This document shows, in pieces, positions 1 to 64,000 of a stretch of 64,000 bases of DNA (its first letter is position 1; the number at the start of each line of letters is the position of its first letter). Location: positions 1 through 64,000 of the forward strand of contig NZ_CACVBR010000012.1 in the NCBI RefSeq assembly GCF_902728265.1, given 5' to 3'. The position numbers were made by a program, and so were the translations under genes. This DNA comes from Chryseobacterium potabilaquae. Lineage in GTDB: Bacteria > Bacteroidota > Bacteroidia > Flavobacteriales > Weeksellaceae. The notes under the pieces were generated by a model. The model did no database searches. It saw only the letters and a program-made list of their open reading frames with translations, and was not told where the DNA came from.

Positions 1-247
1 GCATAGCTTTTTCTATTTTACGCGACGAATAAATATTGTTCATGTAAGCAAAAACCATTACTTTGAGCATCATCACCGGATGATAGCTGGGATTTCCCTC
101 TCTACTGTAGACTTTTAGCAGCGGGGCTATGTTTACCTTATCCAAAATATCATTCACAATTCGAACGGGATGATTTTCAGGAATCAAATCCTCAAAACTG
201 TAGGGAAACAAAACCAGCTGATTTTGGTTATAATGCTTGAAATTCAT
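1..247 (-). CDS. IS1182-family transposase, N-terminal part (cut by window edge)
   Basis: The minus-strand frame starts with an ATG at 247-245 and runs open to the edge of the window. The first 80 or so residues (MNFKHYNQNQLVLFPYS..., then SFEDLIPENHPVRIVNDIL and SYHPVMMLKVMVFAYMNNIYSSRKIE) match the conserved N-terminal helical domain (DUF772) of IS1182/IS5-like transposases. The DDE core would lie outside the window, so it cannot be told whether the element is intact. The gene reads away from frr; about 110 bp separate the two. Confidence 0.85.
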   Translation of the reverse strand, partial: MNFKHYNQNQLVLFPYSFEDLIPENHPVRIVNDILDKVNIAPLLKVYSREGNPSYHPVMMLKVMVFAYMNNIYSSRKIEKAM

Positions 248-300
248 AAGCAAATATCTGATTATCAAATATAAATATACGAAATCCTATTGAGGTATCC
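1..300 (-). mobile_element. Edge of an IS1182-like insertion sequence
   Basis: Inferred from the transposase start at 247. The element's outer end should lie between 247 and about 300, before the frr terminator, but I could not identify a terminal inverted repeat because the other end is not in the window. Confidence 0.5.
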
Positions 301-330
301 AAAAAAATATCCGCCTCAGTTGTGAGACGG
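301..330 (-). terminator. Rho-independent terminator of frr
   Basis: On the minus strand a stem (CCGTCTCA / TGAGGCGG, one wobble pair, 4-nt loop; 311-330) is followed by an ATATTTTTTT run (310-301). It lies 28 bp beyond the frr stop codon. Confidence 0.85.
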
Positions 331-357
331 ATACCATATTTTTTATAAGACTAAAAA

Positions 358-912
358 TTATACTTTCATAATTTCAGCATCCTTTATCTTAAGATGCTCA
401 TCACAAAGCTTAACGTATTTATCTGTAAGAGTTTGAATATCTTCCTCTGTTCCTTTCACTACATCTTCAGAAACACCTTCTAGCTTTTTAAGTTCCTTCA
501 AACCATCTTGTCTAGCATTTCTTACGGTTACTTTAGTTTGCTCCGCTTCAGCTTTAGCTTGTTTCGCTAATTCTTTTCTTCTTTCTTCTGTTAAAGGAGG
601 TACATTAAGAATAATATTCTCTCCATTATTAGAAGGGGCAAATCCTAAATTTGAATTAATGATAGCTTTTTCAATAGCATTGATGGCTGTTTTATCCCAA
701 GGTTGAATAGAGATTGTCATTGCATCTGGTACAGAAACATTCGCAACTTGATTAATAGGAGTTGGAGCTCCATAATATTCTACCATTACATCTTGAACCA
801 TAGCTGTAGAAGCACGTCCCGCTCTAATCCTTTGAAAAGCGTGATCCAAATGTTTAACAGCAGCATCCATGTCGTGTTTTACAGATTCTAATATAAGATC
901 TAATTCTTCCAT
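358..912 (-). CDS. frr: Ribosome recycling factor
   Basis: Ribosome recycling factor, which with EF-G splits post-termination ribosomes in the cytoplasm. The frame can be extended upstream to 1017, but the family is about 185 residues long and begins at MEELDLILESVK; that ATG is at 912 and gives 184 residues. The signatures RIRAGRAS near residue 30, YYGAPTPINQVANVSVPDA near 45-65 and the C-terminal EERRKELAKQAK helix are typical. It follows pyrH on the same strand about 150 bp downstream, the common pyrH-frr order, and ends in a clear terminator. Confidence 0.96.
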   Translation of the reverse strand: MEELDLILESVKHDMDAAVKHLDHAFQRIRAGRASTAMVQDVMVEYYGAPTPINQVANVSVPDAMTISIQPWDKTAINAIEKAIINSNLGFAPSNNGENIILNVPPLTEERRKELAKQAKAEAEQTKVTVRNARQDGLKELKKLEGVSEDVVKGTEEDIQTLTDKYVKLCDEHLKIKDAEIMKV

Positions 913-1063
913 TATATATTTAAAATTTGATAGATTACACATTAAATTATTATTAATGAATTGGTCGTGAAAATAAGCTTGCCAGGGATTATAAAACCTT
1001 ATTTTAATTTCTATCATCTTTACAATAGAAATAAATGCAAAATCTTATGACCTAATTTTTTTC

Positions 1064-1774
<711 letters not shown>

Positions 1775-1890
1775 TTATTTATATTAACTTTTGGGTTGAA
1801 TTATTTTCTTCAAAATTTAACTTTGCAAATATAATCATTAATAATATTGAAAAAAGAAAAATATTTAAGGAGAAATAATATGAGAAATAT

Positions 1891-1920
1891 TTTGAAAAGT
1901 ACGAAAAAGGATTATTTTTG
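1891..1920 (+). promoter_or_regulatory. Flavobacterial promoter for porQ
   Basis: TTTG at 1891-1894 and TATTTTTG at 1913-1920 are separated by 18 bp, an exact match to the Bacteroidota sigma-A consensus (TTG, 17-23 bp, TAnnTTTG). The porQ start lies 19 bp further on. Confidence 0.7.
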
Positions 1921-1938
1921 CATTAATTATAAATTGAA

Positions 1939-2931
1939 TTGAAGAAAATTGTCATTTTTTCATTATTCCTATCAGGAATTGTTTCTTATGCACAAACAGG
2001 AACAAATGTGTATCCTTTCTTAAATGTTCCCGTATCCGCAAGACAAGCTGCTCTCGGGGGCGATGCAATGTCCATCAGAGATCATGATGTTTCCTTTGCT
2101 ATTGTCAATCCATCTTTATTGAATAAAGACTCTGATAATCAGCTTGCGGTAAATGCAACTGCCTATTTGGCAGATTCTAAATATGGGACCATCGCCTTTG
2201 CCAAAGATTTTGACAATGGTCATATGGCGACAATCAATGCAAGATATATGAGCTATGGAGATATTCCCAGAACAGACGAAAGTGGTTTTGAAAATGGAAC
2301 ATTTTCAGCATCCGATGTAGCAATTGGTGGAGGATATGCCTATCAATTTGAAGAGGATTGGACGATTGGCGGAGGAATTAATTTTATTACTTCAAAAATT
2401 GACAATTATACTTCCTCAGCGATTTCCGGAAATGCAGGAGTTACCTATCATAATAAAAAAAATAAAGAGGTTCTTTCCGTAGTTTTCAGAAACTTTGGTT
2501 ATCAATTCAAGTCATTCAATGGGACGAGAGAAAATCTTCCCTTTAGAGTTGATTTAGGGTATACTAAAATTCTAAAAGCTATTCCACTCGCTGTAACTAT
2601 TACCGCTCATGATCTTCAAAAACTGGATATTTCTTCAGAGTACAATGTCAATGGACAAGAAGTAAACATCGGGCGAAAAATTGCAGACCACTTTTCAATT
2701 GGGGCAGAGCTTTTTCCAGAAAAAAGCTTTAATATTAGATTAGGTTATAATGCGAAAAGAGGAAATGAACTGGCGGTAGCAGACCAAAGAAATTTTTCCG
2801 GACTTTCCGCAGGATTTGGAATTAAACTTTCAAAGTTTCGTATAGATTATGCCCACGTAAGATATCATAATGCTTCAAATGTCAACCAGATAGGTGTTTC
2901 TATAGATCTTAGTAGTCATAGAGGAGAATAA
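1939..2931 (+). CDS. porQ: Type IX secretion system protein PorQ
   Basis: PorQ-family outer-membrane beta-barrel; in Porphyromonas PorQ interacts with PorZ and PorV in the attachment complex of the type IX secretion system. The protein starts with a signal peptide (MKKIVIFSLFLSGIVSYAQ) followed by the family hallmark VSARQAALGGDAMSI and the NPSLLN motif near residue 58. The 330-residue length is normal. The start is a TTG at 1939: the preceding in-frame codons run back to a TAA at 1930 with no ATG, and a good promoter ends at 1920. It is followed by cmk 63 bp downstream, a neighbour pair often seen in Bacteroidota. Confidence 0.88.
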   Translation: MKKIVIFSLFLSGIVSYAQTGTNVYPFLNVPVSARQAALGGDAMSIRDHDVSFAIVNPSLLNKDSDNQLAVNATAYLADSKYGTIAFAKDFDNGHMATINARYMSYGDIPRTDESGFENGTFSASDVAIGGGYAYQFEEDWTIGGGINFITSKIDNYTSSAISGNAGVTYHNKKNKEVLSVVFRNFGYQFKSFNGTRENLPFRVDLGYTKILKAIPLAVTITAHDLQKLDISSEYNVNGQEVNIGRKIADHFSIGAELFPEKSFNIRLGYNAKRGNELAVADQRNFSGLSAGFGIKLSKFRIDYAHVRYHNASNVNQIGVSIDLSSHRGE

Positions 2932-2994
2932 ATTTTAACCAATTAATTATTCCTTTATTCTTGGTTTATTAAAAAAAATCTTGAAATTTGCGTT

Positions 2995-3669
2995 ATGAAA
3001 AAACCTGTAATCGCTATTGATGGATATTCGTCTACCGGAAAAAGTTCAATTTCTAAAATCATTGCTAAAAAACTAGGATTAGTCCACTTGGACACGGGTG
3101 CTCTTTATAGAGGCATTACTTGGTTTGCATTACAAAATTGTATTTTTGAAGATTCTTCCATAGATTTAAAAAAGCTTTTTTTATCGTTAGACCAAATCGA
3201 GTTGGAATTCAAAAATGATCAGGGTGAACTTGTGCTTTACCTTAACCATATTGATATCTCTAGGCAAATTCGAACTAATGAGGTTTCTGAGAATGTGAGC
3301 TTAGTAGCAAAACAGAAAGAAGTAAGGGACTTTTTACTACAATCCCAACGTAATTTGGCAGAAAAAGGAGGTATAATAATGGATGGTCGTGACATAGGAA
3401 CCGTCGTATTACCCGATGCTGATTTCAAATTTTTCCTTACGGCAAGTATTGAGGAAAGAACTACCCGCAGATACAATGAGCTTTTAGAGCTAGGAATTAC
3501 TGCTGATAAAGAAAAAGTCAAAGAAAACCTTATTGCAAGAGACAAAATTGACAGTGAAAGAGAAATTGCTCCTTTGAAACAAGCGGATGATGCTATTGTT
3601 ATTGATAATACATTTCTATCCAAAGAAGGGACAATTGAAACAATTTTATCCTACCTACAAAATATTTAG
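2995..3669 (+). CDS. cmk: Cytidylate kinase
   Basis: Phosphorylates CMP and dCMP with ATP, feeding CTP/dCTP pools. Walker A GYSSTGKSS (residues 10-18), LDTGALYRG (32-40) and the CMP-binding DGRDIGTVVLP (130-140) are all present, and the LID region RDKIDSEREIAPLK near 185 is intact. The 224 residues match the bacterial family. It is co-directional with porQ and probably co-transcribed with it. Confidence 0.96.
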   Translation: MKKPVIAIDGYSSTGKSSISKIIAKKLGLVHLDTGALYRGITWFALQNCIFEDSSIDLKKLFLSLDQIELEFKNDQGELVLYLNHIDISRQIRTNEVSENVSLVAKQKEVRDFLLQSQRNLAEKGGIIMDGRDIGTVVLPDADFKFFLTASIEERTTRRYNELLELGITADKEKVKENLIARDKIDSEREIAPLKQADDAIVIDNTFLSKEGTIETILSYLQNI

Positions 3670-3692
3670 CACTTTTTCCTTATATAGAGCTT

Positions 3693-3726
3693 CTTTGGTA
3701 TATTAATTGTTGTAATTATACCAAGG
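3693..3726. repeat. Inverted repeat between cmk and the YtxH gene
   Basis: An 8-bp perfect stem (TTGGTATA / TATACCAA) with a 15- to 16-nt AT-rich centre, followed on the plus strand by AAGGAAAAAC rather than a T run. It could be a weak terminator for cmk or an operator for the next gene; the sequence does not decide. Confidence 0.4.
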
Positions 3727-3761
3727 AAAAACTAATATTATTAACTATTAAAAAACAAGAA

Positions 3762-4112
3762 ATGTCTAGAAAAGGAAAAAATACAGCGGGTATATTGGCA
3801 GGACTTCTTGCAGGTGCTGCAGCAGGTGTTATTTTAGGAATGCTTTATGCTCCAGAAGAAGGTAAGGAAACAAGGAAGAAAATAAAAAATAAAGCGAATG
3901 ATCTTAAAGATCAAGCTAAAAGCAAGTATGGAGAAGTTTCTGAAAAAGTAAAAGATCAATACGGTAATATTTCTTCTACCTTTAAAGAAACCGCAAGTAA
4001 TGTAGCTCATACAGTAAAAGATGGTTATGATAAATACAAAGATCAAATCGTTGCTCGTACTACGGATGTAGTAAAAGATATAGAAGCAGAATTGAATGAT
4101 CTAAAAAAATAA
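3762..4112 (+). CDS. YtxH domain-containing protein
   Basis: Small (116 residues) membrane-anchored protein of the YtxH/general stress family. Residues 8-30 (GILAGLLAGAAAGVILGMLYAPEEG) form the glycine-rich transmembrane segment and the diagnostic LYAPEEGKETR motif; the rest is a long charged helix (repeated KxK and DxVK units, probably coiled coil). Members are often induced by stress, but no enzymatic activity is known. It begins a three-gene set with a holin-like membrane protein and an uncharacterised protein, although a strong terminator separates it from the next gene. Confidence 0.85.
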   Translation: MSRKGKNTAGILAGLLAGAAAGVILGMLYAPEEGKETRKKIKNKANDLKDQAKSKYGEVSEKVKDQYGNISSTFKETASNVAHTVKDGYDKYKDQIVARTTDVVKDIEAELNDLKK

Positions 4113-4136
4113 ATAATTTATTTTTTAGTAAATTAT

Positions 4137-4173
4137 GAAAAGGAACTTTGCATATAAAAAGTTCCTTTTTTTG
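4137..4173 (+). terminator. Terminator after the YtxH gene
   Basis: Stem AAAAGGAACTTT / AAAGTTCCTTTT with an AT loop and a following T run (to 4172). It lies 25 bp after the YtxH stop and only about 20 bp before the next start. Confidence 0.85.
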
Positions 4174-4191
4174 TAACTTTAACGAAAAACA

Positions 4192-4500
4192 ATGATTGAA
4201 ACTATTAAAGAATATGCTTCTAAGAGAATAGACTTGTTGAAAATTGAAGCTACAGAAAAGACTTCTTTATCAGCAGGAATAATCACTTATTTTGTCGTAT
4301 TACTTATAGCCTTTATATTTTTTATTATTCTGTTTAATTTTGGAATAGCATTTCTTATAGGTAAAGCGTTTAATAATACTTCATATGGATTTTTAGCTGT
4401 TGCAGGGCTTTATCTTGTGATCATGATCTTGGTTATCGTTTTCAAAAAGAAAATTATAAATTCCGTAGCAGATACAGTTATTAAATTTTTAAATCATTAA
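4192..4500 (+). CDS. Phage holin family (holin-X like) membrane protein
   Basis: 102 residues with an amphipathic N-terminal helix (IKEYASKRIDLLKIEATEK) and two strong transmembrane segments at about 28-55 and 65-88, ending in a lysine-rich tail. This matches the Actinobacteriophage-holin/holin-X superfamily often found next to YtxH genes in Bacteroidota. Despite the family name there is no phage context here, so a role in envelope stress is more likely than lysis; that is inference. The next gene starts 6 bp after the stop, so the two are surely co-transcribed. Confidence 0.7.
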   Translation: MIETIKEYASKRIDLLKIEATEKTSLSAGIITYFVVLLIAFIFFIILFNFGIAFLIGKAFNNTSYGFLAVAGLYLVIMILVIVFKKKIINSVADTVIKFLNH

Positions 4501-4505
4501 TAGAT

Positions 4506-5003
4506 ATGAGTAGAAATTATAACAGCTTAGAAGAGTTGAGAAGAAAGAAAAATTTATTACAACAAGAAGTTGTCGATTTAGAAAATCTTCTGACCTTTAA
4601 AAATACAAAAGAAAGCCTAAGCGCTTTTACCAATGGCTTAACAGATCAATATCTTCAAGAAAAAGTAGATGAAGATGGGGAAGAAAAAGTCGTTATTAGA
4701 AAAGATGTTATTGCTAAACAAATTACAACTGAGGTAAAAGATTTACTCATTAATAAAAATACGGCTATAGGAATTGCCAATTCTGCACTTACAGGAAATG
4801 CAGCTGATATGCTTATCAAACTAGGTTTAGCAGCGTTGGTTGGTAATTTTGCAAAGAAAAACATGAAAAGTTCCAGTTGGAAGAAAAAACTTCTGGGAGC
4901 AGCATTAATATATATAGCTCCTGTTGCTTTAAAGCTTGTCAGAGAAAAATTAGAAAATTATCAGAAAAATAAAAGTGTTTCTAGCATGGAACAATTAATA
5001 TAG
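4506..5003 (+). CDS. Uncharacterised protein with C-terminal membrane segments
   Basis: 165 residues, family not recognised. An N-terminal coiled-coil-like stretch (LEELRRKKNLLQQEVVDLENLL, about residues 8-30) is followed by a polar middle and two moderately hydrophobic segments near 100-118 (LTGNAADMLIKLGLAALVGN) and 130-143 (KKLLGAALIYIAPVAL). It forms an operon with the holin-like gene 6 bp upstream; its function is probably linked to that membrane protein. Confidence 0.75.
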   Translation: MSRNYNSLEELRRKKNLLQQEVVDLENLLTFKNTKESLSAFTNGLTDQYLQEKVDEDGEEKVVIRKDVIAKQITTEVKDLLINKNTAIGIANSALTGNAADMLIKLGLAALVGNFAKKNMKSSSWKKKLLGAALIYIAPVALKLVREKLENYQKNKSVSSMEQLI

Positions 5004-5007
5004 TAAC

Positions 5008-5043
5008 TAGAAACTAGAGCCCTTTTTTACCCTCTAGTTTCTA
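5008..5043. terminator. Bidirectional terminator between convergent genes
   Basis: A perfect 12-bp stem (TAGAAACTAGAG / CTCTAGTTTCTA, 12-nt loop) sits between the convergent stops at 5003 and 5048, with AT-rich tails on both sides. Confidence 0.8.
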
Positions 5044-5047
5044 TTAT

Positions 5048-5773
5048 TTATTTTGAAAACAACTGGCCTAAAATAATGCCAGCAGCCATGGAAACATTCA
5101 AGCTTTCTGTAGATTGCGAATTGCCAAATCTAGGAATACTAATACTTTTTTGAAGAAGTTTTTCTGTTTCCTTCCTCATACCATTCCCTTCATTTCCTAG
5201 AATTAAGTTTAATTTTTCAGGTTTTTTAAATGTATAGATATTCTCTCCTTCCATATCTGTACCTATATTTATATGATCTGTTTTAGAAAGATATTCTACA
5301 AGATTTGTATATACCATATTAACTCTAGTAAAAGAGCCCATAGTGGCTTGAATTACTTTAGGATTATAAAAATCTACGGTATCTTCACTGCAGATAATTT
5401 GTTCAATACCAAACCAATCTGCTAACCGAATAATCGTTCCTAAATTACCTGGATCTTGAATTCCATCTAAAACCAATTGAATGTTTGGAGATGTAATTTC
5501 TTGTTGTGCATTTAAAAAACAAATGGCCACAGAATCTTTAGGATTTTTAAGAAAGCTTATTCTTTTTAACTCATTTTCAGCAATATGAGAAACAGGTATA
5601 TCGTTAGAATCTAATTTTTGTGAATCAGTAGATAATATTTCCTTAATTTTAAAGTTAGAATTGAAAAGTTCCTGGATAATTTTATTCCCTTCAACCAAAA
5701 ACAAATTGTATTTTTGTCTGAATTTTTTTTTATCCAAAGATTGTAAAATTTTTATTGTATGAGCTGTAAGCAT
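5048..5773 (-). CDS. TrmH/SpoU family RNA 2'-O-methyltransferase
   Basis: SPOUT-class methyltransferase acting on rRNA or tRNA 2'-OH groups with S-adenosylmethionine. The N-terminal half (KFRQKYNLFLVEGNKIIQELF) is the L30e-like substrate-binding domain; the C-terminal half carries the knot motifs LVLDGIQDPGNLGTIIR (motif 1), LILGNEGNGMRKE (motif 2) and IPRFGNSQSTESLNVSMAAGIIL (motif 3). An ATG at 5791 is possible but MLTAHTIKILQSL at 5773 is the family-like start (241 residues). It diverges from tamL with only 3 bp between the two start codons, so each gene's promoter must lie inside the other gene. Confidence 0.88.
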   Translation of the reverse strand: MLTAHTIKILQSLDKKKFRQKYNLFLVEGNKIIQELFNSNFKIKEILSTDSQKLDSNDIPVSHIAENELKRISFLKNPKDSVAICFLNAQQEITSPNIQLVLDGIQDPGNLGTIIRLADWFGIEQIICSEDTVDFYNPKVIQATMGSFTRVNMVYTNLVEYLSKTDHINIGTDMEGENIYTFKKPEKLNLILGNEGNGMRKETEKLLQKSISIPRFGNSQSTESLNVSMAAGIILGQLFSK

Positions 5774-5776
5774 TAT

Positions 5777-8359
5777 ATGAATTCTCCTCAAAAGTATTAT
5801 AAAATTATCTCATTTGCAACATTTGTGGGTCTACTTTATGCTTGTAGTACAACGAAAAAAGTTCCCAAAGGTGAATATCTCCTTACCAGTAATAATTTCG
5901 AATTTAAAGATAAAAAAGAGCCTTTTGATAATGAATTAAAAGGTTACGTTCAGCAAAAGCCAAATAAAAAGCAGTTTCTTTTTATGCCGTTAAGTCTTTG
6001 GTTTTATAATGCTGCAAATCCTAAATATGATACCATTCTTAATGAATATATGACGTATCCTAATGAAATGAGAAATCAAAAACTAAGAGATTCTCTTTTT
6101 ATTAAATACAATATGAAAAGTAGTATTGGAAAAGGATTAGTGATGGATCGATTATACCATAACTGGGGTTCTCCTCCTGTTATTTTAGACCAAACAAAAA
6201 CAGGGAAAAGTGCTGAATCTATTCAAAAAAGGCTTATTTATAGAGGCTTTTGGGATGCAGAAGTAAATTTTAAACACCAACTCGATTCCACCAAGAATAA
6301 AGCAGCTGTAACTTACTTTATTGAGCATAAAGAACCTACATTAATCAAAGATTATTATTACAATATTCCGGACTTAAGCATAAAAGGATATTATAAACCC
6401 AATATTAATAAAAGTCTTGTAAGAGCCGGGCAAGTTCTTGATCAAACCATTCTTGAAAAAGAAGTAACTCGAATTACAGAACTCATGAGAGGCTTTGGGT
6501 TTTATAAATTTAATAGTCTTAATGATCAAATTTATTTTATTGCCGATTCTTTAAAAAGTAAGAAAAAAGTTCCGCTTACTCTGGAAATTCATAAAGACTC
6601 TTTGGATACACCCTACAAAATATCGACTATTGGGAATATAGATGTTGCCATTGTGGATGAAATGGGAGATTTTCCCAAGAATACCACTAAAGATAGCTTA
6701 AGAGGAATTAGATTTCATAAAATTAATGATCAATATCAATCCAGATCATTATGGCGTGCTATTACAATTGGACCTAAACAGATCTATGATCAAAAAAAAT
6801 TAGACCTTACTAAAAGAAACCTTTTGGCTATGAATAATTTCAGTATTCTTAAAGCCAAAGATTCTTTACGGAGAGGCGGAGGAACAGCTCCTAACGATAG
6901 TATTATCGATGTAACCTATATATTAAAACCTTTACCTAAATATGAGCTAAAAGTAGGTACAGATATCAATTACTCTCAGCTATTAAACCTAGGTATTTCT
7001 CCTTCAATTGATTTGACAACTAGAAATGTTTTTAACGGTGCTGAAAACCTTTCAACCAGTCTTTCCGGAACTTTTGGTTCGATTAGAAGTACAAAAGATA
7101 TTAGTAAGAGGATTTTAGCTTATGAAATCTCAGCACAGACTTCTCTTAACTTTCCTAGATTGTTATTACCTTTTAATTATTATAAAGTAATTCCAAAAAG
7201 ATATAGCCCTACATCATCAATTGTTTTAGGAGCTTCTATCCAAAATAATATTGGCTTAGGAAGAGTAAACTTTAATACCGGACTTAATTATCTTGCTACT
7301 GTAAGTGACAGAGTATCTCATAGGCTCACCCTTTTTAATACCCAGCTGAGTTTAACGAAAAATAAAGCGGCGTATTATGATTTCTTTGTTAATGATAATG
7401 AAATCAGAAAAGAAGTTTTCGACGATTATTTTGCAACAAACCCTAATGTAAAACAGGAATTTGACAATGGGCAGCTCAGTATAGATCAAGTATCTGAAAT
7501 AATTACTCAAGATAACTCCTATATCAATGGACTCAATCAACAAGGGAGTGAACGTTACACGGCCTTTAGAGGAACATTGGTCAATAAAGATAGACAAACA
7601 CAAGATGTTATTATTTCTTCCTTAATTTATAATTTCCTTTATAATGAAATTGGGAATAAAGATTATCCAAACGCTTTCTATTTTAATGGAAAAGTAGAAT
7701 TAGCCGGAAATATATTAAGTGTCTTTAATCAAAAAAGAGATGATGGAGGTGGAATCGTTACCAGTCCTCAAAGGACTATCTTAGGAATTCCTTATGCTCA
7801 GTTTATAAAATTTGATTTTGATATTAGAAAGTATTTTAAGTTTGATAGAAATACGTTGGTCTTTCGTCAGTTTATTGGAGTTGGAATTCCTTATGGAAAC
7901 TCCAAAACAATGCCTGTTATTCGATCTTACTTTAATGGAGGATCCAATGATATTAGAGCATGGGTTGCATTTGGAGGGCTTGGACCAGCAGATTCTCAAG
8001 TAGATGAAAGAGTTCGTACTTATATGACCGAAAATTTAAAACTTACTACCAATATTGAGTTTAGGGTTCCTTTCAACGATATGTATGAAGGTGCGTTATT
8101 TACGGATATTGGTAATACGTGGAGCCTCCGTCATTCTGATGAAAGCAATGGGGATGAATTTAAATTTAATAAATTTTTAAAGCAAGTCGGTGTTGGAAGT
8201 GGATTTGGTATAAGAGTAAATATTGCTTATATCACGTTAAGGCTTGATCTAGCTTATAAAATTTATGATCCTAATAAGCCTGACGGAAGCAAATGGAGGC
8301 TAAATCATTTTCAACCATTTAAACCTACATTGAATATTGCATTTGGATATCCTTTCTAG
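5777..8359 (+). CDS. tamL: TamL-type BamA/TamA family outer-membrane lipoprotein
   Basis: An Omp85-superfamily protein. The second ATG (5777) gives a lipoprotein signal MNSPQKYYKIISFATFVGLLYAC with the acylated cysteine near residue 23; the upstream ATG at 5759 would only add six residues. POTRA-like segments follow (KSAESIQKRLIYRGFWDAEV, then DQTILEKEVTRITELMRGFGFYKF), then a C-terminal barrel with the conserved GGSNDIRAWVAFGGLGP motif near residue 715 and a terminal aromatic (FGYPF). Lipoprotein TamA homologues (TamL) are a Bacteroidota speciality involved in outer-membrane biogenesis. TamB is not in the window. Confidence 0.82.
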   Translation: MNSPQKYYKIISFATFVGLLYACSTTKKVPKGEYLLTSNNFEFKDKKEPFDNELKGYVQQKPNKKQFLFMPLSLWFYNAANPKYDTILNEYMTYPNEMRNQKLRDSLFIKYNMKSSIGKGLVMDRLYHNWGSPPVILDQTKTGKSAESIQKRLIYRGFWDAEVNFKHQLDSTKNKAAVTYFIEHKEPTLIKDYYYNIPDLSIKGYYKPNINKSLVRAGQVLDQTILEKEVTRITELMRGFGFYKFNSLNDQIYFIADSLKSKKKVPLTLEIHKDSLDTPYKISTIGNIDVAIVDEMGDFPKNTTKDSLRGIRFHKINDQYQSRSLWRAITIGPKQIYDQKKLDLTKRNLLAMNNFSILKAKDSLRRGGGTAPNDSIIDVTYILKPLPKYELKVGTDINYSQLLNLGISPSIDLTTRNVFNGAENLSTSLSGTFGSIRSTKDISKRILAYEISAQTSLNFPRLLLPFNYYKVIPKRYSPTSSIVLGASIQNNIGLGRVNFNTGLNYLATVSDRVSHRLTLFNTQLSLTKNKAAYYDFFVNDNEIRKEVFDDYFATNPNVKQEFDNGQLSIDQVSEIITQDNSYINGLNQQGSERYTAFRGTLVNKDRQTQDVIISSLIYNFLYNEIGNKDYPNAFYFNGKVELAGNILSVFNQKRDDGGGIVTSPQRTILGIPYAQFIKFDFDIRKYFKFDRNTLVFRQFIGVGIPYGNSKTMPVIRSYFNGGSNDIRAWVAFGGLGPADSQVDERVRTYMTENLKLTTNIEFRVPFNDMYEGALFTDIGNTWSLRHSDESNGDEFKFNKFLKQVGVGSGFGIRVNIAYITLRLDLAYKIYDPNKPDGSKWRLNHFQPFKPTLNIAFGYPF

Positions 8360-8365
8360 TTATTA

Positions 8366-8983
8366 TTAGTCTGGGGAAATCCCTAAAATATAAGACATCA
8401 CGGCTGCCATTCTTGCAAGAATTTCTCTAAACTGATTGCGATAGTAGCTTTCCGGCTTAGTAACATCCTGGGCATCAAATCCTAATGCGTTCATCTTATT
8501 GTTTCTGGCAAAAAATAATGCGCGTAAGTTATGAAACCCTTGTGAAACAATTATAACATTATTTTTCTTATAAATGTCTTTACATCGTAAAATGCTTTTA
8601 TAGGTATTAAATCCTTTAGGATCTTCGGAAATTATTTCTTCCGGAACACCTTCTTGATAGATCAGATAATTTTTCATAGCAGCAGGTTCATCATATCCTT
8701 TACTTTTCTCGCCACTGACAATTATTTTTTTAATTTTCCCATGATGATATAGTAAAGCTGTAGCATCCATTCTTTTGGTAAAATAAGGATTTGAAAGACC
8801 TGATTTCATTTTAGGTGAAGTTCCTAAAACAAGAGCTACTTCCCGTGGTGGGATTTTAGAAATTTTAGTATATGTTCGTCCATCAGTAAGAGCAAAAACC
8901 CATGCATTGGCCAAACAGATCAAAAGAATTCCCATTTCTATTGATAAAAAAAATAGAGCTAATATGTTCTTAATGAATCTCAA
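8366..8983 (-). CDS. SanA/YdcF-like DUF218 membrane protein
   Basis: 205 residues with an N-terminal membrane anchor (LALFFLSIEMGILLICLANAW, residues 8-28) and a DUF218 domain: ALVLGTSPKMKSG near 50, DATALLYHHGKIKKIIVSG near 72-92, and the GFNTYKSILRCKDI / VIIVSQGFHNLRALFFA pair. E. coli SanA affects envelope permeability to vancomycin. Its stop and start relations suggest an operon: the start overlaps the stop of the upstream reductase gene by 4 bp (ATGA). Confidence 0.82.
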   Translation of the reverse strand: MRFIKNILALFFLSIEMGILLICLANAWVFALTDGRTYTKISKIPPREVALVLGTSPKMKSGLSNPYFTKRMDATALLYHHGKIKKIIVSGEKSKGYDEPAAMKNYLIYQEGVPEEIISEDPKGFNTYKSILRCKDIYKKNNVIIVSQGFHNLRALFFARNNKMNALGFDAQDVTKPESYYRNQFREILARMAAVMSYILGISPD

Positions 8984-10104
8984 GTAAGATCAAAATTAAG
9001 TTTTAATTTTTTACTTTTAATAATAGACATACATGCTAAAATATGCCCCTTCGCTTCTTCCTTTTCAGTTAAATATTCGTTTTCCAATAGATCTACCTCT
9101 CCTTCTTCCAAAATACATTCACAACTTCCACAAATTCCGGATTTACATGAATAAGGCACCGGAAATTTTTGAATAAGCAATTGTTGCAAGATCTTTTCTT
9201 TATTATTAGGAATTACAGTTTGATATTCTCTCCCTAACATGGTAAAGTCTATGGCTATATCTTCAATGAGAGGAAATTCTTTTTCAATAGGGTAAATATC
9301 GTCATTAAATTCTTCAAAAAGTTCAAAATGAATATTTTTTTTGGGAATTCCATGATGATAGCATGCGTTTGCCAGAGTTTTGATCATATCCCCTTTTCCA
9401 CATATTAATACATCATCCACTGCATCCCAAATAGTTGATTCTTCATCAGTATCATCTAAATGCAGAATTTGATTAATGATTAAATTGAGCTTCTTTTCGT
9501 CCAATCTTCCGGAAAAAAACTTATTATCCGTTTTTTCCTGAGAAAAAAAATAAAAAACTTGTAGTCTCTCTCCACATTTCCTAGCAAGGTTATCCAATAA
9601 TTCTCTATATGCCAAATCTTCAGAACTTTTATTTCCATAAAATAAAAATAATCTAGTTCTGGGTTCGTTATAAAGGATATTTTTAAAATGACTCAAAATC
9701 GGGGTAATTCCTATTCCTGCTGCGAAAGCAATAATAGTTCTGAATTCGCTGGGTTTGGATATCAAAGTAAATCTTCCATTAGGTTCGCTTACCAATAATT
9801 TATCTCCTACATTATAATTTTTAAATAATTGTGCTGTAGCTCCCTCCTCAGAGTTTATTTTTATCCCTAAAGCAATCTTGTCTTCATAGGGAGCTGATGT
9901 CATTGAATAATCATTAATGACCTCCTTATGATGAGATTTAAATTGTATACTTACAAACTGTCCCGCTTCAAACCTGAATTCATCTTTTAATTCTTCCGGG
10001 ATCTCTAACTCCAAAGAAAAAGTATTTTTGGTCAGTTCTTTCTTTTTCGTTATTTTTAGCCAGTGAAACCGAATTCGTTTCCCTTTATAGATTTGTGTTT
10101 CCAT
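8980..10104 (-). CDS. PaaE-like ferredoxin-NADP(H) reductase with C-terminal 2Fe-2S domain
   Basis: Three domains in the order FAD-binding, NAD(P)-binding and plant-type ferredoxin. The flavin motif is DYSMTSAP (near 65) and the NAD site is IIAFAAGIGITPILSHF (near 127-143). The iron-sulfur ligands are C-x4-C-x2-C (CKSGICGSC, near 318-326) with the fourth Cys in HILACMS near 356. The architecture equals PaaE, the reductase of the phenylacetyl-CoA epoxidase, but no paaABC genes are near, so it may serve another oxygenase or desaturase. Four-base overlap with the SanA-like gene. Divergent from the TlpA-like gene with a 32-bp gap. Confidence 0.85.
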   Translation of the reverse strand: METQIYKGKRIRFHWLKITKKKELTKNTFSLELEIPEELKDEFRFEAGQFVSIQFKSHHKEVINDYSMTSAPYEDKIALGIKINSEEGATAQLFKNYNVGDKLLVSEPNGRFTLISKPSEFRTIIAFAAGIGITPILSHFKNILYNEPRTRLFLFYGNKSSEDLAYRELLDNLARKCGERLQVFYFFSQEKTDNKFFSGRLDEKKLNLIINQILHLDDTDEESTIWDAVDDVLICGKGDMIKTLANACYHHGIPKKNIHFELFEEFNDDIYPIEKEFPLIEDIAIDFTMLGREYQTVIPNNKEKILQQLLIQKFPVPYSCKSGICGSCECILEEGEVDLLENEYLTEKEEAKGHILACMSIIKSKKLKLNFDLT

Positions 10105-10136
10105 ACTTCAATTCAAAAATAGATAAAAAAATAATT

Positions 10137-10697
10137 ATGAAGAAGATAATTTTATCCTTGCTTATTCTATTTTCCCTTTCAAGTTGTAAAAAAGAAGAGC
10201 AAAAAACCATTGATGATAAAAATAGTTCAGATTCAACTTCTATAACCACTACTGAATCTGAAAATACAGCGTATATTTCTAAGGAAGTTGTCCCAGATAA
10301 AATTGGAGATTATTTGGCTAAAAAAAATGACACCTTATATGTGACTAATTTCTTTGCAACGTGGTGTGGACCCTGTATGAAAGAAATACCTCATTTTAAA
10401 AATAAAATAGAAGAGTTAAAAGGAAAACCTGTAAAATTCACTTTTGTTAACTTAGATCAGAAGTCCGAATGGAACGGAGCTGTGAAAAAATTTGCACAAG
10501 AAAGTGGACTTGCTGATCATATCATCTTACTAGATGCCCAAAAGCTTGATGAAAATTTCTTTCCAAAAAATTTCCAAAAATGGGATGGAGGTTCAATTCC
10601 ATTTACCTATATGAGAAAGGGTGATAAAACTGATGAATATTTAGGAATGATGACAGAAGATGTTTTAAATTCTAAAATTCAAGATCTTTTAAAATAA
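10137..10697 (+). CDS. TlpA-like thioredoxin-fold lipoprotein
   Basis: Periplasmic thiol-disulfide oxidoreductase. Starting at the ATG at 10137 gives a short lipoprotein signal (MKKIILSLLILFSLSSC, Cys 17); an upstream frame to 10095 would bury the signal peptide. After a Ser/Thr/Asp linker, the active site WCGPC lies in VTNFFATWCGPCMKEIPHF (near 75-93), and the cis-Pro region GGSIPFTYM is present. 186 residues, typical. It stands 22 bp before an ABC permease gene and could be co-transcribed with it; a reductive role in cytochrome maturation is possible but not shown. Confidence 0.85.
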   Translation: MKKIILSLLILFSLSSCKKEEQKTIDDKNSSDSTSITTTESENTAYISKEVVPDKIGDYLAKKNDTLYVTNFFATWCGPCMKEIPHFKNKIEELKGKPVKFTFVNLDQKSEWNGAVKKFAQESGLADHIILLDAQKLDENFFPKNFQKWDGGSIPFTYMRKGDKTDEYLGMMTEDVLNSKIQDLLK

Positions 10698-10719
10698 AAT
10701 TACAGAATCTTTTCTGATA

Positions 10720-11691
10720 ATGTCAAAAAAATTCAAAATCCTGTGTTTATGTTTATTGATCGCAATTATATCAAGCGCGATTCTTAATCTGAATACAGGG
10801 TTTTTACATTTAGATTTAGAAGATTTTCTTTCAACTTCATCCAACAATCAAATTGCTGAAATCCGTATCAATCGTGTTTTAGTAATGTGCTTAGCCGGAA
10901 TTTCTATTCCAACCTCTGGTTTTCTGATGCAGGAATATTTTCAAAATCCTCTAGCCGGACCCGATATCCTAGGTATTACTTCTGTAGCCAGTTTATCCGT
11001 AGCCTTTTATATTTTTTTATCTTTTAATCTCTCTCTTCCCGATTTTCTTCAAAATAGTTTTCTAAGTTTATCTGCAATTGGAGGTAGTTTATTGCTCATG
11101 TTATTTTTACTATCGTTATCCAATAGATTTCAGGATAAATCATATCTCATTATTTTTGGATTCCTCATTTCTGCTTTTGCAGGAGCTATTGTTTCCTTGC
11201 TGCAATTCTATGCCGAGAATCAAAGTTTAAAAAACTACATTCTATGGTCTTTTGGAGCCAATAATATGGTCACCAAAACTCAAATTTATGTGCTAACTAT
11301 TTTAGTTTTTATTGGTTTATTAATCAGCTTTAAAACAATAAAACCCTTAATTGGGAATTCACTGGGTACTTCATACGCACAAAGTTTAGGAGTCAATATT
11401 AATTATTTAAAAGCTTTAATAATTGCTGCCTCTTCCCTACTTTCTGCTTCAATCACTGCATTTTTAGGACCTATCCTTTTTATTGGCATTATTATACCCC
11501 ACTTTTGTAGATTGATTTATAATCCAGCAAAGCTTTGGCAACAATGGATTTTAAATATGTTATTAGGAGCTTTTATTATGCTTTTGTTTTCAATAGCCGC
11601 AGAAAAATCTCATATTCCATTGAATGTAATCAGTTCTATTTTTGGAATTCCTGTCATTCTAGCCATGTTATTAAAGCAAAATAAAATATAG
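10720..11691 (+). CDS. FecCD-family ABC transporter permease
   Basis: Inner-membrane permease for ferric siderophore, haem or cobalamin uptake. 323 residues with about nine to ten hydrophobic segments. Family motifs include EIRINRVLVMCLAGISIPTSGFLMQ (near 46-70), FQNPLAGPDILGITS (near 73-87), the coupling region GTSYAQSLGVNI (near 218) and the C-terminal GPILFIGIIIPHFCRLI (near 249-265). In most members the first motif reads GAALAxSGxxMQ; here it is ISIPTSGFLMQ. It is followed by an ATPase gene; no periplasmic binding protein is encoded alongside. Confidence 0.88.
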   Translation: MSKKFKILCLCLLIAIISSAILNLNTGFLHLDLEDFLSTSSNNQIAEIRINRVLVMCLAGISIPTSGFLMQEYFQNPLAGPDILGITSVASLSVAFYIFLSFNLSLPDFLQNSFLSLSAIGGSLLLMLFLLSLSNRFQDKSYLIIFGFLISAFAGAIVSLLQFYAENQSLKNYILWSFGANNMVTKTQIYVLTILVFIGLLISFKTIKPLIGNSLGTSYAQSLGVNINYLKALIIAASSLLSASITAFLGPILFIGIIIPHFCRLIYNPAKLWQQWILNMLLGAFIMLLFSIAAEKSHIPLNVISSIFGIPVILAMLLKQNKI

Positions 11692-11788
11692 TTTTCAAAC
11701 GGAAAAAATCAAAGAACCATTATCCCATTACAATCATTAGAAAATAGAATTTTAGAGAGATAAAACCTCCTATCTTTTTTGAAAACAG

Positions 11789-11796
11789 TATTTTTG
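11789..11796 (+). promoter_or_regulatory. Probable -7 element before the ABC ATPase gene
   Basis: TATTTTTG matches TAnnTTTG exactly, 29 bp before the start codon at 11825. No convincing TTG lies at the right distance upstream. Two similar short stretches (AACCTCCT plus a T run) at about 11764 and 11802 flank it and may be a regulatory repeat. Confidence 0.4.
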
Positions 11797-11824
11797 TAAG
11801 ATAACCTCCTTTTTTTGATTAAAA

Positions 11825-12748
11825 ATGCAGCTACTCATCAACCAAGCAAATATTGGCTATCGCGTTCCTTTAGTTACAAATATAAACACCCATGTAAATG
11901 TAGGCGATGTATGTTTGTTGATTGGGAATAACGGTGTAGGTAAAACCACTTTAATTAAATCTATTTTGCATCAAATTCCTTTGTTGGATGGGGAAATTTT
12001 AATCAATAATACAAATATAAAAAACCTTTCCATCAAGGAAATTGCAGAAAAAATTGCAATTGTTTTTTCAAAGTCAATTATTCCTCAGAATTACACAGTA
12101 GAAGACCTTATTTCTCTGGGAAAATACATCCATTATCCCTACTATTTTGAGTTAAAAAAAGAGGATAAAGAAGAAATTTCATCCATTATTGATGAACTAG
12201 ATTTAAATCAATACCGACATACTTTCCTTAAAAATCTTTCAGACGGTAATCTGCAAAAAGCCTTTATTGGAAGGGCTCTTGCGCAAAATTCATCAATAAT
12301 CATTCTCGACGAGCCTACCACCCACTTGGATGAGAAAAACAAGATTATCATCCTTAAGACACTGAGAAAACTAGCCAAAGAAAGAAAGAAAATGATTTTG
12401 TTTTCTTCTCATGATTGGCGTTTGGCAAAAGAGTTTTCAGATAGAATTTGGTATATAAAAGAGAACCAATTATCCTCCGGAATTGTTGAAGATATTTTAT
12501 TCCAGCATGAAGAATTAACTGATGTTTCCCTCTTTCAGATTAATGAAAATTTCGTTGCCCCTAAGATTTTCGCTCCTACTTTTCATAAAGAAATGCTATA
12601 CTCTTTGCTCCAAAAGAACTTTCAGCAGGACTTTTCGGGATTAAATTTTGAATTTAATCACAATATGTGGATAATTTCCGACAAAAATAAAACAATAGCA
12701 TGTAAATCTTTTGACGAAATACTAAATTACATAAAAACAATTCGTTAA
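11825..12748 (+). CDS. FecE-type ABC transporter ATP-binding protein
   Basis: ATPase partner of the FecCD-like permease 133 bp upstream. Walker A GNNGVGKTT (residues 34-42), Walker B IIILDEPTTHLD (158-169) and the H-loop SSHDWR near 202 are intact. The ABC signature is NLSDGNLQKAFIGRAL (137-151), with LSDGN in place of the usual LSGGQ, a deviation also seen in some metal-siderophore ATPases. The last 70 or so residues after the ATPase core (from LFQINENFVAPK) are an extension not needed for ATP hydrolysis. Without a binding protein in the cluster the substrate cannot be named. Confidence 0.88.
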   Translation: MQLLINQANIGYRVPLVTNINTHVNVGDVCLLIGNNGVGKTTLIKSILHQIPLLDGEILINNTNIKNLSIKEIAEKIAIVFSKSIIPQNYTVEDLISLGKYIHYPYYFELKKEDKEEISSIIDELDLNQYRHTFLKNLSDGNLQKAFIGRALAQNSSIIILDEPTTHLDEKNKIIILKTLRKLAKERKKMILFSSHDWRLAKEFSDRIWYIKENQLSSGIVEDILFQHEELTDVSLFQINENFVAPKIFAPTFHKEMLYSLLQKNFQQDFSGLNFEFNHNMWIISDKNKTIACKSFDEILNYIKTIR

Positions 12749-12777
12749 TACTAATATTCTACTATATATTTCACATA

Positions 12778-12791
12778 TTATGCATGCATAA
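12778..12791. promoter_or_regulatory. Probable MarR operator, distal copy
   Basis: A perfect 14-bp palindrome TTATGCATGCATAA, identical to the core of the promoter-proximal site 83 bp downstream. Two identical palindromes in the 160-bp gap before a marR gene are best explained as operators of that repressor. Confidence 0.7.
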
Positions 12792-12852
12792 CACTATGCT
12801 TATCATACCTTTTAACACATTTCATATCAACTTATTAACAAATTTTAACGTC

Positions 12853-12882
12853 AATAAATATTATGCATGCATAATATTTATT
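12853..12882. promoter_or_regulatory. 30-bp perfect palindrome, probable MarR operator
   Basis: The centre is TTATGCATGCATAA (12861-12874) and the symmetry extends perfectly to AATAAATA at the left and TATTTATT at the right, 30 bp in all. It overlaps the position expected for the -33 element and abuts the -7 element TACATTTG (12882-12889), so a bound repressor would block RNA polymerase. It is the obvious autoregulatory operator for the beta-oxidation operon. Confidence 0.8.
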
Positions 12883-12889
12883 ACATTTG
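12882..12889 (+). promoter_or_regulatory. -7 promoter element of the beta-oxidation operon
   Basis: TACATTTG fits TAnnTTTG. Its presence here makes the TTG at 12887 unusable as a start and supports ATG 12911 for marR, 21 bp downstream. Confidence 0.6.
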
Positions 12890-12910
12890 GATAAAATCAT
12901 TACAACCAAA

Positions 12911-13363
12911 ATGACGAATAATAGTAAGGAAAAAATAGAAAATGTAGATTTAGTTTTAAAACAAACTTGGTTAGCGGTTTCAAAAATGTATACAGAGCTT
13001 GCTCAAGAGCATGACTCTACTGCTGTTCAAGCTCTCACTCTTCTCAAAATCGATCCTAAAGAAGGAACAAGAAGTACAAATTTAGGTCCTAAGATGGCTA
13101 TAGAACCGACTTCTTTAACACGAATCATTAAACTTCTTGAAGATAATGGATATATATACAAAGAAAAGACGACAACCGATAAGAGAGAGGTTATTATTAA
13201 GCTTACCAATAAAGGACTAAATTCTAGAAATCTTTCCAAAGAAGTTGTTGTGAACTTTAACAAAAAAGTTATGGAGAGAATAGCTCCGGAAAAAATGGAC
13301 ACATTTAAAGAAGTAATGTGTGAAATTATGAAAATCGCAAACGATCTAAACAACAGAAAATAA
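12911..13363 (+). CDS. MarR-family transcriptional regulator of beta-oxidation
   Basis: Winged-helix dimeric repressor. With the ATG at 12911 the protein is 150 residues (a TTG at 12887 lies in the promoter and is rejected). The DNA-binding part is visible: AVQALTLLKI, STNLGPKMAIEPTSLTRIIKLLEDNGYI (recognition helix) and the wing KEKTTTDKREVIIKLTNKG. It is the first gene of a run with fadB, fadA and fadE (7 bp before fadB), so it most likely senses an acyl-CoA or fatty acid and releases the palindromic operators. The ligand is inferred from context. Confidence 0.9.
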   Translation: MTNNSKEKIENVDLVLKQTWLAVSKMYTELAQEHDSTAVQALTLLKIDPKEGTRSTNLGPKMAIEPTSLTRIIKLLEDNGYIYKEKTTTDKREVIIKLTNKGLNSRNLSKEVVVNFNKKVMERIAPEKMDTFKEVMCEIMKIANDLNNRK

Positions 13364-13370
13364 ATTTAAA

Positions 13371-15776
13371 ATGAAAAGAAGAATCAAACATGTAACGGTT
13401 CTAGGTTCAGGAATTATGGGTAGCGGTATTGCTGCTCACTTTGCCAATATTGGTGTAGAAGTCTTGTTTCTAGATATCGTTCCATTTGAATTGACTGAGG
13501 CTGAAAAGAAAAAAGGTTTAACTAGGGATGATAAAACTGTAAGAAACAGAATTGTTACTGAGAACTTTGAAAAACTTAAGAAATCGAGCCCAGCACTGCT
13601 CTACTCACAAAAGTTTGCGGAGAGAATTAAAATCGGAAATTTCGATGATGATCTATCCAAAATAAAAGACACCGACTGGATTATTGAAGTGGTTGTTGAA
13701 AGACTAGACATCAAAAAATCAGTATACGAAAAAATTGAACAGTTCAGAAAACCTGGAACATTAATTTCTTCTAATACATCCGGAATTCCTATCCATTTAT
13801 TAACGGAAGGAAGAAGTGATGATTTCAAAAAATATTTTGCAGGAACCCACTTTTTCAACCCAGTAAGATATCTTCCTTTATTAGAGATAATACCTACCCC
13901 TGATACTCTTCCTGAAATTGTAGACTTCTATATGAATTATGGAGCTAAGTTTTTAGGAAAAACAACTGTTTTAGCAAAAGAGACTCCTGCATTTATTGCC
14001 AATAGAATTGGGGTATTTTCTATGATGGATCTCCTTCACAATGTGAAGAAGTTAGATTTAACAGTTTCTGAAGTTGATAAATTAACCGGGCCTGTAATTG
14101 GACGTCCAAAATCAGCTACTTTCAGAACTGCAGATGTAGTTGGTTTAGATACCTTGGTAATGGTTGCTAATGGTGTTCGCCAAAGTGGTGCCGAAACTAA
14201 TGACTTCAATACTATTTTTGCACTTCCAGAATATATTCAGAAAATGGTGGACAATAAGTGGTTAGGGTCCAAAACAGAACAAGGTTTCTATAAAAAAGTT
14301 AAGAATGCTGCCGGAAAATCTGAAATCCACGGATTGAATCTTGACACATTAGAATACGAACCGCAAGGAAAAGTTAGCTTTCCAACTTTAGAATTAACTA
14401 AAAGTATTGACAAACCAATTGATCGATTTAAAGTATTAATTGGAGGTAAAGATAAAGCCGGAGAATTATATAGAAAGTCTCTAGGAGCATTATTTGCTTA
14501 TGTTTCACATAAAGTTCCTGAAATATCTGATGACATCTACAAAATTGATGATGCTATGAGAGCTGGTTTCGGATGGGAAAATGGTCCATTTGAAATTTGG
14601 GATGCTGTAGGGATTGCAAAAGGTGTTGAGCTTGCAAAAGATGCAGGTTATGAAATCTCAGAATGGGCAAAATCTTTAGCCGAAAAAGGAGGTACTTTCT
14701 ATAAAGTAAATGACGAAGGACAAAGTATCTATTATGACAAGAATTCCGGAAATTATAATAGTATCCCGGGACAAGATTCTTTCATTATTTTAGATAATAT
14801 CAGAAAAAACAAAACGCTTTGGAGTAATTCGGGTTCTGCTATTGAAGATTTAGGAGATGGGATTATCAACTTTGAGATTCGTTCAAAAATGAACTCTCTT
14901 GGAGGAGAAGTTCTAGACGGATTAAACAGAGCTATTGATTTGGCTGAAAAAGAATATGATGGATTAGTAATTGGAAATCAAGCTTCTAATTTCTCTGTAG
15001 GTGCTAATTTAGCAATGATTCTAATGATGGCCATCGAACAGGATTGGGACGATTTGAATATGGCTATTGCTTATTTCCAAAAATCAATGATGAGAGTTCG
15101 CTATTCTTCTATTCCTGTCGTTGTCGCTCCACATGGAATGACTCTTGGCGGAGGTTGTGAAATGACAATGCATGCGGATAGAGTTGTTGCAGCAGCGGAA
15201 ACATATATTGGATTGGTTGAAACTGGAGTGGGTGTCATTCCTGGTGGTGGTGGAACGAAAGAGTTTGCCCTAAGAACTTCAAGAGAATTCCATAGCGATG
15301 ATGTAAAAAACAACAGACTTCGTGATGTCTTTATGAATATTGCCATGGGGAAAGTAGCAACTTCTGCTTATGAAGCATATGATATGGGAATCCTTGAAAA
15401 AGGTAAAGACATGGTTGTCGTAAGCAAAAACAGACAGATTGCTGAAGCTAAAAAAGTAGCAAAACTAATGGCAGAACAAGGATATACTCAACCGATCCAA
15501 CAGACTGTTAAGGTTCTTGGTAAAGATGCTTTAGGTATGTTTTATGTAGGAACGGATCAAATGTTGACAGGAAACTATATTTCTGAACATGATAAGAAAA
15601 TTGCCGATAAACTAGCTAACGTAATGGTGGGTGGAAATCTTTCTGAACCAACTGTAGTAACTGAACAATATTTATTGAATCTTGAAAGAGAAACCTTCCT
15701 TCAACTTTGTGGAGAAAGAAAAACTTTAGAAAGAATTCAGTATATGTTGCAAACTGGAAAACCATTAAGAAACTAG
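13371..15776 (+). CDS. fadB: 3-hydroxyacyl-CoA dehydrogenase / enoyl-CoA hydratase fusion
   Basis: Bifunctional beta-oxidation enzyme, 801 residues. The dehydrogenase comes first: NAD-binding VLGSGIMGSGIAAHFANIG (residues 10-28), the catalytic His region AGTHFFNPVRYLPLLEIIPT (near 157-176) and VLAKETPAFIANRIG (near 201-215). A second dehydrogenase C-domain follows (GFGWENGPFEIWDAVG). The hydratase/isomerase is C-terminal: oxyanion-hole segments NFSVGANLAMILMM and MTLGGGCEMTMHADRVVAA, with GLVETGVGVIPGGGGTKE. This domain order is the reverse of E. coli FadB and is the one usual in Bacteroidota and Bacillus (FadN-like). It acts with fadA and fadE downstream. Confidence 0.92.
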   Translation: MKRRIKHVTVLGSGIMGSGIAAHFANIGVEVLFLDIVPFELTEAEKKKGLTRDDKTVRNRIVTENFEKLKKSSPALLYSQKFAERIKIGNFDDDLSKIKDTDWIIEVVVERLDIKKSVYEKIEQFRKPGTLISSNTSGIPIHLLTEGRSDDFKKYFAGTHFFNPVRYLPLLEIIPTPDTLPEIVDFYMNYGAKFLGKTTVLAKETPAFIANRIGVFSMMDLLHNVKKLDLTVSEVDKLTGPVIGRPKSATFRTADVVGLDTLVMVANGVRQSGAETNDFNTIFALPEYIQKMVDNKWLGSKTEQGFYKKVKNAAGKSEIHGLNLDTLEYEPQGKVSFPTLELTKSIDKPIDRFKVLIGGKDKAGELYRKSLGALFAYVSHKVPEISDDIYKIDDAMRAGFGWENGPFEIWDAVGIAKGVELAKDAGYEISEWAKSLAEKGGTFYKVNDEGQSIYYDKNSGNYNSIPGQDSFIILDNIRKNKTLWSNSGSAIEDLGDGIINFEIRSKMNSLGGEVLDGLNRAIDLAEKEYDGLVIGNQASNFSVGANLAMILMMAIEQDWDDLNMAIAYFQKSMMRVRYSSIPVVVAPHGMTLGGGCEMTMHADRVVAAAETYIGLVETGVGVIPGGGGTKEFALRTSREFHSDDVKNNRLRDVFMNIAMGKVATSAYEAYDMGILEKGKDMVVVSKNRQIAEAKKVAKLMAEQGYTQPIQQTVKVLGKDALGMFYVGTDQMLTGNYISEHDKKIADKLANVMVGGNLSEPTVVTEQYLLNLERETFLQLCGERKTLERIQYMLQTGKPLRN

Positions 15777-15886
15777 TAACTACCAAAATTAACACACATT
15801 TTGTCATTTTAAGAAATGATCTTGATATCAACAAGGCTATTCTATAAAGACAAAGTATATGTTTAAAATAAATAATTAATAAAAAA

Positions 15887-17068
15887 ATGTCAAAGACAGC
15901 ATATATAGTAAAGGGTTTCAGAACTGCCGTTGGAAAAGCACCAAAAGGAAGTTTAAGATTTACAAGACCCGATGTAATGGCGGCTACAGTTATTGAAAAA
16001 TTAATGGCTGAAGTTCCCCAATTAGATAAAGATAGAATTGACGACCTGATTGTAGGAAACGCAATGCCTGAAGCAGAACAAGGACTTAATGTCGCTCGAT
16101 TAATTTCATTAATGGGATTAAATACAGATAAAGTTCCAGGTGTTACTGTAAACAGATATTGTGCGTCCGGAAGTGAAGCTATTGCGATCGCTTCTGCAAA
16201 AATTCAAGCAGGAATGGCCGATTGTATTATTGCAGGAGGTACAGAATCCATGTCTTATATTCCTATGGGAGGTTATAAGCCGGTTCCTGAAACAGATATT
16301 GCAAAAACAAACCCTGATTATTATTGGGGAATGGGATATACTGCAGAAGAAGTTGCTAAACAATACAAAATAACAAGAGAAGAACAAGACCAATTTGCTT
16401 TTGAATCACATCAAAAAGCAATGAAAGCTATTGCGGAAAATAAATTCGCCAACCAGATTGTTCCTATTCCTGTTGAATATAACTTCTTGGATGAAAATCA
16501 AAAAATACAAACTAAGAAATTTGATTTTTCAATCGATGAAGGACCAAGAAAAGATACTTCTTTAGAAGGTTTGGGCAAACTTAGACCTGTATTCGCTAAC
16601 GGAGGAAGTGTAACGGCCGGAAATTCTTCTCAAATGAGTGATGGTGCTGCCTTTGTTATCGTAATGAGTGAAGAAATGGTAAAAGAACTGGGACTTCAAC
16701 CAGAGGCAAGATTAGTATCGTATGCTGCAGCCGGACTTGAACCTAGAATTATGGGAATGGGTCCTGTATATGCTATTCCAAAAGCATTAAAACAAGCAGG
16801 TCTAGAGCTAAAAGATATTGATTTGATTGAATTAAATGAAGCATTTGCTTCTCAATCAGTTGCTATTAAAAAAGAATTGAACCTTAATCCTGAAATTTTA
16901 AATGTGAACGGAGGAGCTATTGCATTAGGCCACCCACTTGGATGTACAGGAACTAAATTGACCGTTCAGCTTTTAGATGAAATGAGAAAACGTGGAAATA
17001 AGTATGGTATGGTTTCCATGTGCGTAGGAACTGGGCAAGGAGCAGCTAGTATCTTTGAATTATTATAA
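15887..17068 (+). CDS. fadA: Acetyl-CoA C-acyltransferase (3-ketoacyl-CoA thiolase)
   Basis: Last step of the beta-oxidation spiral: 3-ketoacyl-CoA + CoA to acetyl-CoA + shortened acyl-CoA. The nucleophile is Cys92 in VNRYCASGSEAI; the second active-site block NGGAIALGHPLGCTG (His near 351) and the third CVGTGQGAASIFE (Cys near 381) are present. 393 residues, standard. It lies 110 bp after fadB in the same operon. Confidence 0.95.
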   Translation: MSKTAYIVKGFRTAVGKAPKGSLRFTRPDVMAATVIEKLMAEVPQLDKDRIDDLIVGNAMPEAEQGLNVARLISLMGLNTDKVPGVTVNRYCASGSEAIAIASAKIQAGMADCIIAGGTESMSYIPMGGYKPVPETDIAKTNPDYYWGMGYTAEEVAKQYKITREEQDQFAFESHQKAMKAIAENKFANQIVPIPVEYNFLDENQKIQTKKFDFSIDEGPRKDTSLEGLGKLRPVFANGGSVTAGNSSQMSDGAAFVIVMSEEMVKELGLQPEARLVSYAAAGLEPRIMGMGPVYAIPKALKQAGLELKDIDLIELNEAFASQSVAIKKELNLNPEILNVNGGAIALGHPLGCTGTKLTVQLLDEMRKRGNKYGMVSMCVGTGQGAASIFELL

Positions 17069-17162
17069 GTAAAAATAAAAACCATAGAATTACAGAAAAT
17101 CTTGAAGATTATAAATCTTTAATTTTTTTTCTTCATCCTTTTAATCTAAAAAAATAAAAATA

Positions 17163-18953
17163 ATGATCGACACCCTTAACAAAACATTAAAAGGCGGGGA
17201 ATTCTTAGTAAAAGAAATCCCGGCAAACGAAATCTTTAGCCTTGAAGAATTAACAGAAGAGCAAAAAATGCTTCGTGATTCGGCAAAGGAATTTATCGAT
17301 AGAGAAGTTGTTCCTCAAAAAGAACGTTTTGAAAAGAAAGATTATGCATTTACTGAAGAAGTAATGCGTAAGCTTGGAGAAATGGGAATGCTTGGAATTT
17401 CAGTACCTGAAGAATATGGTGGTCTTGGAATGGGCTTTGTAACAACCATGTTAGCTTGCGATTATATTTCAGGAGTGACGGGATCTCTAGCTACAGCGTA
17501 TGGTGCTCATACAGGAATCGGTACTCTTCCTATCGTTCTTTATGGAACTGAAGAACAAAAGAAAAAATATCTTCCGGATTTGGCTGCAGGAACAAAATTT
17601 GGAGCATATTGCTTGACTGAACCTGATGCGGGTTCTGATGCAAACTCAGGAAAGACAAAAGCAAAGCTATCGGAAGATGGTAAACATTACATCATTAATG
17701 GACAAAAAATGTGGATTTCAAATGCAGGTTTTGCAGATACTTTCACATTGTTTGCTAAAATTGAAGATGATAAAAATATTACAGGTTTTGTTATTAACAG
17801 ATCTGAGCTTGAAAATCCTGAAAGTTTAACTTTCGGGGAAGAAGAACATAAATTAGGTATTCGTGCTTCTTCTACTCGTCAGGTTTTCTTTAATGATATG
17901 AAAGTTCCGGTTGAAAATCTATTAGGAGAAAGAAATAATGGTTTCAAGATTGCATTAAACGCCTTGAATGTTGGACGTATCAAATTAGCTGGAGCTTGTT
18001 TAGATGCACAAAGAAGAATTTTAAATCATTCTATCCAATATTCCAATGAAAGAAAACAATTCGGAGTTTCTATCGCAACTTTTGGAGCAATCAGAAAGAA
18101 GATTGCAGAAATGGCAACAGGTCTTTTTGTAAGTGAAGCCGGATGTTTTAGAGCTGCAAAAAATATTGAAGATAAAATCCATGAATTAGTTGATGGAGGT
18201 TTAGATCATCAAGCTGCAGAATTGAAAGGTGTGGAAGAATTTGCTGTTGAATGTTCAATTCTTAAAGTTTTTGTTTCTGATTTAGCACAAAATACAGCTG
18301 ATGAAGGAATCCAAGTATATGGAGGGATGGGATTCTCTGAAGACACCCCAATGGAAGCAGCTTGGAGAGATTCCAGAATCTCAAGGATCTATGAAGGTAC
18401 GAATGAAATTAACAGACTTTTAGCAGTAGGAATGCTGATCAAGAGAGCTATGAAAGGAGAATTAGATTTATTATCTCCGGCTATGGCAATCAGTAAAGAA
18501 CTTATGGGTATTCCTTCTTTTGAAGTTCCTGATTACTCTTCATTCATGAGCGAAGAAAAAGCAATTATTGCTAATCTTAAGAAAGTTTTCTTAATGGTTT
18601 CAGGAGCTGCACTTCAAAAATATATGACAGAAATTGAGAAGCAACAACACTTATTATTGAACGCTTCTGAAATTCTGAATCAAATCTATATGGCAGAATC
18701 TACGATATTAAGAGTAGAAAAACATTTCTCTGCAGATTCAGTAGAAGCTGCAATGGCTCAGTTGAACCTATATAAAGCAGTGGAAAAAACGATTGTTGCT
18801 GCTAAAGAAGGAATCATTTCTTTCGCTGAAGGAGATGAACAAAGAATGATGCTTTCAGGATTAAGAAGATTTACTAAATATGCAAATAATCCAAATGTAG
18901 TGGCTCTTACAGAAAAAGTAGCTGCTCATTACCTTGAGAAAGGAGCATATTAG
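17163..18953 (+). CDS. fadE: Acyl-CoA dehydrogenase (VLCAD-like, long form)
   Basis: FAD-dependent first step of beta-oxidation. The N-terminal helical domain (EEQKMLRDSAKEFI), the FAD-binding signature GAYCLTEPDAGSDANSG (near 153-168) and KMWISNAGFADTFTLFA are clear, and ISRIYEGTNEINRLL holds the catalytic Glu region. The extra C-terminal 170 residues are the extension seen in very-long-chain acyl-CoA dehydrogenases. 596 residues. Last gene of the marR-fadBAE run; a strong terminator follows. Confidence 0.93.
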   Translation: MIDTLNKTLKGGEFLVKEIPANEIFSLEELTEEQKMLRDSAKEFIDREVVPQKERFEKKDYAFTEEVMRKLGEMGMLGISVPEEYGGLGMGFVTTMLACDYISGVTGSLATAYGAHTGIGTLPIVLYGTEEQKKKYLPDLAAGTKFGAYCLTEPDAGSDANSGKTKAKLSEDGKHYIINGQKMWISNAGFADTFTLFAKIEDDKNITGFVINRSELENPESLTFGEEEHKLGIRASSTRQVFFNDMKVPVENLLGERNNGFKIALNALNVGRIKLAGACLDAQRRILNHSIQYSNERKQFGVSIATFGAIRKKIAEMATGLFVSEAGCFRAAKNIEDKIHELVDGGLDHQAAELKGVEEFAVECSILKVFVSDLAQNTADEGIQVYGGMGFSEDTPMEAAWRDSRISRIYEGTNEINRLLAVGMLIKRAMKGELDLLSPAMAISKELMGIPSFEVPDYSSFMSEEKAIIANLKKVFLMVSGAALQKYMTEIEKQQHLLLNASEILNQIYMAESTILRVEKHFSADSVEAAMAQLNLYKAVEKTIVAAKEGIISFAEGDEQRMMLSGLRRFTKYANNPNVVALTEKVAAHYLEKGAY

Positions 18954-18977
18954 TCTTTTATTGATAAATTTGATTTC

Positions 18978-19012
18978 AAAAGCGTCTCAAAATTGAGACG
19001 CTTTTATTTTTA
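18978..19012 (+). terminator. Terminator of the beta-oxidation operon
   Basis: Stem AAAAGCGTCTC / GAGACGCTTTT with a short AAAATT loop, followed by ATTTTT. It is 24 bp after the fadE stop. Confidence 0.92.
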
Positions 19013-19055
19013 GTAGAGAATAATTTCTCACTTACTTTTAAAGAAGTTAAATAGA

Positions 19056-20900
19056 CTATTTTAGAATGTCAATATACATTTTTCCATCTTTCATGTAGGC
19101 ATCAATCTGAGCATTAATACTTTTCCCATCAATACCATCTTTATCTAAAGTTCCATATATATACCCATTATCAAAGTCAATGAGGGTAGGTATATAAAAA
19201 TTATCCGCCTGATAAGTGACATTCCCTATAGTATAACTACCAAAATTAAGATCATCATAGTATGCTCCGTTGTTTAAGCTTATTTGTGTAACAGAGTTTC
19301 CTCCATATGTAAAACTTTTTCCTCCAGAATATTGTACTCTGATTATTTGATCTAAAGTTGGATTTGGATACGGTGGCAACGCAATAAGGCCCGGATTAAA
19401 GCAAATTGTACATCCTAATCTAATTAGAATTTGACCTAATCTATCATAACTAAGATTTCTGATGTATAATTCTGTAGGTACATTTTTATTAAAAGTATGG
19501 CTTTTTCCATCAGTATTAATTGTGGATCCCCATTTTTTGATATTAATATATGTTAATTTATCATTTTGCTTACGAGCTTCAATTATAGCGTTTTTGCTCC
19601 CTCCATTTATACCCTTAGGATCTGTAAAGAAATAGTTTTTAGTAGTAGCCGTATTAGTATAATTTCCTATTAAAGTTTTTACATCTGATTTTAAATATAC
19701 ATACGGCTCTGAAGGATCTGTTACCGTTTGAGAGTTATCGTAAAAAATATTATTATCCTTGAAAAGAATATCATTTCTTTCTGAAGTTCCATTAAGACTT
19801 ATATAATCTACAACGTATGATTTTTGATTGAATGTATAAGTATATTTTTTCTTCTTCATATTATATATGAGTTGAATTTCCTCATTTTGATTTAGGTTAC
19901 GCATAATGGAAATTCCATCAACAAATTGTATTTGTAAACTCAAGGTATTATAATCAATATTTTTCAAGACCAGTTTTTTGGAATAATGATAGGAAAGCCA
20001 ATCAATATCTTTATCACTTAATCCTATCGTGGGTCTTGTAACTTCACTTCCATCTTTTTTGGTATAAAAAGGAAGGTTTCGACTTTTCAAATCATTTGCC
20101 AAAGCAACAGCATTTCTAGGGTATCCGGCATATAGCATTACTGATGTTAGGTCAAATGCAAAAGGGTCATTTAATGTTGAACTCTCCATCTGAAGATTAT
20201 AAATTACAGTATTATAGAGGCTCGCATAGCTGGTTTTTATGTAATTGAATGTTTCAGGTTTAAATTTTAGGGCATCATTTCTATTTAAACGTTGATGCTC
20301 ATGTATCATTCCTAAAACGTGACCTATTTCATGGATAACACTTATTTTATCGCAGGTTTCAGATAGATTAACTGTATTCACTCTACCAGACTTATATCCC
20401 ATATCAGCGTTACAACCTGAAATTGCTTTTTTAAAGAAAATATCATTATTGTTACCTGCAGTCTCGGTAAAAGTAATAATACTGTTTGTTTTGGTAATAT
20501 ATTCGGCGACAGCTTGCTGTATAAAAGTTTTTAATTGAGCAGGCATAGAAGGATCAATCTTATAATTGAAGTTTGTTTTTGGCCATACGGCATAATTACC
20601 TACAGTTACTTGGTCCCAATCTACAACGGCTTTTGAACTCAAGGTATTTGCAAGCGTAGAATTTAATTCTTTAACACTTTCTTTATCCAGTAGTATATCA
20701 TCATTGACCACATAGTCGCCCTCATCTGTTCTCCAAGCTTGAATTTGCTGTCCTTGATATTCAATTGATACCAATCCAGGTTTTCCCATGATTGTTTGAG
20801 ATGAATTTTTTGAGTCTGTAGAATTAGTTTCAAGATCATTTTCTCTACAAGAAAGAGGAATAAGCACTATAAATAGTGTCGAAATTAAAAATCTTTTCAT
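19056..20900 (-). CDS. Astacin-family (M12A) zinc metalloprotease lipoprotein
   Basis: 614 residues. Lipoprotein signal with the acylated cysteine at residue 18 (IVLIPLSC). The astacin zinc site HEIGHVLGMIHEH (residues 190-202; HExxHxxGxxH plus the family Glu) and the Met-turn TSVMLYAGY (Met255) identify the catalytic domain at about 100-300; the Met-turn is usually SIMHY, here SVMLY. An N-terminal stretch before residue 95 may be a propeptide. The C-terminal 300 residues are not recognised and look like beta-rich repeats. Cell-surface or periplasmic; related in class to flavastacin from the same bacterial group. It stands alone, convergent with fadE. Confidence 0.85.
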   Translation of the reverse strand: MKRFLISTLFIVLIPLSCRENDLETNSTDSKNSSQTIMGKPGLVSIEYQGQQIQAWRTDEGDYVVNDDILLDKESVKELNSTLANTLSSKAVVDWDQVTVGNYAVWPKTNFNYKIDPSMPAQLKTFIQQAVAEYITKTNSIITFTETAGNNNDIFFKKAISGCNADMGYKSGRVNTVNLSETCDKISVIHEIGHVLGMIHEHQRLNRNDALKFKPETFNYIKTSYASLYNTVIYNLQMESSTLNDPFAFDLTSVMLYAGYPRNAVALANDLKSRNLPFYTKKDGSEVTRPTIGLSDKDIDWLSYHYSKKLVLKNIDYNTLSLQIQFVDGISIMRNLNQNEEIQLIYNMKKKKYTYTFNQKSYVVDYISLNGTSERNDILFKDNNIFYDNSQTVTDPSEPYVYLKSDVKTLIGNYTNTATTKNYFFTDPKGINGGSKNAIIEARKQNDKLTYINIKKWGSTINTDGKSHTFNKNVPTELYIRNLSYDRLGQILIRLGCTICFNPGLIALPPYPNPTLDQIIRVQYSGGKSFTYGGNSVTQISLNNGAYYDDLNFGSYTIGNVTYQADNFYIPTLIDFDNGYIYGTLDKDGIDGKSINAQIDAYMKDGKMYIDILK

Positions 20901-21053
20901 ATTTTATTGGTTTAGGTTGCAAAGCTAATTCTTATACATAACATACATTTGCTGAAAAATCCTAATCACTTCATCTATATTGATTATTTTATTATAACAT
21001 TTTAGTAACTTATTCAAAAAAATCAAATAAAATAATGAAATAAAAATAATTCT

Positions 21054-21506
21054 ATGAAACATCTATTTTCTCTACTTGTTTTCTTAACAGGTATTTTTAT
21101 GACAACAGCACAAACTAAGGAAGAAACAATTACTTGGCTAAAAGAAAAATTAAAAGCATATGGGCAAAATGCCGTTAGAGCTACAAATGTTACGTTAAAG
21201 AGTATTGACGAATGTAACATCGTAGTTAATTATACGTCAAGCTCGAAAGATAAGATGGGAAAAATACAGAATATACGATTTCAAGAGATATTACCTACCA
21301 ATATAGATAGGATTGTTCGTTCTGATGAAAGCTTTCCTGGTCATTTTGTATATCGTGAAGAAGCAGTTGTTACCACCTTAGTAGAAGATGGATACTTCAT
21401 CAATAAAAGCCGTACCAGTAGTTTAAGACTTAATGAAGAAAGCGTATCTATCCCGGAGGTAGAAAAAGCAATAAAGCATTTAGCTACTTTTTGTAGAAAA
21501 AAATAA
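21054..21506 (+). CDS. Small exported protein of unknown function
   Basis: 150 residues with a signal peptide (MKHLFSLLVFLTGIFMTTAQ). The mature part begins TKEETITWLKEKLKAYGQN and contains a beta-rich region with INFRQ-like and IVNYTS segments; no family recognised. It has its own terminator at 21549-21580, so it is monocistronic. It lies head to head with the astacin gene, 153 bp apart. Confidence 0.75.
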   Translation: MKHLFSLLVFLTGIFMTTAQTKEETITWLKEKLKAYGQNAVRATNVTLKSIDECNIVVNYTSSSKDKMGKIQNIRFQEILPTNIDRIVRSDESFPGHFVYREEAVVTTLVEDGYFINKSRTSSLRLNEESVSIPEVEKAIKHLATFCRKK

Positions 21507-21548
21507 GAAATATTATCTTATTCATTGAATTAATTTGAAAATGATCAT

Positions 21549-21586
21549 AAAAAATGTCTCAAGTTTTTGGGACATTTTTTATTTTT
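21549..21586 (+). terminator. Terminator after the small exported protein gene
   Basis: AAAAATGTC / GACATTTTT stem with a 12-nt loop and a TTTTTTATTTTT tail. The same tail contains TATTTTTG (21580-21587), a fair -7 element for the HD gene starting at 21611. Confidence 0.8.
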
Positions 21587-21610
21587 GTATTCTATTTTTT
21601 ACTATTAAAA

Positions 21611-22057
21611 ATGACAAAGGAAGAGTTATTAAACAGAGCTATAAAAATTGCTGATAAAGCGCATAAAGGTCAAACCGACAAATATCATGCTCCTTATATT
21701 GCTCATGTAATGAGGGTAATGGAATATGGAAAAACATTGGATGAAAAAATAGTAGGTGTTTTGCATGATGTAGTTGAAGATCATCCCCTAGAATTTAGTC
21801 TTGATTATTTAAGAACTGAAGGCTTTCCTGAATATATTATTTTTGCGATTAGCTGTCTAACAAAATTTGATCCTGAGGAAGAGTATGATGATTTTGTGAA
21901 AAGAACAGAAAGATCACCCCTTGCTGTTGCTGTCAAATTGAACGATCTTCGAGATAATATGGATCTTAGAAGGGTCAATAGAGAACTTACATCTAAAGAT
22001 ATAAAAAGATTTAATAAATACCTAAAAGCATATCGATATTTAATAGATAAATATTAA
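21611..22057 (+). CDS. HD-domain protein resembling (p)ppGpp hydrolase (SpoT/small alarmone hydrolase type)
   Basis: 148 residues from the ATG at 21611; the upstream ATG at 21554 lies in the preceding terminator hairpin and would add a spurious hydrophobic leader. Hydrolase-domain motifs of RelA/SpoT proteins are visible: AHKGQTDKYHAPYIAHVMRV (His18, His32), VLHDVVEDH (His52-Asp53 and Glu56-Asp57) and VKLNDLRDNMDLR (Asp112). There is no synthetase or TGS domain, so it is a stand-alone hydrolase. Possible substrates are (p)ppGpp or another pyrophosphorylated nucleotide. No partner small alarmone synthetase is adjacent. Its stop overlaps that of the convergent DUF2490 gene. Confidence 0.8.
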   Translation: MTKEELLNRAIKIADKAHKGQTDKYHAPYIAHVMRVMEYGKTLDEKIVGVLHDVVEDHPLEFSLDYLRTEGFPEYIIFAISCLTKFDPEEEYDDFVKRTERSPLAVAVKLNDLRDNMDLRRVNRELTSKDIKRFNKYLKAYRYLIDKY

Positions 22058-22770
22058 TCTGCACCAGGAAACTCATATGTTTTCTTATGATGATTGGTAT
22101 CATCAATATTAACATTTAGAGCCAAGTAGATAAAATGTAAATTTCTATTTCCAGCAGCTTCAAACTCTCTTTGCCAAAGATAGCCACATAGGACTCCAAA
22201 ATACTCATCAATTTGATATCCGAATCCACCATATATTCTATTTCTGGCAAAAGTGGGCTTCATAGGACTTACAAAAAAGACTTCATCATAAACATTCGCA
22301 AAAACAGTTCCTTTTTTTACTTCCTTCGCGTTTAGCGGAACACTGATATTCAAACGATAACGATAACGCATTCTTTGAGAACTTTTTTCTGTTTTAGGTT
22401 CATAAAACCAACTTTTTTCTGCTCTCAATCGGTTTTCAAATTTTACAATTCCTTTTTTAAAGTCAATCACATCCTGAAGCCAAAATCTTAATTCTTCTCT
22501 ACTGAGACTATGATTTTTATAATTAACATATCTTCCCAATCCCACAAAAGGTTTATGATTCTTGGTAAGATTGTATCCTAGTCCTCCTTTAATTTCATAA
22601 TAATCAGGATAGGAATAATCTTCATTTCCACGTAATTGTCCTTCTCCATAAAGAAAAAACTTGGGATGAAACTTATAGGTCAAAGTTACCGCATTAAAAC
22701 TGGAAATATGATCCTGTCCCCTGCACAAAACAATACAAAAAAGTAAACTTAGACTAAAAAATAGTTTCAT
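22054..22770 (-). CDS. DUF2490 family outer-membrane protein
   Basis: 238 residues from the ATG at 22770, chosen because it begins the signal peptide (MKLFFSLSLLFCIVLCRGQ); an in-frame ATG at 22803 adds eleven residues that spoil it. The mature part has the alternating pattern of a small beta-barrel (LYGEGQLRGNEDYSYPDYYEIKGGLGY, RMRYRYRLNISVPL, NRIYGGFGYQIDEYFGV) typical of DUF2490. Function unknown. Converges with the HD gene, and lies 71 bp downstream of the TonB receptor gene on the same strand, so the two may share a transcript. Confidence 0.78.
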   Translation of the reverse strand: MKLFFSLSLLFCIVLCRGQDHISSFNAVTLTYKFHPKFFLYGEGQLRGNEDYSYPDYYEIKGGLGYNLTKNHKPFVGLGRYVNYKNHSLSREELRFWLQDVIDFKKGIVKFENRLRAEKSWFYEPKTEKSSQRMRYRYRLNISVPLNAKEVKKGTVFANVYDEVFFVSPMKPTFARNRIYGGFGYQIDEYFGVLCGYLWQREFEAAGNRNLHFIYLALNVNIDDTNHHKKTYEFPGAD

Positions 22771-22841
22771 AAAAAATTTTTGCAAAAGTAAAGTATTTAA
22801 CAAATTCTTAATATTAACTTTACGTAATGTGCAATTAACAT

Positions 22842-24653
22842 TTATTTAATGTTTATCTGATAGGTAAAGCCAATGTGAAACCATCTTTGAGGCATTTTCA
22901 CGCCAAATGTTTCAGTATATTTTGTATTGGTAACATTATTTATTAAAACATACACTGAAAGATCATTTTTTGTATAGCTTACTTTCTGATCGAGTAGATT
23001 ATAGCTTCCTAAATTTACCCTTTCATTATATCGGTATACAAATTCATTGGTGAAATTTTTTCTAAATTTTGTTTCCAACCGCGCAATAAACTGATGCTTT
23101 AAATTATCTAAAACATATCTGGATACCAAATCATTCGATTGCTTAAAAGAAGTATCTAAATAGCTATATCCGATAGCATATTTTAACCAACGAAACATTC
23201 TATGATTTAATTCTGTTTCAATCCCTTTAGTATTAATCTTACCTACATTTTGAGCATACCATATAGGATCATTTAATGATTTTTTCACCCAATCAATGGA
23301 GTTATTGGAATCTCGTAAAAAAACACTTATTTTGGCTAAAATATTTTTATTTTGAAATTGATATCCTAATTCGGAAGAAATAGCGTTTTCCGGAATCAGA
23401 TCAGCGTTTCCTTGTTCTGTTTTACTTGCATAATAAAGATCTGTAAAAGTGGGAACTCTATATACTCTTGCAATATTCCCATAGACTTTGTTATTGGGAG
23501 TAAAATGGTATCCAATATCTAATCCGGGATAAAAGAAATTACCTTCTTTAGAATAGTTGGCCCAAGAAATTCCTGGAGAGATATTCAATTTTTTGTCTAA
23601 TAAAGAAAAATAATGTTCAAAGAAAACTTGTGAAACAAAACGATTTCTGTTTCCTAGATTGTTACTTGCTAAATATTCTTTTCTTAATTCAACACCCAAA
23701 CCAGTTGTCCCTAATCCCCATTCATAACTAGAATTCACCTCTCCTCCCACATTATTTCCAATATGCATATTTCTATATCCATCTGGTTTTTGCCTGTCAT
23801 ACAAATACATATCCTGCCCTCTTCTCCAATAGATATCTGAATTAATCCTTAATTTACCAAAACTTTGTTGATGCGCTAAACTTACCACCGATGCTTGTGT
23901 TTCTTCATATTGCTCAGTGGCTAACGGGGATGAATAAAACCCATTGGCTCCAAATTTTTTCTCAGAAAATCCGGCTTGCAATCTAATATTTCCATCTTTT
24001 ATAGTATATCTGCTTTGGTAAAAAACATTTCTGATTTCATAATCTGTATTATGCATATACCCTTGGGAAGAATTGGAGTTTGTTTGTAATGAATTTGAAA
24101 ATATTTCATTTCCAAACTGAGCATTCACTCCCATACTGTAGGTCTCATAATCTCCTCCGTCGGCACTTATTTTCACTTTCTTTCCGAGATACGTTTTTGT
24201 AATTATATTGATGACCCCTGCATATGCATTTTGTCCGAACCTTCTGGCAGCCGGTCCTTTAATTACCTCAATTCTTTCCACATCATCAAGATCAACTGGT
24301 AAATTCAAAGAATTATGTCCCGTTTGTGAATCATTCATTCTGATACCGTTAAGAAGTAAGAGCACCTGCTCAAATGAACTTCCACGAAAACCAATATCAC
24401 TTTGTACCCCATTAGCTCCTCTCCTTCTAATATCCATTCCAGGAATTTGCTGAAGGATCTCATCGATACTTTTCGCCGGAGAATTGGCAATATCTTCTTT
24501 TGTTAAGACTGTAATATTTTGATTTGCAATTTTATAGGGTGTAGAAATAAATTTTCCTTGAATGTTTATGGTTTCAATATCCACTGATTTTTCTTGCGCA
24601 TTCATGTATATCACACATCCTACACAAAAAACCGGAAGTATTTTTTTAATCAT
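22842..24653 (-). CDS. TonB-dependent outer-membrane receptor (BtuB/siderophore type)
   Basis: 603 residues: signal peptide to about 19 (CVIYMNAQ), a short TonB-box region, a plug domain (ILQQIPGMDIRRRGANGVQSDIGFRG, GFRGSSFEQVLLLLNGIRM, VERIEVIKGPAARRFGQNAYAGVINIITK) and a 22-strand-type barrel ending in FTYQINIK. No SusD or carboxypeptidase-like extension, so this is a micronutrient receptor rather than a glycan one. The substrate cannot be read from the sequence. The FecD/FecE pair is 11 kb away. An exact flavobacterial promoter precedes the gene. Confidence 0.88.
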   Translation of the reverse strand: MIKKILPVFCVGCVIYMNAQEKSVDIETINIQGKFISTPYKIANQNITVLTKEDIANSPAKSIDEILQQIPGMDIRRRGANGVQSDIGFRGSSFEQVLLLLNGIRMNDSQTGHNSLNLPVDLDDVERIEVIKGPAARRFGQNAYAGVINIITKTYLGKKVKISADGGDYETYSMGVNAQFGNEIFSNSLQTNSNSSQGYMHNTDYEIRNVFYQSRYTIKDGNIRLQAGFSEKKFGANGFYSSPLATEQYEETQASVVSLAHQQSFGKLRINSDIYWRRGQDMYLYDRQKPDGYRNMHIGNNVGGEVNSSYEWGLGTTGLGVELRKEYLASNNLGNRNRFVSQVFFEHYFSLLDKKLNISPGISWANYSKEGNFFYPGLDIGYHFTPNNKVYGNIARVYRVPTFTDLYYASKTEQGNADLIPENAISSELGYQFQNKNILAKISVFLRDSNNSIDWVKKSLNDPIWYAQNVGKINTKGIETELNHRMFRWLKYAIGYSYLDTSFKQSNDLVSRYVLDNLKHQFIARLETKFRKNFTNEFVYRYNERVNLGSYNLLDQKVSYTKNDLSVYVLINNVTNTKYTETFGVKMPQRWFHIGFTYQINIK

Positions 24654-24687
24654 AAAGTTATCTGATTATTATTTTTTTTTGAAAGTT

Positions 24688-24719
24688 CAAAAGTAATATT
24701 GTTCATCAATAGATACAAA
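24688..24719 (-). promoter_or_regulatory. Promoter of the TonB receptor gene
   Basis: Minus-strand TTTG (24719-24716), 20 bp, then TACTTTTG (24695-24688): full match to the TTG / TAnnTTTG pattern, 34 bp before the start codon. Confidence 0.7.
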
Positions 24720-24732
24720 TGATAGTTATCAT

Positions 24733-24766
24733 AAAAAAAGAAAGATGCGGGATTGCCGCATCTTTC
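24733..24766 (-). terminator. Terminator of a 16-codon minigene
   Basis: On the minus strand an 11-bp perfect stem (GAAAGATGCGG / CCGCATCTTTC, 5-nt loop; 24740-24766) is followed by a run of seven T. No ordinary gene ends upstream of it on that strand; only the 16-codon frame at 24840-24790 does. It also insulates the TonB promoter. Confidence 0.85.
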
Positions 24767-24789
24767 TGGAGGAAATCTTTAGTAATTTA

Positions 24790-24840
24790 TTACCTTTTTC
24801 TCATTAAATGTGTAACTAAATCTCTGAATAGTTTTTTCAT
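24790..24840 (-). CDS. 16-residue peptide gene (possible)
   Basis: ATG-start frame encoding MKKLFRDLVTHLMRKR, a basic amphipathic peptide. It sits alone in a 430-bp intergenic region, 24 bp before a strong terminator, and is preceded by a reasonable promoter on the same strand (TTG, 20 bp, TAACATTG). Promoter, minigene and terminator together argue for a real transcript; whether the peptide or the RNA is the product cannot be told. Confidence 0.5.
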   Translation of the reverse strand: MKKLFRDLVTHLMRKR

Positions 24841-25061
24841 TTTTATAATTACATATTTATTAGTACAATGTTACCAGTTTTTATAACACAAAACAATATT
24901 TTGATTAATTTTTTTTATAAAAATTAAAACAAAAAAGTATTTAATCAATTATAGCATAACAACTTATACTTATTATTTTTTTTACAATTTTAATTTTGGA
25001 ATAGTATACATAAAGAATATCGGATAAATTAATTGTTTATGCAGAAATCCCTAAAATTTCG

Positions 25062-25069
25062 TAAATTTG
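25062..25069 (+). promoter_or_regulatory. -7 element before uvrA
   Basis: TAAATTTG matches TAnnTTTG, 18 bp upstream of the ATG at 25087. The only upstream TTG (25033) is 26 bp away, longer than usual. Its position argues against the earlier in-frame ATG at 25033. Confidence 0.45.
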
Positions 25070-25086
25070 TTAGTCTTAAATTTACT

Positions 25087-27873
25087 ATGGCTTCAACTAC
25101 AGATATAGATATAAAAAAACAGATTTTTGTTAAAAATGCACATCTTAACAATCTGAAAAACATAGATGTACTCATTCCTAAAAATAAGTTAATTGTCATT
25201 ACCGGAGTTTCTGGAAGTGGTAAATCATCATTAGCTTTTGACACCATATATGCAGAAGGCCAAAGAAGATATGTGGAAAGTTTGAGTTCTTATGCCCGAC
25301 AATTTTTAGGGAAATTAGAAAAACCAAAAATTGATGATATTAAAGGACTTGCTCCTTCCATTGCTATTCAACAAAAGGTTATATCTTCAAATCCACGTTC
25401 TACCGTTGGAACATCTACTGAAATTTATGATTATTTAAAATTATTGTTTGCTAGAATAGGAAAAACATATTCTCCTGTATCAGGGGAAGAAGTTAAAAAA
25501 GACTCTGTATCCGATGTGATAGATTATATTAAAGCATCTAAAAAAGGTTCTTCTTTCCAACTATCCACTCCTTTGGAATATAACATTGATAATTTTACTG
25601 AAACATTAAACGTCTTGAAACTTGCAGGTTTCACAAGACTTGAGGTTAATGGAAATGTAGTGGGTATTGAAGATTTAGAAAGTTTTGGCTTTACTCCGGA
25701 AAAAGGAATGGTTATTAACTTAGTTATTGATCGTTTCTCTTATGAAGAAAATGAAAATTTTCTCCAAAGGCTAGCTGATTCTATTCAAATGGCTTTTTAT
25801 GAAGGCCATGGATATTGTTCATTAAAGAATTTGGAGACGGGGAAAATTAAAGAATTTTCTAATAAATTTGAACTTGATGGAATAGAATTTCTTGAACCCA
25901 ATGTACATTTTTTCAGTTTTAATAATCCTTACGGTGCATGTCCAACTTGTGAAGGATACGGAAAAGTAATAGGGATAGACGAAGATTTGGTCATTCCAAA
26001 TAAGGCTTTATCTATTTTTGAAGATGCTGTAGCTTCGTGGAAAGGAGAAAGCATGAGTGAATGGAAAAAAGATTTTATTAAGAAAGCAAAAGATTTTCCC
26101 ATTCACAAACCTTATCATCAACTCAGCAAAGAACAGAAAAATATTCTTTGGAAAGGAGACAATACAAAAAGCTTTCCTTCTATCAATAACTTTTTCAACA
26201 TGCTTGAAGAAAATTTGTATAAAATCCAATATAGAGTCATGCTGTCAAGATATCGGGGTAAAACACTTTGCTCAACTTGTGAAGGGTTGAGACTCCGTGA
26301 AGAGACAAGTTGGGTAAAAGTTGGCGGATATAATATTCAATCGATGATTGAACTCCCTTTGGATGAACTTTTTCCTTTAATCAACAGCTTAAAACTATCT
26401 AAACACGACCAAGAAGTAGCCAAAAGGCTTTTGTATGAAATAACAACTCGTCTTGAGTTTTTATTAAAAGTAGGATTAGGATACTTAACATTAAATAGAA
26501 CCTCCAATACTCTTTCCGGAGGAGAAAGTCAGAGAATTAATTTAGCGACAAGTTTAGGAAGTTCATTAGTGGGTTCTATCTATATTCTAGACGAACCATC
26601 AATAGGGTTACACTCTAGAGATACAGAAAACTTAATTGATGTTCTAAAAAATCTTCGAGATTTAGGAAATACCGTAATCGTTGTAGAGCATGATGAAGAC
26701 GTTATGAGAGCAGCGGATTACATTATAGATATTGGTCCTGAAGCAGGATATCTTGGAGGAGAATTAGTATTTGCCGGGAATTATGAAGATTTAAAAAATG
26801 GTGATACATTAACTTCAAAATATCTTACCGGTAGATTAGAGATCGAAGTTCCCAAGAAAAGACGAACAGCCAAAGAATGGATCCATATCAAAGGGGCTCG
26901 CCAAAATAATCTTAAAAATATTGATGTAGATGTCCCTCTAGAAAATTTAGTGGTGATTTCAGGAGTTTCAGGAAGTGGAAAATCAACTTTAATGAAAGAA
27001 ATTCTCACGAACGATATTCAGATTCAATTGGGGATGGGTGGAAAAAAAGGAGATTATGATTCGGTAGATTTCCCTCAAAAGTTAATAAAAAATATAGAGC
27101 TTATTGATCAGAACCCTATTGGAAAATCCTCTCGTTCCAATCCTGTAACCTATCTGAAGGCTTATGATGATATTCGAGACCTTTTTGCAAAACAAAAAAT
27201 AGCAAAGATGATGGGGTATAAGCCAAAACATTTTTCTTTCAATGTAGATGGAGGAAGATGTGATGAATGTAAAGGAGAAGGGATCATCAATGTTTCCATG
27301 CAGTTTATGGCTGATATTGAATTGGAATGCGAAGTATGCAAAGGAACCCGTTTCAAAAACGAAATTCTTGATGTAAGGTACGATGAAAAAAATATTTCAG
27401 ATATTCTTCACATGACGGTTGATGAAGCTTTAGAGTTCTTTAAAGACAATCATGAAGATAAAATTGTTACCAAACTAAGACCACTACAGGACGTTGGTTT
27501 GGGATATTTACAACTGGGGCAAAGCTCTTCTACTCTATCAGGTGGTGAAGCACAACGTGTAAAATTAGCTTCATTTCTTGTAAAAGGAATAACGACAGAT
27601 AAAACCTTATTTATTTTTGATGAACCTTCTACGGGATTGCATTTTCATGATATTCAAAAGCTATTGAAATCTCTCCAGGCTTTAATTGATCTAGGACATT
27701 CTGTGATTGTTATTGAACATCAGCCGGATATTATCAAATGTGCAGATTATATTATTGATATAGGTCCCGAAGCCGGAAAACATGGTGGAGAAGTTATTTT
27801 TGCAGGAACACCGGAAAATTTAATTAAAAATAAGAAGTCCCATACTGCAAAATACATTAAAGAGAAACTTTAA
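25087..27873 (+). CDS. uvrA: Excinuclease ABC subunit UvrA
   Basis: Damage-sensing ATPase of nucleotide excision repair. 928 residues from [14 protein letters not shown]; the longer frame starts in the promoter. Two ABC modules: Walker A sites [19 protein letters not shown] and [15 protein letters not shown]; signatures [12 protein letters not shown] and [12 protein letters not shown]; Walker B sites [12 protein letters not shown] and [12 protein letters not shown]. Zinc-binding cysteine pairs are visible as CPTCEGYG / CSTCEGLR and CDECKGEG / CEVCKGTR. All are intact. Monocistronic, closed by a terminator. Confidence 0.97.
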
Positions 27874-27883
27874 AATGAATAAA

Positions 27884-27916
27884 GATAGAGAGCCCAATTG
27901 GACTCTCTATTTTTTA
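27884..27916. terminator. Terminator between uvrA and the SDR-like gene
   Basis: TAGAGAGCCC / GGACTCTCTA stem (one mismatch) with an AATT loop and a TTTTTTATT tail on the plus strand. The genes converge here. Confidence 0.88.
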
Positions 27917-28555
27917 TTATAATATATTATATAAAAAAGGACTCTGTTTTCTGAACCTTTGATCCTCAATCTGAGAAACTAAGAATTCTGCAAGATCAGT
28001 AGCACTGATGCTCTCTCCTACACAATCTCTTACATTTTCTTCCATAGAAAACCGCTCTATTGTTTCATGAATCAAAGGAAGTCGTACTAATGTCCAATCT
28101 AAACTACTTTTCAACAAAAGTTCATATTCTTTTTGTTTATCGATAGTAGTTTCAGGATAATTTTTATACATCCACTCCGTCGCCATTTTTACTCTATCGC
28201 TTTTTTGATCCAAAAAAGTATTCACACTTAAACCCGTTGTCACAATATATCTTTTGATTTGATAATATTCCATGGCTTTAATAACATTGTGAGTAGCCTC
28301 ACTAAAAATTGAACTTTCTCCTCTTGGCTGACCTAACGTACTCAGGACGACATTACAATCTTTGATTAAATGATCAATATCACATTCGTTTCTTGCATCC
28401 CCTTTTATGATTTCTACTAAAGAGTTCTGAATATTAAGATTTTCAGGATTTCTAGCCAATAACTTGATTGAATATTTTTTATTTAAAAGAGAATCTACAA
28501 GATATCTACCTGATTTTCCTGTTCCCCCTATGACAGCAATTGTATGTGTTTTCAT
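27917..28555 (-). CDS. NAD(P)-binding SDR-like protein (atypical, NmrA/NAD(P)H-binding type)
   Basis: 212 residues from ATG 28555, which puts the dinucleotide site TIAVIGGTGKSGRYLV right at the N-terminus; the longer frame to 28627 adds a doubtful leader. Further features are LLARNPENL (NADP-type basic residue) and EIIKGDARNECDIDHLIKDCNVVLSTLGQP. There is no clear YxxxK pair, as in atypical SDRs of the biliverdin-reductase-like or anti-flavodoxin class. Substrate unknown. Confidence 0.78.
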   Translation of the reverse strand: MKTHTIAVIGGTGKSGRYLVDSLLNKKYSIKLLARNPENLNIQNSLVEIIKGDARNECDIDHLIKDCNVVLSTLGQPRGESSIFSEATHNVIKAMEYYQIKRYIVTTGLSVNTFLDQKSDRVKMATEWMYKNYPETTIDKQKEYELLLKSSLDWTLVRLPLIHETIERFSMEENVRDCVGESISATDLAEFLVSQIEDQRFRKQSPFLYNIL

Positions 28556-28972
28556 AATGATTTTATTTGATTTTTGAACAATAAGTAAAAAGATAAAAAC
28601 AGATTTTGTTTTTACATTCTTATTCATTTTTTAGACAATAGGATAATACAGTTCAGACTATTTGAACTGTGCATTTTTCAAGCAAGAGTAAATGCTTGAA
28701 CATTGGTAATATTTATAACTCAATTTTAATGATATAAAAATAACATTTTCCCTGTACCTACCAAAAGATATTTCTGTAAATGTCTTCTAAATTACTGTTA
28801 TCCACATTTAATGAAAATTTAGAGGGTATAATTTATAGAATATAACATAAGGTAAATATCCGCTCAATACTGTACAGCAGATAAATAGGAATAATTCTAT
28901 GAATCAAAAATTATCCACATTCAATTGTGGATAAAATATTAATTTTAACATCTATTTTATACTTTGTATTGT
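28556..28972. other. Gene-free AT-rich stretch with hairpins and a DnaA-box cluster
   Basis: No gene seen. It holds two adjacent hairpins, ACAGTTCA / TGAACTGT (28648-28670) and TTCAAGCA / TGCTTGAA (28677-28700), and, further right, three perfect DnaA boxes listed separately. Confidence 0.6.
28798..28934. promoter_or_regulatory. Cluster of three perfect DnaA boxes
   Basis: TTATCCACA at 28798-28806 and 28911-28919, and its complement TGTGGATAA at 28926-28934; the last two form an inverted pair 6 bp apart. Only one other copy was noticed in the window (62641, inside a coding sequence). The cluster is in AT-rich non-coding DNA, as an origin or a DnaA-titrating site would be. Gene orientation around it (left mostly plus, right mostly minus) does not favour the main origin. 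Confidence 0.65.
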
Positions 28973-29007
28973 AAATATCACTATATTTACTATGTAATAT
29001 CACTGAA

Positions 29008-29067
29008 GTGGAAACCTATTTTGCATTTTTCAGCTTTGAAATCGCAATTAAATTTATAAAAATTTAA
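29008..29067 (+). CDS. 19-codon GTG-start frame inside repeat A (possible)
   Basis: Would encode METYFAFFSFEIAIKFIKI, a hydrophobic peptide. The stop codon overlaps the 5' arm of the terminator hairpin. The same frame is kept in copy B, where the only change inside it (ACC to ACA) is silent. Speculative: the repeats are almost identical anyway. Confidence 0.25.
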   Translation: METYFAFFSFEIAIKFIKI

Positions 29068-29094
29068 GCATAGCATTGTCGGCTATGCTTTTTT
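29066..29094 (+). terminator. Terminator hairpin in repeat A
   Basis: AAGCATAGC / GCTATGCTT, 7-nt loop, six T. Works best on the plus strand. Confidence 0.75.
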
Positions 29095-29162
29095 ATTGTT
29101 GTCTAATAAAAAAAATGAGATGTTTTTATCTACTGAATCCGTTCCTAAAGAACGGGTTCTTT

Positions 29163-29491
29163 GTATTTTAGATATTCAGAGGTAGTTAAAGAAATTCAAC
29201 CTTATTTTAATAATAAAAAACCTCTTGAAATAAATTCAAGAGGCACCAATCACACATATATCTAAATTAATAACCATTTGACATATGTCTTACAATTAAA
29301 CCTTTCCCATATAATTAGTTTTTTAATTATTATACAACTAGAGCTCCAAAACATATAATATATTAATTTACAGATACTTAAAACAATCCTTATCAGCATT
29401 AAAATCCAAAAAATGGACTTTTGTCTTTTTTTTGGAAAACGATATAATGAAAGTCTAGCCCCATTCTTTTTTCTATCCTCCTTTACCTATA
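29163..29491 (-). pseudogene. Deletion scar of a tandem paralogue of the large T9SS gene
   Basis: Read on the minus strand, 29440-29319 resembles the 5' leader of the large gene (shared blocks include TTGTATAATAATTA and the GTCCAAAAAATGGA-like hairpin followed by A/T runs), and 29285-29214 resembles its 3' end: GTAAGA.ATG..AAATGGTTAT, then TATATGTGTGATTGG and the same terminator. The coding sequence between is missing; only an ATG-GGA-AAG-GTT-TAA remnant (29310-29296) is left at the junction. Best read as a former second copy collapsed to its two ends. Confidence 0.65.
29214..29243 (-). terminator. Terminator left behind by the deleted paralogue
   Basis: CCTCTTGAA / TTCAAGAGG stem with a 5-nt loop and a T run on the minus strand; the same hairpin recurs at 29492-29521. 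Confidence 0.85.
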
Positions 29492-29521
29492 GAAAAAACC
29501 TCTTGAATTAAATTCAAGAGG
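29492..29521 (-). terminator. Terminator of the large T9SS gene
   Basis: CCTCTTGAA / TTCAAGAGG with a TTAAT-type loop and TTTTTT tail on the minus strand, 37 bp after the stop. Confidence 0.9.
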
Positions 29522-29557
29522 TACCAATCACACATATATCCTAAATCAAATAACCAT

Positions 29558-32500
29558 TTACATTCTTACCATCATTTTTTTAGAGTATGTTTTTCCTTCA
29601 GAGTCTGTTACTTTTAGTAAATAAACTCCTTTTATTTCAGCAGGCAAATCAATTTTAAGTTCTTCTACAGATTTAGCTTCTTTATTTAAAACATTATGCC
29701 CTTGATAATCAAATATTTCAGCTTTATTTATTTTTTTATTAGTAAACTCACTTCCCAATCGATGTTTTAGAAGAATATAGGCAACATCAGTCATTGGATT
29801 AGGATAAAGCACTACTTCAATCATTTTTTGTTCATCTTCTTTAGACTGTATTGTATTCATCACAGTATTCGTATCTAAAGAGCTTTCATTATCAAACTGA
29901 ATAGTTGCCTTATTAAGAATGACAGTATTAGGCTGTATATTCTTTTTAGGAGAGACTGAAAAAGTTATATATCCTTGAGATCTCTCTGAATCCTGGCTAG
30001 TAGGTGGTAAAAATACATTCTCAATTTTGAAAATAATTTTATTATCAGAAATCTCAGTACTCACATTACCATGACTCGTAGACATAATTTTAAATGTTTC
30101 AAGATCTAATTCCTCTGGTAATCTGTCTATAATTGTTACATTTTGAGTAGCAAAGTTTCCAACATTTTCAAATCTTATGGTATAAGTGAGCTCTTGATTC
30201 GGTAAAATATACCCTTTATCTCCATATCCTTTAGGAGACACAAATATGTCATTAGGATCTATGGCTCCATACACTGTATATTTTTGAGTCACTTTATTAT
30301 TTCCAAGAACACAATCATTTGAAGAATTAATTACTTCTCCGCTAAAATCCAACTCATCTCCAATGGAAACTGAAACATCTGTTCCTGTCATAAAAGTAAT
30401 GACTTTATTGTCAAAAGGGTTAATAGGGCCCATATTCCAGCTATATCGGATATAGTTTTTACCATTTTCTGTAAAATTAACTTTCTGAGCAATTGGCATG
30501 GAAGGATTCGTAATGCTTACAGTAGCAGGGGTAACAAAATTAACGACACTAGCATTAGAGATATTTCGAGATATATTACTTACTACCATTTTAAACTGAT
30601 TATTAGTATACCCTTTTCTAATGGCAGTCCCCCCCATACTCATTTTTAAATCTGTTCCTGCACAAGTTGCATTCGCTGCAATATAAATATTTTGAGTAGG
30701 CAAATAATTACTTAGATCATAGTGAACTAAAGAACCTGCTGACAATCCATTCTCCTCTAGTATCTTCAAGTCCACACTGTTTTGTGTAACAAAAAAGTTA
30801 AATACACCATTATCATTTGCATATACTTTTACATTATTTGGTGATACTTTTAGCCCTGCTCTAGCTACTACAGGCTCATTATCTTGTTTTTGTCCATCAT
30901 TATTACTATCAAAATATACAATACCGGTAACTTTTGTTTGAACAGGCTCCGTTATCTCAAGAATTTGATTAATAGCAATATTATTAAGTGTTTGTGTAAT
31001 TCCACTTGGCCATTTTACCGTAATGGTTTTAACAATAGTAGCATTTCCTAAACCAAAATGTTGGGTATAACTACTCTGCCCTCCAAAACCACTTTGACTG
31101 TTCACCTCTCTCATTTGAACCTTAGTTCCTGTTTCTACATATACTTTTGCTCCAATTGCAGACCCGTTACTTACAGTAGCTTTTAAATTAATTTCTATCC
31201 ATTTATTACTATTCCCATTATTAATAAAAATATGATTTTTCTGATTAGAATGAGTCGCTACAGCTAAATCCAAATCTCCATCGTGATCAAAATCACTCCA
31301 CGCATGCCCAAAGGAAAGTCCAAAATTATAAGTAATTGCTTCATCTCTATTTTCAGTAAAGTTGCCATTTCCATCATTAAAATATAAAAACTTTCTAATT
31401 CTATCATTGGTAACAAACAAATCTAGATCACCATCATTATCGATATCAGCGAAGCTACATCCATGAGAACTTCCTCCTTGATTTACAATAGAATTTGTAA
31501 TTTTTTCAAAATTGCCATTTCCAAGATTTTTGTATAAAAAATTGCTTGTAGTATTGGAATTGGTAACAAATAAATCTAAATCGCCATCATTATCAATATC
31601 TCCCCAACAGCTTCCTACCGATTTACCACCTTCTTGATTTATAATAATATTTTTCTTAGAAAAAGTACCATTCCCATCATTATGAAATAAAGAGTTTTTA
31701 CTACCAGATCCATTAGGGACAAACAAATCCATCAATCCATCTTGATCATAATCTGCCCATGTCGGCCCAAGCGACGAATTGGCTTCTAAAGGAATAGCAT
31801 CAGCAGTTTCTTTTGCGAAAGCACCATTACTGGTATTTTTATGTAATTCATTATATTTCGTAGGAAAATAATTACACATGAATAAGTCTACTTTATTATC
31901 ATTATTATAATCTGCAAAAGCTCCACCGTGATAATAAGAAACATCTTGAGTAAAGGATTTTGTGTTATCTGCCACTAAAACTCCATTGTCATTTCTATAA
32001 AAACGATTAGGTTTTTGAGTATTATTGAGTACTAATAAATCTTCATCTCCATCATTATCTATATCTGCCCAAGTATTACTCATAGAAATTCCATCCTCAG
32101 GCATTACTTGGCCTGCCGTAAAACCTCCATGTTTATTGTTCATAAATATTAAATTAGGAGCTGCAGTTCCCATATCGGTAACATATATATCATCATAACC
32201 ATCGTTATTAATATCAATCCAACTAATCGTCCATGAATTGGTGCTTACCGCATTAAAAACAGGATCTTCCAAATGTGAGAAAATTAATTTAGATGTATTA
32301 TTAGTTTCCACAGATACTGATTTTGTACTCGTAGATTGTTGCGTCTCTCCATTCACTTTTCCTGTTACTACAGTTTCTACAGTCGAGTTGAGTACAGTAC
32401 CAATCAGCTCTCCGTTATTAGCGCCTACTGTAGCCATTACTTTTGTTTCTACTTGATAGGTTGAATTAGGCTGAAGAGTAGGTAAGTTATTATATTCTAC

Positions 32501-34180
32501 TTTAGTTTTATCCGCAAGTTCTGTAATAGTGCCTGGTCTTTGTGTTTGGTTTGGATTAATTATTTTAGATTCAATAACTTTAAGCCCATCTTGTACAATC
32601 ACTTCCACAGTGGGCGATGTTACCTCCGCGCTCGTTTTAATTTGAGAGACGATAGTTGCTTGTTCTTTCGGGATAAGGGTATCATCATTTATAGTACTCA
32701 CTTGGCTAAAAGAATGTCCTAATGAACTCCCTGTATAACACATCCAGTTATCATTAAAATTACTATTCATAACCGCAATATCATTATTACTAGTCACTAA
32801 TAAATAAGGTCTTTCTACACCGGAATTAGTTCCTGTTCCATTATAAAATGCTTTCCACTCTGCTAAACTTATTGAGCAGTCAACATATTTTTCTGGAGCT
32901 ATTGTAAAAGTTTTACTAAATTTCGTACCATTTGTAAGAGCATCTTTTACGGTAACCGTGGCTCCTATTTTTGAAAATAAATATAAATGAGAGAAAGATC
33001 CATTATATTTTGAACCGGTTAAAGGATTAGTAACATTAATTTCATTTCCGGGAGGGGCAATATAGGTTAAGAAATTTTTGCCGGCGGTCGTTCCGTTTTC
33101 TGAAGAAACCATAGTAGCCATATCTGAAGTTCCCGGTTGGCCTGTTTCAAACCAATTGCCTTCAAAAACAGAAACTTTTTTTCCTGCGGAACAAGTAATT
33201 CTGAAAACATTAGGATAAGAAACATTTCCATTGGTTTTTCCTACCCAATCTCCCGCAGCTAACCGATTAAGAGAAAAGCTTTTCACAGCAACCCAATTAC
33301 CATTTACAAAGCGATCTAGTTGTACTGTATTAGAGTTATCCCAACTTACTATTCTAATTTCTTGCTCTCCACCCGATTGGTATGGAACAGCAAAATACAT
33401 CAATTCTCCTGAAGAGCTTCCATTGGAAGTCGGAACATAGCCCCCACCGTCTCGTTCGTTTCCATAGAGAGCCCCGTATTGCATTGTGACAGGTTTATTT
33501 GCAATCAACATGTAGGTTTCTCCAGAAATCATCACATCTCTTCCGAGTGTCGAATTGTAAATTAAATCTTGGCCTCTGTTGATGGTTTTAGAAAAAACTT
33601 TAACCGGATTCTCCATATTAACATCAGTAAACCCAGTATTAGTTTTAGGTTGAGTAGAAATTTTATAAAAATCTATTACTGTATTATCTTGATAAGCAAA
33701 TACATTAATATCTCTATTAGAAGAAGTAATCATAGGCGCATACACCATAAATTTTTGCCCGATTGAACTTTTATCAACACTGGGAACCCAATCATGTTGC
33801 CAATCACTATTGGTACTTTGAGAAGTATATACTAATTTATTTGATTTTACAATAAAATAATCCCCATCCCATTTTAAGGTCCCTCCAGAAGCATAACGCG
33901 CATCATCATTAATTCCATTGTCTTTAATATATAAAATGTAACTTTGTCCTGCCTTTAAGATTCCCGATTTAGAATCATCAGTATCTCCATCTGCACCATC
34001 ATCAATGATATTAAATTCTGTATCATCATATATTGCAGTGACTATCAGACAAACATTCCTTTGTACCGCATCAGCGTTTGGTGGAACATATATTTGAAAA
34101 TAGGTTGATGGTTCTCCGGTTGCTTGTATTTTACTTATTCCTATGAGTATAATAAGTAAAGTGATAAATCTTTTTAACAT
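29558..34180 (-). CDS. Large secreted FG-GAP/UnbV protein with type IX sorting domain
   Basis: 1540 residues from ATG 34180, which starts the signal peptide (MLKRFITLLIILIGISKIQA); the frame to 34234 is longer but lacks one. In order: an N-terminal part (about 20-480) resembling IgGFc-binding/adhesion domains (YFQIYVPPNADAVQRNVCLIVTA); a seven-bladed propeller of FG-GAP/VCBS repeats with Ca-binding loops (DINNDGYDD, DIDNDGDED, DYNNDNKVD, DYDQDGLMD, DIDNDGDLD twice, DFDHDGDLD); an ASPIC/UnbV domain (GSAIGAKVYVETGTKVQMREV, TVKWPSGITQTLNNI); a DUF11-like domain (ENVGNFATQNVTIIDRLPEEL); and a C-terminal type A sorting signal (VVLYPNPMTD...GVYLLKVTDSEGK) for export by the type IX system. Probably a surface adhesin. 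Bracketed by 190-bp direct repeats. Confidence 0.9.
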   Translation of the reverse strand: MLKRFITLLIILIGISKIQATGEPSTYFQIYVPPNADAVQRNVCLIVTAIYDDTEFNIIDDGADGDTDDSKSGILKAGQSYILYIKDNGINDDARYASGGTLKWDGDYFIVKSNKLVYTSQSTNSDWQHDWVPSVDKSSIGQKFMVYAPMITSSNRDINVFAYQDNTVIDFYKISTQPKTNTGFTDVNMENPVKVFSKTINRGQDLIYNSTLGRDVMISGETYMLIANKPVTMQYGALYGNERDGGGYVPTSNGSSSGELMYFAVPYQSGGEQEIRIVSWDNSNTVQLDRFVNGNWVAVKSFSLNRLAAGDWVGKTNGNVSYPNVFRITCSAGKKVSVFEGNWFETGQPGTSDMATMVSSENGTTAGKNFLTYIAPPGNEINVTNPLTGSKYNGSFSHLYLFSKIGATVTVKDALTNGTKFSKTFTIAPEKYVDCSISLAEWKAFYNGTGTNSGVERPYLLVTSNNDIAVMNSNFNDNWMCYTGSSLGHSFSQVSTINDDTLIPKEQATIVSQIKTSAEVTSPTVEVIVQDGLKVIESKIINPNQTQRPGTITELADKTKVEYNNLPTLQPNSTYQVETKVMATVGANNGELIGTVLNSTVETVVTGKVNGETQQSTSTKSVSVETNNTSKLIFSHLEDPVFNAVSTNSWTISWIDINNDGYDDIYVTDMGTAAPNLIFMNNKHGGFTAGQVMPEDGISMSNTWADIDNDGDEDLLVLNNTQKPNRFYRNDNGVLVADNTKSFTQDVSYYHGGAFADYNNDNKVDLFMCNYFPTKYNELHKNTSNGAFAKETADAIPLEANSSLGPTWADYDQDGLMDLFVPNGSGSKNSLFHNDGNGTFSKKNIIINQEGGKSVGSCWGDIDNDGDLDLFVTNSNTTSNFLYKNLGNGNFEKITNSIVNQGGSSHGCSFADIDNDGDLDLFVTNDRIRKFLYFNDGNGNFTENRDEAITYNFGLSFGHAWSDFDHDGDLDLAVATHSNQKNHIFINNGNSNKWIEINLKATVSNGSAIGAKVYVETGTKVQMREVNSQSGFGGQSSYTQHFGLGNATIVKTITVKWPSGITQTLNNIAINQILEITEPVQTKVTGIVYFDSNNDGQKQDNEPVVARAGLKVSPNNVKVYANDNGVFNFFVTQNSVDLKILEENGLSAGSLVHYDLSNYLPTQNIYIAANATCAGTDLKMSMGGTAIRKGYTNNQFKMVVSNISRNISNASVVNFVTPATVSITNPSMPIAQKVNFTENGKNYIRYSWNMGPINPFDNKVITFMTGTDVSVSIGDELDFSGEVINSSNDCVLGNNKVTQKYTVYGAIDPNDIFVSPKGYGDKGYILPNQELTYTIRFENVGNFATQNVTIIDRLPEELDLETFKIMSTSHGNVSTEISDNKIIFKIENVFLPPTSQDSERSQGYITFSVSPKKNIQPNTVILNKATIQFDNESSLDTNTVMNTIQSKEDEQKMIEVVLYPNPMTDVAYILLKHRLGSEFTNKKINKAEIFDYQGHNVLNKEAKSVEELKIDLPAEIKGVYLLKVTDSEGKTYSKKMMVRM

Positions 34181-34417
34181 AGTATTTAATTTTCTAATTA
34201 TTATACAATTAGAATTCCCAAACAAATAAAACAATGATTATCAATAACTTAAATATTGTAGCATAGTTGATAAAAATCCATTTTTTGGACTTTTATCTTT
34301 TTTTTGGAATGATAACGGAGAGGAGTAATGGAATATCTATAAATCTAATACAATCTAAAAACTGGAGATAAAAAAAGTCCCAACAATATTTAATATTAAA
34401 TTCATATTTCATATTAA
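34181..34417 (-). promoter_or_regulatory. 5' leader and promoter region of the large T9SS gene
   Basis: Non-coding. It contains a TTGTATAATAATTA block and a hairpin (TCCA / TGGA around six A/T) followed by a long run of A or T near 34280-34305, both shared with the scar at 29319-29440, so these are likely functional control elements. No exact TAnnTTTG box was found. Confidence 0.45.
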
Positions 34418-34452
34418 AAATATCACTATATTTACTATGTAATATCACTGAA

Positions 34453-34512
34453 GTGGAAACATATTTTGCATTTTTCAGCTTTGAAATCGCAATTAAATTT
34501 ATAAAAATTTAA
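34453..34512 (+). CDS. 19-codon GTG-start frame inside repeat B (possible)
   Basis: Same peptide as in repeat A; the third codon is ACA instead of ACC, both Thr. Terminator overlaps the stop codon. Confidence 0.25.
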   Translation: METYFAFFSFEIAIKFIKI

Positions 34513-34538
34513 GCATAGCATTGTCGGCTATGCTTTTT
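34511..34538 (+). terminator. Terminator hairpin in repeat B
   Basis: AAGCATAGC / GCTATGCTT with seven T; same as copy A. Confidence 0.75.
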
Positions 34539-34658
34539 TTATTGTTGTCTAATTAAAAAAATGAGATGTTTTATCTACTGAATCCGTTCCTAAAGAACGG
34601 GTTCTTTATATTTTTATATTTAAAAAGTTTTTAGGAAATTTAATGGTACAATTACTAA

Positions 34659-34730
34659 GGCCTCATAGTTCAACGGATAGAATAGAAGTTTCCTAAACTT
34701 TAGATCCAGGTTCGATTCCTGGTGAGGCTA
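34659..34730 (+). tRNA. tRNA-Arg (anticodon CCT)
   Basis: Folds as a standard cloverleaf: acceptor GGCCTCA / TGAGGCT (outer G-T wobble), T8-A9, D-arm GTTC / GAAT, anticodon stem GAAGT / ACTTT with loop TTCCTAA (anticodon CCT, 34692-34694), T-arm CCAGG-TTCGATT-CCTGG, discriminator A. No encoded CCA. It reads AGG codons. Confidence 0.93.
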
Positions 34731-34902
34731 CAAAAAACCTCTACAAATACTATCGAAAAGATGCTCCTAAATTATCTCCATTATGTGAATTATGAAAGAA
34801 TTCTCTCTTTAAGAACTATTTTGAAACAACATACTTAAGTGTTGAGAATTGATGATAATGACGATCATCATAAATTATCAGCAACGGATAAGAGTCACTA
34901 AT

Positions 34903-35958
34903 TTAGTCGATTTTTTTCACTACTGCTTTTTCCGCCTCCTTTCGACTTCCATCAAACCCATCTACTCCACTTACGGTTGTATATTTTAATACAAATTTCT
35001 TACCTGGATTCAATCTATTATAAACACTTTGACACATCAAGGTAGCCTCATGAAAACCACAAAGAATTAACTTTAGTTTACCTGGATAAGTGTTAATATC
35101 TCCTATTGCATAGATCCCTTCAATATTGGTTTGATAATCTAATGCATTGTTGACAACAATGGCATTTTTTTCAATATTTAATCCCCAATTACCAATTTCA
35201 CCTAATTTGGGAGTCAAGCCGAACAAAGGAATAAAATAATCCGTCTCAAGATCATAAGCCTCCTCTCCTTCAACTTCTACAGTAATTGCTTCCACCTTAC
35301 CATCTCCTTTGATAGCAGTAACTTCAGCCGGAGTAATTAATTTAATTTTACCCTCATTCTTTAAGTCCTGGACTTTTTCAACAGAATCCAAAGCTCCTCT
35401 AAACTCATTTCTTCTATGGATTAAGGTAACTTCACTCGCTACGTTGGATAAAAAGATGCTCCAATCAAGTGCAGAATCTCCTCCTCCGGCAATAACCACT
35501 TTTTTATTTCTAAAATGTTCTGGTTCTTTAACAAAATATTCAAGACCTTTTTCTTCATAATCTGTAATATTTTCAATAGTAGGTTTTCTAGGTTCAAAAG
35601 TACCCAAGCCTCCTGCAATCGCAATAGCCTTAGCTCTATGTACAGTACCTTTATTGGTGATTACTTCAAACCATTCATCATCTACTTTTGTATAAGAGAC
35701 TGCCGTTTCACCTAATGTAAACCCAGGTTGGAACTGCTTAATTTGCTCCATTAAATTATCAATTAATTCTCCTGCATTTACCGAGGGATACCCAGGAATA
35801 TCAAAAATAGGTTTTTTAGGATATAATTCCGCTAATTGCCCTCCCGGCTGAGGAAGTGCATCAATAATATGGCACTTCATTTTTAGTAGTCCTGCTTCAA
35901 ATACAGCAAAAAGTCCAGTAGGTCCCGCTCCTATAATCAATATATCGGTAGTTATCAT
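34903..35958 (-). CDS. Ferredoxin-NADP reductase, type 2 (TrxB-like)
   Basis: 351 residues from MITTDILIIGAGPTG (ATG 35958; an ATG 9 bp upstream is also possible). FAD site GAGPTG near residue 10, PQPGGQLAELYPKKPIFDIPGYP (typical of the YumC-type reductases), NADP site VIAGGGDSALDWSIFLS near 160-176, and FAD-closing GIYAIGDINTYPGKLKLI. The CxxC of thioredoxin reductase is missing, so it passes electrons to ferredoxin or flavodoxin rather than to thioredoxin. Monocistronic. Confidence 0.9.
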   Translation of the reverse strand: MITTDILIIGAGPTGLFAVFEAGLLKMKCHIIDALPQPGGQLAELYPKKPIFDIPGYPSVNAGELIDNLMEQIKQFQPGFTLGETAVSYTKVDDEWFEVITNKGTVHRAKAIAIAGGLGTFEPRKPTIENITDYEEKGLEYFVKEPEHFRNKKVVIAGGGDSALDWSIFLSNVASEVTLIHRRNEFRGALDSVEKVQDLKNEGKIKLITPAEVTAIKGDGKVEAITVEVEGEEAYDLETDYFIPLFGLTPKLGEIGNWGLNIEKNAIVVNNALDYQTNIEGIYAIGDINTYPGKLKLILCGFHEATLMCQSVYNRLNPGKKFVLKYTTVSGVDGFDGSRKEAEKAVVKKID

Positions 35959-36116
35959 AAAATTCATAAGTATAAGTAAAGTTATCTCTTTTTTAAATTC
36001 AAAATAGGCCAGGTTATATCTCGCAAAGATCTATAAGATCTCTTGTAAATAGTAATATTAAATGGCCTCACTCCCATTCCATAATTATCTAAAATTAAAT
36101 CCTATAACTTCTTATA

Positions 36117-36533
36117 TTAAATGATAATTAATTTAATAATAATCAGTATAAAAATAATCAAACATACAGGAGTATAATACTTTCCATCCAGCCTTGCAAA
36201 TTCGGTTCCGTTAATTTTCTTGAAGAACCCTACATATTTGAAATCACCGATAGCCCTCATAAGAAAAATGATCGCTACAATGGTTTTTGAATATAGAGAG
36301 ACTTTGGGAGATATGAAATCCAAATTTTCATTATTCATCAATAAAATAAAACTCAGCAGAATTATTCCCACTCCAAAACACGAAAAAAAACTTGGGGTAA
36401 AGAGAGGAGTACCTTCTGGCGTAGTTGGTACAGCTTGTTGTTTCCCCCAATTACCTCCAAAAGCCCAATATATATGTATACCTCCTATACATAAAAAAAT
36501 TAAGCTTAATGCTATATTACAAAATAGATTCAT
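36117..36533 (-). CDS. DUF3995 membrane protein
   Basis: 138 residues with four transmembrane segments; ALSLIFLCIGGIHIYWAFGGNWGKQQAVPT at the N-terminus and MRAIGDFKYVGFFKK in the middle are hallmarks of DUF3995. Function unknown. Its start lies inside the end of the FAD monooxygenase gene (17-bp overlap), so translation is coupled and it belongs to the anthranilate operon. Confidence 0.82.
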   Translation of the reverse strand: MNLFCNIALSLIFLCIGGIHIYWAFGGNWGKQQAVPTTPEGTPLFTPSFFSCFGVGIILLSFILLMNNENLDFISPKVSLYSKTIVAIIFLMRAIGDFKYVGFFKKINGTEFARLDGKYYTPVCLIIFILIIIKLIII

Positions 36534-37680
36534 ATTGGTAAATATCTAACATTTTCTTAGTATCTCTATAAGCAAAATTGGACGGAATAGCACTCATGAT
36601 TGTATTTCTTAGCCATATCCCTATCGTATGATTAAGTTGTGACATATTACCAATTTTTCTGCTTCTTTCAACAATCCATGAAGCTTTATCTCTTCTAATT
36701 TCATTGAATTTTGCAAATGCTTGTTCGCCATCATATCTTTTTAAAGATTCAGAGAGGATATATGCATCTTCTATTGCTTGGCAGGCTCCTTGTCCTAAAT
36801 TAGGTGTCATAGCATGCGCAGCATCACCCACTAAACAAACTCTAGACTTGTACCATTTATGAAGTGTTTTGAAATCATAGATTTTTCTGGTAATAATTGT
36901 CCTTTCTTCAGTACTATTGATTATATCTAAAACATCTGGATGAAAATCTTTAAATATATAAGTAAGTCTAGATAGAGTAATAGGATCATTATAAGGAGTA
37001 TTAACCAAGGCATACCAATATATTTGATGACTATTGATTTTTACAAAACCAAAACGTTTTCCCTTCCCCCAAAGCTCATTAAGCTCATCTGTATATTTGG
37101 ACATCTCAATATTAGCAATCCCCCTCCAGCACAATTGTCCTGCATCAAGCATTTCGACCTCTGAAAAATAACTATTTCTCACTTGAGAGTGTATACCATC
37201 CGCTCCAATAATAATATCAGCATTACTCTCTGTCGAGTCTTTGAAAATCATGCTTAACTGATCACTTACTAGATTGATCTTCTCTAATCTTTTTCCAAGG
37301 AATTCCTCACACTTGATCTTAGAATTGAGAATATGATACAATTTTTCTCTATGAATAGCTACCATATTAACGTTATATAATGTAGAGAAAGGTTCCATAT
37401 TGATACATGACAAAACTTTTAAATTTTCATTGGTGATATTCATCCTTTTTAAAATATTCCCCTCACTAGTCAATTCCTCATGTAATCCTAGTTTTTTCAT
37501 TATCTGCATAGCATTACATGCTAACATTATTCCAGCCCCTTTAGTTGATTGTTCTATCGTATCGGATTGCTCATACAATTTAATATTCTTATATCCTGAC
37601 TGTTCCAAAGCCAAAGCGAGTGTAAGGCCTCCAATGCCTTTACCTACAATGCCTATCGAAATTTCATTATTTTTCATCAT
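36517..37680 (-). CDS. FAD-dependent aromatic monooxygenase (group A)
   Basis: 387 residues. GxGxxG FAD site IGIVGKGIGGLTLALALEQSG (residues 8-28), DG motif IIIGADGIHSQVR near 155, GD motif VCLVGDAAHAMTPNLGQGACQAIEDA near 283. Closest in layout to salicylate-hydroxylase/urate-hydroxylase/TetX-type enzymes, which hydroxylate aromatic rings with NAD(P)H and oxygen. Lying directly behind the anthranilate synthase genes, it probably hydroxylates anthranilate or a later intermediate; that is inference from position. Two adjacent start codons (37680, 37677) are possible. Confidence 0.85.
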   Translation of the reverse strand: MMKNNEISIGIVGKGIGGLTLALALEQSGYKNIKLYEQSDTIEQSTKGAGIMLACNAMQIMKKLGLHEELTSEGNILKRMNITNENLKVLSCINMEPFSTLYNVNMVAIHREKLYHILNSKIKCEEFLGKRLEKINLVSDQLSMIFKDSTESNADIIIGADGIHSQVRNSYFSEVEMLDAGQLCWRGIANIEMSKYTDELNELWGKGKRFGFVKINSHQIYWYALVNTPYNDPITLSRLTYIFKDFHPDVLDIINSTEERTIITRKIYDFKTLHKWYKSRVCLVGDAAHAMTPNLGQGACQAIEDAYILSESLKRYDGEQAFAKFNEIRRDKASWIVERSRKIGNMSQLNHTIGIWLRNTIMSAIPSNFAYRDTKKMLDIYQYESIL

Positions 37681-37702
37681 TATAGCATTAGGAAATTTTA
37701 AT

Positions 37703-38272
37703 TTATAATTCCAACCAATTTTGGATTATTTTTTTGCCATCCAAAGTAAGAAAACTTTCAGGATGATATTGCACCCCAGTAATATCATATTGATCATGTC
37801 TCAGAGACATAATAATATCTGAATCATCTGTAGAGGTAATGATTAAATCTTTAGGAAGATCTTTTTTTTCTACAATCCAACTATGATATCTTGCTACATG
37901 TATTGTATCTGGTAATTGTGAATATAACCTTTCATTATTATTAATATTAATAGAAGTAGAAACACCATGATAAACCTGTGAAGTATTCTTAAGCTGCGCC
38001 CCAAATGCCACTCCAATAGCTTGATGCCCTAAACATATACCTAATATTTTTTTAGTAGCTTTATAATAATTAATCAAAGGAATACATTGCCCTGCATCTT
38101 GTGGAATGCCCGGTCCTGGAGATAATATGATATAGTCATAACCCGCTACTTCTTCTAATTCAAAAGCATCATTTCGCCATACGCTGACAGAATAATTGCT
38201 ACATTCTGATACCAATTGTTTTAAATTGTATGTAAAAGAGTCATAATTATCAATGATTAGAATTTTTTTCAT
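37703..38272 (-). CDS. trpG: Anthranilate/aminodeoxychorismate synthase, glutamine amidotransferase component II
   Basis: Class I glutamine amidotransferase giving ammonia to component I. SPGPGIPQDAG (51-61), nucleophile Cys80 in ILGICLGHQAIGVAFG and the His-Glu pair in VQYHPESFLT near 168 complete the triad. 189 residues. It sits 4 bp after the component I gene. The name TrpG rather than PabA follows the partner's type; no trpD, trpC, trpF, trpB or trpA is present. Confidence 0.88.
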   Translation of the reverse strand: MKKILIIDNYDSFTYNLKQLVSECSNYSVSVWRNDAFELEEVAGYDYIILSPGPGIPQDAGQCIPLINYYKATKKILGICLGHQAIGVAFGAQLKNTSQVYHGVSTSININNNERLYSQLPDTIHVARYHSWIVEKKDLPKDLIITSTDDSDIIMSLRHDQYDITGVQYHPESFLTLDGKKIIQNWLEL

Positions 38273-38276
38273 AGCA

Positions 38277-39695
38277 TTAAGATAAATTTTCGAATTTCTT
38301 CAAAGTACTTAAAATTAGAGCAACCTTATTATTCACTTCTTCCCATTCTTTTTGAGGTTCGGAGGAAATTACCACTCCAGCCCCTGCACGATAAATCATT
38401 GTATTATTTTCAAATAAAGCACTTCTTATCAGTATACAAGTATTGATATCATTATTAAAACCAATCCATCCTAATAATCCACCGTAATAAGATCTATAAC
38501 TATTTTCTATTTCATCAATGAGCTGTACAGCCTTATATTTTGGTGCACCACATAATGTCCCTGCCGGTAAAAATTCTTTTAGGAGACGTATAGGATTATG
38601 TTGAGTATCCATCTCACCCTGTACCTGACTTACAAGATGAATTACATTATTATAATGTTCTATTATTTTCAACTTACTGATATCTACATTTCTTGCATGC
38701 TTGCTTAGATCATTTCTAGCTAAATCAATAAGCATGTTATGTTCTGAATTTTCTTTAGGATCCTTCAATAGTTTTTCTTCTAATAAAGCATCTTCCTCGA
38801 CATTCATTGTCTTTTTATAAGTTCCTGCTATTGGCTTTACAATTCCTACGCCTTTTGAACAACTAAAATGTGTCTCCGGAGAAGCTCCTGTTATGATATA
38901 ATTTTCTTCGTCTAGAAAAAAATAGTATTGAGCATTATTCTTTTTTAATTCAAGAAAAAATGACCAAGGGTCTCCTGTAAATTCTCTGGAGAACCTTCTG
39001 GAAATTACTAGCTGAAAAACATCTCCTACTTGGCAATGATATTGGGCCTGTTTGATTTTTTCCAAGAACTCTTCATCACTACAATCTATATTTTCTTGAT
39101 CAGCAACATGGAATTTTTTTATATCAACCTCTTTACTATTTGTCAGCCACTCTTCCATGATATCCAGTTCATCCTCTTGTTCATAGAAATTATTAATTAA
39201 TGTAATAGTAGAAAGAGTTTCATTGAATACATAAGTATATCTGTATAATGAAAACTGGAACATAGGAAGGTTACTATCTTTATGCCCTTGTATATACTTA
39301 TTCAATCTGATATTTTCCACCAATTGAATTGAATCATAAGTGCTGAATCCTAATATTCCATTATAGGGATGAGAATCTTCTTTTGGAAGAATTTTATTCT
39401 GCCACTCTTCTACATAATGCCAAACTTTTTCATTTGTTATTTCATTTATATATTCTTCTTGATCTCCTATAAAATAGTAAAGCTCAGCCTCATTCTTTAC
39501 TTGTAAGGAAGCTATAGGATCTATTCCTATAAAAATAAGTTTCTGGTGTTCACTATTAACTGTTTCTGCAACTTCAAACCAAATGCTTTTTAATTTTTTT
39601 TGTCTTAAAAAGTGGTAAAGATGTTCAATTTTGAAAGGGCTTGAACGAGCCAATGGAATATCTATATATCTTGAAGATGTAATTACCTCTTTCAT
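38277..39695 (-). CDS. trpE: Anthranilate synthase component I-like, with altered Trp site
   Basis: Chorismate-utilising enzyme, 472 residues. Catalytic-domain motifs: VGDVFQLVISRRFSREF, ITGASPETHF, VKPIAGTYKK (PIAGT is the anthranilate-synthase form; PabB has PIKGT), NMLIDLARNDLS, LPAGTLCGAPKYKAVQLIDEIE and YRAGAGVVISSEPQKEWEE. The N-terminal regulatory motif LLES, which binds tryptophan in biosynthetic TrpE, is replaced by WFEVAE (residues about 39-44), suggesting no feedback inhibition. It could instead be a PabB-like enzyme; PIAGT and the lack of a lyase partner favour anthranilate. Confidence 0.72.
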   Translation of the reverse strand: MKEVITSSRYIDIPLARSSPFKIEHLYHFLRQKKLKSIWFEVAETVNSEHQKLIFIGIDPIASLQVKNEAELYYFIGDQEEYINEITNEKVWHYVEEWQNKILPKEDSHPYNGILGFSTYDSIQLVENIRLNKYIQGHKDSNLPMFQFSLYRYTYVFNETLSTITLINNFYEQEDELDIMEEWLTNSKEVDIKKFHVADQENIDCSDEEFLEKIKQAQYHCQVGDVFQLVISRRFSREFTGDPWSFFLELKKNNAQYYFFLDEENYIITGASPETHFSCSKGVGIVKPIAGTYKKTMNVEEDALLEEKLLKDPKENSEHNMLIDLARNDLSKHARNVDISKLKIIEHYNNVIHLVSQVQGEMDTQHNPIRLLKEFLPAGTLCGAPKYKAVQLIDEIENSYRSYYGGLLGWIGFNNDINTCILIRSALFENNTMIYRAGAGVVISSEPQKEWEEVNNKVALILSTLKKFENLS

Positions 39696-39699
39696 AATA

Positions 39700-39903
39700 T
39701 TAGTTTAATATATTATTAATAACCTGGGTTAATATTCTTGCCACTTTTTCGGGATATTGAATGGAAAATAGATGGCCCCCTTCTATAGAAATATAATCCG
39801 TTTTATTAGAAGTATGTAATTTCCAATCTTCATAATATTCTATCGTAGGAAATAATTCATCTTGCTCTCCCCTCATGACCGCTAGAGGTTGTGTTATCAT
39901 CAA
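39700..39903 (-). pseudogene. C-terminal fragment of a type II thioesterase, cut by IS256
   Basis: The last 66 or so codons of an alpha/beta-hydrolase of the GrsT-like type II thioesterase family: PLAVMRGEQDELFP, then EYYEDWKLHTSNKTDYISIEGGHLFSIQ with the catalytic GGH(L)F, and the usual C-terminal helix. The 5' part with the GHSxG nucleophile is missing; the reading frame runs straight into the IS left end at 39904. It stops 4 bp before trpE, so it belonged to the same operon. Type II thioesterases edit misloaded carrier proteins in NRPS/PKS pathways. Confidence 0.7.
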
Positions 39904-39904
39904 A

Positions 39905-41268
39905 GGTAGTGTCTCACTAACTGTGTAAGTTAAAAAGTTATTCTGGAAAATTTAGAGCTCTTACAGCTCAAGAAATTTTTCGGAACTCACTTTTTATTAT
40001 TTTTAACCATTACATAGTTATGATTGACAAAGAAGATTTACTAAACAACAAGGACTTCTACAAGTCCTTCAAAAATGGAGAAGATTTAACCTCATTCTTT
40101 AAAGAGCTGCACAAGCGAGCTGTAGAACATATGCTTGATGCCGAGTTGGACTCTCACCTGGATAATGAGAAACACCAGAAGTCCCCCACTGGAAATTACC
40201 GAAACGGACACGGCAGTAAGAAAATAAAATCGTCTTTTGGAGAGTCTGAAATTAAAGTTCCAAGGGATCGTGAAGGGAGTTTTGAGCCTGCATTAGTTCC
40301 CAAAAGGCACAACATTATTGATGGTTTGGAAAACATCATCATCTCATTTTATGCCAAGGGAATGAGTGTATCAGACATTGAACAACAGATCCATGAGATG
40401 TATGATTTTGAGGTTTCTACTTCTACCATATCACGAATAACCAATGCGGTTACAAGTGAAGTGGTGAGTTGGCAGAATCGTCCCCTTGAAGATCTATATC
40501 TCATTGTTTGGATGGATGGGATTGTTTTCAAAGTAAGGGAAAACTCCAAAGTCATTAATAAAACTATTTATCTGGCTGTTGGACTAAAGCGTGACGGAAG
40601 GAAAGAAGTCTTGGGAATGTGGCTTGGAAAAAATGAAAGCTCAGCCTTCTGGATGAGTGTTCTAACGGATTTAAAAGCCCGAGGTGTAGAAGATATTCTC
40701 ATTACCGCCACTGATAATTTAAACGGATTTACCCAGACTATACGTTCTGTGTTTCCTGAATCTCAAACTCAAATTTGTGTGGTACATCAAATCAGAAATG
40801 CCTGTAAATATGTAGTGTGGAAGGACAGAAAAGAGTTCTCTGCAGATATGAAGCATATTTATACTGCTCCAACAAAACAAGCCGCAGAAGCAGCTCTAAA
40901 TGATTTTGCAGGAAAATGGGAAAGCAAATATTCGTATGCTATTGCATCTTGGAGGAATAATTGGGATGAGCTGACTATATTTTTTGAATTTCCTTTAGAG
41001 ATACGTAAGATCATTTATACCACTAATTTAATTGAAAATCTCAACGGAAAAATAAGAAAATACACCAAAAACAAGATGTCTTTCCCTACAGATGATGCAG
41101 TAATGAAATCAGTGTATCTCGCTTTAAAAGAAGCTACTAAAAAATGGACCATGCCTATTCGAAATTGGGGTATTGTTCTCAACCAATTTATGCTTATTTT
41201 TGAAAAAAGGCTCAGATTATAAAATCCAAGCCTAACTTTTTAACTTACACACTTTACGAGATAGTGTC
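39905..41268 (+). mobile_element. IS256-family insertion sequence
   Basis: 1364 bp, from GGTAGTGTCTC (39905-39915) to GAGATAGTGTC (41258-41268). The imperfect terminal inverted repeats share GTGTAAGTTAAAAAGTTA as their inner block. One intact transposase gene inside. The 8 bp outside the ends differ (TCATCAAA versus AGAAACTT), so there is no target duplication. Confidence 0.85.
40020..41222 (+). CDS. IS256-family transposase
   Basis: 400 residues, full length, with the mutator-type DDE core: Asp in [13 protein letters not shown] near 168, Asp in [17 protein letters not shown] near 235, CVVHQIRN (C/D2H motif) near 259, and Glu in [19 protein letters not shown] near 340. The N-terminal helical part starts [17 protein letters not shown]. 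No frameshift, so the element may still move. Confidence 0.95.
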
Positions 41269-41293
41269 AGAAACTTTAAAGTAATTCTTCAAA

Positions 41294-41359
41294 TCAATCA
41301 ATTTGTGGAGGATATTTATCAATTACTTTACCGTCTTTGTAACGTATGTATTCTTCCAT
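41294..41359 (-). CDS. 21-codon frame beside the IS (possible fragment)
   Basis: Starts MEEYIRYKDGKVIDKYPP and ends IPxID-like (PPQID). A G-rich stretch (AAGAGGGGGTGG) lies about 20 bp before the start. Could be a tiny gene or a remnant; it is not homologous to the missing half of the thioesterase. Confidence 0.3.
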   Translation of the reverse strand: MEEYIRYKDGKVIDKYPPQID

Positions 41360-41389
41360 CTTAAATATACCACCCCCTCTTAAAAGAAC

Positions 41390-41743
41390 TTATTCAAATG
41401 TTTTGATATTTTTATAAAGTTGATTATCGATAAGAAAAAGAATATTATGATTTAGACATCTTTTTTTTAATCTTCTCTCTGATATACTTTTAAAATCATA
41501 TATGATTTCCTTTTCATTATATTTTCTCTCAATAGGTGTTACTCTATAACGATTAATTAGTACTTCTTTATTATGCTTATTTTTAGCTGGAATAAGTAGC
41601 AGATATTCTCCATAAAAATCATTTTCTATTTTTTCCAATTTTATTGAATCTGTTTTAGGTATCCTGACAATACAATTTTGAGAATAGGCAAAGCTCATGC
41701 AAAAGCAGAATGTTACTATTGTAATTTTTTTTAAAGTTCCCAT
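41390..41743 (-). CDS. Small exported protein, partner of the upstream lipoprotein
   Basis: 117 residues. Signal peptide MGTLKKITIVTFCFCMSFAYSQ, then a compact basic domain (NCIVRIPKTDSIKLEKIENDFYGEYLLLIPAKNK). Family not recognised. Its ATG lies inside the end of the HExxH lipoprotein gene (13-bp overlap), implying coupled translation and a shared role, perhaps as inhibitor or accessory of that putative protease; that is inference. Confidence 0.7.
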   Translation of the reverse strand: MGTLKKITIVTFCFCMSFAYSQNCIVRIPKTDSIKLEKIENDFYGEYLLLIPAKNKHNKEVLINRYRVTPIERKYNEKEIIYDFKSISERRLKKRCLNHNILFLIDNQLYKNIKTFE

Positions 41744-43524
41744 AGCCAGTAATTAGAATTCCAAGTATTGATATATAAGTCTTTTTCAGATTGAGGGAGC
41801 AAGTTCCATGCCTTTGTTCCTTTCAAACTACTCATCCAAACTACAGTTTTATATTCCACCTCTGTAAATTTTGTACCATAGACTTGCTTTAAAAAGGAAG
41901 TTATTGTTATAATGAATTTCTTTGCCATATATTCATGCTGAAATTCAGAATCATTTGTTTTTGCTTTTACAAATGTATTGAATAACTCTATATGTTTATG
42001 TTTTTTAGCATAATCTAAAAGCTCCATCTTATTTATGCTCCCGTTGGAATTTGCCACAGTTAATAGTTGCCTAAGTATCTCTGCATGAATTAACTCATGC
42101 ATAAAAGTCCCTGCGACTACAACTCTGGGAATACTACTCCAGTCTTTATTTTTGTTGAATACAATTTTTATCCAATAATTTATTGGTTCTGTGGTTTCAG
42201 CTTGAGCTTCAGATATCGTGAGTGCACCTATATCGAAAGTTAAATGAGCCAAAGATCCTTCTGGAATAAAGTTCTTTAAATACTGATTAAAATTTGCTGC
42301 TGTTTTAATTTGGTTGTAAATACTATTTAGTTTAGTGTGGTTCTTAAATGTGATGGTAGGCTTTACCCTATTGGGATCCGTCCAGTCTTCCGTTATTTCG
42401 TCTCGCTGACTTTCATCTATATAATTTTGTAAGAGCCAATCGGAAAATTGGTTCCATTTAATATTTGGATTAGTTTGTTTAATCTGTAATGCCCATTTTA
42501 TAATATTTTTAGCTTCTAAACTTGTATAGGTACCATCATAATAACTTAGCAAACCTTCGTAAAAGTCTTGATTTTCTGGGTTATTAAGAATATTTTGTAA
42601 ATTAATAGGTAAATTTTTTACAAATACAAAAAATGTACTTAACGATATAGTGGGAGATGTAGGAATTCCTGTACATCCCCCATCTCCTATTTCTTCTTTA
42701 GGGTCAAAAGGCCCAGTAGCAATTCCATTTCCATTGCAAGGGATTGAGGAACCCCCACCAGGAACATACGTTCCAGCACCAGTATCCACACCACCTCCAT
42801 CTCCTCCACCTGTTCCGGGGCTATTGGTATCACTGATAAAATCACATCGATAGGTCATCGTCATATGTACACCAGGTTTTCTATCAGCTTTACAGTTTTC
42901 CCATTCGGAAGTATTGTTTTCATTGTGAGTTGATACTCCATTATGAATATCACTACAACCTCTAATAGTATACGTTTCCACAAATCCACAAGTTGTCATA
43001 CCTGCTCCTTTAAAAATCGGATTAAAGACCCCTTTTGAAAGTTCTGTTATAGTAACCTTATCTTTTATGTTCACATATCCCCCTGCTTTTAATGTTAGTT
43101 TTTCTTGTTGGGTGAGATTGTAAGATACAAGTACCCCCTTATAGGTACCATCAGAGAGCGGTGTTAATACGATATTTTCTAAGGGTGAATTACCTGATGA
43201 ATTTTCCCGTATAAGATTAAGAGTATAGGTATGATAGTTAGGGCCATTCTCAATATAAGTGATATTATCCGTATCAATATAAACCTCTCCGTCTGTTGTT
43301 TTGCTAAGTATGTTGGAGGTTCTTTGCATTTTTTCTAATTCTAAAGCAAGGGACGCTTTATGTCTACTTTCACCTAACCGTATGGTTTTGGAGCTCAATC
43401 GAAATTTAGTATCCGTGTTATATGTTTCGTTCTCGGTAAGAAGAAGATCATTATTCCTACAGGAATTAAAAAAAAAGATACTTGTCACTAGTAAAAGTAA
43501 AAATGTATTAGAATTATCCTTCAT
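41731..43524 (-). CDS. Lipoprotein with putative zincin (HExxH) domain
   Basis: 597 residues, no family name recognised. Lipoprotein signal with Cys22 (LLVTSIFFFNSC). The N-terminal half has four cysteines in TTCGFVETYTIRGCSD and ENCKADRKPG...YRCDF, followed by a Gly/Pro-rich linker (about 240-290: GTGGGDGGGVDTGAGTYVPG). The C-terminal half carries GTFMHELIHAEILRQL (HELIH at 476-480) with a candidate third ligand in FQHEYMAKK (His530): a minor-zincin pattern. A modular exported lipoprotein with a C-terminal enzyme-like domain. A long perfect inverted repeat lies 42 bp upstream of the start. Confidence 0.7.
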   Translation of the reverse strand: MKDNSNTFLLLLVTSIFFFNSCRNNDLLLTENETYNTDTKFRLSSKTIRLGESRHKASLALELEKMQRTSNILSKTTDGEVYIDTDNITYIENGPNYHTYTLNLIRENSSGNSPLENIVLTPLSDGTYKGVLVSYNLTQQEKLTLKAGGYVNIKDKVTITELSKGVFNPIFKGAGMTTCGFVETYTIRGCSDIHNGVSTHNENNTSEWENCKADRKPGVHMTMTYRCDFISDTNSPGTGGGDGGGVDTGAGTYVPGGGSSIPCNGNGIATGPFDPKEEIGDGGCTGIPTSPTISLSTFFVFVKNLPINLQNILNNPENQDFYEGLLSYYDGTYTSLEAKNIIKWALQIKQTNPNIKWNQFSDWLLQNYIDESQRDEITEDWTDPNRVKPTITFKNHTKLNSIYNQIKTAANFNQYLKNFIPEGSLAHLTFDIGALTISEAQAETTEPINYWIKIVFNKNKDWSSIPRVVVAGTFMHELIHAEILRQLLTVANSNGSINKMELLDYAKKHKHIELFNTFVKAKTNDSEFQHEYMAKKFIITITSFLKQVYGTKFTEVEYKTVVWMSSLKGTKAWNLLPQSEKDLYINTWNSNYWLWEL

Positions 43525-43903
43525 TAATTATTTTTTATGTATAAATCTTTGCTCATCTAAATTTACGTTTATAATTTCACTGATTGGTGAAATTATAAAC
43601 GACTGCAATAATACATAAAAAGAAGGAAACTCAAATAATAATTCCATATTCTAACATTTATTTTATAAGCAAAATAATCTTTAAATATGTCAAGCCCCGA
43701 AGCATCACAAAACTTTTATGGAGAAGGTGAATTTTATCGTTTTTGAGAATTATTTTGTATATTAAAAATGATGTTAATTTAAGTAGATTAGAATGGTAAA
43801 ATCATGAACTTTACAATTCTATATGAATCAAATTAAGTTTTAATTTTTTGATTTCTTTTAACACAAATAATTTCCGCAAATTTATTTATTATAACTTATA
43901 ACT
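43525..43903. other. Intergenic region between the lipoprotein gene and the 48-codon gene
   Basis: Apart from the inverted repeat at 43566-43601 nothing certain is seen. A 19-codon frame at 43687-43746 has no supporting signals. Near 43848 a TTG followed 17 bp later by TAATTTCC could be the promoter of the small basic protein gene. Confidence 0.4.
43566..43601. repeat. 15-bp perfect inverted repeat upstream of the zincin lipoprotein gene
   Basis: CGTTTATAATTTCAC and its exact complement GTGAAATTATAAACG around TGATTG. No T run follows on either strand, so it is more likely an operator or a 5'-leader hairpin than a terminator. Confidence 0.75.
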
Positions 43904-44050
43904 ATGACAAAGAAAAATGAACAAACAAGTAAAAAGGCTGGAACGACTGCCTCCAAAATATTAAAAGATAAACGTTCATCAAAAAATGCTAAAACAGCTG
44001 CACGATCTGCGCTGACCCAAAGACCAGACGGTAAAAAGAAGAAAAAATAA
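43904..44050 (+). CDS. Small basic Lys/Ala-rich protein (48 residues)
   Basis: Reads MTKKNEQTSKKAGTTASKIL, then a second half with SSKNAKTAARSALTQRPDGK and a lysine tail. About a third of the residues are Lys or Arg. The pattern (SKKxxxxASKxLxDxRxSKxAKxxAxSALxQ) recurs, to my knowledge, in many bacterial small proteins of unknown role found on chromosomes, plasmids and phages. Possibly nucleic-acid binding; not established. Monocistronic between two minus-strand genes. Confidence 0.75.
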   Translation: MTKKNEQTSKKAGTTASKILKDKRSSKNAKTAARSALTQRPDGKKKKK

Positions 44051-44111
44051 TAAAATTTTCATAACTAGATAATTAGGAATTTTATATTCTTTCCAGTATT
44101 GTTTTATGAGA

Positions 44112-44615
44112 TCATTTAATCGGTTTCTCACAAACATTTTCACGAATACTGTCAGCTATTGAATCTGGTATTATTGGTTTAGGAGTTTCTGTGTATTCTT
44201 CAGATACTTTTACAAATCCTTGAGCTGAATAATCTGTTGCAGAAAAGATCACCAGTTCGTTTGAATTACAATAAATTTTCCAATGTTCAATAGAGTATTC
44301 ATTTGATTTTGAGATAATTTTAACCCAAAAATCAGAAATATTTGAATTATGTATTAGTCGCTTTATATAGTATTTATTAGCGCTAACAGATGATGATATG
44401 TAATCCCAATCATCAGATTGATGATGACCATATTTCAATTTAAAATTAGCTATCACCACTCTAATGTTATCATCCGTTTCATTTTTGCGGACCATACTCA
44501 TAACAATACTATCTAATTTTTTTCTATCCGGTTCTGGCAAAATTAAACTTAAGGATTGATTATATAAAAAAGCTGATAACAAAGTACAAAGAAAGGTAAA
44601 AATAGTTTTAATCAT
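44112..44615 (-). CDS. Exported protein of unknown function
   Basis: 167 residues with a signal peptide (MIKTIFTFLCTLLSAFLYNQS). The mature part has helix ILPEPDRKKLDSIVMSMVRKN and a beta-rich region with KYYIKRLIHNSN and IYCNSNELVIFSATDYSAQGFVKV. No family recognised. Neighbours are likewise exported proteins of unknown function. Confidence 0.65.
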   Translation of the reverse strand: MIKTIFTFLCTLLSAFLYNQSLSLILPEPDRKKLDSIVMSMVRKNETDDNIRVVIANFKLKYGHHQSDDWDYISSSVSANKYYIKRLIHNSNISDFWVKIISKSNEYSIEHWKIYCNSNELVIFSATDYSAQGFVKVSEEYTETPKPIIPDSIADSIRENVCEKPIK

Positions 44616-44887
44616 TTTTTGAGATTTAGTGTTATCTATTGTAAGCTGACAGAGAATCTAATTCTTCTAAAAGCAATTGGTAATCAATATTTTTTTTGAA
44701 ATATCTTTATTGTCAGAACTTTCAATAAATTTAAATTTTTGATATTTTAAATTATAACAAACACATATATTCATATATATATTCTGACAATATATTAGTT
44801 ACAACTTCTTTAAATTATTTTATTTTTTCTATATGAATTCAGGATTATCAAAATATTAGTTCTTAATTGTCAGCTCATATATTTGAA
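44616..44887. repeat. Intergenic region with spaced inverted repeats
   Basis: TATTGTCAGAA at 44708-44718 and its complement TTCTGACAATA at 44782-44792, 63 bp apart; related TGTCAG/CTGACA words recur at about 44645 and 44870. No gene seen. Confidence 0.45.
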
Positions 44888-45466
44888 TTATGGTTTATCA
44901 ATTATTAAATTTGTTAACGAAACATATCCAGATTTATATTTTCCAATCAAGATATTTCCATTATAAATATAGAGATTATCTCCTTCGAGCTGAGACCATT
45001 GAAGACCTAAATATGATAATTTTTCAAGTAGTATTTTTTGCATGTTTATTTTTTCATAAGATTCAGTATAAGGAAATGAAATTTTAATGTCATTTGAATC
45101 AAGCAAAACAACAGAATTTTTAATATTTTTTTCTAAAATTGATTTGAATACAATTTGTTGTTCGGTTGGTTTAGAATTTCCAATCTCTTCAGGATTATAC
45201 TCGTAAAGAAATAAATTTCTACGATTTAGCCTATTTTCTGCAACAGTGAAAATTTTTATAGGATCAACATCATTCCACTTATTGTTTTTATTAACTGCTG
45301 TTGTAGCAAAATCAGAAAATATCTTATTAAAAGTTACTTTTTGAGTGTTTGTCAAAAACATTCTTGCATCATAACTTTTTCCAACAAAATATTTTGATTC
45401 TTTGTTTTGAGAATATGCTAATGTCACAAGAAACATCAAAAATAAAAAATATAATTTTCTTTTCAT
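44888..45466 (-). CDS. Exported protein of unknown function
   Basis: 192 residues. Signal peptide MKRKLYFLFLMFLVTLAYSQ, then KYFVGKSYDARMFLTNTQKVTFNKIFSDFATTAVNKNN. C-terminal beta strands (LQWSQLEGDNLYIYNGNILIGKYKSGYVSL). Not recognised. AT-rich like its neighbours. Confidence 0.65.
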   Translation of the reverse strand: MKRKLYFLFLMFLVTLAYSQNKESKYFVGKSYDARMFLTNTQKVTFNKIFSDFATTAVNKNNKWNDVDPIKIFTVAENRLNRRNLFLYEYNPEEIGNSKPTEQQIVFKSILEKNIKNSVVLLDSNDIKISFPYTESYEKINMQKILLEKLSYLGLQWSQLEGDNLYIYNGNILIGKYKSGYVSLTNLIIDKP

Positions 45467-45898
45467 ATAGATAGTTTAAAATGACATACAATGTCCTAAT
45501 GTACGTATTGCGATAGTACAAGACATATATAATTATGCTTATATACAAGAGTTTGTAAAATAGTTAATCTTTTCTATCCATATAAACGCATAGATTAGAT
45601 ATTGTTGAAAGATACTTGCTTATTTTATAATATGTAGCTTTAATTCAAATATTAAAAGCTTTCATAATTCTAATATTCTTTAAAATATTAGTTTGTAAAT
45701 CTACAATTTTATTCAAACCTGTTAACACTTGCATATGCAATTTTAATATTAAATCATACTACATAAATTTAGGAAATTTTGTTTAATGATATAATTTTTT
45801 AATAAAAAAAAACCAAAAAATTAAAATACCAGTATAAATACTTACAAAATATTATAAAACAGCCCTATTTTTTTCATAATTCAAACCTCTAAAAAAAT
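45467..45898. other. AT-rich gene-free stretch
   Basis: No gene, RNA fold or repeat that I can support. Very AT-rich, many stops in all frames. Confidence 0.5.
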
Positions 45899-45924
45899 AA
45901 ACCGGCAATTAAATTACCGGTTTT
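45891..45924 (-). terminator. Terminator of the 26-codon minigene
   Basis: AAACCGG / CCGGTTT stem extended past a C-A mismatch by AAT / ATT, with TATTTTTTT following on the minus strand (and TTTT on the plus). Confidence 0.8.
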
Positions 45925-45954
45925 AAAAATAAAAATTGATACGGATATGATTAG

Positions 45955-46035
45955 TTATGTGTTTTTCACTTTTGTTGAGACAAATTTATAACTATTTAGA
46001 ATTAATAAAAATAACAACAGTGTGATTTTTGTCAT
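45955..46035 (-). CDS. 26-residue hydrophobic peptide gene (possible)
   Basis: ATG start; the peptide begins MTKITLLLFLLILNSYKF and ends in a basic tail, so it would be a single membrane segment. It lies 30 bp before a strong terminator and is preceded on the same strand by TTG, 21 bp, TATTTTAA. The combination of promoter-like elements, frame and terminator makes a real small transcript likely; alternatively it is the 3' UTR of the VOC gene. Confidence 0.45.
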   Translation of the reverse strand: MTKITLLLFLLILNSYKFVSTKVKNT

Positions 46036-46097
46036 TTTTTCTAATTAAAATAGAATAATAATCATATCCTTGTCAATTTTTATATAATATTTTATAA

Positions 46098-46469
46098 TCA
46101 AGAAAGTTTATAAAATTCTCCAAAATGCCATAACACACCTGAAGGATCATGTACAAAACACTCTTTCCCCCAATTCAAATTTCTCACAGGAATCAATCTT
46201 ACATGCCTATATTTTTCTGTTAAATTTAGAGATGAAAGTTCATTCCAAAATTCATCTACATTTTCTACTTCAACAAATATCATTGTATTATCAATCCAAT
46301 CTTTTACATAAGCTCTTTGAAGATAAAAGGCAATATCTTGTCTTTTAAATAATGATAAATTATCTTCTAATATTACTTCTTCAAAACCTAAATCTTGATA
46401 GAAATTCCTACTTATATCAAAGTTTTCAGCGCCAATAAATGGTCTTATTGATCGTATAGATTGTTTCAT
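46098..46469 (-). CDS. VOC-family (glyoxalase/bleomycin-resistance fold) protein
   Basis: 123 residues. Two babab modules: IRPFIGAENFDISRNFYQDLGFEEV and DNTMIFVEVENVDEFWNELSSL, ending in CFVHDPSGVLWHFGEF with the Glu/His positions usual for metal binding. Small single-domain VOC proteins act as dioxygenases, isomerases or antibiotic sequestration proteins; the role here is not clear. 3 bp downstream of the GNAT gene, so same operon. Confidence 0.82.
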   Translation of the reverse strand: MKQSIRSIRPFIGAENFDISRNFYQDLGFEEVILEDNLSLFKRQDIAFYLQRAYVKDWIDNTMIFVEVENVDEFWNELSSLNLTEKYRHVRLIPVRNLNWGKECFVHDPSGVLWHFGEFYKLS

Positions 46470-46472
46470 AGC

Positions 46473-46910
46473 TTATTTGTTTTTCCAATTATGATAGGTC
46501 ATTTCAAATTTAATCTCTCCTTTTCCATGAGTTCCTATTTCTGTCCAACCCGATTTTCTATAAAATATTTCTGCTCTGGTAGTGGGAGCCGTCCCAAGCC
46601 AAACAGTTTGATGTGTTTGAGCAAAATACCAATCAAGCATAATAGTATGTAATTTTCTTCCAATGCCCTGCTTTTCAAAATCAGGATGGATAAATAATGC
46701 CCAAATATTATTCTCTTTCCTATCAACAATCGAAAAGCCAACAATATTTTTTTCAATTTCACAAACCCATCCCTTGCCTCTTATAAATAAGAATTCTTCA
46801 CAATCTTTATCGGTGATCAACCCCGGATCAGATAATATATTTTCTTTCACCAAATTCCTTATTATTTGAATTTGAGAAATATCTTCTAATCTAGCTTCAC
46901 GAATTACCAC
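46473..46910 (-). CDS. GNAT-family N-acetyltransferase
   Basis: 145 residues. Acetyl-CoA-binding motif A: IWALFIHPDFEKQGIGRKLHTIML (Q/RxxGxG/A form QGIGRK), with N-terminal VIREARLEDISQIQIIRN and C-terminal AEIFYRKSGWTEIG. Substrate unknown. Lies between the M28 peptidase gene (8 bp upstream) and the VOC gene (3 bp downstream). Confidence 0.87.
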   Translation of the reverse strand: MVIREARLEDISQIQIIRNLVKENILSDPGLITDKDCEEFLFIRGKGWVCEIEKNIVGFSIVDRKENNIWALFIHPDFEKQGIGRKLHTIMLDWYFAQTHQTVWLGTAPTTRAEIFYRKSGWTEIGTHGKGEIKFEMTYHNWKNK

Positions 46911-46918
46911 TTCTTTTT

Positions 46919-47968
46919 TTAATTTTTATCAACAACAATACGCTCATTTCTATTCGCTAATTCCCATGCTGTTGTGAATATTAATTGTGTTCTTTTTTCC
47001 AATAATACATAATCTATTTTTTCTACATCATCTGTTGGTTTGTGATAGTCTTCATGAATACCATCAAAGAAAAAAGCTACGGGAACATTATTTTTAGCAA
47101 AATTATAATGGTCTGATCTATAATACAATCTTTGAGGATCATTAGGATCATCATATTTATAATTCAATTCTAGATTATTTGTTTTTTTATTGGAAGCTTC
47201 ATTAATGATCCTTAGTTGAGAACTCAGCATATCCGAACCTATAACATATACATATTGCTTTCCTCTATTTTCAGGATCATCGCGGCCAATCATATCAATA
47301 TTAAGATCCGCTACTGTATTAGCAAGAGGAAAAACGGGATAATCAGTATAATATTCTGACCCAAATAATCCGTGTTCCTCCCCTGTTACATGTAAAAATA
47401 AAATAGATCTTTTAGGACCTTTTCCCTCATGTTTAGCTTTTTGGAAAGCTTTTGCGATTTCCATTACAGCAACTGTTCCACTTCCATCGTCATCAGCTCC
47501 GTTATAGATCATCCCTTTTTTTATTCCTACATGGTCATAATGTGCAGAAATAACAACAATTTCCTCGGGTTTTTCACTTCCTTCTATAAATGCCAAAATA
47601 TTTTCGGAATCAGGAAGAGTTTCTCCTCCTCTTTTTTTCATATACTCTGATGGAACTTTTTGATAATAGGAGCCTAATTCTTTTGGATATGAAACTTTTA
47701 GATTTTTGTAATAATTGATAATATATTCACCTGCTTCTTTCTGACCTTTACTTCCTGTATCCCGTCCCTCCATTTCATCCGAAGCAATCACATATAGATT
47801 TTTCTTAAGCTCATCAGCATTAATCATCTTATACGCAGCTAAAAAGGCTTTATCACCTTTTACATTAGACTCAGTCGGATGAGAGGTTTGCAGCGTATTT
47901 GAAACATTTCTTGTTTCACAACTCAATAATAAGAAAATAGAAAATACGGGAATCAAATGTTTTTTCAT
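46919..47968 (-). CDS. M28-family zinc aminopeptidase lipoprotein
   Basis: 349 residues; lipoprotein signal MKKHLIPVFSIFLLLSC (Cys17). Peptidase M28 zinc ligands: His/Asp in VISAHYDHVGIKKGMIYNGADDDGSG, the Glu-Glu pair in VTGEEHGLFGSEYY, Asp in LNIDMIGRDD and His in IHEDYHKPTDDVEKI. All ligands are present, so it is probably active in the periplasm or on the cell surface. First gene of a short run with the GNAT and VOC genes. Confidence 0.92.
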   Translation of the reverse strand: MKKHLIPVFSIFLLLSCETRNVSNTLQTSHPTESNVKGDKAFLAAYKMINADELKKNLYVIASDEMEGRDTGSKGQKEAGEYIINYYKNLKVSYPKELGSYYQKVPSEYMKKRGGETLPDSENILAFIEGSEKPEEIVVISAHYDHVGIKKGMIYNGADDDGSGTVAVMEIAKAFQKAKHEGKGPKRSILFLHVTGEEHGLFGSEYYTDYPVFPLANTVADLNIDMIGRDDPENRGKQYVYVIGSDMLSSQLRIINEASNKKTNNLELNYKYDDPNDPQRLYYRSDHYNFAKNNVPVAFFFDGIHEDYHKPTDDVEKIDYVLLEKRTQLIFTTAWELANRNERIVVDKN

Positions 47969-48032
47969 TGTTAGAATAATTTGATTAAAAATAACAAAAT
48001 TTAATTAATCAAAAACCAATCTCTATTTTTAT

Positions 48033-48040
48033 TATATTTG
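48033..48040 (+). promoter_or_regulatory. -7 element of the aminotransferase gene
   Basis: TATATTTG matches TAnnTTTG; the start codon follows 17 bp later. No clear TTG element upstream. Confidence 0.45.
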
Positions 48041-48057
48041 ATAGAAATGCATTAGAG

Positions 48058-49197
48058 ATGCAAAATATTTACAAATTCAATCGTTATGAGCTCTTTACAG
48101 AAATGTCTCAACTGGCAGCAACCCACGGAAGCTTTGACCTCTCCTTAGGACTTCCCGATTTTGATATTGATGAAAGATTAAAACTTTTTTTAAAAGAGGC
48201 TGTTGATTCAAATACGCATAACTACGCTCCCTTAGAAGGTAATCCTCTATTAATTGAGAATATTATACACTTTAATAAGAATCGGAAAAACAGTATTCAA
48301 CATACAAAAGAAGAGATTACAGTAGTTCCCTGTGCTACTTTTGCATTATTCACAGCTCTTAAATGTATTGTAAATCTAGGAGATGAAGTCATCATCATTG
48401 AACCCGCTTATTATACCTATGGCCCCTCAGTTACATTAAATGGTGCAGTTCCCGTATATTGTACTCTAAATAATGATTTTACCATAGACTGGGAAAATGT
48501 TCAACATTCTATTTCTCCCAAAACAAAAGCTATTATTGTCAACTCTCCTCAAAATCCAACGGGAAAAATATTTTCTCAAGCCGATTGGAATCAGCTTTAT
48601 AAAATTATTAAAGATCAAGAAATCTATGTGATTTCTGAAGAAATTTATGACCTATATTGTTATGATAATAGGGAACATTTCAGCTCTTTCATTCATCCTG
48701 AACTGAAAAAAAGGACTTTTTGTATTTTCTCTTTTGGAAAAATGCTCCACATTAGCGGATGGAAAGTAAGCTATATGCTCGCATCTGAAGAGCTCACCTC
48801 TAAATTCAGATTTCATCAACAATACATTTCTTATGGAGTGAACGCACCTGCTCAATATGCATTAGCAAAATTTTTAGAAGTCTTTGTCCCTTCAGAAATG
48901 CAACAAATCATGCAAAAGAAAAGAGATCTCCTCCATGAATTAATTAAAGATACACCTTTAATGATTGAACAAAAATCAAATGGTAGTATCTTTCAAATTA
49001 TTAATTTTAGAAATATTTCTAATAAAATGACGGATATTCAATTTGCAAAATGGTTGACAGTAGACAAAAAAGTAGCTTGCCTCCCACTTTCTGCATTCTA
49101 TAATTCAAAGCAAGACTCTAATTATATCCGAGTGAGCTTTGCTAAAAAGGATAGTTTGATTATTGAAGCATTAGAACATCTAAGAAAAGCTTTATAA
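48058..49197 (+). CDS. Class I/II PLP-dependent aminotransferase (methionine/kynurenine type)
   Basis: 379 residues. PLP-phosphate and substrate motifs: LSLGLPDFDI, YAPLEGNPLLIENI, IVNSPQNPTGKIFSQADW (near 160-177), and the Schiff-base lysine in FSFGKMLHISGWKVSYML (Lys near 226). The pattern HISGWKVGY-like and NYAPLEG is that of YbdL/kynurenine-oxoglutarate aminotransferases, which act on methionine and aromatic amino acids. Single gene, divergent from the M28 peptidase gene and convergent with hppA. Confidence 0.88.
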   Translation: MQNIYKFNRYELFTEMSQLAATHGSFDLSLGLPDFDIDERLKLFLKEAVDSNTHNYAPLEGNPLLIENIIHFNKNRKNSIQHTKEEITVVPCATFALFTALKCIVNLGDEVIIIEPAYYTYGPSVTLNGAVPVYCTLNNDFTIDWENVQHSISPKTKAIIVNSPQNPTGKIFSQADWNQLYKIIKDQEIYVISEEIYDLYCYDNREHFSSFIHPELKKRTFCIFSFGKMLHISGWKVSYMLASEELTSKFRFHQQYISYGVNAPAQYALAKFLEVFVPSEMQQIMQKKRDLLHELIKDTPLMIEQKSNGSIFQIINFRNISNKMTDIQFAKWLTVDKKVACLPLSAFYNSKQDSNYIRVSFAKKDSLIIEALEHLRKAL

Positions 49198-49230
49198 ACT
49201 TTGGACAGAATTCATAAACTCCTATAAAAA

Positions 49231-49257
49231 TAAAAAAAACACTGTAAAAATACAGTG
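49231..49257 (-). terminator. Terminator of the membrane pyrophosphatase gene
   Basis: CACTGTA / TACAGTG stem with a four-base loop, then eight to nine T on the minus strand. Confidence 0.9.
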
Positions 49258-49271
49258 CTCTATGTCTTTAA

Positions 49272-51977
49272 TTAAATAGTAAGTACTCTTACATCAATCC
49301 TTCTATTTTTAGCTTTACATTCATCCGTATCATTCGCTTTACAAACCGGATAATCAGATCCATACCCTTCCACTTCTATCCTATCTGCTGGAATTCCTAA
49401 TTCTAATAACTTAAGTTTCGCAGTTTGAGCTCTTAAATTAGAGAGCTTTTGATTACCTTCTTCACTCCCTGTATTATCGGTATACCCTCCTAATTTTATT
49501 TTTACTTGAGGATAAGTATTTAAAACCTCTGCCAAATTCAATAATTGAATTTCTGATCCTTGTTTTAGGTCACTAGATCCTTTTTGGAAATAAAGATTCT
49601 CAATAGTATACCATCTATCAGGTTCTAAAATAGCGTTACTTTTCTGTTCCAAAGCACTATACATTCTATATAGCTGACTTTCTTCACCTAAAGAAATAGT
49701 TTTCCCATTAGTAAGCTTTATTTCTCTTATTTTTCCTGTATCATAGACAAAATCTCCATTTCTATCTAAATGTCCTTTAATTTCCCCCACAGAGTGATGA
49801 GATACAGCACCAGAAACACCTACTAAGGCTTCTAACCTTGCCTTTCGGCTATTTTCAATCTTATCTTTATGTAAAACAGCCAAAGTGGGCGCTATAACCA
49901 ATGAAACAATGGACATTAATTTAATCAAAATATTCATTGATGGCCCCGAAGTATCTTTAAAAGGATCTCCAACCGTATCTCCAGTTACAGATGCCTTATG
50001 AGGCTCTGAACCTTTATAATAAACTTGTCCATTAATATTTACTCCTTTTTCAAAAGATTTTTTGGCATTATCCCAAGCGCCTCCGGCATTATTCTGGAAC
50101 ATACCCATAAGTACTCCACTTACGGTAGCTCCGGCGAGAAAGCCACCTAGCACTTCTGGCCCAAATATAAATCCTACAAGTAATGGTGAAATAATAGCTA
50201 TGGCTCCCGGAAGCATCATTTTCTTAATGGAAGCATCTGTAGAAATAGCAATACATTTTTCATATTCAGGTTGAGCTTTTCCTTCAAGGATTCCCGGAAT
50301 TTCACGGAATTGTCTTCTCACTTCTTCTACCATGGCCATTGCTGCCTGTCCAACTGCAGTGATAGCTAAGGAAGAAAAAATAAAAGGAATCATACCTCCT
50401 ATAAATAATCCTGCCAAAACATCTGCTTTATATATATCAATCCCGTCTATGCCTGCAATTCCAACAAATGCTGCGAATAAAGCCAACGCAGTTAATGCTG
50501 CTGAAGCAATGGCAAAACCTTTTCCTGTTGCCGCTGTTGTGTTTCCAACCGCATCCAAAATATCAGTTTTTTCTCGAACCTCTTTCGGAAGTTCACTCAT
50601 TTCAGCAATACCTCCTGCATTATCTGCAATGGGCCCAAAAGCATCAATAGCTAATTGCATAGCCGTTGTGGCCATCATACCTGCCGCAGCAATGGCAACA
50701 CCATAAAGCCCTGCACAAAGATAAGATCCATATATCCCACCTGCCAGCACAATAATAGGCAATAAAGTAGACTCCATCCCAACAGAAAGTCCACCAATAA
50801 TATTAGTAGCATGCCCCGTAGAAGATTGTCTTACAATACTAGAAACAGGTCTTTTACCCATTGCTGTATAATATTCTGTGATAATACTCATTAAAGTTCC
50901 TACCACTAATCCCACCATAATAGCTCCAAAAACTCCCATTTTAGAAAACTCATGACCTCTTAAAGTCATCGTTTCAGGCAATATATAAGTAACTAAAAAA
51001 TAGGACGCAACTGCTGTAATAACAATACTTCCCCAATTTCCTAGATTTAAAGCATTTTGAACATTTGAAGGAGACGACTCCTCATTATCATTAATCCGTA
51101 CAAATAAGGTTCCAATTATTGAAAAAATAATTCCTGTTCCAGCAATAAGCATAGGTAAAAGAATAGGAGCAAAACCTCCAAAAGAATCATGAGAAATCGT
51201 TTCTCTACCTAGAACCATTGTTGCCAAAACAGTAGCCACATATGATCCAAACAAATCTGCCCCCATACCAGCAACATCCCCTACATTATCTCCCACATTA
51301 TCTGCAATAGTAGCTGGATTACGAGGATCATCTTCTGGAATTCCGGCCTCCACTTTTCCAACCAAATCAGCTCCTACGTCCGCTGCTTTTGTATATATTC
51401 CTCCTCCCACTCTAGCAAATAATGCTATAGATTCTGCTCCTAACGAAAAACCTGTGAGAATTTCAATTGTACGTTCCATTTCATGGGAGTTTACCATAGC
51501 ATCAGGAGCAAAAATTTGTTTAATAATTAAAAAAAGACTACCTAAGCCTAAAACAGCTAATCCTGCAACTCCCATTCCCATTACTGAACCTCCTGTAAAT
51601 GAAACTTTAAGAGCCTTTGAAAGTGATGTTTTTGCAGCCTCCGCCGTTCTTACATTTGATTTTGTGGCAATCTTCATCCCTATAAATCCTGCTAATGCCG
51701 AAAAAATAGCTCCCACAATAAAAGCTACCCCAATACTCCAATGAGAGTTTGAATTACTAGCTCCCATTATAGCTAACAAAATAGCGACAACCGCTACGAA
51801 ATAAGTTAAAATTTTATACTCAGCTTTGAGAAAAGCCATAGCACCGTCAGCAATGTGTCCGCTGATAATTTTCATTTTTTCATTCCCTGCATTCTGCTTG
51901 TTTACCCAATTACTTTGAAAAAAAGTATAAAGTAAGGCAATTACACCAAATATAGGGACTAGTACAAATAGATCCAT
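49272..51977 (-). CDS. hppA: Membrane-bound ion-pumping pyrophosphatase fused to an OmpA-like domain
   Basis: 901 residues. Residues 1 to about 715 are a 16-helix membrane pyrophosphatase: [44 protein letters not shown] is the substrate and metal site, with [16 protein letters not shown] and DNAKKSFE further on. The segment [15 protein letters not shown] has Ala where K+-independent enzymes have Lys, indicating a K+-dependent, probably Na+-pumping type. The C-terminal 120 residues are an OmpA-like peptidoglycan-binding domain ([62 protein letters not shown]). Soluble pyrophosphatase follows upstream on the same strand. Confidence 0.93.
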
Positions 51978-52133
51978 AGTTTAATATTTTTTTGGTAATA
52001 GAAAACTAAATATAATAAATAATAGCCATCAAAAACCGAAAAATATTCTAAACATCAATAAATAAAAATAAATTATAAAATATAATTCAATTTTATAATT
52101 AAAAAATACCATATTTAAAAAATTATAACCCCA

Positions 52134-52170
52134 TAAAAAAAGGATAAATGAATTCATTCCATTTATCCTT
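52134..52170 (-). terminator. Terminator of ppa
   Basis: AAGGATAAATG / CATTTATCCTT stem with a 9-nt loop and seven T on the minus strand. Confidence 0.88.
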
Positions 52171-52195
52171 AATGTTTATTTTTTAATACGAGAGT

Positions 52196-52807
52196 TTATC
52201 CTCCGTATTTATTAATATAATCTTGTTGTGAAGCTTTAATTACTTGTCGTGCATGCTCTGCTCCATATACTTCCTGAATTCTACATTTTGCGACTTCATC
52301 CGGTAAGTTTTTATATGTTAAGAAATAGTGCATTAATCGCTTCACTTCAGCCTCAGGTAATTCTGAAATATCTCTAAAATGTCCGAAGGCATGATCACCT
52401 ATCATTACCGCTACAATTTTATCATCAGCTTCCCCTCCGTCGATCATTTTAAAACCACCAATAGGAATAGCTTCCATCAAAAGACCTCCTGCATGGATAT
52501 TATGAGAGCTTAACACACAAATATCAAGTGGATCATGGTCTCCCATCGTAACATCAGTTGCCCCACTTTCAACAGCTAACTTCATCACTTCTTCATTACA
52601 GTAAGTTCTTGGAACAAAACCATATAAAGCAGGAATAATATTAGAAAACTTTTGAGGTCTATCCACTTTCAAAAATCCTGTTTCTTTGTCTATTTCATAT
52701 TTAATAGTATCTGAGGGAACAATCTCAACAAAAACGTTTACAACGTTTGGCGCATCTTCTCCTGCAGAAATTCCATGCCATGGATGTGCTTTAAAATTTG
52801 GAATCAT
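52196..52807 (-). CDS. ppa: Soluble inorganic pyrophosphatase (family I)
   Basis: 203 residues. The family I signature is present as MGDHDPLDICVL (D-x-D-P-x-D), with KVDRPQKFSNIIPALYGFVPRTYC and GDHAFGHFRDISELP. Hydrolyses pyrophosphate in the cytoplasm and pulls biosynthetic reactions forward. Lies upstream of hppA on the same strand but separated by its own terminator, so the cell has both energy-wasting and energy-conserving routes side by side. Confidence 0.94.
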   Translation of the reverse strand: MIPNFKAHPWHGISAGEDAPNVVNVFVEIVPSDTIKYEIDKETGFLKVDRPQKFSNIIPALYGFVPRTYCNEEVMKLAVESGATDVTMGDHDPLDICVLSSHNIHAGGLLMEAIPIGGFKMIDGGEADDKIVAVMIGDHAFGHFRDISELPEAEVKRLMHYFLTYKNLPDEVAKCRIQEVYGAEHARQVIKASQQDYINKYGG

Positions 52808-52840
52808 TATTTAAATTTTTATTTTTAGTTTAAGCTTGAA

Positions 52841-53353
52841 TCAAGCTATTATTATAATTTCTTTTCTTAAACTTTCTATGGTAGATGAAATATAGTCTTC
52901 TCCATTCATATAGCTCATAATAAAGACAGTTTTAAACTCATCCAAATTCGGGCCATTATTAAATCCTTTATATGTGGTATGAAGCAGATCTATTACAGCC
53001 AATTTTGAGTCAACAATATGCTGCCATGAATTTTTTGTTATATATAATTGCTGGGAAGAATTATATTCAAACTCTTCATTAATTGTTTTTTCTGTAAGAA
53101 AGATAAATTCATGTGTTTCTAAATCTTTGTCAAACTTTTGAATAAGATTAGATGGCTTTATTCTTTCCAGAAAAAGAGTCATCCTTTCATAAGAATGGGT
53201 CTTATTTTCAGAATTTGATTTTATAGAAAGAATCTTTATCTCTTGGTTTTTTAGGGTTATATACGAGTGTACAAACTGCCGTAGCAATACCAAAAATGGA
53301 ATTGCTATAATCAATGCAAACGCATAGGGTAAATATCCTGATAAACTTGCCAT
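52841..53353 (-). CDS. Membrane-anchored protein of unknown function
   Basis: 170 residues; a single N-terminal membrane helix (LPYAFALIIAIPFLVLLRQFVHSY, about 7-30) followed by a cytoplasmic domain with helix HSYERMTLFLERIKPSNLIQKF and the segment VIDLLHTTYKGFNNGP. Family not recognised. Lies 33 bp before ppa, possibly co-transcribed. Confidence 0.7.
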   Translation of the reverse strand: MASLSGYLPYAFALIIAIPFLVLLRQFVHSYITLKNQEIKILSIKSNSENKTHSYERMTLFLERIKPSNLIQKFDKDLETHEFIFLTEKTINEEFEYNSSQQLYITKNSWQHIVDSKLAVIDLLHTTYKGFNNGPNLDEFKTVFIMSYMNGEDYISSTIESLRKEIIIIA

Positions 53354-53388
53354 AATCTAGACGGCAAAATTACTAATATTTTATGAAA

Positions 53389-54321
53389 TTATAACTCAAA
53401 TAAAGCAGGTCTTTGTGTGACCTCATGATAGCAAATACTATTTTCATCAAAAAAATGGTAAACAAGGCTCTTTCTTGTTCTATTTTTATCCAAATGAGGT
53501 TCTCCTCCATGTAAAATATTAGCATGCCAAATAAGAAGATCTCCTTTTTGAGCTTTAAATATTTCCTTTTTCAATCCCAACTCTTTTATCTTATTTTCAA
53601 GAAACTCTTCATACGCTTTGTAGCTTTTCTTTCCTATTTTTAATCGATCTCCTTCATTATCATAATCTGAATTTAGGAAATAGGGTAATTTATGCGTTTG
53701 AGGAATATAATGTAATGCTCCATTATTTTCATCCACATCTTCTAAAGCAATCCAAACTCCCAAAAGTCCCCCTAGTGGATAAGTAGTCATATGAATACTA
53801 TCAGAATGGGTTTTTTGTTGACTGCCTTTAATAAAATTAATACTTTGAAATAATTTTGCTTGCCCATCGAGTAGAATAGAAAGAAAATCAATCAAATTTT
53901 TGTCATTTCCTATATTTTTAATGATCTCAGAATAATGAATGGCAAACATAAGCTTATTTCCATAACGAAACTTGAGAGTCCCTTCTTTCATTAGATTATT
54001 TATCTCATTATTTATTTGATCCACAACATCCGAGCTTAGATAATTTTTAAGGATCAGATATCCATTAACATCATAGTTATCAACACTGACTTTATTTTCT
54101 TCCGAAAGGTTTTTATAAAAAAGAGTCGCCATCAATTTCTCATGATCAATTTTTCTTTCTACAGGAGGAAGATGAGAAAAATCTTTACTTGAAATACTTG
54201 AAAAATAGGATTTCCTTATACCATATTTTTTATAAAGAGAGATATTATGTCTTAATTTTCTCTTGTTGAAAAAATTATATAACACATAAGGTAATTTATA
54301 ATTGCGAACTTGTTTAAACAT
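53389..54321 (-). CDS. Phytanoyl-CoA dioxygenase (PhyH) family protein
   Basis: 310 residues. Fe(II)/2-oxoglutarate oxygenase fold: VDNYDVNGYLILKNYLSSDVVDQINNEI, first iron ligands in QQKTHSDSIHMTTYPLGGLLGVWIALEDVDENNGALHYIPQTHK (HxD as H-S-D), and the distal His in GDLLIWHANILHGG plus the Arg in NRTRKSLVYHF. All ligands are present. The substrate is unknown; similar enzymes hydroxylate lipids or small metabolites. Next to a FemAB/GNAT-like gene (75 bp). Confidence 0.85.
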   Translation of the reverse strand: MFKQVRNYKLPYVLYNFFNKRKLRHNISLYKKYGIRKSYFSSISSKDFSHLPPVERKIDHEKLMATLFYKNLSEENKVSVDNYDVNGYLILKNYLSSDVVDQINNEINNLMKEGTLKFRYGNKLMFAIHYSEIIKNIGNDKNLIDFLSILLDGQAKLFQSINFIKGSQQKTHSDSIHMTTYPLGGLLGVWIALEDVDENNGALHYIPQTHKLPYFLNSDYDNEGDRLKIGKKSYKAYEEFLENKIKELGLKKEIFKAQKGDLLIWHANILHGGEPHLDKNRTRKSLVYHFFDENSICYHEVTQRPALFEL

Positions 54322-54396
54322 AGTAAAATTATGTTTTGGAAATAACTTTATAAAGTTAGGGAATAATATTTGGAATAAATCTAAACAACTAGTGCA

Positions 54397-55263
54397 TTAT
54401 GTAAATTTTTTTAAAATTTTATTTTCAATAAAACTATATTCATGAAGTTCCGCTCCAAAACTTTTAAAAAAAACTTCTATTCCACGAATATTACTTCCCA
54501 TAAAATTAAATTTCTTTTCGTGAATATAGTGTTGTAGAATGCGATCAATAATAAAGGATGATCCATTTTCAACTTTATATTCTTCATCGTTGAAAAGAGC
54601 CAGTAATGATAATTCTTTATTTTCGGTGATTAATAAAGCAAGACTAATTAATTGATCCCCCAAATAAGCCCCACATATTGTAACAAATTTATTGGTGATA
54701 AGAAAGTCGAGATATTTCTTAAATATTTCAAAATCAGCTTGAGTAGGAATTCCTTTAGAATTCTTCTCAATAAACATCATACATTCTTTATTGATACTGA
54801 GCTCTTTATAAATGAGATGTCTTGTACTTTTTGTTGTTGACTTTCTTCCTTTAAAATATTTTTTTCTTCTTAAAATTTCATAATCAGAAATAGGAATTAT
54901 ATAATTTTTCTTTTTCTCTAAAACAGAGGGAAAATTATTATATTGATTAAAAGAATACAAGAATACCCAATACTCTTTTTTCAAAAAAGCTAAAAAAAGA
55001 TGGTTGATTTCACTATCATCTTTTTTTGAGAAAATTCCTAATTGTTGACAAAAAAGAGGCATATGAACAAAGTTAAATCCAAATTTCTTGGTTAAATGTA
55101 TGGGCATTACAGCTTCATAATCACCATATACCAATATATGCCATTTTCCTGAAAGTTTATCTAAAACATTTTTCCTAGCATACCAATTTTTCTGACAAGA
55201 TTCATCTAAACATCTAGAATATTTTTCAAAATCAATTTCCTGATATCGTAATTTTCTAATCAT
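54397..55263 (-). CDS. GNAT-fold FemAB-like acyltransferase (tentative)
   Basis: 288 residues with the layout of FemAB/BioF2-like acyltransferases: N-terminal YSRCLDESCQKNWYARKNVLD (substrate-binding), WHILVYGDYEAVMPIHLTKKFGFNFVHMPLFCQQLGIF, and a second GNAT half with GAYLGDQLISLALLITENKELSLLALFNDEEYK and GSSFIIDRILQHYIHEKKFNFMGSNIRGIEVFFKSFGA. Such enzymes aminoacylate or acylate cell-wall precursors or lipids. Stop overlaps the radC start region? No: its own start overlaps the radC stop by 4 bp, so the genes are coupled. Confidence 0.6.
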   Translation of the reverse strand: MIRKLRYQEIDFEKYSRCLDESCQKNWYARKNVLDKLSGKWHILVYGDYEAVMPIHLTKKFGFNFVHMPLFCQQLGIFSKKDDSEINHLFLAFLKKEYWVFLYSFNQYNNFPSVLEKKKNYIIPISDYEILRRKKYFKGRKSTTKSTRHLIYKELSINKECMMFIEKNSKGIPTQADFEIFKKYLDFLITNKFVTICGAYLGDQLISLALLITENKELSLLALFNDEEYKVENGSSFIIDRILQHYIHEKKFNFMGSNIRGIEVFFKSFGAELHEYSFIENKILKKFT

Positions 55264-55937
55264 AATAATCCTTCGTCTGAAAAGCTGAAATAAGAGTTTT
55301 GTGTAATAATTAAATGATCCAAAAGCTGGATACTTAATGTCTTTCCTCCTCCTAATATTTTTTGAGTAATCTGCATATCATCTTTACTAGGATCTAAACT
55401 TCCCGACGGATGATTATGGGCGATAATCACTGCAGTGGCAAAATGATCCAAAGCGGTTTTAAATAATATCCTCACATCAACAATAGATTGGCTAATTCCT
55501 CCATGAGTTAATTGAGCCACATGAATGACTTTATTACTCTGATTCAAAAAAATAGCCCAAAATTCTTCGGTTCTTAAATCTGATAAATAGTTTTTTAAGA
55601 CATTATAGGCATCTCTACTATTGGAAATTGTTATTTTTTCAGGAATATCCTGGCTTGCCCTTCTTCTTCCAATCTCCAATGCCGTCGCTATGGAAATCGC
55701 TTTAACTTCTCCTATTCCTTTAAACTTCACTAAATCTTTCACAGAAAGTAAACTTAATTGGTTCCAATTATTATCTACTGAGGTTAAAATTCGTCTTGCT
55801 AACTCTACCGCTGATTCATCTTTATTTCCACTTCCCATAATAATAGCTAATAATTCGGAGTCGGAAAGTGAGTTCTTGCCCTTAAGTAAAAACTTTTCTC
55901 TAGGCCTATCATCTTCTGCAAGAAACTTTATGGACAT
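55260..55937 (-). CDS. radC: RadC-family JAB/MPN+ domain protein
   Basis: 225 residues. UPF0758 family: N-terminal RPREKFLLKGKNSLSDSELLAIIMGSGNKDESAVELARRIL, helix-hairpin-helix LVKFKGIGEVKAISIATALEIGRR, and the JAMM metalloprotease motif AVIIAHNHPSGSLDPSKDD (HxHx10D). The metal ligands are intact. The historic name RadC implies DNA repair, but that role is not supported in E. coli. Operon with the downstream FemAB-like gene (4-bp overlap). Confidence 0.93.
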   Translation of the reverse strand: MSIKFLAEDDRPREKFLLKGKNSLSDSELLAIIMGSGNKDESAVELARRILTSVDNNWNQLSLLSVKDLVKFKGIGEVKAISIATALEIGRRRASQDIPEKITISNSRDAYNVLKNYLSDLRTEEFWAIFLNQSNKVIHVAQLTHGGISQSIVDVRILFKTALDHFATAVIIAHNHPSGSLDPSKDDMQITQKILGGGKTLSIQLLDHLIITQNSYFSFSDEGLL

Positions 55938-55970
55938 TTTTAATAATTAAGTAAATTGTTTGTAAATAAT

Positions 55971-56543
55971 TTAATAGAAAGCATATAAAATAATGGGTTG
56001 TTTTGAGCCATCTATATATTTTGCTGATTGATTGAAAGCATATTGTGAAAGCATAGGACATCCAAGACTTAAACATGTGGGATTTGTCGATTCTTTATCG
56101 GGAACACAATGGTAGGAATGTAGAACAATGGCTCTTTCCATAGCATTATTATTGGTAGAATCTAAACCTTTTAAACGGTATGCTTTTCCAAATTTACCGA
56201 TATAACTTTCGCCAACTTCAAATTTCCCTAAAGAAGACTGATAAGACCCATTAATATTGCTAAATGTTAAGGAAGTAGTCTTTGTATTTTCAGAACCGGA
56301 TCCATGAGACACAATGGCCCTCTGTAAAATACTGTCCTTTTTCAAATCATAGAAAAAATATCTATATTTTCCCGAATGAATTTTAAAATTAATAAAGATC
56401 GCCACATTTTGATTATAATCTTTTCCTTTAATATAATTTTTAACCTCTGAAATCGCCTCTTGGGGCAACCCTTCTAGGTGTTGAGCCTTAATCGTTCCAT
56501 GCGAAATAAGAAGAAAAAATATGAAAAGAAAATGTTTCATCAT
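55971..56543 (-). CDS. Murein L,D-transpeptidase catalytic-domain family protein
   Basis: 190 residues. Signal peptide MMKHFLFIFFLLISHGTIKAQ. A YkuD-like catalytic motif is visible: AIVLHSYHCVPDKES then CLSLGCPMLSQYAFN, with Cys of SLGCPML as nucleophile and HS/YH upstream. Residues KYRYFFYDLKKDSILQRAIVSHGSG form the substrate cleft strand. Members cut or cross-link peptidoglycan peptides in the periplasm. Two adjacent ATG codons could start it. Confidence 0.82.
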   Translation of the reverse strand: MMKHFLFIFFLLISHGTIKAQHLEGLPQEAISEVKNYIKGKDYNQNVAIFINFKIHSGKYRYFFYDLKKDSILQRAIVSHGSGSENTKTTSLTFSNINGSYQSSLGKFEVGESYIGKFGKAYRLKGLDSTNNNAMERAIVLHSYHCVPDKESTNPTCLSLGCPMLSQYAFNQSAKYIDGSKQPIILYAFY

Positions 56544-56559
56544 TGAGCGATATTATTAC

Positions 56560-57228
56560 TTATTCTATGATCATTCCGTCTTTCATAACTAATTTCCTGT
56601 CTGTAACATCTGCCAAATTAGGATTATGTGTTACAATTACAAATGTCTGATTGTATTTATCTCTTAAATCAAAAAATAATTGATGAAGGTCATCTGCATT
56701 TTTTGAATCTAAATTTCCTGTAGGTTCATCTGCAAAAATAATTTTAGGAGAATTTATAAGAGCTCTAGCAACCGCTACTCTTTGTGCCTCTCCTCCTGAA
56801 AGTTGATTAGGTTTATGGTGTCCTCTTTGTTCTATATTTAAGTCCTCAAATAAGGCATACGCTTTTTCTATTGCTTCTTTTTCATTGGTCCCTGCAATTT
56901 TTGTAGGAAGTAACACGTTTTCCAATGCCGTAAATTCTGGAAGTAATTGGTGAAACTGAAATACAAAACCAATATTTTGATTTCTAAATTTAGAAAGTTG
57001 CTTATCATTCATATTAATGAAGGATTCCCCTGCAATAGATATTTCAGTATCGTATTTACTAGAATTCGTAGGTACATCAAGCGTTCCTAAAATTTGCAAA
57101 AGCGTAGACTTTCCTGCTCCGGATTCTCCCACAATTGAAACCACCTCTCCTGTTTTGATATGGATATCAACCCCTTTTAACACTTCTAAATTTCCATACG
57201 ATTTATGGATATTTCTTGCTTTAATCAT
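56560..57228 (-). CDS. ABC transporter ATP-binding protein, LolD/MacB type
   Basis: 222 residues. Walker [13 protein letters not shown] (33-44), Q-loop [18 protein letters not shown], signature [15 protein letters not shown], Walker [19 protein letters not shown]-loop [10 protein letters not shown]. The [14 protein letters not shown] sequence is typical for LolD, which powers lipoprotein release from the inner membrane. The permease (LolC/E) is not adjacent, so the exact transporter is not certain. Confidence 0.9.
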
Positions 57229-57310
57229 ATTTCAAAAATAGTAATTTGATTTTAAAATTCAAGTAAGAATAGTAAGGATAATTTTTATAAATCTACAATT
57301 TGTTTAAATA

Positions 57311-57336
57311 AAAAACCTCTCAAATTGAGAGGTTTT
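57311..57336 (-). terminator. Terminator of pdhC
   Basis: AAAACCTCTC / GAGAGGTTTT stem, AAATT loop, then TTATTT on the minus strand; 22 bp after the pdhC stop. Confidence 0.9.
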
Positions 57337-57357
57337 AATATTTTAAAGACTAGAATA

Positions 57358-58953
57358 TTACAATAACAAAGTTAAAGGGTTTTCTAGATACATTTTTAAT
57401 GTTTGTAAGAATTGAGCACCCGTAGCACCATCTACTACTCTATGATCACATGCCAATGAAAGTTTCATAATATTCCCCACAACAATTTGTCCTTCTTTTA
57501 CAATTGGCTTCTCAATAATGGCGCCTACTGAAAGAATGGCAGAATTGGGTTGGTTAATGATACTGGTAAAGGTTTCGATTCCGAACATACCTAAATTTGA
57601 AATAGAGAATGTAGAACCTTCCATTTCATTTGCTTTCAGACCTTTATTCTTTGCTCTCGAAGCCATATCTTTTACGACAACTGAAATTTGAGTATAGTTC
57701 ATTTGATCTGTATTCTTAAGTACAGGAACTACCAATCCATCAGGAATTGCTACCGCTACCCCTACATTAATATTTCCTCTATGAATAATTTTATCACCTG
57801 CCCAACTTGAATTCACTTGAGGATGTTTTCTTAAAGCAATTGCGGTTGCCTTAATAATCATATCATTGAAAGAAATTTTTGTATCTGGTAAAGAATTGAT
57901 TTCCTTTCTAGCCTCGATGGCTTTGTCCATGTTAATCTCCACCATTAGGTAATAATGAGGTGCAGAAAATTTACTCTCGGAAAGACGTTTTGCAATCACG
58001 TTTCTTACCTGTGAGTTTTGAGTTTCCGTATCCTCTCCTTGAACAAAACTTGGCGCTACCGGAGCAGCTTGACTTGCAGAAGACGCCACTGAAGATGGTT
58101 GATAATTTTCAATATCTTTCTTCACGATTCTTCCATTTTCTCCGGAACCTTTAACACTGTTGATGTTAACACCCTTATCTTGAGCCATTTTCTTTGCTAG
58201 AGGTGATATAGCAACTCTATCAGAAGAAGAATTCGAAGTAGATATTGATTTTTCTTCAATTTTCTTTTCTACTTTTTGTTCAGTGGTTTTTTCAGAAGAT
58301 GGGACAGCTTGTTTTTTAGAACCAATATTAGATACATCAGTTCCTGCAGGCCCAATAATCGCCAAAACAGAATCCACAGGAGAAGCTCCTCCTTCTTCAA
58401 CACCTTGCTTTAATAAAACCCCATCAAATTCAGATTCAAAGTCCTGAACTGCTTTATCTGTTTCAATCTCCGCAAGAAGATCACCTTCTTTTACTGTATC
58501 TCCTACATTCTTATGCCACTTTGCTACTTTACCTTCTGTCATTGTATCAGAAAGTCGAGGCATTGTAATAATTTCTACTCCTTTTGGAATATCTGCTGAC
58601 ACTTGTTCAACAGGAGTTGCGTTATTTTCTGTTTTAGATTCTTCTTCAGATTTCTTTTCTTCAGAACTTGGTGATGCAGAAGTATTTCCCTCTGTCAATC
58701 CTGAAATATCTTCTCCTTCATTTCCGATAATCGCTAACACAGAATCTACAGCAGCTGCATTACCTTCTTCTACACCAATGTATAAAAGAGTACCCTCTAT
58801 TTCAGACTCAAAATCTTGAACAGCCTTATCGGTTTCAATTTCAGCTAAAATATCACCTTCCTTTACTTTATCTCCTACTTTTTTATGCCATTTTGCCACC
58901 TTTCCTTCCGTCATCGTATCGGAAAGTCGGGGCATTGTAATTACTTCTGCCAT
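57358..58953 (-). CDS. pdhC: Pyruvate dehydrogenase E2, dihydrolipoamide acetyltransferase
   Basis: 531 residues. Two tandem lipoyl domains (Lys in AEIETDKAVQDFESE near 40-54 and again near 168-182), Pro/Ser/Glu-rich linkers, a peripheral subunit-binding domain (AISPLAKKMAQDKGVNINSVKGSGENGRIVKKDIE) and the catalytic core with HRVVDGATGAQFL near the C-terminus. Transfers acetyl groups to CoA in the E1-E2-E3 complex. It follows pdhA (98 bp); E1-beta and E3 are elsewhere. Confidence 0.95.
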   Translation of the reverse strand: MAEVITMPRLSDTMTEGKVAKWHKKVGDKVKEGDILAEIETDKAVQDFESEIEGTLLYIGVEEGNAAAVDSVLAIIGNEGEDISGLTEGNTSASPSSEEKKSEEESKTENNATPVEQVSADIPKGVEIITMPRLSDTMTEGKVAKWHKNVGDTVKEGDLLAEIETDKAVQDFESEFDGVLLKQGVEEGGASPVDSVLAIIGPAGTDVSNIGSKKQAVPSSEKTTEQKVEKKIEEKSISTSNSSSDRVAISPLAKKMAQDKGVNINSVKGSGENGRIVKKDIENYQPSSVASSASQAAPVAPSFVQGEDTETQNSQVRNVIAKRLSESKFSAPHYYLMVEINMDKAIEARKEINSLPDTKISFNDMIIKATAIALRKHPQVNSSWAGDKIIHRGNINVGVAVAIPDGLVVPVLKNTDQMNYTQISVVVKDMASRAKNKGLKANEMEGSTFSISNLGMFGIETFTSIINQPNSAILSVGAIIEKPIVKEGQIVVGNIMKLSLACDHRVVDGATGAQFLQTLKMYLENPLTLLL

Positions 58954-58972
58954 AATTTTATTTGGTTAATTC

Positions 58973-59035
58973 GTTAATGTGATGATGTAATGATAAGAAC
59001 AGTGACATATAAATTATCACATTAACATATCATCG
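58973..59035. repeat. Spaced inverted repeat between pdhA and pdhC
   Basis: GTTAATGTGAT (near 58973) and its complement ATCACATTAAC (near 59017-59028), separated by about 33 bp. Could form a hairpin in the pdhA-pdhC mRNA. Confidence 0.5.
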
Positions 59036-59051
59036 TATCAGCAAATTATTT

Positions 59052-60053
59052 TTAGTTTTCTAATTTATCTATGAACGGATAATCTTCTTGAGCATATACA
59101 TACTCATAGATTTTTTCAGCATCAGGATATGGAGAATTTTCCATAAACTCTATACACTCATCTACAAAATCTCTTGATTTATTATCCATAGCCTCCAGCT
59201 CTTGTTCAGTGGCCCAATTATTTGATAAAATTCTATGTTTTATCAATTCTATAGGATCATCATTTTTATGAATAGCTACTTCTTCTTTAGATCTATAAGG
59301 TTCAGCATCAGACATTGAATGTCCTCTATAACGATATGTTCTTGCTTCAATAAAAGTAGGACCGTCGCCTCTTCGTGCTCTTTCAATAGCTTCATAAGCT
59401 ACTTCAGCCACTTTTTCAGGATCCATTGCATCTACGGCAAGACAAGGCATTTCATATCCAAGTCCTAGTTTATAGATATCTTCATGGTTGGCTGTTCTCT
59501 TTACAGAAGTTCCCATGGCATATTGGTTATTTTCCACTACAAATACTACCGGTAGCTTCCAATTCATCGCCATATTAAATGTTTCATGTAATGATCCTTG
59601 TCTAGCTGCACCATCTCCAAAAAAGCAAATATTTACTGCTTTTCTGTCAAAATATTGATCTGCAAATGCTATCCCGGCTCCTAAAGGAATCTGTCCTCCA
59701 ACAATTCCGTGACCACCATAAAAACGATGCTCTTTACTAAAAATGTGCATAGATCCACCCATACCACCTGATGTCCCTGTAGCTTTACCGCAAAGTTCAG
59801 CCATGATTCTTTTTGGATCTACTCCCATTGCCATTGGATGGATATGACATCTATAAGCAGTAATCATACTATCTTTAGTTAAATCCATTGCATGAGTAAA
59901 ACCGGCAGGTATAGCTTCCTGACCATTATACAAATGTAAAAAACCTCTGATTTTTTGTTTTAGATAAAGAGAACGGCACTTGTCTTCAAACCTTCTCCAC
60001 ATTGTCATATCTTCATACCATTTAAGGTATACCTCTTTAGAAAATTCTTTCAT
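59052..60053 (-). CDS. pdhA: Pyruvate dehydrogenase E1 component, alpha subunit
   Basis: 333 residues. Thiamine diphosphate motif GDGAARQGSLHETFNMAMNW...VVFVVENNQYAMGT (GDG...NN), the phosphorylation-loop region YRYRGHSMSDAEPYRSKEEV, and IRGFLHLYNGQEAIPAGF near the N-terminus. Heterotetrameric E1 type, so a separate beta subunit must exist elsewhere. Upstream of pdhC on the same strand. Confidence 0.95.
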   Translation of the reverse strand: MKEFSKEVYLKWYEDMTMWRRFEDKCRSLYLKQKIRGFLHLYNGQEAIPAGFTHAMDLTKDSMITAYRCHIHPMAMGVDPKRIMAELCGKATGTSGGMGGSMHIFSKEHRFYGGHGIVGGQIPLGAGIAFADQYFDRKAVNICFFGDGAARQGSLHETFNMAMNWKLPVVFVVENNQYAMGTSVKRTANHEDIYKLGLGYEMPCLAVDAMDPEKVAEVAYEAIERARRGDGPTFIEARTYRYRGHSMSDAEPYRSKEEVAIHKNDDPIELIKHRILSNNWATEQELEAMDNKSRDFVDECIEFMENSPYPDAEKIYEYVYAQEDYPFIDKLEN

Positions 60054-60180
60054 GTGTTAGCCTTTGCTTGTTTATGATGAAAATAGTTCAGCAAAATTAT
60101 GAAAAAAACTTTGTTTTTATTGCATATCTCTCAATTGTTTTTTTAGTTATAATATTATATTTACATTCTTAAACTTGAAT

Positions 60181-60783
60181 ATGGAAGGAAAACAATATTT
60201 ATTTGTGCATACAATTTCAAAAATCATATCAGATTTTTTTAATCCGCTAGTTTCGTTATTTATATTTTTCTTATATATGAGTGTTCAGAAATATTCTTTT
60301 AAAGATTCACTTATATATTTTTCACCTATCCTACTGATCATCATACTTCCCGTAATTATTTGGTTAGTTTGGAACGTAAAAACAGGAAGATATACTAATA
60401 TGGATGTTTCCAATCGCAATCAAAGAAAAACATTATATATATTCATTGGAATCTGTGTTATTACTTATCTCATTTTTCACTACATACAAAATAGACATCT
60501 AGATTTTGTTATGTTGTTTATATTAATTTTGTTAATTACTTTACAAATTAGCAATTTTTATATTAAAAGTTCAATGCATACCGCATTTAATATATTTGTT
60601 GCGGCGTTATTTTTCTCATTAAATCCTCAAGCAGGACTGATTTGGTTGGGAATTGCAGTACTCGTTGGAATTACGAGAATCATATTAAAAAGACATACTG
60701 TAAAAGAAGTATTTATGGGTGCCGGAATCGCATTTGTGATATCTTTTATTTATCTTTATTGCAATATACAATTTCAATATTAA
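60181..60783 (+). CDS. Membrane phosphatase of the PAP2 family (divergent)
   Basis: 200 residues from the ATG at 60181 (a TTG six bases earlier is the only alternative). Six hydrophobic segments. PAP2 motifs appear in weakened form: DVSNRNQRKTLY for motif 1, IKSSMHTAFNIF for motif 2 (PSGH-like) and TRIILKRHTVKEVFMG for motif 3 (SRxxxxxHxxxD, with Glu for Asp). Probably acts on lipid phosphates, but activity is uncertain. Ten bases before the BlaI-like gene. Confidence 0.65.
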   Translation: MEGKQYLFVHTISKIISDFFNPLVSLFIFFLYMSVQKYSFKDSLIYFSPILLIIILPVIIWLVWNVKTGRYTNMDVSNRNQRKTLYIFIGICVITYLIFHYIQNRHLDFVMLFILILLITLQISNFYIKSSMHTAFNIFVAALFFSLNPQAGLIWLGIAVLVGITRIILKRHTVKEVFMGAGIAFVISFIYLYCNIQFQY

Positions 60784-60792
60784 TTATACTAT

Positions 60793-61257
60793 ATGAAAAT
60801 AAACCACCTCACATCAGCAGAAGAAAACTTAATGATGTTATTTTGGAAATTGGATTCTTTTTATTTAAAAGATATTATGGAAAAACATCCTGAGCCTAAA
60901 CCTCACCAAAATACAGTTTCCACTTATTTAAAAATATTAGTTGAAAAAGGATTTCTATCAACTGAAAAAGAAGGCAGAATTTTCAAATATACCACACTGA
61001 TTCCTCAAGAAGATTATAAAGAATTTTTATTAAAAGAACTTTCCCATAAATTTTTCAATAATTCTGGAAAAGAAATCTTGGACTTTTTACTCAATATAAA
61101 AATGATTTCACAAGATGATTTGAAAGAGTATTTCAAGCTTAAATGGGAACTAAGACCCCTCAAAATAAAAGAACCTACTTTGGAATATGCAGAGGCTATT
61201 TTAAATCCTAAAAAGAAGAAAAAAAATAAAGAGAAAAAGAAGAAGAAAAAAAGTTAA
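60793..61257 (+). CDS. BlaI/MecI-family transcriptional regulator
   Basis: 154 residues. Winged-helix domain with LTSAEENLMMLFWKLDSFYLKDIMEKHPEPKPHQNTVSTYLKILVEKGFLSTEKEGRIFKYTTLI (typical helix-wing), a C-terminal dimerisation region, and an unusual poly-Lys tail (KKKKKNKEKKKKKKS). BlaI repressors are normally cleaved under control of a BlaR1/M56 sensor, but no M56 gene is present. Lies between the PAP2-like gene and a DUF4153 gene, all close together. Confidence 0.85.
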   Translation: MKINHLTSAEENLMMLFWKLDSFYLKDIMEKHPEPKPHQNTVSTYLKILVEKGFLSTEKEGRIFKYTTLIPQEDYKEFLLKELSHKFFNNSGKEILDFLLNIKMISQDDLKEYFKLKWELRPLKIKEPTLEYAEAILNPKKKKKNKEKKKKKKS

Positions 61258-61280
61258 ATCAATATAACACCTTTACAAAT

Positions 61281-63062
61281 ATGAAAAAAAAGATCCAGGA
61301 AACCCTAAGTAGAACCACTGAGGTTGTTTCCATCTATCCTATGGTTCTATTAATGGCATTATTAGCTTCAATTGGAACCATTTTTATGTTTGAAAACAAC
61401 CACGATCGTGAACAATTTTTCCCCTATTCAAAGTTTACTATTTGTTGTTGTTTAGGAATTTCCCTTATGTTTGCGCTAAAAATGCTTTCTCAAAGAATCG
61501 GGAAAAGTATACTATTGCAAGTAGTGGGAATTATTTTCTTAATCGGATTTTATTTTATTTTCCCAAAAAAAGAAAAAGATTTTACAGAGATTTATGGATA
61601 CATTATCGCCGTTACGATTCTCTTGGCACATTTATCAGTCTCTTTTTTTCCATTTCTTGATAAAAATAAAGAGCTCAGCTTTTGGCAGTATAATAAAAAT
61701 CTATTTGTCAATATTTTTCTCACCGCTATTTTTACCGGAGTCCTTACCATCGGTGTTGAGCTAGCCATCCTAGCAATTGATAAGCTTTTTGATTTTAAAT
61801 TTCATGATAACCTTTATACCAATACCTTTTACATTCTTTCCATTTTTGGAAGTTGCTTTATATTTCTACTATTTGATGAGAAAGGATTAAGTACCCTTGA
61901 AAAAGAAGGGAATTATCCAAATATCTTAAAGTTTTTCACTCAATTTATTCTTATTCCGTTGCTTCTCATATATGTCGTGATTCTCTATTTTTATTCGATT
62001 AAAATAGTAATCAATTGGGAGTTACCACGAGGTTGGGTTTCTTACTTAGTATTAGCTTATAGTATAATAGGGATTTTAGCATTACTTCTGGTCCATCCGC
62101 TAAAAGAAGAAAATGCAAAATCTTGGGTTAAAATATTTTCAAAAGCTTTCTACTATACTATTATCCCCTTAATCGTTTTACTTTTTGTTGCTATTTTTAC
62201 GAGAATTTTAGAATATGGCTATACTGAACCTAGATATTTTATATTAATTCTTGCAATATGGCTTCTAAGCATTCTTTCATATTTTATTCTAAATAAAAAA
62301 TCCAATATTAAATTTATTCCTATTAGTTTATTTGTTTTCGGAATATTTTCTTTAGTTTTTCCTTATTTAAATGCTTTTAGTGTAACAAAAAGAAGTCAAA
62401 AATCCGAACTTCAAAAGATTTTAAATGAAAATAAACTGGTAAAGGAGGGCAAAATTAATTTTCAAAAGAACATTACAGATGCGGTTGCGAATGAAATTGC
62501 CAATAAATTTGAATTTTTAGCCCAAAGAAAACAGCAAGATTTTTTATCAAACTTATTAGAAAAAGAAGACCAAAATAGTTTGGCTAAAAATATAGCTTCA
62601 GGGAATTTTTGGAATATACAATATGATATTCAGAATAAATTTATCCACAAAAGTGACACTCAAAAAGCATCTCAATATGAAAGATTGATTATCAATTCTG
62701 AAAAGCAAGCCCTAGAAATTGAAACCTATCGATACTTTATCGAGTTTCCACGGTATGACTTGGAAGCCAAAAGTATTAATACAAATGATCAATTTAAAAT
62801 TATAGATGACTTAAGTGGACACTTATCTTTAAAGGTAATTCTCAATTCTACAAAAGAAGTAGACTTAGGTCCTAGGATAGAGCAGCTATTAAAGAAATAT
62901 GAAGGTAAAACAGGAACTATTACTGTCCCGGAAATATCTATGGAATCAGATTTAGGTAATTATCATATTAAGCTTATTTTCAAGAATATTATAAAGGAAA
63001 AAAATCCTTATGATAAAAATGCCAATATTTACTATGACAATGTTTATTTATTGATAAAATAA
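61281..63062 (+). CDS. DUF4153 membrane protein
   Basis: 593 residues. Twelve or so transmembrane segments in the first 370 residues (VVSIYPMVLLMALLASIGTIFMF, FIFLLFDEKGLSTLEKEGNYPNILKFFTQFILIPLLLIYVVILYFYS), then a soluble C-terminal domain of about 220 residues. DUF4153 proteins are of unknown function. Third gene of the run with the BlaI-like regulator, 23 bp after it. Confidence 0.82.
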   Translation: MKKKIQETLSRTTEVVSIYPMVLLMALLASIGTIFMFENNHDREQFFPYSKFTICCCLGISLMFALKMLSQRIGKSILLQVVGIIFLIGFYFIFPKKEKDFTEIYGYIIAVTILLAHLSVSFFPFLDKNKELSFWQYNKNLFVNIFLTAIFTGVLTIGVELAILAIDKLFDFKFHDNLYTNTFYILSIFGSCFIFLLFDEKGLSTLEKEGNYPNILKFFTQFILIPLLLIYVVILYFYSIKIVINWELPRGWVSYLVLAYSIIGILALLLVHPLKEENAKSWVKIFSKAFYYTIIPLIVLLFVAIFTRILEYGYTEPRYFILILAIWLLSILSYFILNKKSNIKFIPISLFVFGIFSLVFPYLNAFSVTKRSQKSELQKILNENKLVKEGKINFQKNITDAVANEIANKFEFLAQRKQQDFLSNLLEKEDQNSLAKNIASGNFWNIQYDIQNKFIHKSDTQKASQYERLIINSEKQALEIETYRYFIEFPRYDLEAKSINTNDQFKIIDDLSGHLSLKVILNSTKEVDLGPRIEQLLKKYEGKTGTITVPEISMESDLGNYHIKLIFKNIIKEKNPYDKNANIYYDNVYLLIK

Positions 63063-63065
63063 AAA

Positions 63066-63085
63066 AAGCGGCTCTACAGCCGCTT
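63066..63085. terminator. Bidirectional terminator between DUF4153 and the RRM gene
   Basis: AAGCGGCT / AGCCGCTT stem, CTAC loop; T run on the minus strand (from 63067 down) and a TTATATTTT tail on the plus strand. Confidence 0.88.
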
Positions 63086-63090
63086 ATATT

Positions 63091-63453
63091 TTACCAACGT
63101 TTTCCTCCGCCGTTGCCTCCACCACGGTTATTTCCGTAGCTTCCGCCACCTCCTCTGTTGTTTCCATAACTACCACCACCGCGGTTGTTATCAAAACTTC
63201 TTCTAGGTTTTTCTTCTCTTGGTTTAGCCTCAGAAACGTTAAGTTCTTTTCCGTTAAATTCTCTTCCGTTTAAAGCTTCTATAGCTTGTTGGCCTTCATC
63301 GTCATTCATTTCGATGAAACCAAAACCTCTGGAACGGCCAGTTTCTTTGTCTGTAATGATTTTAGCAGACGAAACTTCTCCAAATTCTGAAAATAGATCT
63401 TGCAACTCATACTCTTTGGTTGCATAATTGATGTTAGAAACAAAAATGTTCAT
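63091..63453 (-). CDS. RNA-binding protein, RRM domain with glycine-rich tail
   Basis: 120 residues. One RRM: RNP2 IFVSNI at the start and RNP1 RGFGFIEM near residue 43-50, then a Gly/Arg/Asn-rich tail made of NNRGGGSYG-type repeats. Small RRM proteins of this kind (often called Rbp) are common in Bacteroidota and cyanobacteria and bind RNA, sometimes in cold stress. Upstream region is long and AT-rich. Confidence 0.92.
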   Translation of the reverse strand: MNIFVSNINYATKEYELQDLFSEFGEVSSAKIITDKETGRSRGFGFIEMNDDEGQQAIEALNGREFNGKELNVSEAKPREEKPRRSFDNNRGGGSYGNNRGGGGSYGNNRGGGNGGGKRW

Positions 63454-64000
63454 TTTAAAAAAAATTAAAAAATTAATTAATGATTTGGTTTATAAAAGAA
63501 AAACAACATAATGAATGAACAAATATTGATTCCAAATATAGACTAGCGCAAGATACAATTAATAATTTTAAATCAAAACTTTTTAATAAAGTATTTTTTT
63601 CACCAACTATTGAATTTTAAATTCATGTATTAAAAAAAATAATAAGTTTTGTAAAATAACATCAGCTTTGCATATATTCAACATAATACTATGTAAAAAT
63701 TTAGTAACAAAATTACATATGATGAAAAAGAAAACTATAAAAAAAATTTAAATAATTAATTTTTTAAAAAAAGCACTCCTCATTCTTTATCTAAGGGTTT
63801 GAATTTTAAAATATTACCTCTAAACACAAAAAAACATTCAAAACATTTAATATAACATTCAAGTCTTTAAAAGAAAGACAATCGTAAAAATAATAATTAA
63901 AAGTATCAATAATTAGTTTTGAATAATAAAGTCAAATTAATTCAAAGAAAAAGACTTTTAAGAATTAAATTTGTAATGAAAAATAATCGAAAATGAACTA
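63454..64000. other. AT-rich region upstream of the RRM gene, to window end
   Basis: About 550 bp without a gene I can support; a small inverted repeat GTCTTT / AAAGAC near 63863-63879. TAAATTTG at 63966-63973 fits a -7 element for a gene starting beyond the window (a possible ATG is at 63994). The RRM gene may have a long 5' leader here. Confidence 0.45.

Follow-up and report, generated by a model that had tools for sequence, protein, structure and literature searches.

We propose that the two near-identical direct repeats in the window (the whole 64,000-nt stretch of Chryseobacterium potabilaquae DNA analyzed here) are very probably copies of one small RNA gene, R, duplicated around a giant secreted-protein gene. 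Judged by its sequence, R looks like a small structured RNA gene, apparently an unnamed one. The features of the window to which we refer are as follows.

28911–28934, no strand: inverted pair of DnaA-box-type 9-mers, TTATCCACA-N6-TGTGGATAA, 71 bp upstream of the R1 core
28982–29163, plus strand: R1, nmrA-proximal copy of the putative small RNA gene, coordinates of the modelled core (CM match 196 bits, a given since R1 is part of the model; alignments A1 and A2)
28982–28990, plus strand: promoter-like block of R1, TATATTTAC (most copies read TACATTTAC), A1 columns mostly invariant
29008–29067, plus strand: possible 19-codon ORF in R1, VETYFAFFSFEIAIKFIKI (frame retention in favor; codon-substitution test not significant)
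29068–29095, plus strand: T1 hairpin and T-run of R1 (helix 6, both-side changes in 6 of 7 pairs, 100% of cells paired)
29135–29162, plus strand: T2 hairpin and T-run of R1 (helix 9, both-side changes in 10 of 10 pairs, 100% of cells paired)
29215–29262, minus strand: 3′-end part of the gene scar, duplicating the 3′ flank/terminator of the giant gene at 29493–29540 (96%)
29312–29440, minus strand: 5′ part of the gene scar, duplicating the sequence upstream of the giant gene at 34183–34310 (76–83%) and running into an ATG
29558–34180, minus strand: giant secreted protein of 1540 aa with FG-GAP repeats, UnbV/ASPIC, DUF7619 and a type IX secretion sorting tail
34376–34426, plus strand: upstream region of R2, near the genus consensus by eye, inverted 9-mers unrecognizable (best site 6 mismatches)
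34427–34608, plus strand: R2, tRNA-proximal copy of the putative small RNA gene (CM match 190.7 bits, by construction)
34453–34512, plus strand: possible 19-codon ORF in R2, peptide of R1 unchanged (ACA for ACC, synonymous)
34513–34540, plus strand: T1 hairpin and T-run of R2 (alignment A1, covariation analysis)
34580–34607, plus strand: T2 hairpin and T-run of R2 (alignment A1, covariation analysis)
34659–34731, plus strand: tRNA-Arg(CCT), a common neighbor of R

The two copies (28973–29162 and 34418–34607) lie in direct orientation 5445 bp apart and differ at four positions over 190 bp, two of them substitutions and two indels of one base each; the base just past each copy (29163 and 34608) is also not the same. 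To the left the similarity extends in weaker form (93% over 227 bp from 28944 and 34389). Searched with BLAST, the own genome gave two matches over the full length (E 5e-101 and 2e-90); 39 others were scraps of 14–40 bp, so the repeat is neither a chance match nor dispersed, and with full copies numbering two we rejected a dispersed genomic repeat. These results bear out an earlier note on this DNA, which had reported direct copies with about four differences, bracketing a giant FG-GAP/UnbV gene; a third genomic copy is absent. The note had begun the repeat at 28973, while the modelled R1 core begins at 28982. It had also called the repeat non-coding, a term that needs qualifying, as the repeat looks like a gene itself.

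R carries the block TATATTTAC/TACATTTAC, which we take to resemble flavobacterial promoters, and the terminator-like hairpins T1 and T2, with the segment between them conserved in A1. Across genera, 93.7% of the cells were paired in 34 distinct rows (identical rows, such as those of L194 and L237, apparently one Kaistella soli locus, were counted once). Both-side changes were found in 33 of 46 pairs and 153 cells, vs. 15.0 and 38.5 in shuffles, and dropped to 6–14 pairs and 7–27 cells when the structure was slid by 1–3 columns. Alignment A2 favors the structure, having been fitted to a model that was itself built from R; weak matches L252–L257 were retained in it, while L258 was searched and fell below the cut. 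RNAalifold on A1 (35 Chryseobacterium genomes) gave both-side changes in 8 of 46 pairs. R has a conserved secondary structure with compensatory changes, the mark of a structured small RNA gene. The RNA would be about 170 nt long and transcribed towards tRNA-Arg. A promoter of its own would drive it and two terminators in a row would end it, the first of them perhaps preceded by a 19-codon ORF.

Comparison with known RNAs gave no name for R. Rfam 15 yielded no match over R in the window at E up to 5, and on L242, L233, L239 and L254 the gathering score was never reached at R; sub-gathering overlaps appeared on L239 only (L20_leader, E 0.059 and 0.13; Phe_leader, E 0.64). 6S-Flavo (RF01685) resembles R in its small size, conservation and stand-alone nature and occurs in the same genomes; it gave one match per genome in eight genomes, all below the gathering score. 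We rejected 6S RNA as the identity of R, the RF01685 match lying away from R in all seven of these genomes for which the two positions were compared. In the available part of its description, Rfp18 of Flavobacterium psychrophilum affects protease mRNAs (PMC9723704). Rfp18 and other sRNAs of that species share with R a small size, an intergenic location, strong predicted structure and conservation past one species (PMC9723704), but we take R to belong to a different family. Literature searches for R, or for a link between DnaA boxes and an sRNA, brought up no description of this RNA among the titles and opening lines of abstracts listed.

We surveyed a collection of one genome per species and found R in 170 of 173 Chryseobacterium genomes, the three without it all being fragmented (320–600 contigs). 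Family-wide it was detected in 243 of 320 genomes, which belong to 14 of 33 genera; the other 77 genomes and 19 genera gave no match under the stricter filters of this search. One R was found per matched genome, with two in G000 and G125 only, and second matches in eight other Chryseobacterium genomes were scraps of 28–84 bp. The interpretation in the earlier note is thus partly supported; it overlooked that the element is usually single-copy, widespread in relatives and not specific to the cassette. Beyond the family, 13 other families represented by 15 genomes gave nothing convincing (best E 0.02), nor was R found in plasmid and phage collections or, by exact pattern only, in viral contigs. 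The named-genome scan lists 80 of 101 stretches. In G053, one 41-bp BLAST match to R was missed by the model.

A possible, if somewhat doubtful, alternative is that R chiefly serves as a mini-gene encoding some 20 aa, e.g., a leader peptide or small toxin, and that the hairpins do no more than terminate it. An ATG or GTG stands at core position 22–34 in 36 of 36 Chryseobacterium copies and in 22 of 26 other-genus loci (L194 and L237 counted separately in this and the 9-mer survey); in all 22 the start-codon frame is the longest of the three, with a stop mostly near T1. The frame is open for at least 16 codons in 10 of 13 genera vs. 3.0 expected by letter shuffling (P ~7e-5), in a test that takes the first-listed member of each of these non-independent genera and assumes 0.2 for the two whose chosen member has no start codon there. 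On the other hand, substitutions within Chryseobacterium did not point significantly to translation: with L060, L066 and L080 of the 36 left out for frame-disturbing indels, the BLOSUM score was reached in 75 and the synonymous fraction in 235 of 1000 column shuffles. Moreover, a different frame exceeds the ORF in length in L060, the peptides diverge widely across genera, and the conserved T1–T2 segment lies outside the ORF.

As a rule, R has uvrA and tRNA-Arg(CCT) as neighbors. Of 34 loci, 33 have uvrA no more than 10 kb from R; in 8, no tRNA-Arg(CCT), which adjoins the cassette in the window as the earlier note had it, was found nearby. The exact 9-mer pair pattern occurs in the own genome upstream of R1 only; of 12 genomes, eight contain it, each a single time and always at R. 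Allowing up to 3 mismatches, the inverted 9-mers stand at −71 from R in 28 of 36 Chryseobacterium copies. The palindrome of the other eight, R2 among them, has at least 5 mismatches, so it seems dispensable to R. The fixed spacing suggests a putative operator role for the pair, and the paired upstream sites suggest a link of R to DnaA. In Escherichia coli, the datA locus has DnaA boxes beside tRNA genes. The R locus likewise has DnaA-box-type sites beside a tRNA gene, but in a single inverted pair with a 6-bp gap, the comparison extending to DnaA sites only. Pairs of the E. coli DnaA regulon, in the available part of PMC11317965, are closely spaced boxes upstream of regulated genes with a preferred gap of 2–3 bp, whereas the pair in the window is inverted with a gap of 6 bp (PMC11317965).

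A replication origin at R was rejected: in G028 the likely origin was placed at ~3.05 Mb from GC skew and gene strands in 20 sampled stretches, with rRNA strands in agreement, and R lies at 0.91 Mb near the opposite skew switch. By midpoint, R lies 0.76–0.97 of the way to the terminus (ranges 0.61–0.98) in ten genomes which, being related, are not ten independent tests, and this by rRNA-strand geometry with a wide error. The set was drawn from 11 genomes, omitting G002 (one rRNA match only), partial rRNA matches and one G003 rRNA on another contig. A defence system was rejected as well, none of six proteins near the locus having a PADLOC match at E 0.001. The fixed place of the paired 9-mers relative to R and the terminus-ward position in these ten genomes would both fit a pure recombination or regulatory DNA element, made up of DnaA-type sites and a block of terminators and yielding no RNA of its own. 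We regard this as improbable: the compensatory changes seen between genera in the stems of T1 and T2 point to a transcribed strand, the promoter-like block and the body of R are conserved, and R2 is retained despite its unrecognizable palindrome.

Between R1 and R2, the giant gene is the only ORF of at least 80 aa; four ORFs of 60–72 aa lie antisense within it. The C-terminal sorting domain scored 39.3 bits for PF18962 (cut-off 27) and 37 bits for TIGR04183 (cut-off 23), and this Por_Secre_tail marks the protein as type IX secretion cargo. With the same domains and sorting tail as the type IX-secreted FG-GAP/UnbV proteins of Bacteroidota, it is an ordinary member of that group; the unusual trait is its bracketing by what appears to be a duplicated RNA gene. 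Its presence varies across species: it was found in 5 of 173 Chryseobacterium genomes (one per species), in the other four on a contig different from that of R. The gene scar noted before proved real, consisting of upstream and 3′-end copies of the giant gene separated by 49 bp, with the coding region missing.

R1 and R2 share two residues absent from the 34 other A1 sequences, and their cores are 97.3% identical, vs. at most 92.9% between R2 and the R of another species. As R itself is conserved, structured and family-wide, this closeness could reflect selection or gene conversion besides a recent duplication. In G125, a second duplication of R is found around different genes and is independent of that in the window. 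In both, near-identity of the copies stops just past T2, and the R locus is highly variable and often adjoins a tRNA, as might be seen if a small integrative element or transposon had targeted the R/tRNA region and the repeats were its duplicated attachment sites. This origin is nevertheless very improbable. The 5.4 kb between the copies contain no ORF for an integrase or transposase, and inverted repeats are absent from the repeat ends; the earlier note had already described the repeat as free of a transposase and of terminal inverted repeats. The repeat comprises the entire family-wide element of >180 bp, itself not found in the mobile-element collections searched above. The left edge of detectable similarity also differs: in the window it precedes the core by 38 bp, in G125 by about 119 bp, so that the similarity there includes the final 40 bp of a hydrolase gene; decay of the R2 flank could explain this, which makes it weak evidence. 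An insertion sequence or composite transposon was dismissed, as neither transposase nor terminal inverted repeats occur in repeat or segment.

For the duplicated RNA gene, we envisage an ancestral order uvrA – R – tRNA-Arg(CCT) in which R was single and the paired DnaA-box-type site preceded it at a constant spacing. In the lineage of the window, R would have been duplicated as the giant gene and a since-deleted tandem paralogue came between the copies, probably by homologous integration of incoming DNA carrying R; the paired site would have stayed with R1 and a consensus-like upstream region with R2. To our knowledge, few small RNAs are known in Bacteroidota beyond Bacteroides and Flavobacterium, and R offers a single-copy, structured candidate, near-universal in the sampled Chryseobacterium, with a possible and testable DnaA link. 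More broadly, near-identical non-coding repeats around a gene may be a duplicated RNA gene and not recombination machinery. A wider reading, which is tentative and rather unlikely as a whole, would make R an undescribed, family-wide, DnaA-controlled sRNA (possibly dual-function, with a 20-aa peptide) whose terminus-ward position couples expression to the replication cycle, and whose duplication in two lineages created a homology-flanked slot for large secreted-protein genes, possibly lost from it again. Loss of the cassette by recombination between the R copies is plausible, and the single-R state that such a deletion would produce is the normal state in other genomes.

The two near-identical repeats reported in the earlier note were present in the window in direct orientation, 5445 bp apart, and differed by two substitutions and two single-base indels. 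BLAST of the own genome (G000) gave 41 matches, 39 of them of 14–40 bp, and no further full copy, in agreement with the repeat being unique. The bracketing of the giant gene could also be confirmed:

28973–29162, repeat copy R1 (nmrA-proximal; core from 28982)
29558–34180, minus strand, giant FG-GAP/UnbV gene, 1540 aa counted from its ATG; the only ORF of at least 80 aa between the copies
34418–34607, repeat copy R2 (tRNA-proximal; core from 34427)
34659–34731, tRNA-Arg(CCT)

The earlier note suggested a loss-prone cassette, which is a reasonable prediction for the bracketed segment. The main outcome of our analyses is different: the repeat itself (R) emerges as a probable small RNA gene.

In searches of the own genome and 58 relatives with R, 34 of 35 same-genus genomes had a single full copy. 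The 23 genomes of other families had no full copy and gave one 41-bp match. In total, R was present in 170 of 173 Chryseobacterium genomes; the three lacking it are assemblies of 320–600 contigs. Nine other genomes seemed to have a second match; on re-checking, this was a full copy in G125 only, the remaining eight being scraps of 28–84 bp. From 36 sequences we built a covariance model, which matched R in 243 of 320 family (Weeksellaceae) genomes, representing 14 of 33 genera; G000 and G125 were the only genomes with two matches. R is thus a conserved, normally single-copy element that is duplicated in the own genome. Scanning named genomes with a conserved 22-base block of R gave 101 matching stretches; apart from Kaistella soli and a MAG with the label Bacteroidales, the 80 listed were from Chryseobacterium, two of them in C. 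polytrichastri DSM 26899.

Pairing was evaluated in 34 distinct family sequences. Standard pairs filled 93.7% of helix cells, and both-side changes occurred in 33 of 46 pairs vs. 15.0 for column shuffles and 6–14 for slid partners, in an alignment fitted to the model of R and hence biased towards that structure. In the two terminator-like hairpins, T1 and T2, every cell was paired, with both-side changes in 6/7 and 10/10 pairs, respectively, and T-runs followed both. With RNAalifold on a MAFFT alignment of Chryseobacterium alone, 8 of the 46 pairs likewise changed on both sides. The TACATTTAC block opening the core was mostly invariant. Judged from these sequence features, R resembles a small RNA gene of family-wide occurrence, for which no counterpart was found in the databases and literature searched; no Rfam family reached its gathering score at R. 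A 6S-like RNA was rejected as the identity of R, as it lies elsewhere in 7 of 8 genomes (the seven in which both positions were seen). The 6S-Flavo-like RNA itself, found at G000:C4:40881-40985 and at a single site per genome in seven others, scored 44–56 bits in all eight genomes tested, below the gathering score of 85; the Rfam model appears to suit Weeksellaceae badly.

R may also contain a short ORF that is a possible candidate for translation. The candidate start codon, either ATG or GTG, lies close to core position 27 (36/36 Chryseobacterium, 22/26 other-genus loci) and opens 16–23 codons in most sequences, with the stop mostly near T1; exceptions are loci L235 (33 codons), L080 (34), and L246 (14). 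This frame was the longest of three in all 22 other-genus loci with the start codon, and L060 was an exception within Chryseobacterium. Frame retention at genus level was 10/13 vs. 3.0 expected, for genera that are not independent and a frame partly overlapping a conserved hairpin. A codon-substitution test was not significant.

Upstream of R we found an inverted pair of 9-mers, TTATCCACA-N(4-8)-TGTGGATAA, which we take, from the 9-mer consensus, to be putative DnaA boxes. Of 12 genomes scanned, eight had the exact pair a single time, always beside R, and the other four lacked it. With up to three mismatches allowed, the pair sat precisely 71 bp upstream of the core (−71) in 28 of 36 Chryseobacterium copies. 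Among the other-genus loci it did so in 16 of 26, and a 17th had it at −100. Among 4000 random 120-bp windows of R loci, two had the pair with one to three mismatches and 11 exactly; since the sampled loci contain R sites, the latter are presumably those sites. The exact pair was present upstream of R1, and no recognisable pair was seen upstream of R2. In G125, likewise, the pair was exact at the copy nearer uvrA and degraded at the other.

R1 and R2 have in common two residues absent from the other 34 sequences of the Chryseobacterium MAFFT alignment, and their upstream regions have diverged. This fits duplication within the lineage, with likeness of the putative transcribed part kept by selection or conversion. 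The G125 copies, 8.6 kb apart, bracket a TPR protein of 471 aa and a repeat protein of 1861 aa that gave no Pfam match. They are 90.5% alike across 317 bp, a span that takes in the final 40 bp of the adjoining hydrolase gene. The contents of the two duplications differ and no recombinase was found, which favours homologous or illegitimate recombination over a site-specific element; decay may account for the difference between the left edges.

The giant protein contains seven FG-GAP_3 stretches, UnbV_ASPIC, DUF7619, and a type IX sorting tail. The neighbouring gene scar was borne out: a copy of the giant-gene upstream region running into an ATG, 49 bp with a few codons, and a 3′-end copy, the layout expected if a tandem paralogue had lost its coding region. 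Full-length relatives (~80% identity) occurred in 5 of 173 genomes including the own. Those of G026, G087, and G107 occupy one common locus; G070, on a short contig, has only part of these flanks in common (64–69% vs. G026) in another arrangement. In all four, gene and R were on separate contigs, and no R was detected in the 11–20 kb examined around each relative. The giant gene is thus sporadic, located at the R site in the own genome.

Of 34 Chryseobacterium loci, 33 had uvrA less than 10 kb from R, and 26 had tRNA-Arg(CCT) in the 15–20 kb examined. The tRNA was absent from the 17–20 kb examined at L047, L055, L059, L062, L063, L067, L077, and L080, where it may have moved or been lost. Both anchors also flank R in other genera (e.g., L233, L237, L241, L245, L249, L251). 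Because the anchors are kept and gene content between them is highly different among loci, we consider the region a variable zone around fixed anchors. R was inverted relative to uvrA in L049, L053, L057, L060, and L065. The tRNA lay downstream of R on the same strand, 73–81 bp away, in L233, L245, and L249, and on the opposite strand, 3–42 bp away, in L236, L237, L241, and L246, as though just the tRNA gene had been inverted between species; L194:6312-6386 was also among the loci compared. In G028, the R region was close to the GC-skew switch that lies across the chromosome from the likely origin. In G028, G013, G007, G010, G020, G025, G031, G003, G030, and G034, dnaA lay apart from the origin inferred from rRNA strands, 0.56–0.79 of the way to the terminus by midpoint. 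At 36517–37680, the window encodes an FAD-dependent monooxygenase (387 aa) whose best NCBIfam match, PRK06753, was below cut-off, and which matched Tet(X)/tetracycline-destructase models only far below theirs. An IS256-family transposase gene was located at 40020–41222, within the variable part to the right of the tRNA.
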